DNA of 31,593 bases. Origin: a virus. Within the stretch, counting starts at the first letter, position 1; each line of letters starts with the position of its first letter. A program made the position numbers and the translations under genes. Positions 1 to 31,593 of the stretch are shown one piece after another. The stretch spans positions 1 to 31,593 of IMG/VR virus record IMGVR_UViG_3300033153_006933, one strand, 5' to 3'. The notes below the pieces were generated by a model. The model was given only the letters and a program-made list of their open reading frames with translations, was not told the origin of the DNA and did not search any database.

Positions 1-239
1 CTAATCCTAGTATCATTATCTCTTACTACATCATTAGAGTGTATCCTTGCAGTATCTATCCCCTTATGAGAATGGTTCCTTAAATCGTCTGCTGCTCTCT
101 GGGTAGCCTCTTTGATAGCCTCCGTCTGGTCTGGGACCTCTTTAGCTTCGTCTATCTTCTCAAGAAGTTCTTTATCTGATAGTTTTTCAGCAATCTCTTC
201 CCCGTTTTCATTAGTCGTTATTCTAGTTTTTTCTTCCAT
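1..239 (-). CDS. Partial CDS, unknown (tail-region protein N-terminus)
   Basis: An open frame starts at ATG 239 and runs off the left edge of the window, giving 79 codons without a stop. The visible part is charged and helical, rich in Glu, Lys and Asp, beginning MEEKTRITTNENGEEIAEKL, and ends with an HSHKGIDTARI-type stretch. Such His/Gly/Asp segments occur in phage fibre and tail proteins, but I do not recognise a family. It follows the BNR-repeat gene with one intervening base, so it belongs to the same leftward structural operon. Function unknown. Confidence 0.6.
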   Translation of the reverse strand, partial: MEEKTRITTNENGEEIAEKLSDKELLEKIDEAKEVPDQTEAIKEATQRAADDLRNHSHKGIDTARIHSNDVVRDNDTRI

Positions 240-240
240 A

Positions 241-1689
241 TTATCTTAGCCTTATTTCATATAAATAAGGTGTGTTCTTGGAACTTGCCCCTGTGGTAAG
301 TTCACACTTTATTTGTAAGTTTTCGACCCCGTTGATACCAAATGGGAATAAGAATGATTGGACTGCTCCCATTCCAGCGTGAGTTAATGTTCCTATTGTT
401 TTCCAAGAACTATTTATATCTGTTCTATATTTTAATCTAACCCCCTCGCCTGTCTGGAGGGGTCTTCCTAATTGAACCTCTATCTGGCTGAAACTAGCTG
501 GGTCAGCCTTAGTTCCTACCCTGTAAAGCAAACTTTCAAAGTAAGCTGAATATCCTGTATATCTGTTATTGGCATTAGTTATCTTTTCTACCCCACCAGC
601 ATCAGTTTTTTGGTCAAAGAACCCATAAAGTAGAGTGTCGTTATCAAAGGCATACACTGCACCTATGCTTAAAACACCATTCTCTCCATTTTCTCCTGTA
701 GATAATCCGTGTTCTAAATTGAGAGCATTTCCTTTTAAGGCATATAGTCCAACTGGATATTGGCCATCACTACTTCCTATTCCTAGGTATATCTTATCTC
801 TCCACGCAGCTATTGAGCTTTTGCCATAAGCTCCTATTGCTAGCTCCTTGCCATTGTCATAGTCATAAGGAAACCTAGCTATCTGTTGAAGTCCAGCTTC
901 TGAAAATAGGTATATATTAGGGTTCTCTCCACCTACTACGTATGTCCTATTACCTATTGTCTTCATTGAACTAATCGAACCCCCCGATATAGTAACTGGG
1001 TAATCATATTCATTCCTACCTCTATCCCATATAAAGATAGGAGCATTTGCTAAGGCATTAGATATTGTCCCACCCCTTGTCCCTATTAAAAGGTTTTCTC
1101 GCTGTTCTTCAAGACATCTTGATTGATATTCTTCTGGTATTGTAAGATGTTGTTTTGTATAGGTATAAGAAGCTGATGTCCCTGGGACAAAGTTTTGTCC
1201 TGCATTTTCAGATACTGAAGCTATGTATCTTCCATTAGTTATGTACAATTTACCATCATTTTTACTTGGGAATAGAAAATGGTCAAGATTATCCTGTAAA
1301 TCTGTTTTCCAGTTGACAGTAAAACTAGCTGAACTTGATAATGGTCCGTAGACATCTATATCTGTTCCTAGAGTTGCGAAAAGATAATCTTTCCATATAG
1401 CTATTCTATTTCCTGTTCCACCCATAGCTGTCCAACTGGTTCCCTTGTCTGCTGAATAATATAACCCACTTCCAGCAGCGGCATATACCTCTGAAGAAGT
1501 AGTAGTAACTCTAGCAAAACTAGAAAAGACATTATTACTAGAAGTATCATTTATTGGTAAGTAGTTTATCCTTGCTATCCCTGGCTGTCCCCACACATCT
1601 AAATTAACAGCTTTGGCATAAGCCCCATCCGTTGCGTATGGTGAAGACGCTTGTCCTTGTTGAAAATTATTGATAACAATTTCTGCCAT
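241..1689 (-). CDS. Virion/tail protein with Asp-box (BNR-like) beta-propeller features
   Basis: The product is 482 aa and begins MAEIVINNFQQGQASSPYAT. Residues around 79-88 read YYSADKGTSW, an Asp-box (S-x-D-x-G-x-x-W) as found in BNR/sialidase-type beta-propellers. The rest is rich in short beta-strand segments with Gly, Tyr and Trp (for example WKDYLFATLGTD, WRDKIYLGIGSSD), which fits repeated propeller blades. There is no signal peptide or membrane segment. The start follows an ACAAGAG ribosome-binding site. It is the penultimate leftward gene of the tail block, so a tail, adhesin or DNA-stabilisation role is inferred from position. No catalytic residues can be assigned. Confidence 0.7.
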   Translation of the reverse strand: MAEIVINNFQQGQASSPYATDGAYAKAVNLDVWGQPGIARINYLPINDTSSNNVFSSFARVTTTSSEVYAAAGSGLYYSADKGTSWTAMGGTGNRIAIWKDYLFATLGTDIDVYGPLSSSASFTVNWKTDLQDNLDHFLFPSKNDGKLYITNGRYIASVSENAGQNFVPGTSASYTYTKQHLTIPEEYQSRCLEEQRENLLIGTRGGTISNALANAPIFIWDRGRNEYDYPVTISGGSISSMKTIGNRTYVVGGENPNIYLFSEAGLQQIARFPYDYDNGKELAIGAYGKSSIAAWRDKIYLGIGSSDGQYPVGLYALKGNALNLEHGLSTGENGENGVLSIGAVYAFDNDTLLYGFFDQKTDAGGVEKITNANNRYTGYSAYFESLLYRVGTKADPASFSQIEVQLGRPLQTGEGVRLKYRTDINSSWKTIGTLTHAGMGAVQSFLFPFGINGVENLQIKCELTTGASSKNTPYLYEIRLR

Positions 1690-1693
1690 AATT

Positions 1694-3010
1694 TTAACTC
1701 TTGTTTTGGTTAGTCCAATCAGTCGTATTTTTAGACTGCTTGGTACAATTAGTTGTATTTTTAGGCTTTTTAGTCCAACTTGTTACACTTTTAACTAAAC
1801 TTATCCAACCCCTCTCTACGGCTGTAACTATATCTGATATTGATATTCTATCTATTACCGAAACTACGAACCCACGAATTACAGACGGAACGCTATCTAC
1901 AATAGAAATAACATCCGTAAGTGTTTTATTGAACACTGATTGTGGGGTTGTAACATCAGCCAATGATATAGTATCTGAAACGGTTATAGAATAAACAGTA
2001 TTAAATGTAACTATCAGCTTTGGGTCATTATCTGTTCCCGTTTGTTCTGCTGCGTAAAAATGAAAGTTCTCAGAGTTTCCACTTGTTTCTATCCAAGTAG
2101 GAGTTCCTGACCCTGCGTCATAAACAGATTCTCTTAACCCTAATTTAGTTATCCCCTCTTTATCTATGGCAGTTCTACCATCTCCATTTAAAGTGAAGAC
2201 ATTATAACTTCCGTTTGACCAGCTTCCTAACGCTATCGCAGTATCCGAGAATATAGTTGTTCCCAAGCTATCGTAATCACCTGCCGCTAAAGCTGTATTC
2301 AAAGCTGGGTTAGAAGAATATACATTAAGTGCTGGACTATTATCTGTTACATCATCAACTCCTCTGCCCCAGATTGATAAGGTAGCAGCCGATATGTTCG
2401 GGTCAGCTCCTATTCCAGATGTATCAAATAGGCATATAAACCTGAAGATAAAGTCCCAATTAGGGTCATTTCCACTATCAGGTCTGTATCCCAAATAGGG
2501 AGTTGCGTCATCGTCAGTAGCAGCAGTCCCCGCTGCTCCAACTAATGTAGCCCAAGCAAGTCCTCCTGCATCTACGTGCTTAACAATTCCGTCAACTGTG
2601 CTACTTTCTGGGTCTGGGTCTGGGTAAAAAGTACCAGTAGCATTTAAGGCAATGTACCCAGGCAACCCGTCCCATTTTAGAACACCCCCTAGGAGGCTCT
2701 GACGCTTCATTAGCCAGCTTAAATAACCAAAGTTAATATCTAGGTCAAATGGGTTCCTTTTAAGAACTATCTTCCTGTTACCCGCCCAACTACATATCTC
2801 TTCTAGTGGTCTAGTTTCCTTCTCTTTCGTATGATAGTAGACGGGCTTAACGTGAACTACATCTGTTGTTGAGCCATTAGCCATTAAAAACCTAGATACG
2901 TGAAAGTAATATCTTCCATTTATTCGGGGGGCTGGTATCTCTTCTAAAATCTCCCCCTTAATAAGAACTCTATCAGTATTCAAACACCCTATCTTAGTTT
3001 TAGTCAACAT
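1694..3010 (-). CDS. Tail fibre/appendage protein, DNRLRE-like, repeat C-terminus
   Basis: The product is 438 aa. The middle part (about residues 110-340) holds a beta-rich domain with ATLSIWGRG, TDNDPKLIVTF and similar segments, resembling DNRLRE-type carbohydrate-active or cell-surface modules; this is a weak family call. Residues about 345-405 repeat an S-(I/V)-x-D-x-(I/V)-(S/T)-(I/L)-x-D-x-(V/I) pattern. The extreme C-terminus is a roughly ten-residue tandem repeat rich in Lys, Asn, Thr and Trp (WTKKPKNTTNCTKQSKNTT). The gene overlaps the upstream gene by 11 bp, so translation is probably coupled. A surface-exposed fibre is likely; host receptor unknown. Confidence 0.65.
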   Translation of the reverse strand: MLTKTKIGCLNTDRVLIKGEILEEIPAPRINGRYYFHVSRFLMANGSTTDVVHVKPVYYHTKEKETRPLEEICSWAGNRKIVLKRNPFDLDINFGYLSWLMKRQSLLGGVLKWDGLPGYIALNATGTFYPDPDPESSTVDGIVKHVDAGGLAWATLVGAAGTAATDDDATPYLGYRPDSGNDPNWDFIFRFICLFDTSGIGADPNISAATLSIWGRGVDDVTDNSPALNVYSSNPALNTALAAGDYDSLGTTIFSDTAIALGSWSNGSYNVFTLNGDGRTAIDKEGITKLGLRESVYDAGSGTPTWIETSGNSENFHFYAAEQTGTDNDPKLIVTFNTVYSITVSDTISLADVTTPQSVFNKTLTDVISIVDSVPSVIRGFVVSVIDRISISDIVTAVERGWISLVKSVTSWTKKPKNTTNCTKQSKNTTDWTNQNKS

Positions 3011-3488
3011 TTATTTTATAAGTAACGATTAACAAATCGTTAGCTATCATATTCTTTGTAGCAAAGGTAGTTCTTCCTATCATTATCCCCCCAGAAGCTG
3101 TAGAGGTATCAAACACTCCGACCCCTCTGACTGCTTGAGTTCCAGAAGCTGTCCAAGTGTGAACTAACTGAGCTGTATCGTTAGTATCGTCTGTGGTTAC
3201 TCTAGTACAAGTAGCTGCTGCTCTTCCACAATCATTAGCTGTTATCTCTGTAACTAGAGCTGTATCAGCTGCCGTAGCCGCGGTTGAAGAAGCATCTAAC
3301 GCTAACCACTTGAAGCCACCAGAGGTTGCTTCATTAATTAACCCTGCCACCTCGGCTTTCCCAGTTGTGGTAGCAGTATTGTGTATTTCTACTCTTGATA
3401 TTTCCTTACCGTTCCTTTTGTGGGTAATAACAAATAACCCGTTCATAACTATTGAACCATCAGGAACGATTGCAGGTTTTAATCTCAT
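3000..3488 (-). CDS. Phage structural protein, fibre/decoration type
   Basis: The 162-aa product has the pattern of a common phage virion protein. An N-terminal beta segment (residues about 15-35) is followed by NTATTTGKAEVAGLI, a Thr/Ala-rich core with RAAATCTRVTTDDTNDTAQ, and a C-terminal VGVFDTS...TFATKNMIANDLLIVTYKI strand pair. I recognise this layout from small tail-fibre or decoration-like proteins in uncultured phages, but no assayed function is known to me. Its ATG overlaps the TGA of the upstream gene (ATGA), indicating translational coupling inside the tail operon. Uncertain whether head decoration or tail fibre. Confidence 0.65.
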   Translation of the reverse strand: MRLKPAIVPDGSIVMNGLFVITHKRNGKEISRVEIHNTATTTGKAEVAGLINEATSGGFKWLALDASSTAATAADTALVTEITANDCGRAAATCTRVTTDDTNDTAQLVHTWTASGTQAVRGVGVFDTSTASGGIMIGRTTFATKNMIANDLLIVTYKINVD

Positions 3489-4207
3489 ATTTGGTCGCTG
3501 TCATCGGGTCTGACCCTTGCCTTCATATCCCTATGACGATTGCCGTAAAATTCTTGTAATTCGACTTTAAGTTCTTTTATTTCTCTTTTAATTGGATTAA
3601 CTCTATCCCACATCTTTCTTCCTATAGCATAATCTAAGGCTGCCCCTAGTGAGAGTATCCTGTGAAATGGTCTAGCAAACCCTGGCTCTGTCGTAGTAGA
3701 TGAGCTGGTAAATACACTTATATCTCTTGTAAAATATAGTTTTAACCCTGCTGTGGTTGTTACATCTCCTGCTGCTGGTGCGGGGTAAAGGAATACTGAA
3801 GCTCCTACTAAGTCGTAGTAAGCTGGGAACCCATCCTCCTTATAAAACTCTGACATAGATGAACCTTTAATCTGACCCTTGTCTAATGGCTTTATTAGAT
3901 GATAACTACCCTCGCTATCTAAAACCTCAACCCTGTCTATCTTCTGGGCAGTGGTGGGAAGAGCATAATCTTGCTGGGCATCTACTAAATCAGCGGTAGC
4001 AATAGGGAAGTCTGTATAATTTGAGTCATCATACTCCCAAGTGCCAGTTGCCTGCCATATCCAAGTGTTAGCTTTTCTATACCATTCATTTACATTTCGG
4101 GTTTTATCTTCTATCGGATAGGAAGATGTGTCAGTCATACTAAAACCAAGATGTTGGTTAATATCCTGACATATCCCTAAATAATTTGTTTCGTCATTAT
4201 ATTCCAT
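3485..4207 (-). CDS. Head-tail connector / tail adaptor-like protein
   Basis: The 240-aa product starts with an acidic helix and a YLGICQDINQHLG segment. A Trp-rich part follows (residues about 40-62, NEWYRKANTWIWQATGTWEYD), then a beta region (QDYALPTTAQKIDRVEVLD, FYKEDGFPAYYDLVGASVFLYPAP). It ends with a long basic helical tail (MWDRVNPIKREIKELKVELQ). The Y-LP-(T)-x2-I-RVEVLDSEG and ASVFLYPAP segments match what I know of podovirus-type tail adaptor or connector proteins. The start has a strong ACAAGGA site at 4215-4221. If correct, it would dock on the portal ring during tail attachment, although it lies far from the portal gene. Moderate confidence. Confidence 0.6.
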   Translation of the reverse strand: MEYNDETNYLGICQDINQHLGFSMTDTSSYPIEDKTRNVNEWYRKANTWIWQATGTWEYDDSNYTDFPIATADLVDAQQDYALPTTAQKIDRVEVLDSEGSYHLIKPLDKGQIKGSSMSEFYKEDGFPAYYDLVGASVFLYPAPAAGDVTTTAGLKLYFTRDISVFTSSSTTTEPGFARPFHRILSLGAALDYAIGRKMWDRVNPIKREIKELKVELQEFYGNRHRDMKARVRPDDSDQI

Positions 4208-4221
4208 TTATTTGTCCTTGT

Positions 4222-4437
4222 TTATTTATACAATATTAAAGTTACTCCATTTAAAGTTACTTGACCCGCTTCTTGGGCTACTTGAAACACTTTTTGTATC
4301 CCAGCATTATAATAATCCTTTTTCACCCCTTCGTACCATTTGGTTCCGAAGTACCAGCCATTAAGCAATAAAACTACCAGTAAAATCATTATTATTTTAT
4401 TCTCATTCATAAATATTAAAGCTTTTTTTGTTTTCAT
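4222..4437 (-). CDS. Small single-pass membrane protein
   Basis: The 71-aa product carries one hydrophobic helix at about residues 14-28 (IIMILLVVLLLNGWYF), preceded by positive residues and followed by a basic/aromatic linker and an amphipathic C-terminus. Translation could also start at the internal Met-10, which would place the helix at the very N-terminus like a signal anchor. It lies between the propeller protein and the connector-like gene. Size and topology would allow a holin, spanin or membrane-anchor accessory, but no lysis partner such as an endolysin is visible in the window, so I assign no function. Confidence 0.6.
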   Translation of the reverse strand: MKTKKALIFMNENKIIMILLVVLLLNGWYFGTKWYEGVKKDYYNAGIQKVFQVAQEAGQVTLNGVTLILYK

Positions 4438-4439
4438 AA

Positions 4440-6341
4440 TTATTTTACTATTATTAGTCTGTTTCTTGCTTCTTCTTCAGCAGTAGAGACATCCCCAATT
4501 ATACAAGCACCATCATCTCCGCCATCATCGTCAACATAACAAATCACAATTTTGTTACTACTTATTAAGGCTGCACTAATTCCAAACACAGTTCCAGTAT
4601 CCCAGTCTTCATTGCTTCCTGGCGTAATCGTTGTTCCACTAAATGATGATAAAACAGACTCCCCATCATCTGTATCGTCATCGTCTTCGTATGCAGCTAC
4701 AAATCTGCTACTATCTACTACTGCTATTCCAACAGCCCCAATGTCATTGCTTTCTATGGTAGCCTCTGTTCCGAAAGTTATCGCACCACTTGAAACTGTT
4801 GCTATTTTAGCCCTAAGAGAACGAGTTGCATCAGCTGTATCCCCCCAACCAACCACAAATTTATCTGTTGTGATTTGTTCCACAGTTCCACTACCAGTAC
4901 CAGTTCCCTCATACTCATATTCAGTTCCATTTGCCGTTATCGTCCTTGTAGATACAGTTGCAACCTCACACACACCATCAGACTGAGCATCATTAAAGCA
5001 AGTAACAAACTTATCAGTATCTAGCTGAGCTGAACCAACTAATATTGTACTATCTTCTGTCATCACAACACTTGTTCCAGCTGTTATTGTTGTCCCAGAA
5101 ACCGTAGCAGCTTTTACACGAGTTCTCGTATTATCGTTTTGCCAAGCAAGAACAAACTTATCAGTATCTAGCTGAGCTGATGATATTCCTCCAGCAACAT
5201 CGGAGTAAAGACCAAATGCAGTAGTTGTCCCAAGTGTTATCGTCCTTGTAGATACAGTTCCTACGGTACAGTTAGGGTCATTACCAGAATCTTCCCAACA
5301 ATGAACAAATTTATCGGTATCTAATTTTGAACATGTTCCAACATAACCCCCACCAGCAACTCCGTTTCCTGAAACAGAAACAACTGTTCCAAATGTCATT
5401 GTAGTTCCAGAAACTGTTCCAACTCTAGCTTTTATTTCACTAGAATCGGTATTGTCCCTAAAAACCACTACAAACTTATCTGAATCAATTTCACACACAG
5501 CTTCTCCACCAATCATTGACGAGTCTCCAGTTTCAAAATCTTGTGTTGTTCCGTAGGTAACATCTGCATCAGTATAAATTGGATATTTAACTTTTCTTAA
5601 CCAATCAACTGGTAAATTTTTAATAAAATACAATTTATTATTATCTTTTCTCAAATAACTAATGAGTTTAACTTTGTCGTTCTCAAGACGACAATTCATT
5701 TCTCCTCCTTCATTATCACAAACCTCCACCTCAGAACTATCCCAAGCCATCGGTTGCTCTAAATAAGAGTAATCTCCTAAGCGAATAGTTTCTGTTATTT
5801 CAAATTCATCGTGCTTGTTCCAGCCATCTATAATCATATTAGTTTCTACTTCAAAGACTATTTCAAGATATTCTGCACCCTCTGGGATTTCCCCCAGAGC
5901 CTCTAAGGAATCTATCTTAACTATCTTTTCGAATACCCTCTCCCCAAAGTTCATATCTATATCTATCCCCTTTCCAAAGGCATCTTCATACTTATAATTC
6001 TTTTTGTTAATCTTTGCTTTTTTAGGTTTAATATCCTTAAACTTGCTATTATCCCACCTCATCTCTGTTGGCTTAAAGGAAAAGTATTTATCATCTAGTT
6101 GATATTTTAAAGGTTGTTCTGCTGTTATCTCCTCACTGAGAACAGCATCATAATTCAAAACTCCTATCTTATAGGTATTATTTTCAGGAGCTGTTACATA
6201 TTCTATCGGATATTTTGTTGGAGCAATAACTAAGGTAGCAGCAGTAGCAACTCCAAGAATCCCTATTCCTATAAGGACTTTCTTTACATTTATTTTGACC
6301 CAGCTCCAAGCGTTATTTAATTTTGTTTTTATCCATTTCAT
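4440..6341 (-). CDS. Membrane-anchored protein with seven beta-propeller-like repeats
   Basis: The 633-aa product begins with a basic segment and a membrane helix at about residues 22-41 (VLIGIGILGVATAATLVIA). Residues about 42-255 form a beta-rich globular region ending near PVDWLRKVKYPIYTDADVTYG. From about 270 to the end there are seven repeats of about 50 residues, each with a core like QLDTDKFVLAW followed by V-x-A-x-TVSGTTITxGT. Seven such repeats suggest one complete seven-bladed propeller. The N-terminal anchor is odd for a virion fibre and suggests an envelope-located or membrane-docked protein. It starts one base after the upstream gene stops. Family name unknown. Confidence 0.7.
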   Translation of the reverse strand: MKWIKTKLNNAWSWVKINVKKVLIGIGILGVATAATLVIAPTKYPIEYVTAPENNTYKIGVLNYDAVLSEEITAEQPLKYQLDDKYFSFKPTEMRWDNSKFKDIKPKKAKINKKNYKYEDAFGKGIDIDMNFGERVFEKIVKIDSLEALGEIPEGAEYLEIVFEVETNMIIDGWNKHDEFEITETIRLGDYSYLEQPMAWDSSEVEVCDNEGGEMNCRLENDKVKLISYLRKDNNKLYFIKNLPVDWLRKVKYPIYTDADVTYGTTQDFETGDSSMIGGEAVCEIDSDKFVVVFRDNTDSSEIKARVGTVSGTTMTFGTVVSVSGNGVAGGGYVGTCSKLDTDKFVHCWEDSGNDPNCTVGTVSTRTITLGTTTAFGLYSDVAGGISSAQLDTDKFVLAWQNDNTRTRVKAATVSGTTITAGTSVVMTEDSTILVGSAQLDTDKFVTCFNDAQSDGVCEVATVSTRTITANGTEYEYEGTGTGSGTVEQITTDKFVVGWGDTADATRSLRAKIATVSSGAITFGTEATIESNDIGAVGIAVVDSSRFVAAYEDDDDTDDGESVLSSFSGTTITPGSNEDWDTGTVFGISAALISSNKIVICYVDDDGGDDGACIIGDVSTAEEEARNRLIIVK

Positions 6342-6342
6342 A

Positions 6343-7761
6343 TTAGTCTGCAGTTATTGTATATGCCCCATCAGCATCACAGGTTATACTTTCCAAAGCG
6401 TTAGTTCCGTCTGATATTACTAAAGCTATTGAAGTCCCTCCATCTACCTGACAATAGACATCTGTTACTGTTATAGCCTGTCTTGGAAAGAAGAATGGAA
6501 TATTATCATCAGCATCTACTGGGTCTTCTAAAACAAAGCATATTTCCTTTTGATATGTTAGAACTCTTTGAGCTGACCCATAATAAAGGAATTGGTCTGA
6601 AGTAGTATCTATCGCTACCTCTCCTGCTTCACTAGGGTCAGTTACGGTAGCACCTTGTGGAATTTCTAAATCTCCTCCACCAAAATCCCATCTACCAGTA
6701 AAGGCAAAATTACCATCGTCATCTATGTCTGCATCTATAATTGAATTATCAGCTAATTCTCCTGCTGTTATATTTCCCCAAACGACAGCTCCTCCAGCCG
6801 ATAAATCAGTTAATTCCCCCCAATTAATGTCAGCATCATCAACTGAATCATCTGGTAAGTTAATATCAGCAGTTCCATTAAAAGTCATTGTAGGAGTGCC
6901 ATCAAAGCCAACATAGTTAACTCCTCCACCATCTCCTATTTGAAAATCTGCAACATTGAGTTCAATGGTATAGGCAGCAAAGTCTATTTCATCATTAGCG
7001 TCAGGATTCCCTATGTCGTCCCAAGCAGTAGCTCCTCCTGAATCAGCATCTTGTTGCCAACTTAAATTTCCTGATCCATCAGTTTTAAGGACATAGTCAG
7101 CGTTTCCATCTACAATTGGAAATGTGAATGCTGAATTGATCGTTAAGGTAGCAACATCTAATACCCCTGTTACTGTGTCCCCTGCTGTTAAAACAAAAAC
7201 ATCATCTACATTAAAGGTTGTTCCGTCTAAGGTTAAATTAGTTCCTCCTAGATAAGTAGTATCAGTATCTGTATAATTCCCAGCGTGGATATTAGTTGCT
7301 CCTTGGTCTATTGTCCAATCAATATGCTCATTAGCCACAAAGTTATCTAAGGCATCGTGGTCGCAAGTTATTGCTCCATTTGAAGCTATCGTGCAATCAT
7401 TACTCATTGCTACCCCAACTGGATTGTTAGAAGCATCTCCGACATAAATATAATTATCAGTCAAAGTCATATCTGTCAAAGCATTCCAATAACCTGCCGC
7501 AGTGTTTTCTGCTTCAGTCCAAACATCAAAACAACTCTCAACTGCCCCTAAAGCATCAACGCCTAGAGGAGCTTGTCCAGCATTACAATTAGCTCCATTA
7601 GCAGCTAAAGCTGTTGCAGTTGATGAATTACCTGTTAATGCTCCTATAAAGCTCGTAGAAGTGATCGAGGTGGCTCCAGTGATCGTTCCTCCTGCTACCG
7701 TAAGAGTTCCATCGCTCATTGTTGTTACCGTCAGCATATCCATTGTGTCGGTAGCATTCAA
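6343..7761 (-). CDS. C-terminal part of large fibre-like protein, after an in-frame TGA
   Basis: This 472-codon frame is in exactly the same phase as the upstream fibre-like gene and separated from it by the single TGA at 7768-7770 plus two codons. It has only a TTG start (7761) and no well-placed Shine-Dalgarno site. It contains TLTINSAFTFPIVDG...LKTDGSGNLSW, a third copy of a repeat present twice upstream of the TGA. I therefore read it as the continuation of one polypeptide of about 1,160 aa, reached by readthrough, or broken by a nonsense mutation or sequence error. A C-terminal segment (FVLEDPVDADDNIPFFFPRQ) looks like a folded fibre tip. Separate initiation cannot be excluded. Confidence 0.6.
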   Translation of the reverse strand: MNATDTMDMLTVTTMSDGTLTVAGGTITGATSITSTSFIGALTGNSSTATALAANGANCNAGQAPLGVDALGAVESCFDVWTEAENTAAGYWNALTDMTLTDNYIYVGDASNNPVGVAMSNDCTIASNGAITCDHDALDNFVANEHIDWTIDQGATNIHAGNYTDTDTTYLGGTNLTLDGTTFNVDDVFVLTAGDTVTGVLDVATLTINSAFTFPIVDGNADYVLKTDGSGNLSWQQDADSGGATAWDDIGNPDANDEIDFAAYTIELNVADFQIGDGGGVNYVGFDGTPTMTFNGTADINLPDDSVDDADINWGELTDLSAGGAVVWGNITAGELADNSIIDADIDDDGNFAFTGRWDFGGGDLEIPQGATVTDPSEAGEVAIDTTSDQFLYYGSAQRVLTYQKEICFVLEDPVDADDNIPFFFPRQAITVTDVYCQVDGGTSIALVISDGTNALESITCDADGAYTITAD

Positions 7762-7767
7762 AACATA

Positions 7768-9828
7768 TCAATTTGTTCCATTACAAGAGAAGTCTCCAAA
7801 ATCTGAATTAGCGAGGTCATCTGGCTCAATCTCTCCCACTGTTATCTGTTGAGTTGACAAAGTTAAATAATCCTGTCCTGTTAGGGTTACTAAAGCGTGA
7901 TGTGCATCATTATCTCCTGCGTGAGTCGCTATTGCTGAATCTATTTCTGTAGTAGCATCTAACCAACTTAGATTTCCCGAACCATCACTTGTAATAAACT
8001 CTCCAGAAGCCCCATCTACATTAGGAAACGAATAAGCATTATTAACTGTTATACTTGCTATTGTTAATACCCCATTCTCATCCCAACTCCACAATGTAGT
8101 AGTACCAGTTTTTACAGTAGTCGGAGTTGGAGTCCCTGGATCTGGTCCAGCTGTCCTTATAATCTTTATCCAATAACCTGTTGAACTATCACCTCCCCCT
8201 GGATCTCCATCATTAGTCCAAGAACCAGAAATGTCATCTACATTCCAATGGATAAGTCCACTCTGAATAAATCCATCAGTAGCATCTGCTGGATAAAACT
8301 GTGTCCAAGTATCAGCCGCCGTATTATACCAAAATGTAGGAGTTACTGTTTTAGTTCCTTCAACTCCCATTATCACTGATATTTCAGAAAATTGGGTTGC
8401 TGAACCAATATATACTTCATCGCTATTCTGAACAAAGATTTCTGAACCATCTACTCCATCAGCCCAAGTAGAACCACCACCTGTCTTTTCTCCAGCGTAT
8501 TCTGTTTGAGATGGAGTTGTATAAGTTCCTATGCGTTGATGTACTGGAGATACATAAGAATGAACCCCAATAGCAGCAATCTCTCCAGATGGAACTCCAT
8601 TTGAAGTTGAAATATCGAAAGCGTGAATTTCAGAATTAGCGTGTAGGTTCCCAGAATCAATTATCATATCATAAGCCGTAAAAGATTCTCCTGCCGTAGC
8701 CGAAACAGAGAAATCGTGCTGAATATCCCCCTCAGTTATATGCAAAGCATCTCCAGCCGCCCTAGCAGGACCAGTAAGTCCACTAGGCATTACCAATCTA
8801 AGTGCCTCAATGCTTTCAGGGACATTTGTAATATCTACTCCACCTAGGTTTATAGCCAAGCCCCTAATTCTTGTATCAGCACCATTTGGATCTAAGTTTT
8901 CCCCAGTTAGCCTTAATAATGTAATGTGTTCCTCTGCTTCTAATACTTCAGTAGGATTTATGTTAAAAAGTCTATTTCCTATTCCAGTATATGAAAATGG
9001 ATTTAAGGATATTGAACCATTACTAGCAACTGATAAAACATCCCCCTCAACAATATTAGTAAAAGTTAAGAAGTCTTTATTAGCATCTGAGGCTATATCA
9101 AGAATACTATCTGTTCCTATAAAACAAGCACCAGAAGCACAGTTACCTACATCAGTTATATCTCCTGCCCCTGCTGCTGCCCACGATAAAAGTCCAGAAC
9201 CATCTGTCTGTAAAACCTCATTAGCATTCCCATCGGCATTAGGAAAAACATAAGCTGAATTAACATTAAGTGTTGCCACTGTTAAAATATGTGCTGTACT
9301 ATCATCAGCATTATTTAAAAGATAAATATCCTCTATTTCAGTTGCGTTTATGCAATTCGTGCAAGTTAAATCATCTGAAGTATCTGCTTTAGGCCAATCA
9401 TTACCAACTGCTATTAAAAGTTTATCGGCCGCCGATTCTGTAAAGATTGAATTAGTATCTCCTGTTATTGCTATCTCGCTTAAATCCGTTGAATCATCTC
9501 CTCCGTCATCTCCTATATCTAAAACAATAGCTGAACCTCCTGCTCCAGTAGCATCAGCAGCACAATCCCAATCATCAGCTCCTGTTCTTTTAAGAATCTC
9601 TCCAGCTGAACATATTACTCCATCTGGCAATAATTCTCCATAAAAAGCTATATCCTCTACCCATAACTTTTTAACCTTTTTTGTTGATAAACCAATACTA
9701 GATGTATCGTCAGTTCGGGGGATAATATCATCTACTGTTTTCCAGTATTGACCTAATGAAGCATTAGCAACCCCTGCAATAAATATACAGATAATTACTA
9801 CTCCTAGTATTTTTTGTATTTTGCTCAT
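7768..9828 (-). CDS. Large secreted fibre-like repeat protein, N-terminal part
   Basis: The 686-aa frame begins with a convincing signal peptide: MSKIQ, hydrophobic core at residues 7-20, and a likely cleavage after ANA (residues 21-23). The rest is Gly/Ala/Asp/Thr-rich and beta-strand prone. Two copies of a repeat occur, NVNSAYVFPNADG...LQTDGSGLLSW and TVNNAYSFPNVDG...ITSDGSGNLSW, like phage and bacterial trimeric fibre shafts. It ends GDFSCNGTN at a TGA that is in frame with the next 472 codons. It sits four bases after the collagen-like gene. A tail fibre or host-surface adhesin is likely. The signal peptide is unusual for a cytoplasmically assembled phage part. Confidence 0.7.
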   Translation of the reverse strand: MSKIQKILGVVIICIFIAGVANASLGQYWKTVDDIIPRTDDTSSIGLSTKKVKKLWVEDIAFYGELLPDGVICSAGEILKRTGADDWDCAADATGAGGSAIVLDIGDDGGDDSTDLSEIAITGDTNSIFTESAADKLLIAVGNDWPKADTSDDLTCTNCINATEIEDIYLLNNADDSTAHILTVATLNVNSAYVFPNADGNANEVLQTDGSGLLSWAAAGAGDITDVGNCASGACFIGTDSILDIASDANKDFLTFTNIVEGDVLSVASNGSISLNPFSYTGIGNRLFNINPTEVLEAEEHITLLRLTGENLDPNGADTRIRGLAINLGGVDITNVPESIEALRLVMPSGLTGPARAAGDALHITEGDIQHDFSVSATAGESFTAYDMIIDSGNLHANSEIHAFDISTSNGVPSGEIAAIGVHSYVSPVHQRIGTYTTPSQTEYAGEKTGGGSTWADGVDGSEIFVQNSDEVYIGSATQFSEISVIMGVEGTKTVTPTFWYNTAADTWTQFYPADATDGFIQSGLIHWNVDDISGSWTNDGDPGGGDSSTGYWIKIIRTAGPDPGTPTPTTVKTGTTTLWSWDENGVLTIASITVNNAYSFPNVDGASGEFITSDGSGNLSWLDATTEIDSAIATHAGDNDAHHALVTLTGQDYLTLSTQQITVGEIEPDDLANSDFGDFSCNGTN

Positions 9829-9831
9829 ATT

Positions 9832-10623
9832 TTAGTAATGTATTAAAATAAGTTTTTCCCCACTATCTGGAGCAAAACTTAAAGTTATCGTATTTCCTGA
9901 CCTTGTGAATTCCTGACCTTGCAGTATTAGCCCACCATTTAAGTATCCAAATTGGATTGCCCCAATTTTACCAACATTAAATGAGGTAGTAAAACCATCT
10001 AATAACGTGGACAGGTCTGTTTGTTTTAATAAATATCTATTATCTGATATTGCTGTGCCATAAGAACTTTTATCTGGCATACCCCAATTAAAGAACCTAC
10101 CACCCTTACCTGTAGAGCCACCACTACCGCCTAATGGAATAGCTACCCTATCTATATACTTGATAAGTTCCTTTTTAAGTTTCTTTAGTTCCTTATAATC
10201 AACCTTTCCGTCTTTTCCATCCTTTCCGTCTTCCCCATCTTTTCCGTCTCTACCATCTACTCCATCAGCCCCCTTTTCACCTCTTGGGCCAGTATCTCCT
10301 GTCATTCCTCGTTCTCCTTTATCTCCCTTATCTCCCTTATCACCTTTATCTCCTTTTGGACCAACCACAGTATCACCCTTATCACCCTTTGGACCCATAT
10401 TACCCTTAATTTGAGAAGCTCCCTCTATCCTAAATACAGGTTCTGGCACTGGCTTCTCTTCCTTATACTCGTTATATTCCTTAGGGCTAAAACCTCTATC
10501 TGTAATAACCTTATTTACAAGTACCTGAAACTCAGGTGAGGTTATATCTTCACCATCTTTTAAGACATCGTCTTCAAGTTTACTTATCAACTTTTCTATC
10601 CTTAGATATTGACTTTTTGTCAT
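9832..10623 (-). CDS. Collagen-like fibre protein (G-X-Y repeats)
   Basis: The 263-aa product has a helical N-terminal third (about 1-60). A collagen-like Gly-X-Y tract follows, about residues 74-140, with units such as GDKGDKGDK and GKDGEDGKDGK and one interruption near 85-87. A Lys-rich helix (about 142-160, KELKKLKKELIKYIDR) follows, then a globular C-terminal domain (about 165-263) with FNVGKIGAIQFGYLNGGLILQG. Collagen-like trimeric fibres with a C-terminal knob are well known in tailed phages. The ribosome-binding site ACAAGGA lies at 10632-10638. The gene overlaps the upstream glycosyltransferase by 44 bp, so the two are probably co-translated. The Lys-rich G-X-Y part is a plausible target for sugar decoration (inference). 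Confidence 0.85.
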   Translation of the reverse strand: MTKSQYLRIEKLISKLEDDVLKDGEDITSPEFQVLVNKVITDRGFSPKEYNEYKEEKPVPEPVFRIEGASQIKGNMGPKGDKGDTVVGPKGDKGDKGDKGDKGERGMTGDTGPRGEKGADGVDGRDGKDGEDGKDGKDGKVDYKELKKLKKELIKYIDRVAIPLGGSGGSTGKGGRFFNWGMPDKSSYGTAISDNRYLLKQTDLSTLLDGFTTSFNVGKIGAIQFGYLNGGLILQGQEFTRSGNTITLSFAPDSGEKLILIHY

Positions 10624-11281
10624 TTTGTATGTCCTTGTTTTCTTTTTTTAACCTTGATATTTCCTTGTTCAATTCATTATAACCCAGCCAAATGTTTCTT
10701 ATATCTATTGTAGTCCAATGAGAACACTTCATATTGAGGTCGCACCAAACTTTATATCCCCTTTCTTTGGCTCGCTTACAGAAATTAACATCTAAACCTT
10801 TTGTTTTAATACCCTCTGGGTCATACTCATTTCTAAAAGGAAACTCTATATTCTCTAATACCTCCCTCTTAATCATCATTACCCCTGAACCTATACCATC
10901 ACATTCTACTACCCCAGAGTTTTCCTCTATATCCATCAGGTCGTAGAGTTTCTCTTTATTCATCTTCAACCCAAGCGGGATAATCATATTCCTCATAAAA
11001 GCGAAACATAAACCTCCTATAATGTCTTTCTCGTAATCTGCTAAATCTAGGACATTCTCTGGTGGGATATTATCCCCGTCTATCATTAACAGATAATCCA
11101 TTCCACTCTCTAAAAATCTCTTAACTATTGTGTTCCTATTGTGGGTTATTGGCTTATGAGCTGGATACCCAATATATATATTATACTTTCTTTGTTCTGG
11201 TAACCTTGCCAATAGTGTTGCTAGCTCTGGTCTAATCCACCCCTGATTAAGAACAGCTATGTAAATCGATTTATTCTTCAT
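10580..11281 (-). CDS. GT-A type glycosyltransferase (family 2-like)
   Basis: The 233-aa product has a DGDN metal/nucleotide-binding motif (LLMIDGDNIPP, about residues 69-79) after a helix-strand N-terminus with a YPAHKPITHNRN segment. A downstream GIGSGVMMIKREVLE (about 130-145) and a GLDVNFCKRAKERGYKVWCD segment follow. This matches short GT-A glycosyltransferases that use nucleotide sugars. The C-terminal tail is a charged Lys-rich helix (SRLKKENKDIQNDKK). An ACAAGGA-type site precedes the ATG. It is the last enzyme of the sugar cluster and overlaps the collagen-like fibre gene. Donor and acceptor are unknown; fibre or host glycan are both possible. Confidence 0.75.
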   Translation of the reverse strand: MKNKSIYIAVLNQGWIRPELATLLARLPEQRKYNIYIGYPAHKPITHNRNTIVKRFLESGMDYLLMIDGDNIPPENVLDLADYEKDIIGGLCFAFMRNMIIPLGLKMNKEKLYDLMDIEENSGVVECDGIGSGVMMIKREVLENIEFPFRNEYDPEGIKTKGLDVNFCKRAKERGYKVWCDLNMKCSHWTTIDIRNIWLGYNELNKEISRLKKENKDIQNDKKSISKDRKVDK

Positions 11282-11292
11282 TTCCTTGTAGC

Positions 11293-12357
11293 TTAATGAA
11301 CAACAACTTGTTTTTCATAAAACTCTTTTATCTTATTAGTAATAAACTTAACATCCTCGTGGGTTAAACCTACATAAGTAGGAAGATACATTCCTTCCTC
11401 TGATAATCTATAGGCATTTAACTCTGTATGTTTAGGACTATAATACATCTTCTGCATAGACATTGGCTTAAAGTAATGTCTTGTTTCTATACCCTCTTTT
11501 TCTAGGTAATCCATTAGCTCTTGCTTCTGTTCTGCTAAAATATCATATACCCAGACAACTTTTCTCTTTGGCATCAAGGTAATCTGTGGAATATCTTTTA
11601 ACTTCTCACTATACCATTTCTCAACTTGCTTTCTTTTCTCTAGGAAGCCATCTAATTGCTCTAACTGAGCTAGGGCTATTGCTGCCTGTAAAGAAGTGTA
11701 TCTGAAGTTAAACCCTATCTCTCTATGTAGAAATGTATGCTTAGGGTCAAAAGCCATATTTCTTAAATACTTCATTCTTTCTGCTAACTTCTCATCATTA
11801 GTTAAACATATTCCACCCTCGCCAGAAGTAAGTATCTTATTCCCAAATAGGGCATAACAAGCTATATCTCCTTGAGCATTACATCCGTGAGCTAATGCCA
11901 TATCAGCAATAACCTTCAAGTTAAAATCCTTAGCAATCTTGTTAATCTCTTTCATATTTGGTTCTCTGCCATATATCCATACTGGCATTATAACCTTTGT
12001 CTTGGGGGTAATAGCATCTCTTATCTTATTGACATCTATAACTAATTCATTATTACAATCTACAAACTTTGGGGTCCCATTATTATAAGTTACAGGCCAA
12101 GCAGAAGCTACCATTGTAAACTCTGGGACTATAACCTCATCTCCTTCTTTTACATTTAAAGCTGCGACAGCGAGGGTCAAAGCAGTGGTTCCTGAAGTAG
12201 TAGCTACTCCATACTTATAACCGTGTCTTTTTGCGTGAGCTTTCTCAAAGTCTTTTACAAATCTCCCGTGCCAAGATATAAATCCACTCTTGACTGCTTC
12301 AGTTACATATTTTAATTCATTACCCTTAAAGCTAGGGTTTGCTACGTGATATTTCAT
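11293..12357 (-). CDS. DegT/DnrJ/EryC1/StrS sugar aminotransferase (perosamine synthase-like)
   Basis: The 354-aa PLP enzyme has TTSGTTAL at about 53-60 (phosphate binding), ADMALAHG at about 151-158 (Asp-152 to the pyridine N) and FGNKILTSGEGG at about 171-182, with Lys-174 as the Schiff-base lysine. The ending MYLPTYVGLTHEDVKFI is typical of the family. Such enzymes transfer an amino group from glutamate to a keto-sugar nucleotide. Directly upstream lies GDP-mannose 4,6-dehydratase, whose product GDP-4-keto-6-deoxymannose is the substrate of GDP-perosamine synthase. That is the most economical assignment, made by context. The gene starts one base after the dehydratase stop. Exact stereochemistry cannot be read from sequence. 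Confidence 0.85.
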   Translation of the reverse strand: MKYHVANPSFKGNELKYVTEAVKSGFISWHGRFVKDFEKAHAKRHGYKYGVATTSGTTALTLAVAALNVKEGDEVIVPEFTMVASAWPVTYNNGTPKFVDCNNELVIDVNKIRDAITPKTKVIMPVWIYGREPNMKEINKIAKDFNLKVIADMALAHGCNAQGDIACYALFGNKILTSGEGGICLTNDEKLAERMKYLRNMAFDPKHTFLHREIGFNFRYTSLQAAIALAQLEQLDGFLEKRKQVEKWYSEKLKDIPQITLMPKRKVVWVYDILAEQKQELMDYLEKEGIETRHYFKPMSMQKMYYSPKHTELNAYRLSEEGMYLPTYVGLTHEDVKFITNKIKEFYEKQVVVH

Positions 12358-12358
12358 A

Positions 12359-13312
12359 TTATTTAGAAGCTAAATCTGCTTCTGTCATTATTTTTACTAA
12401 TTCTTTAAATTTTACTTTCGGCTCCCAGCCAAGAACCTCTTTTGCTTTTGTAGCATCTCCTATCAAGTGGTCTGTTTCCGAGGGTCTAATATACCTCTTA
12501 TCAACTACAACATAGTCTTTCCAATTTCTACCAACTACTGAAAATGCTTCTTTAACAAAGTCTTTAACGGTGTGACTTTCACCAGTGGCTATTATAAAGT
12601 CTTCTGGTTTATCTTGTTGAAGCATCTGCCACATAGCGTCTGTATACTCTGGTGCGTAACCCCAATCTCTTTTAGCATCTAAGTTACCTAAGAATATCTT
12701 GCTCTGCTTACCCTTAACAATATCTGCTATGCCTGTCGTAATCTTCCTCGTAATAAAGTTCTTTCCTCGCCTTGGGCTTTCGTGGTTAAAGAGTATTCCT
12801 TTTACAATGAACATTCCGTATGCGTTCTTATACACCTCACACATCTTATGAGCATATAGCTTAGCTACACTATAAGGACTCTTTGGGTTAAATGGGGTAT
12901 CCTCACTTTGGGGTATCTCCTTACTACCATCAAATAATTCAGAAGTAGATGCCTGATATATCTTTGAATTTAACCCCAGTATTCTAATTGCTTCTAAAAG
13001 GTTTAGTACCCCCACTCCTGTTGCCTGTGCTGTATAACAAGGTATCTCCCAAGATATACCTACGTGACTTTGAGCCGCCAAATTATATATCTCATCTGGC
13101 TTCACCTTCCTTAAAATATTCACCAAACTAGCCATATCTTCCATATCTCCATAGTGAAGATTAAGATTACCTATATGGTCTATATTTTCCCTATTAAAGG
13201 TAGCTGAACGCCTAACCAATCCGTGAACCTCATATCCTTTCTCTATCAGTTGTTCAGAAAGATAACTTCCGTCCTGTCCAGTTGCCCCTGTTATAAATGC
13301 TGTTTTTCTCAT
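12359..13312 (-). CDS. gmd: GDP-mannose 4,6-dehydratase
   Basis: The 317-aa extended short-chain dehydrogenase converts GDP-mannose to GDP-4-keto-6-deoxy-D-mannose in the cytoplasm. Evidence: the Rossmann motif GATGQDGSYL at about 9-18, LAAQSHVG at about 78-85, ASTSELF at about 121-127 (catalytic Thr/Glu), YSVAK with Tyr-147 and Lys-151, and NHESPRRG at about 176-183, a GMD signature. Length is slightly below the usual 340-370 aa, with the C-terminus intact (VLGWEPKVKF). The ATG overlaps the TGA of the upstream glycosyltransferase. With the adjacent aminotransferase it forms a two-step route to an amino-dideoxy sugar nucleotide; GDP-mannose must come from the host. Confidence 0.93.
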   Translation of the reverse strand: MRKTAFITGATGQDGSYLSEQLIEKGYEVHGLVRRSATFNRENIDHIGNLNLHYGDMEDMASLVNILRKVKPDEIYNLAAQSHVGISWEIPCYTAQATGVGVLNLLEAIRILGLNSKIYQASTSELFDGSKEIPQSEDTPFNPKSPYSVAKLYAHKMCEVYKNAYGMFIVKGILFNHESPRRGKNFITRKITTGIADIVKGKQSKIFLGNLDAKRDWGYAPEYTDAMWQMLQQDKPEDFIIATGESHTVKDFVKEAFSVVGRNWKDYVVVDKRYIRPSETDHLIGDATKAKEVLGWEPKVKFKELVKIMTEADLASK

Positions 13313-14310
13313 AATAATGATTTAAAGGTTTCTATGTATTTATCATGTAGCACTTTCCAATCAAATCCTTTAGCTATTTCCCCAGCTTTCTTGCTATCTT
13401 CAGTAATATCCTTATGTGCCCACTCATCTATCTTCTTAGCTATTTTAATTGGGTCCAACTCTGCCATCTCTATTACCCTACATTCAGGGCATACTCTTCC
13501 AAACTGCCACTTCTTAGGTTCAAAGAACCATTCCTTTGGCATGTAGTCATTGTGAGGATAAAAGTTAGTTGAGAGAACTGGCATCCCAGATGATAGTGCT
13601 TCTTGTATCGGTAAAGATAACCCGTCAAACTTGTGGGGAAATAGAAATACATCTCCCTCGCTATAAAGTGCCTCTGGCTTCTTATTCATAACTTCCATTG
13701 TAACTCTTGGGTCATTTATTGGGTCTACTATTACTTGTGAACGAATCAAAAACTTAACATCTGATTTTACTAATGGTATAACTTTCTTTAATTCTTCATA
13801 TCCGTTCCTTCCACCTGTGCCCCCACCACCATTATTGAATACAAATGTTTCCGCCTTGGTTCTTAACTTGAATGGGAAATCATCTCTATTTACTGGTATT
13901 GGTAAAAACTTCTTTGGTTCTTTATAAGTATCGTAGTCTAACTTAGATGGACATAGATATAAGTCTGGTTCTACCATTGACTTTGGCTCTGACCATTCAT
14001 AGTTTGGCATTATAACTGTTTTAATCCCCCTCTTCTTTGCTTCTGAAACTACATTCCAATTATAGGGTGTTTCCATAATTAGAACTAAGTTTATATCTTG
14101 TAAAAATTCATCTATCTCTTCTAGGGTTGGTCTGCCCATTGAACATATTACCCCCTTTGGGTAAAGCATTGGATTATCAAACCTTCCACTAAGAACGATA
14201 AGCTCTTTTGATATTTCGTGTATGTTTTTCCAGAAGTCGTAGGATAGTCTACCTAGACCTCCAACATCACAGCGGGCGACTAACCCGATTTTTAATTCCT
14301 TGTTCTTCAT
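13309..14310 (-). CDS. Glycosyltransferase, GT-B fold (group 1-like)
   Basis: I place the start at ATG 14310 (MKNKELKIGLVARCDVGG), because it overlaps the upstream TGA as ATGA. The longer frame to 14340 would eat into the methyltransferase. The 333-aa protein has an N-terminal Rossmann-like part with GLGRLSYDFW and a linker. The C-terminal donor-binding half has FNNGGGGTGGRNGYEELKK, ALYSEGDVFLFPHKFDGLSLPIQEALSSGMPVLSTN (cited in pieces: FPHKFDG, E-x7-E loop) and a terminal helix. This is the classic retaining GT4-like pattern. The donor may be the GDP-sugar made by the next two genes, by context only. Confidence 0.82.
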   Translation of the reverse strand: MKNKELKIGLVARCDVGGLGRLSYDFWKNIHEISKELIVLSGRFDNPMLYPKGVICSMGRPTLEEIDEFLQDINLVLIMETPYNWNVVSEAKKRGIKTVIMPNYEWSEPKSMVEPDLYLCPSKLDYDTYKEPKKFLPIPVNRDDFPFKLRTKAETFVFNNGGGGTGGRNGYEELKKVIPLVKSDVKFLIRSQVIVDPINDPRVTMEVMNKKPEALYSEGDVFLFPHKFDGLSLPIQEALSSGMPVLSTNFYPHNDYMPKEWFFEPKKWQFGRVCPECRVIEMAELDPIKIAKKIDEWAHKDITEDSKKAGEIAKGFDWKVLHDKYIETFKSLL

Positions 14311-14804
14311 AATATTTCGTATTCTTTTTCGCCCTCGCACCAGAGGACTATTACTTTTTTACATATTCTTTGAAGTTCCTTTTTCATTTCGGGCCAGTAA
14401 ATACTATCAGCCATTCCTATCGCTATCCCCCAATCAAATGACTTATCATCAAATTCAGTACCTCTTATATCTCCTAAGATAAACTTTCTTTTAGGAAACT
14501 TTCTCCTAGCTTCGTTTATAAAGAATGGTGTACAATCTATTCCGATATAGTCAGTAATCTTATTACCCAGAAATTTAGTTATTCTTCCATAACCACAACC
14601 AGCGTCTAATACTCTCCCAGAACAATGTCTATTGATAATCTCCTCTTGTTTTAGATTTACACTATTCCAATCTACTTTCTGAACAGCCATCTCAAATGAC
14701 TTACTCTCTTTAAACCTTCTTTCCCAGAACGAAGACTTACAAAAATCTACGTCTTTGGGAGTATCTTTTTCAATCTGTCGCTGATTCTCTTTGCCATTAT
14801 CCAT
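14307..14804 (-). CDS. Class I SAM-dependent methyltransferase
   Basis: The 165-aa protein has motif I VLDAGCGYGR at about 65-74, an acidic Asp-90 after strand 2 (YIGIDCTPFF), LGDIRG at about 110-115 and FDWGIAIGMAD at about 123-133. It is short for the class and ends soon after strand 5, so it may be a minimal or C-terminally trimmed enzyme. It overlaps the upstream glycosyltransferase by 58 bp and the downstream one by 4 bp, in a tight sugar operon. Methylation of a sugar or glycan end is likely; the acceptor is unknown. Confidence 0.8.
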   Translation of the reverse strand: MDNGKENQRQIEKDTPKDVDFCKSSFWERRFKESKSFEMAVQKVDWNSVNLKQEEIINRHCSGRVLDAGCGYGRITKFLGNKITDYIGIDCTPFFINEARRKFPKRKFILGDIRGTEFDDKSFDWGIAIGMADSIYWPEMKKELQRICKKVIVLWCEGEKEYEIL

Positions 14805-15613
14805 GGTAAGAACTTCTCATTTACTCTCTTATATGCCCTCTCGACCTTTTCTTTAACCTCATCAGAATCTCTATTCTTCCATAACCACCTCACTTTGTTT
14901 TCAAAATCCATTTTTGAATCTCTATCGAAGTAATAAACATCATCACCCCAGACTTCCTTATTCCCAGCACAATCACTTATTAAACAGGGCTTCCTGCAAT
15001 AAGATGCTTCCATTGTTCCTAATCCACCAATCGATTCTTCTCTGCTAGCTAGTACCCACATACCACAATTCTGCATTGTTCTAATATAATCTATTCTTGA
15101 ATTCTCGTGAGGGTGATACTTTTTAAAGGGAATACCTAGGTTTTCTCCCGCTTGAACAAACCACTCAAACCTCTTGTTCTTATCCTTCCTAGACGCTTGA
15201 AACATATATCCCACGTCTTTCTTCTTCTCTTCAAATTCCCAAGGTTTAATAAAGGCATAAGTGTAGAACTCACTCTTTATTCCTGTTTCCTTTTCGCACT
15301 TATCTGCCTCGGACTTAGATGATGTCCACACCTCTAAAGAGTCTTTCATAAGTTCAATAAACTCTGGCCACCCATCTTCTGTTTTATCTATATAATCATA
15401 CCAATCCCAGTTGAGGGTGATTAACGGAATTTTAGGAAACTCCTCGTGGAAGTCTTTTATTATAGGCCACTGAGTATGACTCATACCAAGAATGACATCA
15501 CAGTCTTCGCTACAGTTATTTACTAAGACTTCGTGTCTAAACGCTATTAACTCTCTTATTATATGACCCTGCCAGTCGGCAGTTTGTATTGGTATTATAA
15601 GTGCTATTTTCAT
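14747..15613 (-). CDS. Glycosyltransferase GT-B, paralogue of the 16.5-17.4 kb protein
   Basis: The 288-aa protein shares with the product of 16510-17373 the segments CDVI, NWDWY followed by an acidic loop, KRF-WF, LGIP-K-YHP, NSR-DYI, and a matching acidic C-terminal helix with RISDRLKK-IL. The middle donor-binding part reads ASREESIGGLGTMEASYCRKPCLISD, cited here as EESIGG and E-ASYCRKP. The two paralogues flank the LicD and cytidylyltransferase genes, consistent with local duplication. It is probably a cytosolic transferase acting on a nucleotide sugar. The start overlaps the upstream LicD stop as ATGA. Confidence 0.8.
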   Translation of the reverse strand: MKIALIIPIQTADWQGHIIRELIAFRHEVLVNNCSEDCDVILGMSHTQWPIIKDFHEEFPKIPLITLNWDWYDYIDKTEDGWPEFIELMKDSLEVWTSSKSEADKCEKETGIKSEFYTYAFIKPWEFEEKKKDVGYMFQASRKDKNKRFEWFVQAGENLGIPFKKYHPHENSRIDYIRTMQNCGMWVLASREESIGGLGTMEASYCRKPCLISDCAGNKEVWGDDVYYFDRDSKMDFENKVRWLWKNRDSDEVKEKVERAYKRVNEKFLPWIMAKRISDRLKKILPKT

Positions 15614-16149
15614 ACAAAATATTTTAAGTAATCTTTTAATGGTTTTAATGTTAATTGTTTATTTTCTTGCCAGTTTTTATCTGGTAATTTCCAACCCTTT
15701 CCATATCTATCCTCAAGATATTGTTTTGGATTATTCGGAACTTTTACTTTTAATCCTTTGAATGTTATCTCTTTAAGGTCGTCTAAATAATTATTATTTA
15801 CAACTGTTGAATATTCACCGTTAGTGTAACTTACATATTCTTCCTTAGCTTTAAACCAATAGTAAATATCCATTTTAAAATCATCTTTTATTATATAGTG
15901 AGATGATATGAAGTTACCTCGCCTATGTTCACCAAATGTACCTATCGTATAAAACTTACTAGCTATTCTTTGAATTTTTATCCTATCTTTCCTCATAATA
16001 GAAATGTCTATATCTTTATCCCATTCTATAAAGTCCCCATCTCTTATTGCCCCAAGAAGTGTTCCACTCTCTAGCCAAAACTCAATACCTGCTTCGTCTA
16101 ACACTTTTTTAACGTTATATAAAAATTTATACTTTTCCCTTGATGTCAT
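15610..16149 (-). CDS. LicD-family phosphotransferase (nucleotidyltransferase fold)
   Basis: The 179-aa protein carries the LicD/FKRP core at residues about 28-49: SGTLLGAIRDGD followed by W-D-K-D-I-D, with Asp-44, Asp-46 and Asp-48 as metal ligands. FKMDIYYWF around residue 93-100 and a late YGKGWKLPDK are also typical. LicD proteins move phosphocholine or related groups from a CDP donor to sugars. The gene directly upstream is a CDP-forming type cytidylyltransferase, so the pair could make and use a CDP-activated small molecule, by inference. Overlap with the upstream gene is 23 bp. Confidence 0.88.
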   Translation of the reverse strand: MTSREKYKFLYNVKKVLDEAGIEFWLESGTLLGAIRDGDFIEWDKDIDISIMRKDRIKIQRIASKFYTIGTFGEHRRGNFISSHYIIKDDFKMDIYYWFKAKEEYVSYTNGEYSTVVNNNYLDDLKEITFKGLKVKVPNNPKQYLEDRYGKGWKLPDKNWQENKQLTLKPLKDYLKYFV

Positions 16150-16513
16150 TGATTATTTTAGTAGTTGATATTTCTTTCGTATAAGGTAATAATATAACCT
16201 TTGTTCCTATGCTATCAAGATACTTCTGGCCTTTTGGCTTCATCTCACTTCCGTGAACTACAATATCTGGTTTTAGTATCTTCATTAAGTAGGTTTCATT
16301 GACATCTTCTTGTGGTAAAACTATATCAGCAAACTCTTTAACTATCTCACACCTTTTATTAAATGAAATAACTGGTTTTCGTTTCCATTTTGTTGCTGCT
16401 TCATCTGTCAGTACACCTACAATAATCACATCTCCAAAGTTTCTAGCTGCCTTTAATAATCTTAGGTGTCCTATATGAAATAAATCCCACGTTCCTCCTA
16501 AATATACAATCAT
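16127..16513 (-). CDS. Cytidylyltransferase-like nucleotidyltransferase (TagD/RfaE2 type)
   Basis: The 128-aa protein has GTWDLFHIGHLRLL at about 7-20, the GxFDxxHxGH nucleotide-binding motif, and ISTTKI at about 115-120, the second conserved loop. Length matches glycerol-3-phosphate or ethanolamine-phosphate cytidylyltransferases and the RfaE C-terminal domain (about 130 aa). It couples CTP (or ATP) with a phosphorylated small molecule or sugar. It precedes LicD with overlap, suggesting the two act in sequence. A related but more diverged copy lies at 25742-26128. Confidence 0.87.
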   Translation of the reverse strand: MIVYLGGTWDLFHIGHLRLLKAARNFGDVIIVGVLTDEAATKWKRKPVISFNKRCEIVKEFADIVLPQEDVNETYLMKILKPDIVVHGSEMKPKGQKYLDSIGTKVILLPYTKEISTTKIINDIKGKV

Positions 16514-17373
16514 AATATATTGTTAAGTCTATCGTGAATCCTTTGAGCCATATGTTGTGGCAAAAAGTTCTCCTCGACATATTTCCTATTATTATTAAAC
16601 TTTCTTTCTTCCCACGCCTCTTTCATTGTATTTTTAAAGCTAGTATAATTATGTGGGTCAAAGAAATAAGCCTTTAAATTCCATAACTCTCTAAATATAT
16701 CTGTATCTGCTAATACTATAGGTTTTCCATTGTAAGCCCCCTCGATTGGGGTTAACCCAAATCCCTCATAAAGCGAGGGTGACACTAACATAGAACAATT
16801 AGATACTCCTTTAATATAATCTTCCCTAGAATTATATCTTGGATGATATGTTTTATACGGTATACCTAATTCCCCACAAGCACTCTCAAACCAATTAAAC
16901 CTTTTATACCAAGTATCCCTTGAAGCCATTACAGCGTAGTTTTTATCACTTGTTTTACCCCATTCCTCTGGGACAATATATCCATAAATAGGAACACTGT
17001 CTATTCCAGTTGATAATTTAAGCATCTCCCTAGCGTTTTCAGATGCAGACCATACCTCTGCTGAATCTTTCATCAATGATATGTATTCTCTTTCTGGCAT
17101 AAGATTATTATCAACCCACGGATACCAATCCCAATTATAAGTTATCACTTTTATTTTGGGATATTTAGCACGAAGCTGATTCACCCTATAAAGTTGAGAG
17201 ATACTCATACAGATAATCACATCACAATCTTCTTCACATATATTATCTAAGACCTCATATTCTTTCTTCAATTCCTGAGCAACCCACCACAAGAAATTCT
17301 TATTATCCTTACATACCCCCATTTGGGGATAATTGAAACTAATCTTTATTTTTTTTGTCGTTTCTTTCGGCAT
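16510..17373 (-). CDS. Glycosyltransferase, GT-B group 1
   Basis: The 287-aa protein has the donor-site pattern PSLYEGFGLTPIEGAYNGKP (E-G-F-G and E-x7 helix, about residues 200-219), followed by VLADTDIFREL and a C-terminal helix with HMAQRIHDRL. NWDWYPWVD near residue 83-91 and YHPRYNSREDYI near 176-187 tie it to its paralogue at 14747-15613. It keeps the EGFG motif, whereas the paralogue has ESIGG, so their donors may differ. The start overlaps the upstream Cys-rich gene by 35 bp and the stop overlaps the cytidylyltransferase start as ATGA. Confidence 0.83.
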   Translation of the reverse strand: MPKETTKKIKISFNYPQMGVCKDNKNFLWWVAQELKKEYEVLDNICEEDCDVIICMSISQLYRVNQLRAKYPKIKVITYNWDWYPWVDNNLMPEREYISLMKDSAEVWSASENAREMLKLSTGIDSVPIYGYIVPEEWGKTSDKNYAVMASRDTWYKRFNWFESACGELGIPYKTYHPRYNSREDYIKGVSNCSMLVSPSLYEGFGLTPIEGAYNGKPIVLADTDIFRELWNLKAYFFDPHNYTSFKNTMKEAWEERKFNNNRKYVEENFLPQHMAQRIHDRLNNIL

Positions 17374-17629
17374 AACATTTTAAGCATAATTGATATTCAA
17401 CCTCTCCATCTTTAATACTTTTAATCTCTGCCTGACTATCACACTTATCACATAAGGATATTGGAACACTATATTTTCTAGCGTTGGCATGATAATTACC
17501 ACTTGGTCTTCCCTTTAACCCGTACCTCTTTGCTTCCCTATAAAAGGCATCTGTCTTCCTAGTGCCAGACGGCTTTGTCCCTCTTGTAAGGTCTTGGTCA
17601 AACCCTTTATAATGTTTGAGTTCAGACAT
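17339..17629 (-). CDS. Small zinc-ribbon protein, unknown
   Basis: The 96-aa basic protein has two CxxC knuckles near the C-terminus (CDKCDSQAEI...CLKCYAER, about residues 61-88), a likely single zinc site. The N-terminal 55 residues are basic and rich in Tyr, Arg and Gly (FYREAKRYGLKGRPSGNYHANARKY, cited in part). It is wedged between a methyltransferase and a glycosyltransferase with overlaps of 8 bp and 35 bp, so it is surely translated with them. A structural or nucleic-acid-binding role is possible; no function assigned. Confidence 0.6.
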   Translation of the reverse strand: MSELKHYKGFDQDLTRGTKPSGTRKTDAFYREAKRYGLKGRPSGNYHANARKYSVPISLCDKCDSQAEIKSIKDGEVEYQLCLKCYAERNDKKNKD

Positions 17630-18227
17630 TTTTCCAGCAATAAGAGATTATCTTAGGATAATGCTCTTTGGTGAATATAAACTCTTCGACCCTTCCATAA
17701 TCTTTCATAAGGTCTGTCATGTCCCCTGTTTCAAATGACCACATATGGCTAAAGTCTACTGCTCGCTCTCTAGTTACGTCTTCTCTTTCTGGTGTTGAAA
17801 TAACAAATACTCCACCTGGTTTTAATATCCTCATAGCCTCTTTTACTAAGTCTACTGGGTCTTCCATGTGTTCTATCAATTCCCCCGCGATAATATAGTC
17901 AAAGAAGTTATCCTTATAAGGAGTATCAAGACAATCACCAATCACATAGTTTATAGTCGGATACTTCTTCCTAAGAAACTCTATAAGTTTAGGTGCGAAA
18001 TCTAACGCATAAAAGTTAGAGTCCTTAAACTTCTTTTTAAGGTGCAAACCTGCAGGTGAATCACCTATTCCCAAATCAAGGTAATTACCGCCCTTGAAAT
18101 ACTTACTCATCTCATCAAATCTTTCATCATCAGCTGGATTTAACCATTTGTTCTCTGACATTCTCTTCAAAAGCGTTTCATCAAAAAACTCTGGACTATT
18201 TCGATTTTCTTGTCTTAGTCGCTTCAT
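17622..18227 (-). CDS. Class I SAM-dependent methyltransferase (Methyltransf_11 type)
   Basis: The 201-aa protein has motif I YLDLGIGDSPAG at about 49-60, acidic Asp-77 (YALDFAPK), IGDCLDTPY at about 96-104, FDYIIAGELIEHM at about 109-121 and RILKPGGVFVIST at about 133-145. This is the complete Methyltransf_11 pattern seen in sugar and lipid methyltransferases. The start has an ACAAGGA site at 18231-18237. Located in the glycosylation cluster, it probably methylates a glycan or precursor. It is unlike the second, shorter methyltransferase at 14307-14804. Confidence 0.87.
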   Translation of the reverse strand: MKRLRQENRNSPEFFDETLLKRMSENKWLNPADDERFDEMSKYFKGGNYLDLGIGDSPAGLHLKKKFKDSNFYALDFAPKLIEFLRKKYPTINYVIGDCLDTPYKDNFFDYIIAGELIEHMEDPVDLVKEAMRILKPGGVFVISTPEREDVTRERAVDFSHMWSFETGDMTDLMKDYGRVEEFIFTKEHYPKIISYCWKNV

Positions 18228-18432
18228 TTTTCCTTGTTTTAGTTTCTTTACTTGGTTTTAATAAGTTTACAACCCTTGGAACAACTTCGGAGTTTAGTCT
18301 TTCTAATTCGACTAACATTTCCAACCACGTATTCAGGGCATATCTCTTATAGTCATCAAAGTTTTCGTCCTGAAATATTCTGGAAATATGACACTCCCCC
18401 TTTTCAAAGGTTACTTTTAATTCCTTCTCCAT
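18196..18432 (-). CDS. Small hypothetical protein with basic tail
   Basis: The 78-aa product has a mixed acidic/aromatic N-terminal half (SRIFQDENFDDYKRYALNTW) and a helix (LEMLVELERLNSEVVPRVV). It ends in a strongly basic, low-complexity tail made of repeated KTRK units. It overlaps both neighbours (28 bp and 32 bp). I do not recognise it. Genuine because of its tight fit in the operon and low overlap with other frames. Confidence 0.5.
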   Translation of the reverse strand: MEKELKVTFEKGECHISRIFQDENFDDYKRYALNTWLEMLVELERLNSEVVPRVVNLLKPSKETKTRKNEATKTRKSK

Positions 18433-19348
18433 TTATTTTGTTAAGCATTTCCTCTACCCTATGTTTATAGGTGAATTCAGAAATGCAATGTTTATAACCT
18501 GCGTCTTGTATTTTTTTCCTTTCATCCTCGTGCTCTAAATAATAGTCTATTGTGTCAAATAGTTCTTGGTTAGTCTTGTATCCAGCAAAATGCCTTCCTT
18601 CTAACCAACCTTCTTCCTTTAACCCGTATAGGTCTGGGTGGATTAGAAACCCGCCAGAACCGAGGGTCAAATAGAACCTTGAAGACCAATAGAACTCATC
18701 ACTTGGATGTCTTGGTGCTACTACTATTTTTGCCGACCTACATAAATCGTATAAATCTCTATTGAACACGTTATTAAACTTCTTATACTTCTTCCCGTAT
18801 TTTGATTGGATTGCTCTATCAAAACCTTCTCTCCCTTCGTAGATATTACCAGTAAAGGCAATATCACATTTGTATTCTTCTCTGACTTTCCCAAGACTCG
18901 TATCTTCATTCCCGATACCTTGTCTTAACGGAAACATATTCTTGAAACTATGTCTTTTAACAAAGGTTTCATCTGTCAAGAACACATAATCACAATAAGA
19001 TGCTACGTATTCTATATATTCCTCCCTATCTGGAAATACCTTATCAAGGTACCAGCATACCTTTGGGCAAGTTATATAGGTTAATAACTTAACCAATAAG
19101 TCTAACCCAATGTATTGACTTACTCCACCCTTATGAAATAGAAACATATCTGCGTCATTGTTCTCTAATATCTTAATATCAACTCTGTTCTCTACATTTT
19201 CATCTCTATCATAGTCTTTAAATTCAGACTCATCTATCGCTAAAACTGTATGTCCCAGCTCTTCTAAGGCGTATTTAATATGTCTTTCAGTTGAATCCGA
19301 CAACGGATTATCAAAATTACCCAAATATAATATCTTCAATTTTTTCAT
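18404..19348 (-). CDS. CgeB-like glycosyltransferase (Glyco_trans_1_2)
   Basis: I choose the start at ATG 19348 (MKKLKILYLGNFDNPLSDST). The open frame extends upstream to 19432, but that part runs through an intercistronic stem-loop with no usable start. The 314-aa protein has an N-terminal Rossmann strand, ADMFLFHKGG, CPKVCWYLDK, CDIAFTGNIYEGR, RSAKIVVAPRHP and SSRFYLTLGSGGFLIHPDL. The C-terminal YKTNQELFDTIDYYLEHEDE...AGYKHCISEFTYKHRVEEML matches the CgeB/Glyco_trans_1_2 family. It is the first gene after the capsid gene, opening the sugar cluster. Confidence 0.82.
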   Translation of the reverse strand: MKKLKILYLGNFDNPLSDSTERHIKYALEELGHTVLAIDESEFKDYDRDENVENRVDIKILENNDADMFLFHKGGVSQYIGLDLLVKLLTYITCPKVCWYLDKVFPDREEYIEYVASYCDYVFLTDETFVKRHSFKNMFPLRQGIGNEDTSLGKVREEYKCDIAFTGNIYEGREGFDRAIQSKYGKKYKKFNNVFNRDLYDLCRSAKIVVAPRHPSDEFYWSSRFYLTLGSGGFLIHPDLYGLKEEGWLEGRHFAGYKTNQELFDTIDYYLEHEDERKKIQDAGYKHCISEFTYKHRVEEMLNKINGEGIKSNL

Positions 19349-19359
19349 ATAATTCTTAG

Positions 19360-19425
19360 TGTTCGTTCCCAGACGCCATGGGGCACAGTTCGTCTGGAAT
19401 ATACCCCATGAACGAGCACTGACAA
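19360..19425 (-). other. Nested inverted repeat between capsid and sugar genes
   Basis: On the transcribed strand, AGTGCTCGTTC pairs with GAACGAACACT (10 of 11). Inside it CCAGACG pairs with CGTCTGG (7 of 7). Alternatively ATGGGG pairs with CCCCAT across the inner arms, so two folds compete. It lies directly after the capsid stop codon. There is no U-run, so it is not a classic intrinsic terminator. It may slow 3' decay or reduce transcription into the sugar cluster. Confidence 0.55.
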
Positions 19426-19435
19426 GGAACAATGC

Positions 19436-20907
19436 TTATGTTGAAGTTGCTAGAATTCTAACACACCTATTAGCATGTAGAATTTTCTTTCCCCAAATCA
19501 AGTCTGCGATAATCTTTGTTCTTAGACTTTCACTTGGTTTAGACGTAAAGTCTACTCCAGTTCTTGCATGAGCCATAAATGTAGGGTGAACGATACAGTT
19601 AGTAATTCCTAAATCTCCTGATTCTTTTGGAGTGTTAGGTGTTAACGTAACTGGAACCCCGTACAGAATATCATGGGTACCTTGAGGAAGTGATGCTCTA
19701 CCAAACTGAGATGCATCGTAATACTTCTGTATCGCCATTAAATCGTTCCAGTATACCTTTGGATTGAAATAGAATCTGCATTCGTTCTTCGGTATACTGT
19801 TAGATGCAAGGATACTCATAGCATACTCAATATTGGTTGCCACCAAATCTGTGGTAGTCAAACCTGCTCGTGCTGGAACTGTATTTAGTAAACTTGTGCT
19901 AGCAAGTAAATCGATTTCTAATTCTCTAGCTAATCTATAACCCATCGCCTTCTGGTATTCTGCTATGATATTAGGTCTCTTCATTATCTCACGTTGTTCA
20001 AACTTCGTGATATAATAAGAGGTTCCATACCATTGGTCTACGACTAAGTCTGATTTAGTTTCAGAAATAGCTGTAGCTGTAACATCACCAGAGGTTACAG
20101 GAATAGTAGAAGCAGAGAAAACGTCAGAAATATGAGGTATGTGGACGGTGTCTGCATTTCTTACTTCCCCAGAATAATCTAGGAAGAAGTTAGCTGCTGA
20201 CAACTTCTCAGCCATAAACCTTGTAACTCTAGGAGTCCAAAGCTCCAATTGTGTTAGCTTATAGTTTCTATTCCTATAAGTTCAGACTGTCGCATCCTCT
20301 TTCGAGGTCTTCTTGTTCAGTCGTTCGGGCTGCACAGACTTGCCTCTTTTATTCAATTCTTTAATCTCATAATAGTATTTTTCCCTTTTTTCTATCACCT
20401 CGTTTTTCAGTTGCTTATAACTATTATTGATTAACTCATAAGAGTTAGAATTAAATGTCTTTAGAAATCTTTTAATTACCCCAGCGTGTTCTTTCTTTAT
20501 TTTCAGATAAGGATAAACCTTTTCAATAAATGGAGATACTTTTTTAGTGCCTTTAATACACCATACATAAGCATCATTCCACCTATTGTCATTGAATTTC
20601 CTTTCTGATAAATAACCGCCGAAACTATTATATAACCAATCTATTAACTCTTTATTGGTTAAACATACTCTTATTCTAGCTTCGTGTTTTCTATTATCTC
20701 TTCTTATTTCTAAAGAACCTTCTCCGTCTAATAACCCAGCTACATAGGCTGCGGTTAATTTAGACATTATAGACATAATCCTGCTTGCCTCTTGTTAGCG
20801 ATTTCAGCTTCCAAGTCAATTAAAGAAGATTTTACCGACCCAATTTTGAACTTAGGCCGAAACACATCATATTTGTCGTCGTCAAAACCTGTACCTACTG
20901 TCATCAT
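19436..20907 (-). CDS. Major capsid protein, split by a group I intron (exons 20907-20854 and 20257-19436)
   Basis: This is the head shell subunit. Exon 1 encodes 18 residues (MMTVGTGFDDDKYDVFRP) and exon 2 encodes 273 residues starting LTQLELWTPRVTRFM, so the joined protein is 291 aa. HK97-type capsid features are seen: an N-terminal helix, LDYSGEVRNADTVHIPHI, then a strand-rich core, a spine-helix-like EYQKAMGYRLARELEIDLLAS, and PQGTHDILYGVPVTLTPNTP near the C-terminus. The gene follows portal and scaffold in the standard order and starts 6 bp after the scaffold stop (ATG 20907 or 20904). Without splicing, exon 2 has only TTG 20248 as start and the protein loses its N-terminus. Capsid identity is firm; the splice positions are inferred from RNA structure and phase. 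Confidence 0.85.
20258..20853 (-). ncRNA. Group I self-splicing intron in the capsid gene
   Basis: The 596-nt intron is proposed from fold elements read on the minus strand. P1: exon end CGGCCU pairs with internal guide GGGUCG, ending in the required U.G at the splice site. P3: UCUUCUU (20829-20823) with AAGAAGA (20314-20308). P4: GACUUG (20817-20812) with CAAGUC (20342-20337). P6 is short. P7: GACUG (20322-20318) with CAGUC (20289-20285). P8: CCUC-GAAA-GAGG (20307-20296). P9: CUUAUAG with CUAUAAG (20280-20258), ending in the terminal G. Exons join between complete codons (CCT|CTA). The helix order matches group I introns. The endonuclease gene sits in the P5 loop and runs into the core. Subgroup undetermined. 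Confidence 0.85.
20282..20776 (-). CDS. LAGLIDADG homing endonuclease (intron-encoded)
   Basis: The 164-aa protein has one LAGLIDADG motif near the N-terminus (AYVAGLLDGEGSLEI, about residues 10-24) with the catalytic acidic residue, followed by a beta-strand surface (ARIRVCLTNKELIDWLY) and a lysine-rich C-terminus. A single motif implies a homodimer, as in I-CreI-type enzymes. It would cut the intronless capsid gene near the exon junction. It is not in frame with exon 1, so it is not an intein. Its last 20 or so codons overlap ribozyme elements P4, P6, P7, P3, P8 and P7', ending in TGA directly after P7. Start ATG 20776 follows AAGCAGG; ATG 20767 is an alternative. Confidence 0.88.
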   Translation of the reverse strand: MSIMSKLTAAYVAGLLDGEGSLEIRRDNRKHEARIRVCLTNKELIDWLYNSFGGYLSERKFNDNRWNDAYVWCIKGTKKVSPFIEKVYPYLKIKKEHAGVIKRFLKTFNSNSYELINNSYKQLKNEVIEKREKYYYEIKELNKRGKSVQPERLNKKTSKEDATV

Positions 20908-20912
20908 GGTCT

Positions 20913-21506
20913 CTAAATCCCTCTGTTTCCTACCTGTTTTACACTAGCGTTCTTCTGAAGAAATTGGCTATATTCCTCATCGGACATCTTGCCAATATCT
21001 CCTTTAGTCTTCCCGCCAATATGAGCAGGTGAGGTTGGAGAGGGCGTTCCCTTTTCTTTTTCGACCTTATCCCTCTGTCCTTGAATTGCTGTCTTTACCC
21101 AATCATCTTTAGTAGCCTTTATAAGACTATCTATAGACTTATCAGATGCATTACGAGAAATGAAAGCTACTTCTTCTTCGCTATATCCTTCCAGTGCTTT
21201 GGCTAATCTTACTACCTCCATCGGATTCGATGAGGTAGGGATTTCCACGTCTTTAGGAGTAGCCTTTTGAAATTCTTTAAGCTCTTTTTGAGCCTTTTCA
21301 AACTTTTCCCTATAATGGTCCTTTTGGGCGAGAGCAGACTGCAATTCCTTTGATTTTTCTTCAGGTTTATCGTCCTGTGGAGTTTCAGGAGTCTCCGTCT
21401 CCGTTTGGTTTTCTTTGGGAGTTTCCGTCTCCTCTATTGGTTCCTCGTTTCCCCTTTCCTCAATGGAACGGGTTTCTTCACGAGAAACTGGTGCTTGTTC
21501 TGCCAT
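20913..21506 (-). CDS. Capsid scaffolding protein
   Basis: The 197-aa product is highly charged. It has an acidic N-terminus rich in Glu, Thr and Pro (about 1-50), a helical coiled-coil-like centre (KSKELQSALAQKDHYREKFE), a middle helix pair (NPMEVVRLAKALEGYSEEEV) and a C-terminal tail with KMSDEEYSQFLQKNA. This composition and its place between portal and major capsid protein are diagnostic of phage scaffolds, which template head assembly and then leave. No protease motif is visible. Between this gene and the next upstream (21507-21570) there is only a short AT-rich leader. Confidence 0.82.
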   Translation of the reverse strand: MAEQAPVSREETRSIEERGNEEPIEETETPKENQTETETPETPQDDKPEEKSKELQSALAQKDHYREKFEKAQKELKEFQKATPKDVEIPTSSNPMEVVRLAKALEGYSEEEVAFISRNASDKSIDSLIKATKDDWVKTAIQGQRDKVEKEKGTPSPTSPAHIGGKTKGDIGKMSDEEYSQFLQKNASVKQVGNRGI

Positions 21507-21570
21507 TGTTTTTTAAAAGTTTACTCTTTAATTGGTTTTTACGACTTTGCTGTCAAAATCAACGACCTTG

Positions 21571-21792
21571 TCAAATTCCTGTGAATTTATCTTTTTCATC
21601 TTTATCTGTTAGATAAAGTGCTCCTAACCAGTTTTTGAATTCTTTAACCCATTTTATTAACTTATCCCTCTTCTCATCATCTGGTTCGTTTATCACCATT
21701 TCCTTAAACATCTCTATGCGTTTTTTAAGCATAGGTTCTATCTGTCTTCTGTATTTCCTTAAAAATTGGGCTTCGTTTTCTAGTATTCTCAT
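21571..21792 (-). CDS. Small helical protein between portal and scaffold
   Basis: The 73-aa product is almost wholly helical and charged (FLRKYRRQIEPMLKKRIEMF, then DEKRDKLIKWVKEFKNWLG). Its ATG overlaps the portal TGA (ATGA), so it is coupled to portal translation. Similar short helical proteins often sit at this position in phage head modules. A head-assembly accessory is plausible but not demonstrable from sequence. Confidence 0.6.
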   Translation of the reverse strand: MRILENEAQFLRKYRRQIEPMLKKRIEMFKEMVINEPDDEKRDKLIKWVKEFKNWLGALYLTDKDEKDKFTGI

Positions 21793-23516
21793 ATTGCTTG
21801 ACTAGTTGCTAATGTTGCTGGTTGAACAGGTGCTATTGGTGGAGCTGCAATGCTTCCACCTCTTTGAGCCTGAGCTTCACCTACTGCCTGTTGTAATCCC
21901 ATTGGTTCTTCATCTAATTGTAAGTCTTTTGGGTTGAACCCAGCTAAGTCCATCATCTTATAGAATATCCTTTTGACCCTCTTATCCTGTAATACGGTTG
22001 GATTGGAACCTAACATTTGGAAAATAGTCTGTAAGGTGGTTAGCTTAGCAGCTGTATCTACTTGTTCCCCAGTTATGATTATATCTATCTTATACTTTAA
22101 GTCGTCATATAACCCTCGTGGAACAGATAGTTCAGCACTCTTTAACAACTCTGCTTGAATACCTTTTCTAATCTTCCATTGGTCTGGCGAAAGATACTTC
22201 TTAGTAGATAACCTCAACTTATTCATTTTCTCATTCAACTTCATCTGGAAGAACTTTTCTGAATTCTCTTCATTCCCCTCTAAAAGGGTCTTGACTAAAA
22301 TCTTATGCTCTTCCCTTCTTTGGTCTTTAAACTGAGGTAATACCCAATCCCAAAGTATCTCCTTAATAAACATTCCTAATTCTTCCTTTTTCTGTTCAAA
22401 GAAACCCATAGCCATTCTAGTTTGGAGAATAGTAGAACCCAACGGAGTTCCTGCTGGACTTCTTCCCCCAGTAATAGGTTCTCTTGTAAAGGTTCTCTTA
22501 TTGGAGTTTTCTTCCCATCTATTCTTGGCTTCTTGATAAACTGAGAGGTTTCTCTCTTCAACGGCAACAGGATTTAATTCATCATTCATTATTAAAACAT
22601 CTCCGTCTACAGAGTCGGTCATTAAGTTAGAACCAACGGTTGTATCTCTAGTTTGATAAATATGTTTTGAGGTCCAATGTAATCCCTGAGATTCATAGTT
22701 AGCTATTCTATTCAAGTAAATCTGTTCTTCAAATAGTTTCTCCACCTGACCCCTGCCAAATAGTCTGCCATTTAGTCTTTCCCAAGGCAGTTCCTTATAC
22801 GGGCATTGGTCTTTCTTACTCTCAAAAAGTATCTTATCTGAGTTTTCAACAACTATAAAATAATTATTCTTATTATCCTCAATATAGTTTTCTAAGTAAT
22901 TCTTAACATAATCTGGTGGGAAATAAGCCTCATATACGATAACAAGCCCATCATTATTGGGTTCTATATTATCTGTGTTTTCCCAGCTATGGGCTTTAGC
23001 TTCCTCCTCAAACTCATCCTCAGTGTATTCGTGCTTTTCCACTATTGGGATATTCTTAATACTCATAGCCACTGGATTGACTATCATATTCTGAGGGGGA
23101 ACTAGAACTATATCATCACCTATCTTCTTAACAAACAGATGCCCATATTTAGGCCAATTAAAAGCATACTCGTTTAACTGTCTACCAAAGTATTTGTCTT
23201 TCATCCACATCTTTAATTCCTTGCTCATTAACCAAGAAGGCCAATAAGAGTTCCAGTCCTCAGCTACCAGCATTATATCTTTGGTATCCAAGTCAAGCAT
23301 CTTTGAATTAGTTTCCACAGCAAAATTAACTATATTGTAAAATATCTTCTTGAACCCCAAGACATCGTTACTAGAATCTCTGAACTTTGAAACCCAATAT
23401 AAATCAATTAGGTCTATTATATCCTTTTGTCTTGGAGCAAAGGTTGGATTATTCGAAGGAGTTGCATCCTCCCATTGCTTTATTTGGTCTTCAATAATGT
23501 CGTGTATTTTGCTCAT
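21789..23516 (-). CDS. Portal protein
   Basis: The 575-aa protein lies directly downstream of the large terminase gene and two mini-genes, the normal portal position. It shows a helical N-terminal part (VLGFKKIFYNIVNFAVETNSK cited in part). A stem/wing region follows with VPPQNMIVNPVA and CPYKELPWERLNGRLFGRGQVEKLF, cited as LPWERLNGRLFGRG, a familiar portal segment. A long helix (FEQKKEELGMFIKEILWDWVLPQ), and an Ala/Pro/Gln-rich C-terminal tail complete it. It forms the dodecameric ring through which DNA enters the head. The length fits podovirus- or siphovirus-type portals. No insertion is seen. Confidence 0.82.
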   Translation of the reverse strand: MSKIHDIIEDQIKQWEDATPSNNPTFAPRQKDIIDLIDLYWVSKFRDSSNDVLGFKKIFYNIVNFAVETNSKMLDLDTKDIMLVAEDWNSYWPSWLMSKELKMWMKDKYFGRQLNEYAFNWPKYGHLFVKKIGDDIVLVPPQNMIVNPVAMSIKNIPIVEKHEYTEDEFEEEAKAHSWENTDNIEPNNDGLVIVYEAYFPPDYVKNYLENYIEDNKNNYFIVVENSDKILFESKKDQCPYKELPWERLNGRLFGRGQVEKLFEEQIYLNRIANYESQGLHWTSKHIYQTRDTTVGSNLMTDSVDGDVLIMNDELNPVAVEERNLSVYQEAKNRWEENSNKRTFTREPITGGRSPAGTPLGSTILQTRMAMGFFEQKKEELGMFIKEILWDWVLPQFKDQRREEHKILVKTLLEGNEENSEKFFQMKLNEKMNKLRLSTKKYLSPDQWKIRKGIQAELLKSAELSVPRGLYDDLKYKIDIIITGEQVDTAAKLTTLQTIFQMLGSNPTVLQDKRVKRIFYKMMDLAGFNPKDLQLDEEPMGLQQAVGEAQAQRGGSIAAPPIAPVQPATLATSQAI

Positions 23517-23614
23517 TTTTTTATTTTAGTTCCATACTTCTTCTTCCACCTCTTATACAATTTAGGCTTATTTCTTCTCATCCAAGCTCTCTGTTTGGAA
23601 CTTTTGAAAGGCAT
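23513..23614 (-). CDS. Basic mini-protein (33 aa) upstream of portal
   Basis: This short frame encodes MPFKSSKQRAWMRRNKPKLY and a further KRWKKKYG-type basic tail. The MPFKSxxQRxxM start is one I recognise from small proteins widespread in phage head modules, with no known role. ATG 23614 directly abuts the upstream stop, and the TGA overlaps the portal ATG. Strong basic charge suggests nucleic acid or acidic-protein contact. Confidence 0.7.
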   Translation of the reverse strand: MPFKSSKQRAWMRRNKPKLYKRWKKKYGTKIKK

Positions 23615-23788
23615 CTAACTTGATAACCTCTTATTTTGGGCTTTGGTGAAAACTTGTTTTTCACCCGTGGTTTTGACCTTTTCATTCCAAGGCTTAACAC
23701 CCCAACTTTCTTTAAGAGGATTGCTAGGGTGAACCTTGTTAGGGTCCTTGTTAGCCCATATCTTATGCGTATTTGCTACTTTTCCCAT
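23615..23788 (-). CDS. Small hypothetical protein (57 aa)
   Basis: The frame starts at ATG 23788 with a strong ACAAGGA site at 23796-23802 and encodes MGKVANTHKIWANKDPNKVH followed by a Trp/Lys-rich stretch (SWGVKPWNEKVKTTGEKQVF). It ends at a TAG that abuts the next start. No family is recognised. It lies between the terminase and portal genes and is clearly part of the head operon. Confidence 0.65.
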   Translation of the reverse strand: MGKVANTHKIWANKDPNKVHPSNPLKESWGVKPWNEKVKTTGEKQVFTKAQNKRLSS

Positions 23789-23802
23789 TTTAATTTCCTT
23801 GT

Positions 23803-25134
23803 TTAAATAAACGATTGTGGATTGCGACTTTTCGACCTCTTTTTTAATTCTTCTTTTAATTTATTTGGTTGCTGTGGAACCCCTGGGTTTAACCCCCAAA
23901 CTGCTAGTGCTAGACTGTCCACACAGTCATCGTGATAGCCTTGAGGAGCCCCATATTGAATATTTCTTAATCTTATCCCTGTTTTCTCATTCAAATACTT
24001 GTATTCAAAGGCTTTTAACTCATCTATTAGAACACCCTCGTTTGGTATCTTAATATACTTTTCCTCTGTATAAACTATTAAATTACCTATTAACTCTTCT
24101 TTTGCCTTGCCACTAAAGGTGAAATCCTCTACAAATATCCCCGATACCCTTAAATCTTCATAGATTGGCTTTCCTACCCCAGTAGCGTCTATTATTACTC
24201 TGGCATTGTTATATCTCTGGGCTTTGGCTATTATCTGCTTCTTTTGAAGGGGGTAATCCCTACCTTTAAACCTGTCTATATGAACTACCTTCTTAGTAGT
24301 GGTGTCTATTACCGTCATTACTGTGTAATCTTGTTCTTCTGCCAAGTCAATCCCTATAACATAGAAGTGTCCTGAAACAACATCTTGGTATAGTTCATCT
24401 TTTGGCACCACTATGTCATCTATGTTTCTAAATACAACCCCCGAATCTGACACAAACTCTGCCATATACTCCTGTCTAAATAGCAATTCTGGGGTATCTT
24501 TTCTAATTATCTCTAGTTCTTCTGGTGTAGTTTCTACTCCATCAGTAGATTTGAATCTAAAGGCTGCGTTCTGGTCTTTTAAGATAGCAAACTTCTTCTG
24601 ATACCAGTTCTTCCCACGAGGGGTACTAATATAATATGTTTTACCCTTTTTGGTAGCAGAAGCGGTAATTGGTCTTAAATACTGGTGATAAACTTTCTCT
24701 GGGATTAAAGCGGCTTCATCTATTACAGCTAAATCTACTCTTTCCCCCAGCATTCCCAAAGGTTCTGTGGTAGATTTACATTGTACCCAGACACTTTCCG
24801 ATAGTTTAATCTGTGGCTGGGGTCTTGAACTAACATATTGTCCAAACCTCTTATCGTATAATATTAAAAACTTAACCACATAATTAAAGACCTTTTCACA
24901 TAAAGTATAAGAAGGTGCTACTATAAATATCTTTACTGACTCTCTTTTACCCTTTTTTAGGTCATTTATCCCCTCTAGGAACTCCTTAACTACCAGATAG
25001 CCCATTAGCATTGATTTACCCCAACCACGTCCAGCACAGACGATTACCTCTCTTTTCTTACAGTTGATTACGTCCTCTTGACCCCCTCCGTGGGGGTGCC
25101 ACTTAATCTTATCTTGTAAAAGGGAATGTTTCAT
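23803..25134 (-). CDS. terL: Terminase large subunit
   Basis: The 443-aa DNA-packaging motor has Walker A GRGWGKS at about 35-41, Walker B LAVIDEA at about 135-141 with catalytic Glu, and a coupling motif STPRG at about 170-174. The RNase H-like nuclease domain follows, with GIDLAEEQDY (Asp about 263), IIDATGVGKP (Asp about 316) and HDDCVDSLAL (acidic residues about 402-406). All catalytic elements are intact and the length is normal. It cuts concatemers and pumps DNA into the portal. The start overlaps the upstream deacetylase stop as ATGA; the small subunit is four genes upstream. Confidence 0.96.
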   Translation of the reverse strand: MKHSLLQDKIKWHPHGGGQEDVINCKKREVIVCAGRGWGKSMLMGYLVVKEFLEGINDLKKGKRESVKIFIVAPSYTLCEKVFNYVVKFLILYDKRFGQYVSSRPQPQIKLSESVWVQCKSTTEPLGMLGERVDLAVIDEAALIPEKVYHQYLRPITASATKKGKTYYISTPRGKNWYQKKFAILKDQNAAFRFKSTDGVETTPEELEIIRKDTPELLFRQEYMAEFVSDSGVVFRNIDDIVVPKDELYQDVVSGHFYVIGIDLAEEQDYTVMTVIDTTTKKVVHIDRFKGRDYPLQKKQIIAKAQRYNNARVIIDATGVGKPIYEDLRVSGIFVEDFTFSGKAKEELIGNLIVYTEEKYIKIPNEGVLIDELKAFEYKYLNEKTGIRLRNIQYGAPQGYHDDCVDSLALAVWGLNPGVPQQPNKLKEELKKRSKSRNPQSFI

Positions 25135-25745
25135 ACTACATTTAATATACTATTATTAAGCATCATTACTACTTCTAGGTCCCACGGGTCTTCACTAAAA
25201 CCCCTCTGAGAGGTCCTACAACCCTCGTAGCCGAGCTTTTTAGCTATTTCCGTATCAAACCTCCTACCCCCTGGCAAACTAAGGTATTTCGGTCTTCTGC
25301 CTATTTTTTTCTCTATAAGGTCAGCTGAAGTCTTTAGCTCGTATATTATGTCCTTTTCACTCAACTCATCTAGCGGAGTATGGCTATGAGTATGACTTTC
25401 TATTGTATTCCCGAACCTAGCCATTTCTTTCAACTGTTTCCAACTACAATATCCTCTGGTTCCTATTTTCTTAGTAGGTACAAAGAAACTTGCCTTTATC
25501 CCGTATCTCTTCATTATTGGAAAGGCTATTTCATAATTATCTATTTTCCCGTCATCAAAAGTAATCGCCACTCCTTTCTTCTTACCAATGTCCTCTATCA
25601 TAATATTCTCCATTACCCTCCTCATATCTTCAAAGAACAAACTCTCCTTTCGGTAGTATAGAAACGGGGCACCCTCGTAACTTCTTCTGTAAAGGTTCTC
25701 GTTCACATCTTCGTCTTTTATTATATGGTGATAAAGCAAAATCAT
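25131..25745 (-). CDS. NodB-type polysaccharide deacetylase
   Basis: I choose ATG 25745 (MILLYHHIIKDEDVNE), which overlaps the upstream TGA; an upstream TTG at 25760 is possible. The 204-aa protein has the NodB motifs: TFDDG at about 62-66, SHTHSH at about 117-122 (zinc His pair) and LPGGRR at about 157-162. Such enzymes remove N-acetyl groups from GlcNAc-type polymers. There is no signal peptide, so it would act in the cytoplasm or on a virion. It is out of place among packaging genes, between the small and large terminase genes. It could modify a host glycan or a phage glycoconjugate. Confidence 0.85.
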   Translation of the reverse strand: MILLYHHIIKDEDVNENLYRRSYEGAPFLYYRKESLFFEDMRRVMENIMIEDIGKKKGVAITFDDGKIDNYEIAFPIMKRYGIKASFFVPTKKIGTRGYCSWKQLKEMARFGNTIESHTHSHTPLDELSEKDIIYELKTSADLIEKKIGRRPKYLSLPGGRRFDTEIAKKLGYEGCRTSQRGFSEDPWDLEVVMMLNNSILNVV

Positions 25746-26128
25746 TTCTTCATTAGCCAACTACTACTTTGTATCTTATCTCCCTCAAATACCATTTGGA
25801 TACCATTCTTCTCACAGACCTCTATTTCGGGGATATTATCAGAAGTCCTATCTCCTCCGTTACAAAATATATCAGGCTTCAATCTCTCCAACGTCTTACA
25901 GACTGTCCTATCTTCATCTACACTTCGGATTACCTCCTTTACTCCTTTTAGGCTTTTAAGGACCTTGGCTCTTTCCCGTAGCGGCATTATGACCCTACCA
26001 TATTTCAAGACCTGCTGAACATCATTGTTTAAGATAATATACACCTCTCCCATTCTGGCGGCATTCTGGATATACTCAATATGTCCAACGTGTAACCAGA
26101 TGAAGTAACCACTTATAGCTATTATCAT
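25742..26128 (-). CDS. Nucleotidyltransferase, diverged HxGH type
   Basis: The 128-aa protein has the fold signature SGYFIWLHVGHIEYIQ at about 6-21, where HVGH replaces HIGH and the usual FD is lost. It also has PLRERAKVLKSL at about 49-60, matching RERxxxL. CNGGDRTSDNIPEIE near 89-103 is like RfaE-C domain proteins, and SSSWLMKK forms the end in place of ISTT. It resembles ADP- or CDP-sugar synthase domains. Diverged from the copy at 16127-16513 but similar in size. It sits directly before the deacetylase with ATGA overlap. Confidence 0.78.
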   Translation of the reverse strand: MIIAISGYFIWLHVGHIEYIQNAARMGEVYIILNNDVQQVLKYGRVIMPLRERAKVLKSLKGVKEVIRSVDEDRTVCKTLERLKPDIFCNGGDRTSDNIPEIEVCEKNGIQMVFEGDKIQSSSWLMKK

Positions 26129-26409
26129 ATCAAGACATGTTTACAGTTCTCATCGCACATTGCCTCGCAATACTTCTTACAATGTTCCCCGTGGGTAGAA
26201 CAGAAATACATATCACCACCTTTACTATCTTTTTCCTCTATAACCTTAAATTTATCCGTTGGAACGCTAACTCGCGGAACGCTAACTTTAGCGTCCGTTG
26301 GAACGCTAACTCCCTTCTCTTGGAACGCTAACTTTCTACATTTATCAGAACAGTACTTAGCTGTTTTCCTTTCACTTATAAACTCTTTTTTACATTGAAT
26401 ACAGTTCAT
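26125..26409 (-). CDS. Zinc-finger protein with internal VSVP repeats
   Basis: The 94-aa protein starts MNCIQCKKEF and continues CxxC-x13-15-CSDKC, a treble-clef-like site (about 3-25). A C-terminal Cys/His-rich part follows (CSTHGEHCKKYCEAMCDENC, about 70-89). Between them lies VSVP repeated three times. These repeats come from 12-bp DNA repeats that also occur in another frame (see the repeat entry). The stop overlaps the next ATG. The N-terminal finger resembles DNA-binding fingers; its role next to terminase genes is unknown. Confidence 0.68.
   Translation of the reverse strand: MNCIQCKKEFISERKTAKYCSDKCRKLAFQEKGVSVPTDAKVSVPRVSVPTDKFKVIEEKDSKGGDMYFCSTHGEHCKKYCEAMCDENCKHVLI
26261..26333. 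repeat. Four copies of 12-bp repeat GGAACGCTAACT
   Basis: Exact copies start at 26261, 26276, 26300 and 26322. A near-inverted copy, TTAGCGTCC at 26288-26296, makes a palindrome with the second copy. Copies 1-3 are read in the gene as V-S-V-P, but copy 4 is read in another frame as K-L-A-F. The repeat is therefore maintained at DNA or RNA level rather than for the peptide. Confidence 0.75.
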
Positions 26410-26728
26410 AATGTTTTATTTCACTTTATACTATGGGGGTGATAAATACATATAATTAAACTTCTTGAACTTGCCTTCCCCTCCCCCCTTTATGTGTAAA
26501 ACATACTCTTTTATGTGTAATTCATTCTCTTTCATTCGTCTTTATGTGTTTGTGTGTGTGAGATAGATTAGCACACTAATAGAAACTTTCACATATAGAT
26601 TAGCACACTAATAGCACACTAACTACAATTTTGAGATAGATATACTTATATCCTTTTGACCCTTCGGGGGTGATACATACTACTACTTCCATATAGTTAA
26701 GCTCTTAAAAGGGCTTAGAATGGCTTGT
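26410..26728. other. 319-bp non-coding gap after terS with repeats
   Basis: No gene is seen on either strand. It holds three copies of TTTATGTGT (26489, 26510, 26541), a 20-bp direct repeat described separately, and two related blocks starting GGGGGTGATA (about 26435 and 26666) that bracket the gap. A short imperfect hairpin lies near 26698-26719, just after the terS stop. The leftward transcript crosses this gap; a packaging or regulatory site is possible. Confidence 0.6.
26563..26623. repeat. Iteron-like repeats with TTAGCACACTAA core
   Basis: The 20-bp unit ATAGATTAGCACACTAATAG occurs exactly at 26563-26582 and 26595-26614. A partial third copy, TAGCACACTAA, runs from 26612. The core TTAG-CACA-CTAA has inverted ends. 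The 32-bp spacing is about three helical turns, suiting a protein bound on one face. It lies between terS and the zinc-finger gene. Confidence 0.65.
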
Positions 26729-27073
26729 TTATTCACTATCCCGCGCAATTGTATCAAATAACCCCAAAACCTTGCTCTTCTGAGCTGGGTACAAATCCTT
26801 TAGTTTAAGTAACATATCAATAGCCTGAAGTTTAGTTCTTTTATCTTCGTTATTAAAAGCTATGTCGTTTATTTCTGTTATCAAATCTTCATCATCTATT
26901 ATGCTAGCTAAGAGAGATTGAAAACCCTTGCTTTTAGTAAGGTTAGATGGATTCTTTGCTGTTGCTTCTGAATAACCCGCGTCTTTCATTCCTTTAGATA
27001 TATTTCCACGATTTTCAATGATGTTCTTAAAAGAGTTCTCTTGTTTTAGAGTTGGTTTTGTTTTGTATTTCAT
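26729..27073 (-). CDS. terS: Terminase small subunit
   Basis: The 114-aa protein has a helix-turn-helix-like N-terminal half. RGNISKGMKDAGYSEATAKN (about 23-42) is followed by PSNLTKSKGFQSLL, a pattern I know from phage small terminase subunits, where GYS-x-ATA-x-NP recurs. The C-terminal helices (EDKRTKLQAIDMLLKLKDLYP) would form the ring oligomer. It would recognise the packaging start site and recruit the large subunit. It is the first gene of the leftward operon, with a promoter almost abutting its ATG. Confidence 0.82.
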   Translation of the reverse strand: MKYKTKPTLKQENSFKNIIENRGNISKGMKDAGYSEATAKNPSNLTKSKGFQSLLASIIDDEDLITEINDIAFNNEDKRTKLQAIDMLLKLKDLYPAQKSKVLGLFDTIARDSE

Positions 27074-27082
27074 TGTTTTTGA

Positions 27083-27111
27083 ATACTAGCATACTTGGGT
27101 TTAGTTGTCAA
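27083..27111 (-). promoter_or_regulatory. Sigma70-type promoter for the leftward head operon
   Basis: On the minus strand, TTGACA (27111-27106) and TAGTAT (27088-27083) are separated by exactly 17 bp. The ATG of terS starts only 10 bp after the -10 box, so the predicted transcript would have a leader of about 2-4 nt or none. Confidence 0.8.
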
Positions 27112-27137
27112 TAATAATAACTTTAACCCCGAAATAG

Positions 27138-27146
27138 TTATCCACA
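27138..27146 (+). other. Perfect DnaA box TTATCCACA
   Basis: One exact match to the consensus DnaA box lies between the two divergent promoters. A single box is weak evidence for an origin, but the position in the intergenic hub, with AT-rich flanks, makes a replication or regulatory role worth testing. Confidence 0.4.
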
Positions 27147-27156
27147 GCTAGGGGTA

Positions 27157-27185
27157 TTGACATTGATGTTGGCCTGTGATAGTAT
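27157..27185 (+). promoter_or_regulatory. Sigma70-type promoter for the rightward small-gene block
   Basis: TTGACA (27157-27162), a 17-bp spacer and TAGTAT (27180-27185) match the leftward promoter in both boxes and spacing. Further TTGAC elements lie at 27243 and 27253 without a good -10 box. Transcription would run through the long hairpin at 27315-27376 into the first small gene, giving a leader of about 220 nt. Confidence 0.78.
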
Positions 27186-27314
27186 TAAGACATAGAGAGT
27201 ACATTATAAACATTTGAAGCAGTCGCCTTAATACTAATGACATTGACAGACATTGACTACATATTGAGGTTTTTATATCCCCGCGTAAGACATACATTTA
27301 TAAGTCGGTGGAAC

Positions 27315-27376
27315 ATAAACCCTTTAAGCAGTCGTCCTAATTGTCAATGGTTGGGGCGACTACTTGAGGGGTTTAT
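27315..27376 (+). ncRNA. Long leader hairpin, about 23-bp stem
   Basis: The arm 27315-27337 pairs with 27354-27376: ATAAACCC with GGGTTTAT, TTT with GAG, and AAGCAGTCGTCC with GGGCGACTACTT, leaving one C.A mismatch and a 16-nt loop. A near-copy of the 5' arm lies at 27206-27234 (ATAAACATTTGAAGCAGTCG), which could compete for the same 3' arm. No U-run follows, so it is unlikely to be a terminator. It may be a processing site, attenuator or part of a structured RNA. Confidence 0.7.
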
Positions 27377-27412
27377 TATTTAACCGCTTCTATATGGAGA
27401 AGTACATTTAAA

Positions 27413-27592
27413 ATGAAATATAGATTTCACACAAAACTATTTATAGATGTTGAGGGAGAAGACGAGGGAGAGGCTAGAAACAACCTAGTTAACATAATGA
27501 AAGATGATGAACAAGACTTTAAAAACAAGTATCACTCATTTATGATTAGAAAAGGGATAGACGATTACGAAACAATAAAAACAGAAGATTAG
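27413..27592 (+). CDS. Small early-type protein, 59 aa
   Basis: The frame encodes MKYRFHTKLFIDVEGEDEGE and ends YETIKTED. The pattern is a beta strand, then an acidic E-x-x-GEA helix start (VEGEDEGEARNNLVNIM), seen in many small phage proteins of unknown role. TGGAGAAG upstream (GGAG at 27396-27399) is a plausible though distant ribosome-binding site. First gene of the rightward block, behind a long leader hairpin. Confidence 0.65.
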   Translation: MKYRFHTKLFIDVEGEDEGEARNNLVNIMKDDEQDFKNKYHSFMIRKGIDDYETIKTED

Positions 27593-27603
27593 TAGTTTTA
27601 TAT

Positions 27604-27642
27604 CCTCTCTTGAATAAGCACCATATTGCTATTTGAGGGAGG
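27604..27642 (+). ncRNA. Intergenic hairpin before the second small gene
   Basis: CCTCTCTTGAATAAGCA (27604-27620) pairs with TGCTATTTGAGGGAGG (27627-27642) through 16 bp, including G.U pairs and one bulged A, around the loop CCATAT. The 3' arm contains a purine-rich GAGGGAGG. A second, small hairpin CCCCC-AGAGT-GGGGG (27661-27675) sits right at the ribosome-binding region of the next gene. Confidence 0.65.
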
Positions 27643-27683
27643 TCATAAGATTATTAATAACCCCCAGAGTGGGGGAAAAGAAT

Positions 27684-27860
27684 ATGGCTAAATTAACCAT
27701 TGCTACGGCACATAGTGAGAACTATAAAAGGGATAAAGGGAAAAGGATTGAGATTGAGCTACAAGGAGGAAGTCCTTATTTCCAATACATTTGGATAGAT
27801 GATGTCCTCTACACCATAACTAAGACCACAAGAGGAGTAAACATTAAGAGATTGAAATAG
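27684..27860 (+). CDS. Small early-type protein, 58 aa
   Basis: The start ATG 27684 is chosen because GGGGGAAAAG lies just upstream; an in-frame TTG at 27633 would lie inside the preceding hairpin. The product begins MAKLTIATAHSENYKRDKGK and is beta-rich, with YFQYIWIDDVLYTITKTTRG near the end. Basic C-terminus. No family recognised. The ribosome-binding G-run is paired in a five-bp hairpin with CCCCC, suggesting translational control. Confidence 0.68.
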   Translation: MAKLTIATAHSENYKRDKGKRIEIELQGGSPYFQYIWIDDVLYTITKTTRGVNIKRLK

Positions 27861-27863
27861 TCC

Positions 27864-27904
27864 CTTGTTAAGAGTTATCAACTTGTTGGTAGCTCTTATA
27901 CAAG
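27864..27904 (+). ncRNA. Intergenic hairpin before the third small gene
   Basis: CTTGTTAAGAGTTATC (27864-27879) pairs with GGTAGCTCTTATACAAG (27888-27904) through 16 bp with one bulged base and two G.U pairs; the loop is AACTTGTT. The ribosome-binding site AGGAG follows directly after the stem. Confidence 0.68.
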
Positions 27905-27910
27905 AGGAGT

Positions 27911-27931
27911 ATGAGTAACCCCGTTCATTAA
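27911..27931 (+). CDS. Possible leader mini-ORF (6 codons)
   Basis: ATG AGT AAC CCC GTT CAT TAA (MSNPVH) has a strong AGGAG site five bases or fewer upstream and stops two bases before the ATG of the next gene, which lacks a good site of its own. It may deliver ribosomes to that gene by re-initiation. Could be fortuitous. Confidence 0.35.
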   Translation: MSNPVH

Positions 27932-27933
27932 CA

Positions 27934-28113
27934 ATGAAAAAGGTAAAAGATTTTACAAAAGCAGAAAGACAATTTTACGATTGGATAAGCCAAAATTATT
28001 ATAGCATTCATAGAAGAAACATATATACTGGAAGCGATAAAGGAGAAGAACAAAAATCAACTTTTGTCAATAGAATATTTAAATGGTTTGACATTAAAAA
28101 GAAAACCAAATAG
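27934..28113 (+). CDS. Small basic early-type protein, 59 aa
   Basis: The product begins MKKVKDFTKAERQFYDWISQ and ends with a basic, aromatic tail (FKWFDIKKKTK). It is predicted mostly helical with a Tyr-rich middle (NYYSIHRRNIYTG). The only good ribosome-binding site serves the mini-ORF just upstream, so translation may be coupled. No family recognised; a small host-interaction protein is a possibility without sequence proof. Confidence 0.62.
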   Translation: MKKVKDFTKAERQFYDWISQNYYSIHRRNIYTGSDKGEEQKSTFVNRIFKWFDIKKKTK

Positions 28114-28134
28114 GAAAAGATTATAAACTAATAA

Positions 28135-28163
28135 TCCTCGTTCCAAATACACAGGAACAAGGA
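28135..28163 (+). ncRNA. Hairpin that pairs the ribosome-binding site
   Basis: TCCTCGTTCC (28135-28144) pairs with GGAACAAGGA (28154-28163), 9 of 10 bases, around a 9-nt loop. The 3' arm contains the AAGGA Shine-Dalgarno site of the gene starting at 28171, so folding would hide it. Confidence 0.65.
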
Positions 28164-28170
28164 AAATAAT

Positions 28171-28350
28171 ATGAAATATGTAATAGAAGATATAGGCAAT
28201 GGTTGGTACGATTTTAAAAACATTCCACAAGGATATGTTAAAATCAACGGCCTTAATTGTGGAGATGATGAAGACGCTATAAAATACGGCCAGAAACTTA
28301 TTGAAAAAGCAGGGATAGAAAACGCAGAGTTAGTTATTGAAGAAGTTTAG
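28171..28350 (+). CDS. Small acidic early-type protein, 59 aa
   Basis: The product begins MKYVIEDIGNGWYDFKNIPQ and ends LVIEEV. A strand-rich first half is followed by an acidic turn (GLNCGDDEDAIKYGQKLIEK) and a helix. The ACAAGGA site at 28157-28163 is one of six of this exact form in the window and lies inside a hairpin. Two other plus-strand genes also encode exactly 59 residues, though the sequences are not similar. No family recognised. Confidence 0.67.
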   Translation: MKYVIEDIGNGWYDFKNIPQGYVKINGLNCGDDEDAIKYGQKLIEKAGIENAELVIEEV

Positions 28351-28401
28351 CTTTTATAGGGTAGTTATATAATACGGGGATATAACTATCTTATTAAGAG
28401 C
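28350..28401 (+). ncRNA. Long intergenic hairpin, about 20 bp
   Basis: The arm 28350-28369 pairs with 28381-28401. Fourteen bp are continuous (28356-28369 with 28381-28394, including the perfect TAGTTATA/TATAACTA), and six more follow after one bulged T. The loop TAATACGGGGA is 11 nt. It begins at the last base of the preceding stop codon. There is no U-tract after it. Confidence 0.7.
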
Positions 28402-28428
28402 TATTATAAATTAAGGAGTAATAAAGGT

Positions 28429-28581
28429 ATGAAAACATACATTGTGAAGCACTATAACCCAAATTATAGTGATAGAGGAGAAATAGAAGTTAAAGCTAAA
28501 AACGAGAAAGAAGCGTATAAAAAGTTTAATGAATCAAGACCCTATGAAATACCCTACAAAGCAACAGAAAAAATTATTTAA
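28429..28581 (+). CDS. Small early-type protein, 50 aa
   Basis: The product begins MKTYIVKHYNPNYSDRGEIE, continues with VKAKNEKEAYKKFNESR and ends in KATEKII. The strand followed by an AKNEKEAYKKF helix is a recurring layout in small phage proteins and is also seen in the product of 29306-29542 (AKDEKSAIARVKKIL). GGAG at 28415-28418 is the ribosome-binding site. The 3' end overlaps the next gene by 38 bp. Confidence 0.65.
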   Translation: MKTYIVKHYNPNYSDRGEIEVKAKNEKEAYKKFNESRPYEIPYKATEKII

Positions 28582-28735
28582 TAAAATAATCAGAGCAAGA
28601 AAAAATAACAATTTAGAGTGTTTTGAGGACCCAGATTTCTGTTATTTACCAGATGAAGGTGGGGGGAGATTTATCGTTAAGAATGAGAAAGATAAAAGAC
28701 GATTAAAAGGATTACTAAAAGAGATTAAGATGTGA
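28544..28735 (+). CDS. Small basic helical protein, 63 aa
   Basis: Start placed at ATG 28544 (MKYPTKQQKKLFNKIIRARK); an earlier in-frame ATG at 28529 would only lengthen the overlap. The product has a basic helix, a central acidic CFEDPDFCYLPDEGGGRF segment and a second basic helix (KDKRRLKGLLKEIK). Overlap with the preceding gene suggests coupling. Helix-turn-helix is conceivable but not evident. Confidence 0.6.
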   Translation: MKYPTKQQKKLFNKIIRARKNNNLECFEDPDFCYLPDEGGGRFIVKNEKDKRRLKGLLKEIKM

Positions 28736-28769
28736 AAAGAGCTATTATAAACTAAGTCGTAATAAACAT

Positions 28770-28880
28770 ATGAAGTTTATTAATAAACACTTTGAGGTTA
28801 TAGTTATGTTGGGTATCCTTTTGACCCTCGCTTGGTTGATAGCGAGGGAGATATTGACAGGAACTAGTCAGTTGTGGTAA
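28770..28880 (+). CDS. Very small membrane protein, 36 aa
   Basis: The product begins MKFINKHFEVIVMLGILLTL, giving one membrane helix (about residues 10-27), and ends TGTSQLW. Its leader (28737-28766) is a 27/30 copy of the leader at 28396-28425. The coding stretch contains a perfect 8-bp inverted repeat (CCCTCGCT/AGCGAGGG, 28825-28848), and the stop codon lies in the loop of another hairpin. Protein or structured RNA could be the selected product. Confidence 0.5.
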   Translation: MKFINKHFEVIVMLGILLTLAWLIAREILTGTSQLW

Positions 28881-28893
28881 CATAATTGACTAG
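28864..28893 (+). ncRNA. Hairpin with GTAA tetraloop at the end of the small-gene block
   Basis: CTAGTCAGTTGTG (28864-28876) pairs with CATAATTGACTAG (28881-28893): 13 continuous bp with two G.U pairs, closed by a GTAA (GNRA) loop that holds the preceding gene's stop codon. ACGGGGATATAA follows, a motif also present in the hairpin region at 28374. Confidence 0.68.
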
Positions 28894-28935
28894 ACGGGGA
28901 TATAAGTGGTGTAATAAATCCTCTTAACCCTCGTC

Positions 28936-29298
28936 TTAATAGAAAAGCTGGTAATTTGCCAGTAAAAAGACCATTCTAGACATACTTTTAGCCCTGTTGG
29001 AAACAACGGGGCTTTTTCTTATACCAATACTAATTGGGGGGGTTTTCTTAAGGTAATTTAGAACCTGTTTTGCTATCCCTTCATCATCTACCCTCATATT
29101 AAGGGTCCTAAACTTTGAACCCTTTGGGTATTGCTTGGTTTTTCTACCATAAATCCACCAAGCTTGGAGTATATAAAAGAAGTATCCGATTGGCTCATAA
29201 ACACGAAAGCTAACCTTTGTTGTTGGCTTGTGCTTCTTAGTTTCCTTCTTGAGGTCGTCTTTAAATTGTTCTACATATCTTTTAACTTCTTTTGTCAT
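28936..29298 (-). CDS. Hypothetical protein, 120 aa
   Basis: The product starts with a charged helix (MTKEVKRYVEQFKDDLKKET), then FRVYEPIGYFFYILQAWWIYG, an aromatic segment too short and broken for a clear membrane span, then a basic beta region. The C-terminal 30 residues are encoded through the rightward terminator at 28990-29018, so their sequence is partly dictated by that hairpin. It is the last gene of the upper leftward block and converges on the rightward block. No family recognised. Confidence 0.55.
   Translation of the reverse strand: MTKEVKRYVEQFKDDLKKETKKHKPTTKVSFRVYEPIGYFFYILQAWWIYGRKTKQYPKGSKFRTLNMRVDDEGIAKQVLNYLKKTPPISIGIRKSPVVSNRAKSMSRMVFLLANYQLFY
28990..29018 (+). terminator. 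Intrinsic terminator for the rightward block
   Basis: AGCCCTGTTG (28990-28999) pairs with CAACGGGGCT (29004-29013): 10 bp with one G.T, loop GAAA, followed by a T-run. It is oriented to stop plus-strand transcripts and lies inside the 3' end of the convergent gene. Confidence 0.88.
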
Positions 29299-29305
29299 AC
29301 TAATA

Positions 29306-29542
29306 CTAATTGACCAGCTTCTTCATCACTTTAATCATTTCCTTGATGTACTTGGTTGGGCTTTCTTGACATACTTCTGGTATTTCTCTTATTTCTCTTA
29401 TATGATAGTGTTTTCTTTTTAATATCTTTTTGACCCTCGCAATAGCCGATTTCTCGTCTTTAGCCATAATAATAACCCCTGTTCCATCTAACCAGTTATA
29501 CCCCTCTACTTTATCCCCCGCAACCATTGTATATTGATACAT
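29306..29542 (-). CDS. Small hypothetical protein, 78 aa
   Basis: The product begins MYQYTMVAGDKVEGYNWLDG and has the strand-helix motif GVIIMAKDEKSAIARVKKIL, then a basic region and a final helix (YIKEMIKVMKKLVN). The AKDEKSA motif resembles the AKNEKEA stretch of the plus-strand 50-aa protein. The gene follows the zinc-ribbon gene by six bases. No function known. Confidence 0.58.
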   Translation of the reverse strand: MYQYTMVAGDKVEGYNWLDGTGVIIMAKDEKSAIARVKKILKRKHYHIREIREIPEVCQESPTKYIKEMIKVMKKLVN

Positions 29543-29548
29543 ATTATT

Positions 29549-29815
29549 TTATGTTAATTTATATAATACTAATTGACTATATCCACAGCCGTGATAGTGG
29601 CAACGCTGTACTTGATAGATGCTGTCTTTATAAGTTACTTTACCCCGCCTGAAGAGAGGTTTCTCGCAACAGGGGCATTGTTCTTTTACTTTTGTTCCTA
29701 ATTTGTAACCCCCTTTTTTGTAGTTTGCTTTGTGGCAACATTGAGAGGTACAATACTTCTTGGAATCTAATAAGGTTTCAAACTCCTTTTTACAATGAGG
29801 GCATACCTTCTTCAT
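29549..29815 (-). CDS. Double zinc-ribbon protein, 88 aa
   Basis: The product starts MKKVCPHCKKEFETLLDSKK and holds two Cys clusters: CPHC...YCTSQCC (about 5-26) and CPCCEKPLF...CHYHGCGYSQL (about 46-82). The first resembles treble-clef fingers of phage homing-type or recombination proteins. The ATG overlaps the stop of the tiny membrane protein upstream. Nucleic-acid binding is likely but unproven. Confidence 0.65.
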   Translation of the reverse strand: MKKVCPHCKKEFETLLDSKKYCTSQCCHKANYKKGGYKLGTKVKEQCPCCEKPLFRRGKVTYKDSIYQVQRCHYHGCGYSQLVLYKLT

Positions 29816-29898
29816 TTCATTAAAGATATTATTACTCCGAGCCAGAAGCCAGTTATTACTCCCATTATAAAGACTACACCAACATCTAATTTACTCAT
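29812..29898 (-). CDS. Tiny membrane protein, 28 aa
   Basis: The frame encodes MSKLDVGVVFIMGVITGFWL followed by GVIISLMK: one continuous hydrophobic helix. It overlaps the HNH gene upstream (8 bp) and the zinc-ribbon gene downstream, as expected for a genuinely translated mini-gene. Role unknown. Confidence 0.5.
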   Translation of the reverse strand: MSKLDVGVVFIMGVITGFWLGVIISLMK

Positions 29899-30235
29899 AT
29901 TGTTTTATTGCTTCTGAATAATAACCGATAGTTTGGTAACTGCTTGACTTCTCTCTTGTTCTTTTGGCTAGGTTGTTGTACCATTTTACCCCTCGCTTGG
30001 CTACAATAGCCTGTTGTATTTTGGGGTTACTCTTATGATGCAATTCAAAATGGCACTTACCACAGAGGGTTACCCCGTTATCTTTATCATACCTTAAATG
30101 GCCGAACTGGCTCTTAGGGAAGAAATGGTGGACTTGTAACCTAAATCTATTTGAACAAACTTCACACTCTTTCTTGACTAGAGCTAGAGTCCAAGCCTTA
30201 TCTGCCCTTTTTCTTAGTTTTGCTTTCTTTGTCAT
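29891..30235 (-). CDS. HNH endonuclease
   Basis: The 114-aa protein shows a full HNH/zinc layout: CEVC at about 24-27, QVHHFFPKS at about 34-42 with the catalytic His pair, DNGVTLCGKCH at about 52-62 and HH at 66-67. A basic N-terminal helix precedes it. Such small HNH enzymes act as homing nucleases or, in many phages, assist terminase cutting. It is not beside the terminase genes, so the role is open. Overlap with the upstream gene is 38 bp. Confidence 0.85.
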   Translation of the reverse strand: MTKKAKLRKRADKAWTLALVKKECEVCSNRFRLQVHHFFPKSQFGHLRYDKDNGVTLCGKCHFELHHKSNPKIQQAIVAKRGVKWYNNLAKRTREKSSSYQTIGYYSEAIKQYE

Positions 30236-30476
30236 AACCCTCGCTAGTATCTATTAAGTCTTTTAAGTCGTTATAAACCCTCCACACTGAACAGAGGACA
30301 CAACCGAAAGCGTGGTCTTTACACTTTGTACCCCAGTTGCTCTTTATCCACTTTCTGAATCTTTGGAGGTCAATACCTGTTTTTGTTTTAGCACTTTTAC
30401 AACCCTGCTGATAGGCAATGTCTAGTTCTTCTTTCATTATTCGGAGGCACTCTCCACAAGGTCTTTTCTTATTCAT
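30198..30476 (-). CDS. Cys-rich small protein, 92 aa
   Basis: The product has CGECLRIM at about 7-14, then single Cys at about 26, and CKDHAFGCVLCSVW at about 52-65, suggesting one or two zinc sites. The C-terminus is very basic (KESKTKKKGR). It overlaps its neighbours on both sides. No family recognised. Confidence 0.58.
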   Translation of the reverse strand: MNKKRPCGECLRIMKEELDIAYQQGCKSAKTKTGIDLQRFRKWIKSNWGTKCKDHAFGCVLCSVWRVYNDLKDLIDTSEGYDKESKTKKKGR

Positions 30477-30748
30477 AATATTAACATCTTTAATTCATCA
30501 TCGGGGGTTGTTGGTTTCCACCTATACGAGTAGAGATAGTAATCTTTACCCCCGAACTTAGAGATAAACTTCTCTTTGGTTAACTTGTGATAACTCTTTA
30601 ACCTTTCAGGGGGGATAATCATCTTCTCTTCTCCTACTTCAATAACAAGCTGTTCATTTTTCTTAATACAACGCTGGACATCATAAGAATAGATGTCAAC
30701 AAATATCCCTCCTTCCCTCGGCGTTAGTTTATTTCTCCTCTTTATCAT
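30473..30748 (-). CDS. Small hypothetical protein, 91 aa
   Basis: The product begins MIKRRNKLTPREGGIFVDIY and is beta-rich (EQLVIEVGEEKMIIPPERLK), with an aromatic end (YYLYSYRWKPTT). The TPREGG and acidic ending are not diagnostic. It overlaps the upstream coiled-coil gene by 20 bp and the downstream gene by ATGA. Unknown. Confidence 0.55.
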   Translation of the reverse strand: MIKRRNKLTPREGGIFVDIYSYDVQRCIKKNEQLVIEVGEEKMIIPPERLKSYHKLTKEKFISKFGGKDYYLYSYRWKPTTPDDELKMLIL

Positions 30749-30884
30749 CTTTTTTTGTTACTTCTTCTAACATATCATAGATTTCCCTGATTGTATCGTC
30801 CATCATTTCTATTTTCTTTTCCAAATTAACAAACTCTTTCTTAAGATAAGTAAATAGGGCTTTTTTGTCAATTTCTTCACTCAT
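30729..30884 (-). CDS. Coiled-coil mini-protein, 51 aa
   Basis: The frame starts at ATG 30884, encoding MSEEIDKKALFTYLKKEFVN and a further acidic/basic heptad-like helix to the end (MMDDTIREIYDMLEEV). It is predicted to be a single coiled coil. It fits the gap between its neighbours with small overlaps. Unknown role. Confidence 0.55.
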   Translation of the reverse strand: MSEEIDKKALFTYLKKEFVNLEKKIEMMDDTIREIYDMLEEVTKKDDKEEK

Positions 30885-31227
30885 TTTCCTCTATTACTGG
30901 GATATTATCATCACCCTCGGCTTTTGGCTGGGGTTGAAACTTCTCAAAGCTCTTCCAGAATATTCCACCCTCCTTATACTGACCCATCGAAGAAGAAGCA
31001 CTACAATCCTCACACTTAATCTCTACAAAAGTATAACCTTTTGCCTTTTTGCCTGATAGGGTTACATTCTGACTCTTACAGAGGCTACACTGGCTTGGAG
31101 CAGACGCTATCATACCAGCTAGAGCCAGAGCTTCCACATCTTTCGGTTCTTCTATCTCAAACTGAATAGTAGAATTACCTATTTTCTTATTGATTTTTAT
31201 CTTCATATTTAGCTTGAAGTTCCTCAT
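30877..31227 (-). CDS. Zinc-ribbon protein common in phages, 116 aa
   Basis: The product has an N-terminal strand (MRNFKLNMKIKINKKIG), a helix, and a zinc ribbon CSLCKSQNVTL...IKCEDCSAS at about 49-79. GQYKEGGIFWKSFEKF follows, then an acidic tail (EGDDNIPVIEENE). The CxxC-x-n-CxxC-x-GxYK(x)GG-x-FWKxFEK pattern is one I associate with small phage proteins of unknown or ssDNA-related function. The acidic tail resembles those of ssDNA-binding proteins, but no OB-fold can be shown. Confidence 0.65.
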   Translation of the reverse strand: MRNFKLNMKIKINKKIGNSTIQFEIEEPKDVEALALAGMIASAPSQCSLCKSQNVTLSGKKAKGYTFVEIKCEDCSASSSMGQYKEGGIFWKSFEKFQPQPKAEGDDNIPVIEENE

Positions 31228-31348
31228 AGACCTCTTGGGCGGTCATATCAGTGACTTCGTTTACTTGTTTATTACAATGTTCACAGAACTGGTCGAAATT
31301 GTCGCATTCCATATAACATTGTTCTAATGTTTTTTCTTCTTTAGTCAT
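31187..31348 (-). CDS. Cys-rich mini-protein, 53 aa
   Basis: The frame encodes MTKEEKTLEQCYMECDNFDQ, then FCEHCNKQVNEV and an acidic helix (TAQEVYEELQAKYEDK). The four Cys (positions 11, 15, 22, 25) could bind one zinc. It overlaps the downstream gene by 41 bp. Unknown. Confidence 0.52.
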   Translation of the reverse strand: MTKEEKTLEQCYMECDNFDQFCEHCNKQVNEVTDMTAQEVYEELQAKYEDKNQ

Positions 31349-31349
31349 A

Positions 31350-31556
31350 TTACTTATTTAATTGTATATCTGGGTCTTCTTTTACCCTCTCTACGAGAAA
31401 GGGTTCTTTTAACCTAGGTTCTCCACAATGAGGACACTTCTCACAATGATATTTATCATGTGTTTCTCTCGCTTGTTGCCAGCCACTTGGCCCGTATCCC
31501 CAGCTTTGAGGAGTCATATTCGGGTCATCTGGACAAAATGGACAATTTACACTCAT
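31350..31556 (-). CDS. Zinc-ribbon mini-protein, 68 aa
   Basis: The product begins MSVNCPFCPDDPNMTPQSWG and has a second site CEKCPHCGEP at about 38-47, so two zinc knuckles. GGAG at about ten bases upstream is the ribosome-binding site. Upstream (31557-31593) the window ends in AT-rich sequence holding no complete gene. Unknown role; it opens the visible part of the leftward small-gene block. Confidence 0.6.
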   Translation of the reverse strand: MSVNCPFCPDDPNMTPQSWGYGPSGWQQARETHDKYHCEKCPHCGEPRLKEPFLVERVKEDPDIQLNK

Positions 31557-31593
31557 ATTATTCTCCGATTAGTTTTTATATATTTTAATCATT

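Follow-up and report, generated by a model that had tools for sequence, protein, structure and literature searches.

Organization of the major capsid locus

The window, by which we mean the whole 31,593-nucleotide stretch of viral DNA analysed here, carries on its minus strand a major capsid gene in two exons, separated by what is very probably a group I intron with a homing endonuclease gene inside it. The features of this locus are as follows:

20854-20907, minus strand: 18-codon exon 1 of the major capsid gene (MMTVGTGFDDDKYDVFRP), matching the N-termini of the intronless capsids L001 and L002 (...DKYDVFRP)
20246-20853, minus strand: very probable group I intron, 608 nt, with omega-G 20246 at its 3' end, placed by intronless relatives and sibling introns
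20835-20860, minus strand: P1, exon 1 UCGGCCU (20860-20854) with the internal guide sequence GGGUCGG (20841-20835) and a U.G pair at the splice site, covarying with the capsid exon in 16 introns
20823-20829, minus strand: P3 5' strand UCUUCUU, partner at 20314-20308, with 7 of 7 pairs covarying and 100% paired in 16 introns
20791-20815, minus strand: P4 (20815-20812 CUUG with 20794-20791 CAAG) around P5 (20809-20807 AGC with 20799-20797 GCU); P4 covaries, and P4 and P5 are in the MFE fold
20282-20776, minus strand: ORF of 164 aa (MSIMSKLTAAYVAGLLDGEG...) for a LAGLIDADG homing endonuclease, located in the P6 region and overlapping P7, P3 and P8 at its 3' end; similar to I-MsoI, phrog_5046 and PF00961
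20765-20769, minus strand: UAAUG, in which the stop of the exon-1 frame (20769-20767) overlaps the AUG of endonuclease Met4 (20767-20765), shared by six relatives
20318-20322, minus strand: P7 5' strand GACUG, from covariation and the covariance model
20308-20314, minus strand: P3 3' strand AAGAAGA, from covariation
20296-20307, minus strand: P8, CCUC-GAAA-GAGG with a GAAA loop, from the covariance model and the MFE fold
20285-20289, minus strand: P7 3' strand CAGUC, from covariation and the covariance model
20258-20280, minus strand: P9, CUUAUAG-GAAUAGAAA-CUAUAAG, ending at 20258, from the MFE fold
19436-20245, minus strand: capsid exon 2, stop included, 269 codons (ELWTPRV...), matching the major head protein families phrog_267 and phrog_283

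A glycosyltransferase gene (18404-19432, minus strand) lies directly after the capsid gene, and the mycobacteriophage LittleE shows the same arrangement (gp15). In L001 an ORF of similar appearance comes after the capsid gene; the stretches concerned are 3911-4807 in L001 and 2368-2901 in L108. A polysaccharide deacetylase-like gene (25131-25760, minus) adjoins the terminase gene (23803-25134) on its upstream side, on the same strand.

Starting 17 nt past the capsid stop codon there is a 61-nt RNA element (19419-19359, minus strand), formed by an outer stem around a hairpin, the loop of which is paired with the adjacent 3' strand as a pseudoknot. Across ten related phages 99.5% of its cells are paired and 21 of 22 pairs change on both sides, against 13.4 in shuffles and at most 13 when slid, with strands that were chosen by pairing; in a plain alignment (A8) the corresponding figures are 97.1% and 19 of 27 pairs. 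Of the 16 records searched, 10 have the element, always as a single copy immediately behind the capsid gene, and these include L013, which lies outside the model. The element had no match above chance in Rfam. It possibly serves as an RNA-decay barrier or an expression regulator.

Exons and boundaries of the intron

Exon 2 of the window matches the phrog_267 major head protein in a profile search (E=5.9e-12) and also phrog_283, and phrog_267 was matched by all 16 exon-2 proteins of the intron-bearing set; judged by this likeness to major head protein families, the window protein is a phage major capsid protein, presumably of the HK97 fold type. Exon 1 contributes the residues MTVGTGFDDDKYDVFRP, and joining 20854 to 20245 yields the capsid sequence ...DKYDVFRPELWTPR, with the predicted peptide ...YDVFRPELWTPR across the splice junction. 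The resulting junction, FRP/ELWTPR, compares with FRPE[V/I]WTPR in the uninterrupted capsids of the intronless L001 and L002 (...DKYDVFRPEVWTPR and ...DKYDVFRPEIWTPR), both of which are 57% identical to the window over exon 2. Because these intronless relatives match the product of the 20854/20245 joining, the intron is placed at 20853-20246 (608 nt), ending by comparison with relatives in the omega-G at G20246. In all the delineated sibling introns the omega-G likewise stands directly before the homologous capsid codon.

The original prediction had proposed an 18-codon exon 1 (20907-20854), an insert and an exon 2 in matching phase, an arrangement that the N-termini of intronless capsids bear out: aligned relatives without the insert read straight through FRP/E[V/I]WTPR, and none of the intronless relatives examined starts its capsid at the position of TTG 20248. 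Its 3' end at 20258, and with it the insert length of 596 nt, required a correction of 12 nt, given that G20258 is the final base of P9, paired with C20280. A junction at 20258 was rejected, as it adds four residues (LTQL) that are absent from relatives and its equivalent upstream G is out of frame in L008.

Secondary structure of the ribozyme core

All the helices that had been predicted in group I order, namely P1 ending in U.G, P3, P4, P7, P8 and P9, were located in the window. P1 and P3 comprise 7 bp each in the window intron, a U.G wobble marks the 5' splice site in 16 of 16 aligned introns, P4 and P7 are paired 100% in the 16 introns, and the register of P3 and P7 is the same throughout the introns aligned. 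Covariation was scored on 16 gap-free intron cores over the 23 pairs of P1, P3, P4 and P7, where 98.6% of the cells are paired and both sides change in 16 of 23 pairs; shuffles give 9.2 such pairs and slid versions no more than 7. This statistic leans toward structure since the helix strands were placed partly by their pairing. A P3-J3/4-P7 descriptor was found in 34 related loci on the plus strand, against one on the minus strand, and block shuffles gave 0-1. A covariance model (R1) that describes the 3' core and was built from 11 related introns with the window left out gave a single match in the 31.6 kb of the window, at 20334-20263 on the minus strand (68.3 bits, E=3e-18). With the endonuclease ORF trimmed, the MFE fold of the intron contains P1, P4, P5, P6, P7, P8 and P9 (z=-2.7), P3 being missing because it is the pseudoknot partner. 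The subgroup IA helices P7.1 and P7.2 are absent, with just 3 nt between P7 5' and P3 3' in the window, and P10, sought by eye in the window intron, gave a weak and unconvincing pairing.

The Infernal scan of Rfam that had been suggested as a check found no group I match in the window, either at the gathering cut-off, at E<=10 or with RF00028 directly, and RF00028 was silent for most of the related loci scanned too. This model proved insensitive on control introns: its cut-off is 50 bits, but the LittleE capsid intron, proven by RT-PCR, reaches 30.7 and the SPO1 polymerase intron, which is annotated, 25.6. The cut-off is a gathering score, a database threshold and not a defining property of group I introns. 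Because these two introns also score below the cut-off, the miss in the window carries little weight. A 5' core pattern, TRATTGACTTGGANGCTGAAAT, was observed in 52 viral contig stretches (L209-L260), mostly in compact introns whose P6 is short and which lack an endonuclease gene, some contigs having two cores. This pattern marks a widespread group I family, largely missed by RF00028 in the related loci scanned.

Endonuclease and distribution of the intron

By sequence likeness, the enzyme encoded in P6, on which the finding of the original prediction was silent, is a LAGLIDADG endonuclease of the I-MsoI/I-CreI type. The ORF aligns with I-MsoI over residues 7-107 (E=1.4e-10), is similar to I-CreI as well, matches phrog_5046 (E=5.8e-24) and falls just under the cut-off of 23.1 for PF00961 (LAGLIDADG_1; 22.5 bits, E=2e-4). 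The motif reads VAGLLDGEG in the window, and its D17, G18, E19 and G20 are invariant in the endonuclease alignment (A1). I-MsoI and I-CreI share the single LAGLIDADG motif of the window enzyme, but they are encoded in introns of chloroplast rRNA genes. At the same capsid site, L121 harbors an endonuclease-free intron with a short P6 hairpin.

A DNA similarity search of a phage collection with the window gave no match. Searching with the endonuclease led to L004, L005 and L007, an alignment search led to 80 viral loci, and introns were delineated in 17 of the related loci. In 16 of these 17 the insertion falls at the same capsid codon boundary, between Pro (CCT) and the Glu of a Pro-Glu-x-Trp motif (Thr replaces Glu in L004), the exception being the intron of L011, ~20 codons downstream. 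The intron-bearing capsids, with identities to that of the window as low as 16-20%, all match major head protein families. Among 90 loci of a capsid-similarity set, seven have an intron core just upstream of the codon and nearly all the others are uninterrupted. The empty site is seen at the DNA level by comparing the intron of L024 with the intronless L195, which are ~86-90% identical and whose homology breaks at the intron boundaries. The capsid tree requires at least ten intron gains or losses, which, together with the patchy presence at one codon, would fit cleavage of the intronless allele by the endonuclease. From these comparisons, the intron appears to spread among divergent phages via a near-invariant capsid motif.

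Two further features were noted in these loci. Exon 2 is broken again in L040 (~3060-3110) and L055 (3028-3886), 28 and 12 codons downstream respectively, apparently by another group I intron. The capsid intron of L236 (reverse strand, near 2669) belongs to the window's lineage and its endonuclease has GE*Y for GEGY; the genes of this phage seem to read TGA as sense, which suggests genetic code 25 or 4.

One intron lineage, mostly missed by the standard Rfam model, recurs at a single codon boundary in the gene for the most abundant virion protein, in capsid families that are very divergent. Since the lineage is poorly detected, automatic annotation would often miss the true capsid N-terminus, as with the truncation at a TTG start in the window. 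The conserved Pro-Glu-x-Trp motif offers a natural series for homing studies, in which donors and empty sites stand beside an intron that lacks the endonuclease.

Alternative readings of the locus

Were there no intron, the capsid would start at TTG 20248, where a 270-codon ORF opens, and the LAGLIDADG gene would be a free-standing intergenic endonuclease, of a kind common in phages; the silence of Rfam on the window would fit such an arrangement. In intronless relatives, however, the frame goes on upstream to give an N-terminus matching exon 1 of the window, the group I helices covary, and the insertion is clean in the comparison of L024 with L195, all of which makes this reading extremely unlikely. 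We also regard as very unlikely a degenerate group I intron that has lost splicing or is spliced at 20258. The lack of an Rfam match would agree with decay, but the core helices are all intact and score 68 bits with a model made of other introns, both capsid exons keep open reading frames and are conserved, and the splice site at 20258 would lie inside P9. Considering that LAGLIDADG domains are also known from inteins and from certain group II introns, these two classes were weighed as well, and we give them practically no credence. Protein splicing is impossible because the endonuclease and capsid frames differ and a stop codon closes the exon-1 frame, while a group II intron is at odds with the group I P3/P7/P8 architecture of the window and with the Rfam scan, in which no group II family reached threshold and the lone match, to a plastid group II intron, was at chance level (E=1.4). 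We hold with high confidence that a group I intron with boundaries 20853-20246 lies in the major capsid gene.

Exon-1 frame and translation of the endonuclease

In most group I introns the exon frame stops just after the 5' splice site (PMC3073962). In the window it remains open for 28 codons into the intron, through the 5' domain, and then reaches UAAUG at Met4 of the endonuclease; L004, L008, L009, L010, L012 and L013 also have an open exon-1 frame ending in UAAUG or UGAUG at Met4, so that 7 of 11 introns (window included) keep the frame open to this point. The 5' domains vary from 80 to 98 nt, and length differences in P5/P6 compensate modulo 3. The exon-1 frame stops early, at nt 7-19, in L005, L007 and L014, where the endonuclease is still encoded, and at nt 91 in L011, 26 nt ahead of Met4; three of these four have UUAUG, and L014 retains TAATG. 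In shuffles, a single frame is open by chance in 13-26% of cases.

These patterns suggest, tentatively and at slightly less than even confidence, that the endonuclease is made by coupled translation from the unspliced capsid mRNA, with restart at UAAUG/UGAUG; the seven open-frame introns share ancestry, and the conserved core is itself stop-free in that frame, and both are caveats to coupling. The same intron might instead have its endonuclease translated from its own ribosome-binding site at Met1, independently of capsid translation, with UAAUG incidental or ancestral, a reading that we consider evenly poised. In the window, a Shine-Dalgarno-like AGGA that precedes Met1 by a few nt speaks for independent translation, as do the three introns that encode the enzyme behind an early stop, whereas the position of UAAUG/UGAUG exactly at Met4 in seven of seven open-frame introns, the UUAUG of three of the other four and the compensating P5/P6 indels, by which the frame is kept, speak against it. 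An overlap of this kind, UAAUGA, joins T4 mobE to the upstream nrdA and was interpreted as suggestive of translational coupling (PMC2988022).

If coupling is true, endonuclease synthesis and ribozyme folding would be mutually exclusive on one RNA, and RNA structure and reading frame would be co-selected within the same 80-100 nt (P1, P3, P4 and P5). It would also reverse the usual rule of a stop just past the 5' splice site that excludes ribosomes. The coupled expression arrangement is possibly a novelty of the window's lineage.

Proposed mechanism

In the mechanism that we propose, the capsid gene is split, between the codons for Pro and Glu in an N-terminal Pro-Glu-x-Trp motif, by a mobile group I intron whose P6 holds an endonuclease gene. 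P1, formed by exon CCU and guide GGG, would position the 5' splice site in the capsid mRNA, P7 would bind the guanosine, and splicing, for which the window intron is predicted to be active, would join 20854 to 20245 and restore the full capsid frame. Head assembly would need splicing because the intron splits the capsid gene. The endonuclease would cut intronless alleles at the Pro-Glu-x-Trp motif and repair would copy the intron in, the guide sequence changing along with each new exon during transfer between capsid genes; because the motif hardly changes, the intron could pass between very different capsid genes. With coupling, ribosomes would proceed from exon 1 through the 5' domain of the intron, stop at UAAUG and restart at Met4 of the endonuclease.

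Comparison with known systems

In the open-access literature searched we found no description of the window's intron lineage or of its fixed capsid codon. The capsid gene (gp13) of mycobacteriophage LittleE contains a group I-type intron with an I-CreI-like LAGLIDADG gene, the splicing of which was proven by RT-PCR and N-terminal sequencing (PMC3706429). As in the window, an HK97-fold capsid gene is interrupted, the upstream exon ends in U and the intron in G, and the site, judged by eye, precedes the same N-terminal region by ~4 codons (...GTGG/YAVPPLW); unlike the window's intron, that of LittleE is 819 bp long, has its endonuclease on the opposite strand and occupies a different exact site. 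Its membership of the same lineage was rejected, as model R1 gave no match.

The T4 td intron with I-TevI resembles that of the window in that its endonuclease ORF lies in P6 and encroaches on the ribozyme core, and its endonuclease translation and splicing compete; it differs in the type of enzyme, in the use of a late promoter and in a hairpin that covers the ribosome-binding site (PMC2988022, PMC3073962). A group I intron in the capsid gene of the lactococcal phage Tuc2009 is cited in PMC3706429, and group I introns are described in the MCP genes of Delta and Zeta group crAss-like phages (PMC7886860); these belong to other phages and are likened to the window's intron by gene and intron class only. 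Capsid-gene group I introns are already known in phages, from LittleE, Tuc2009 and crAss-like phages, and the window adds another.
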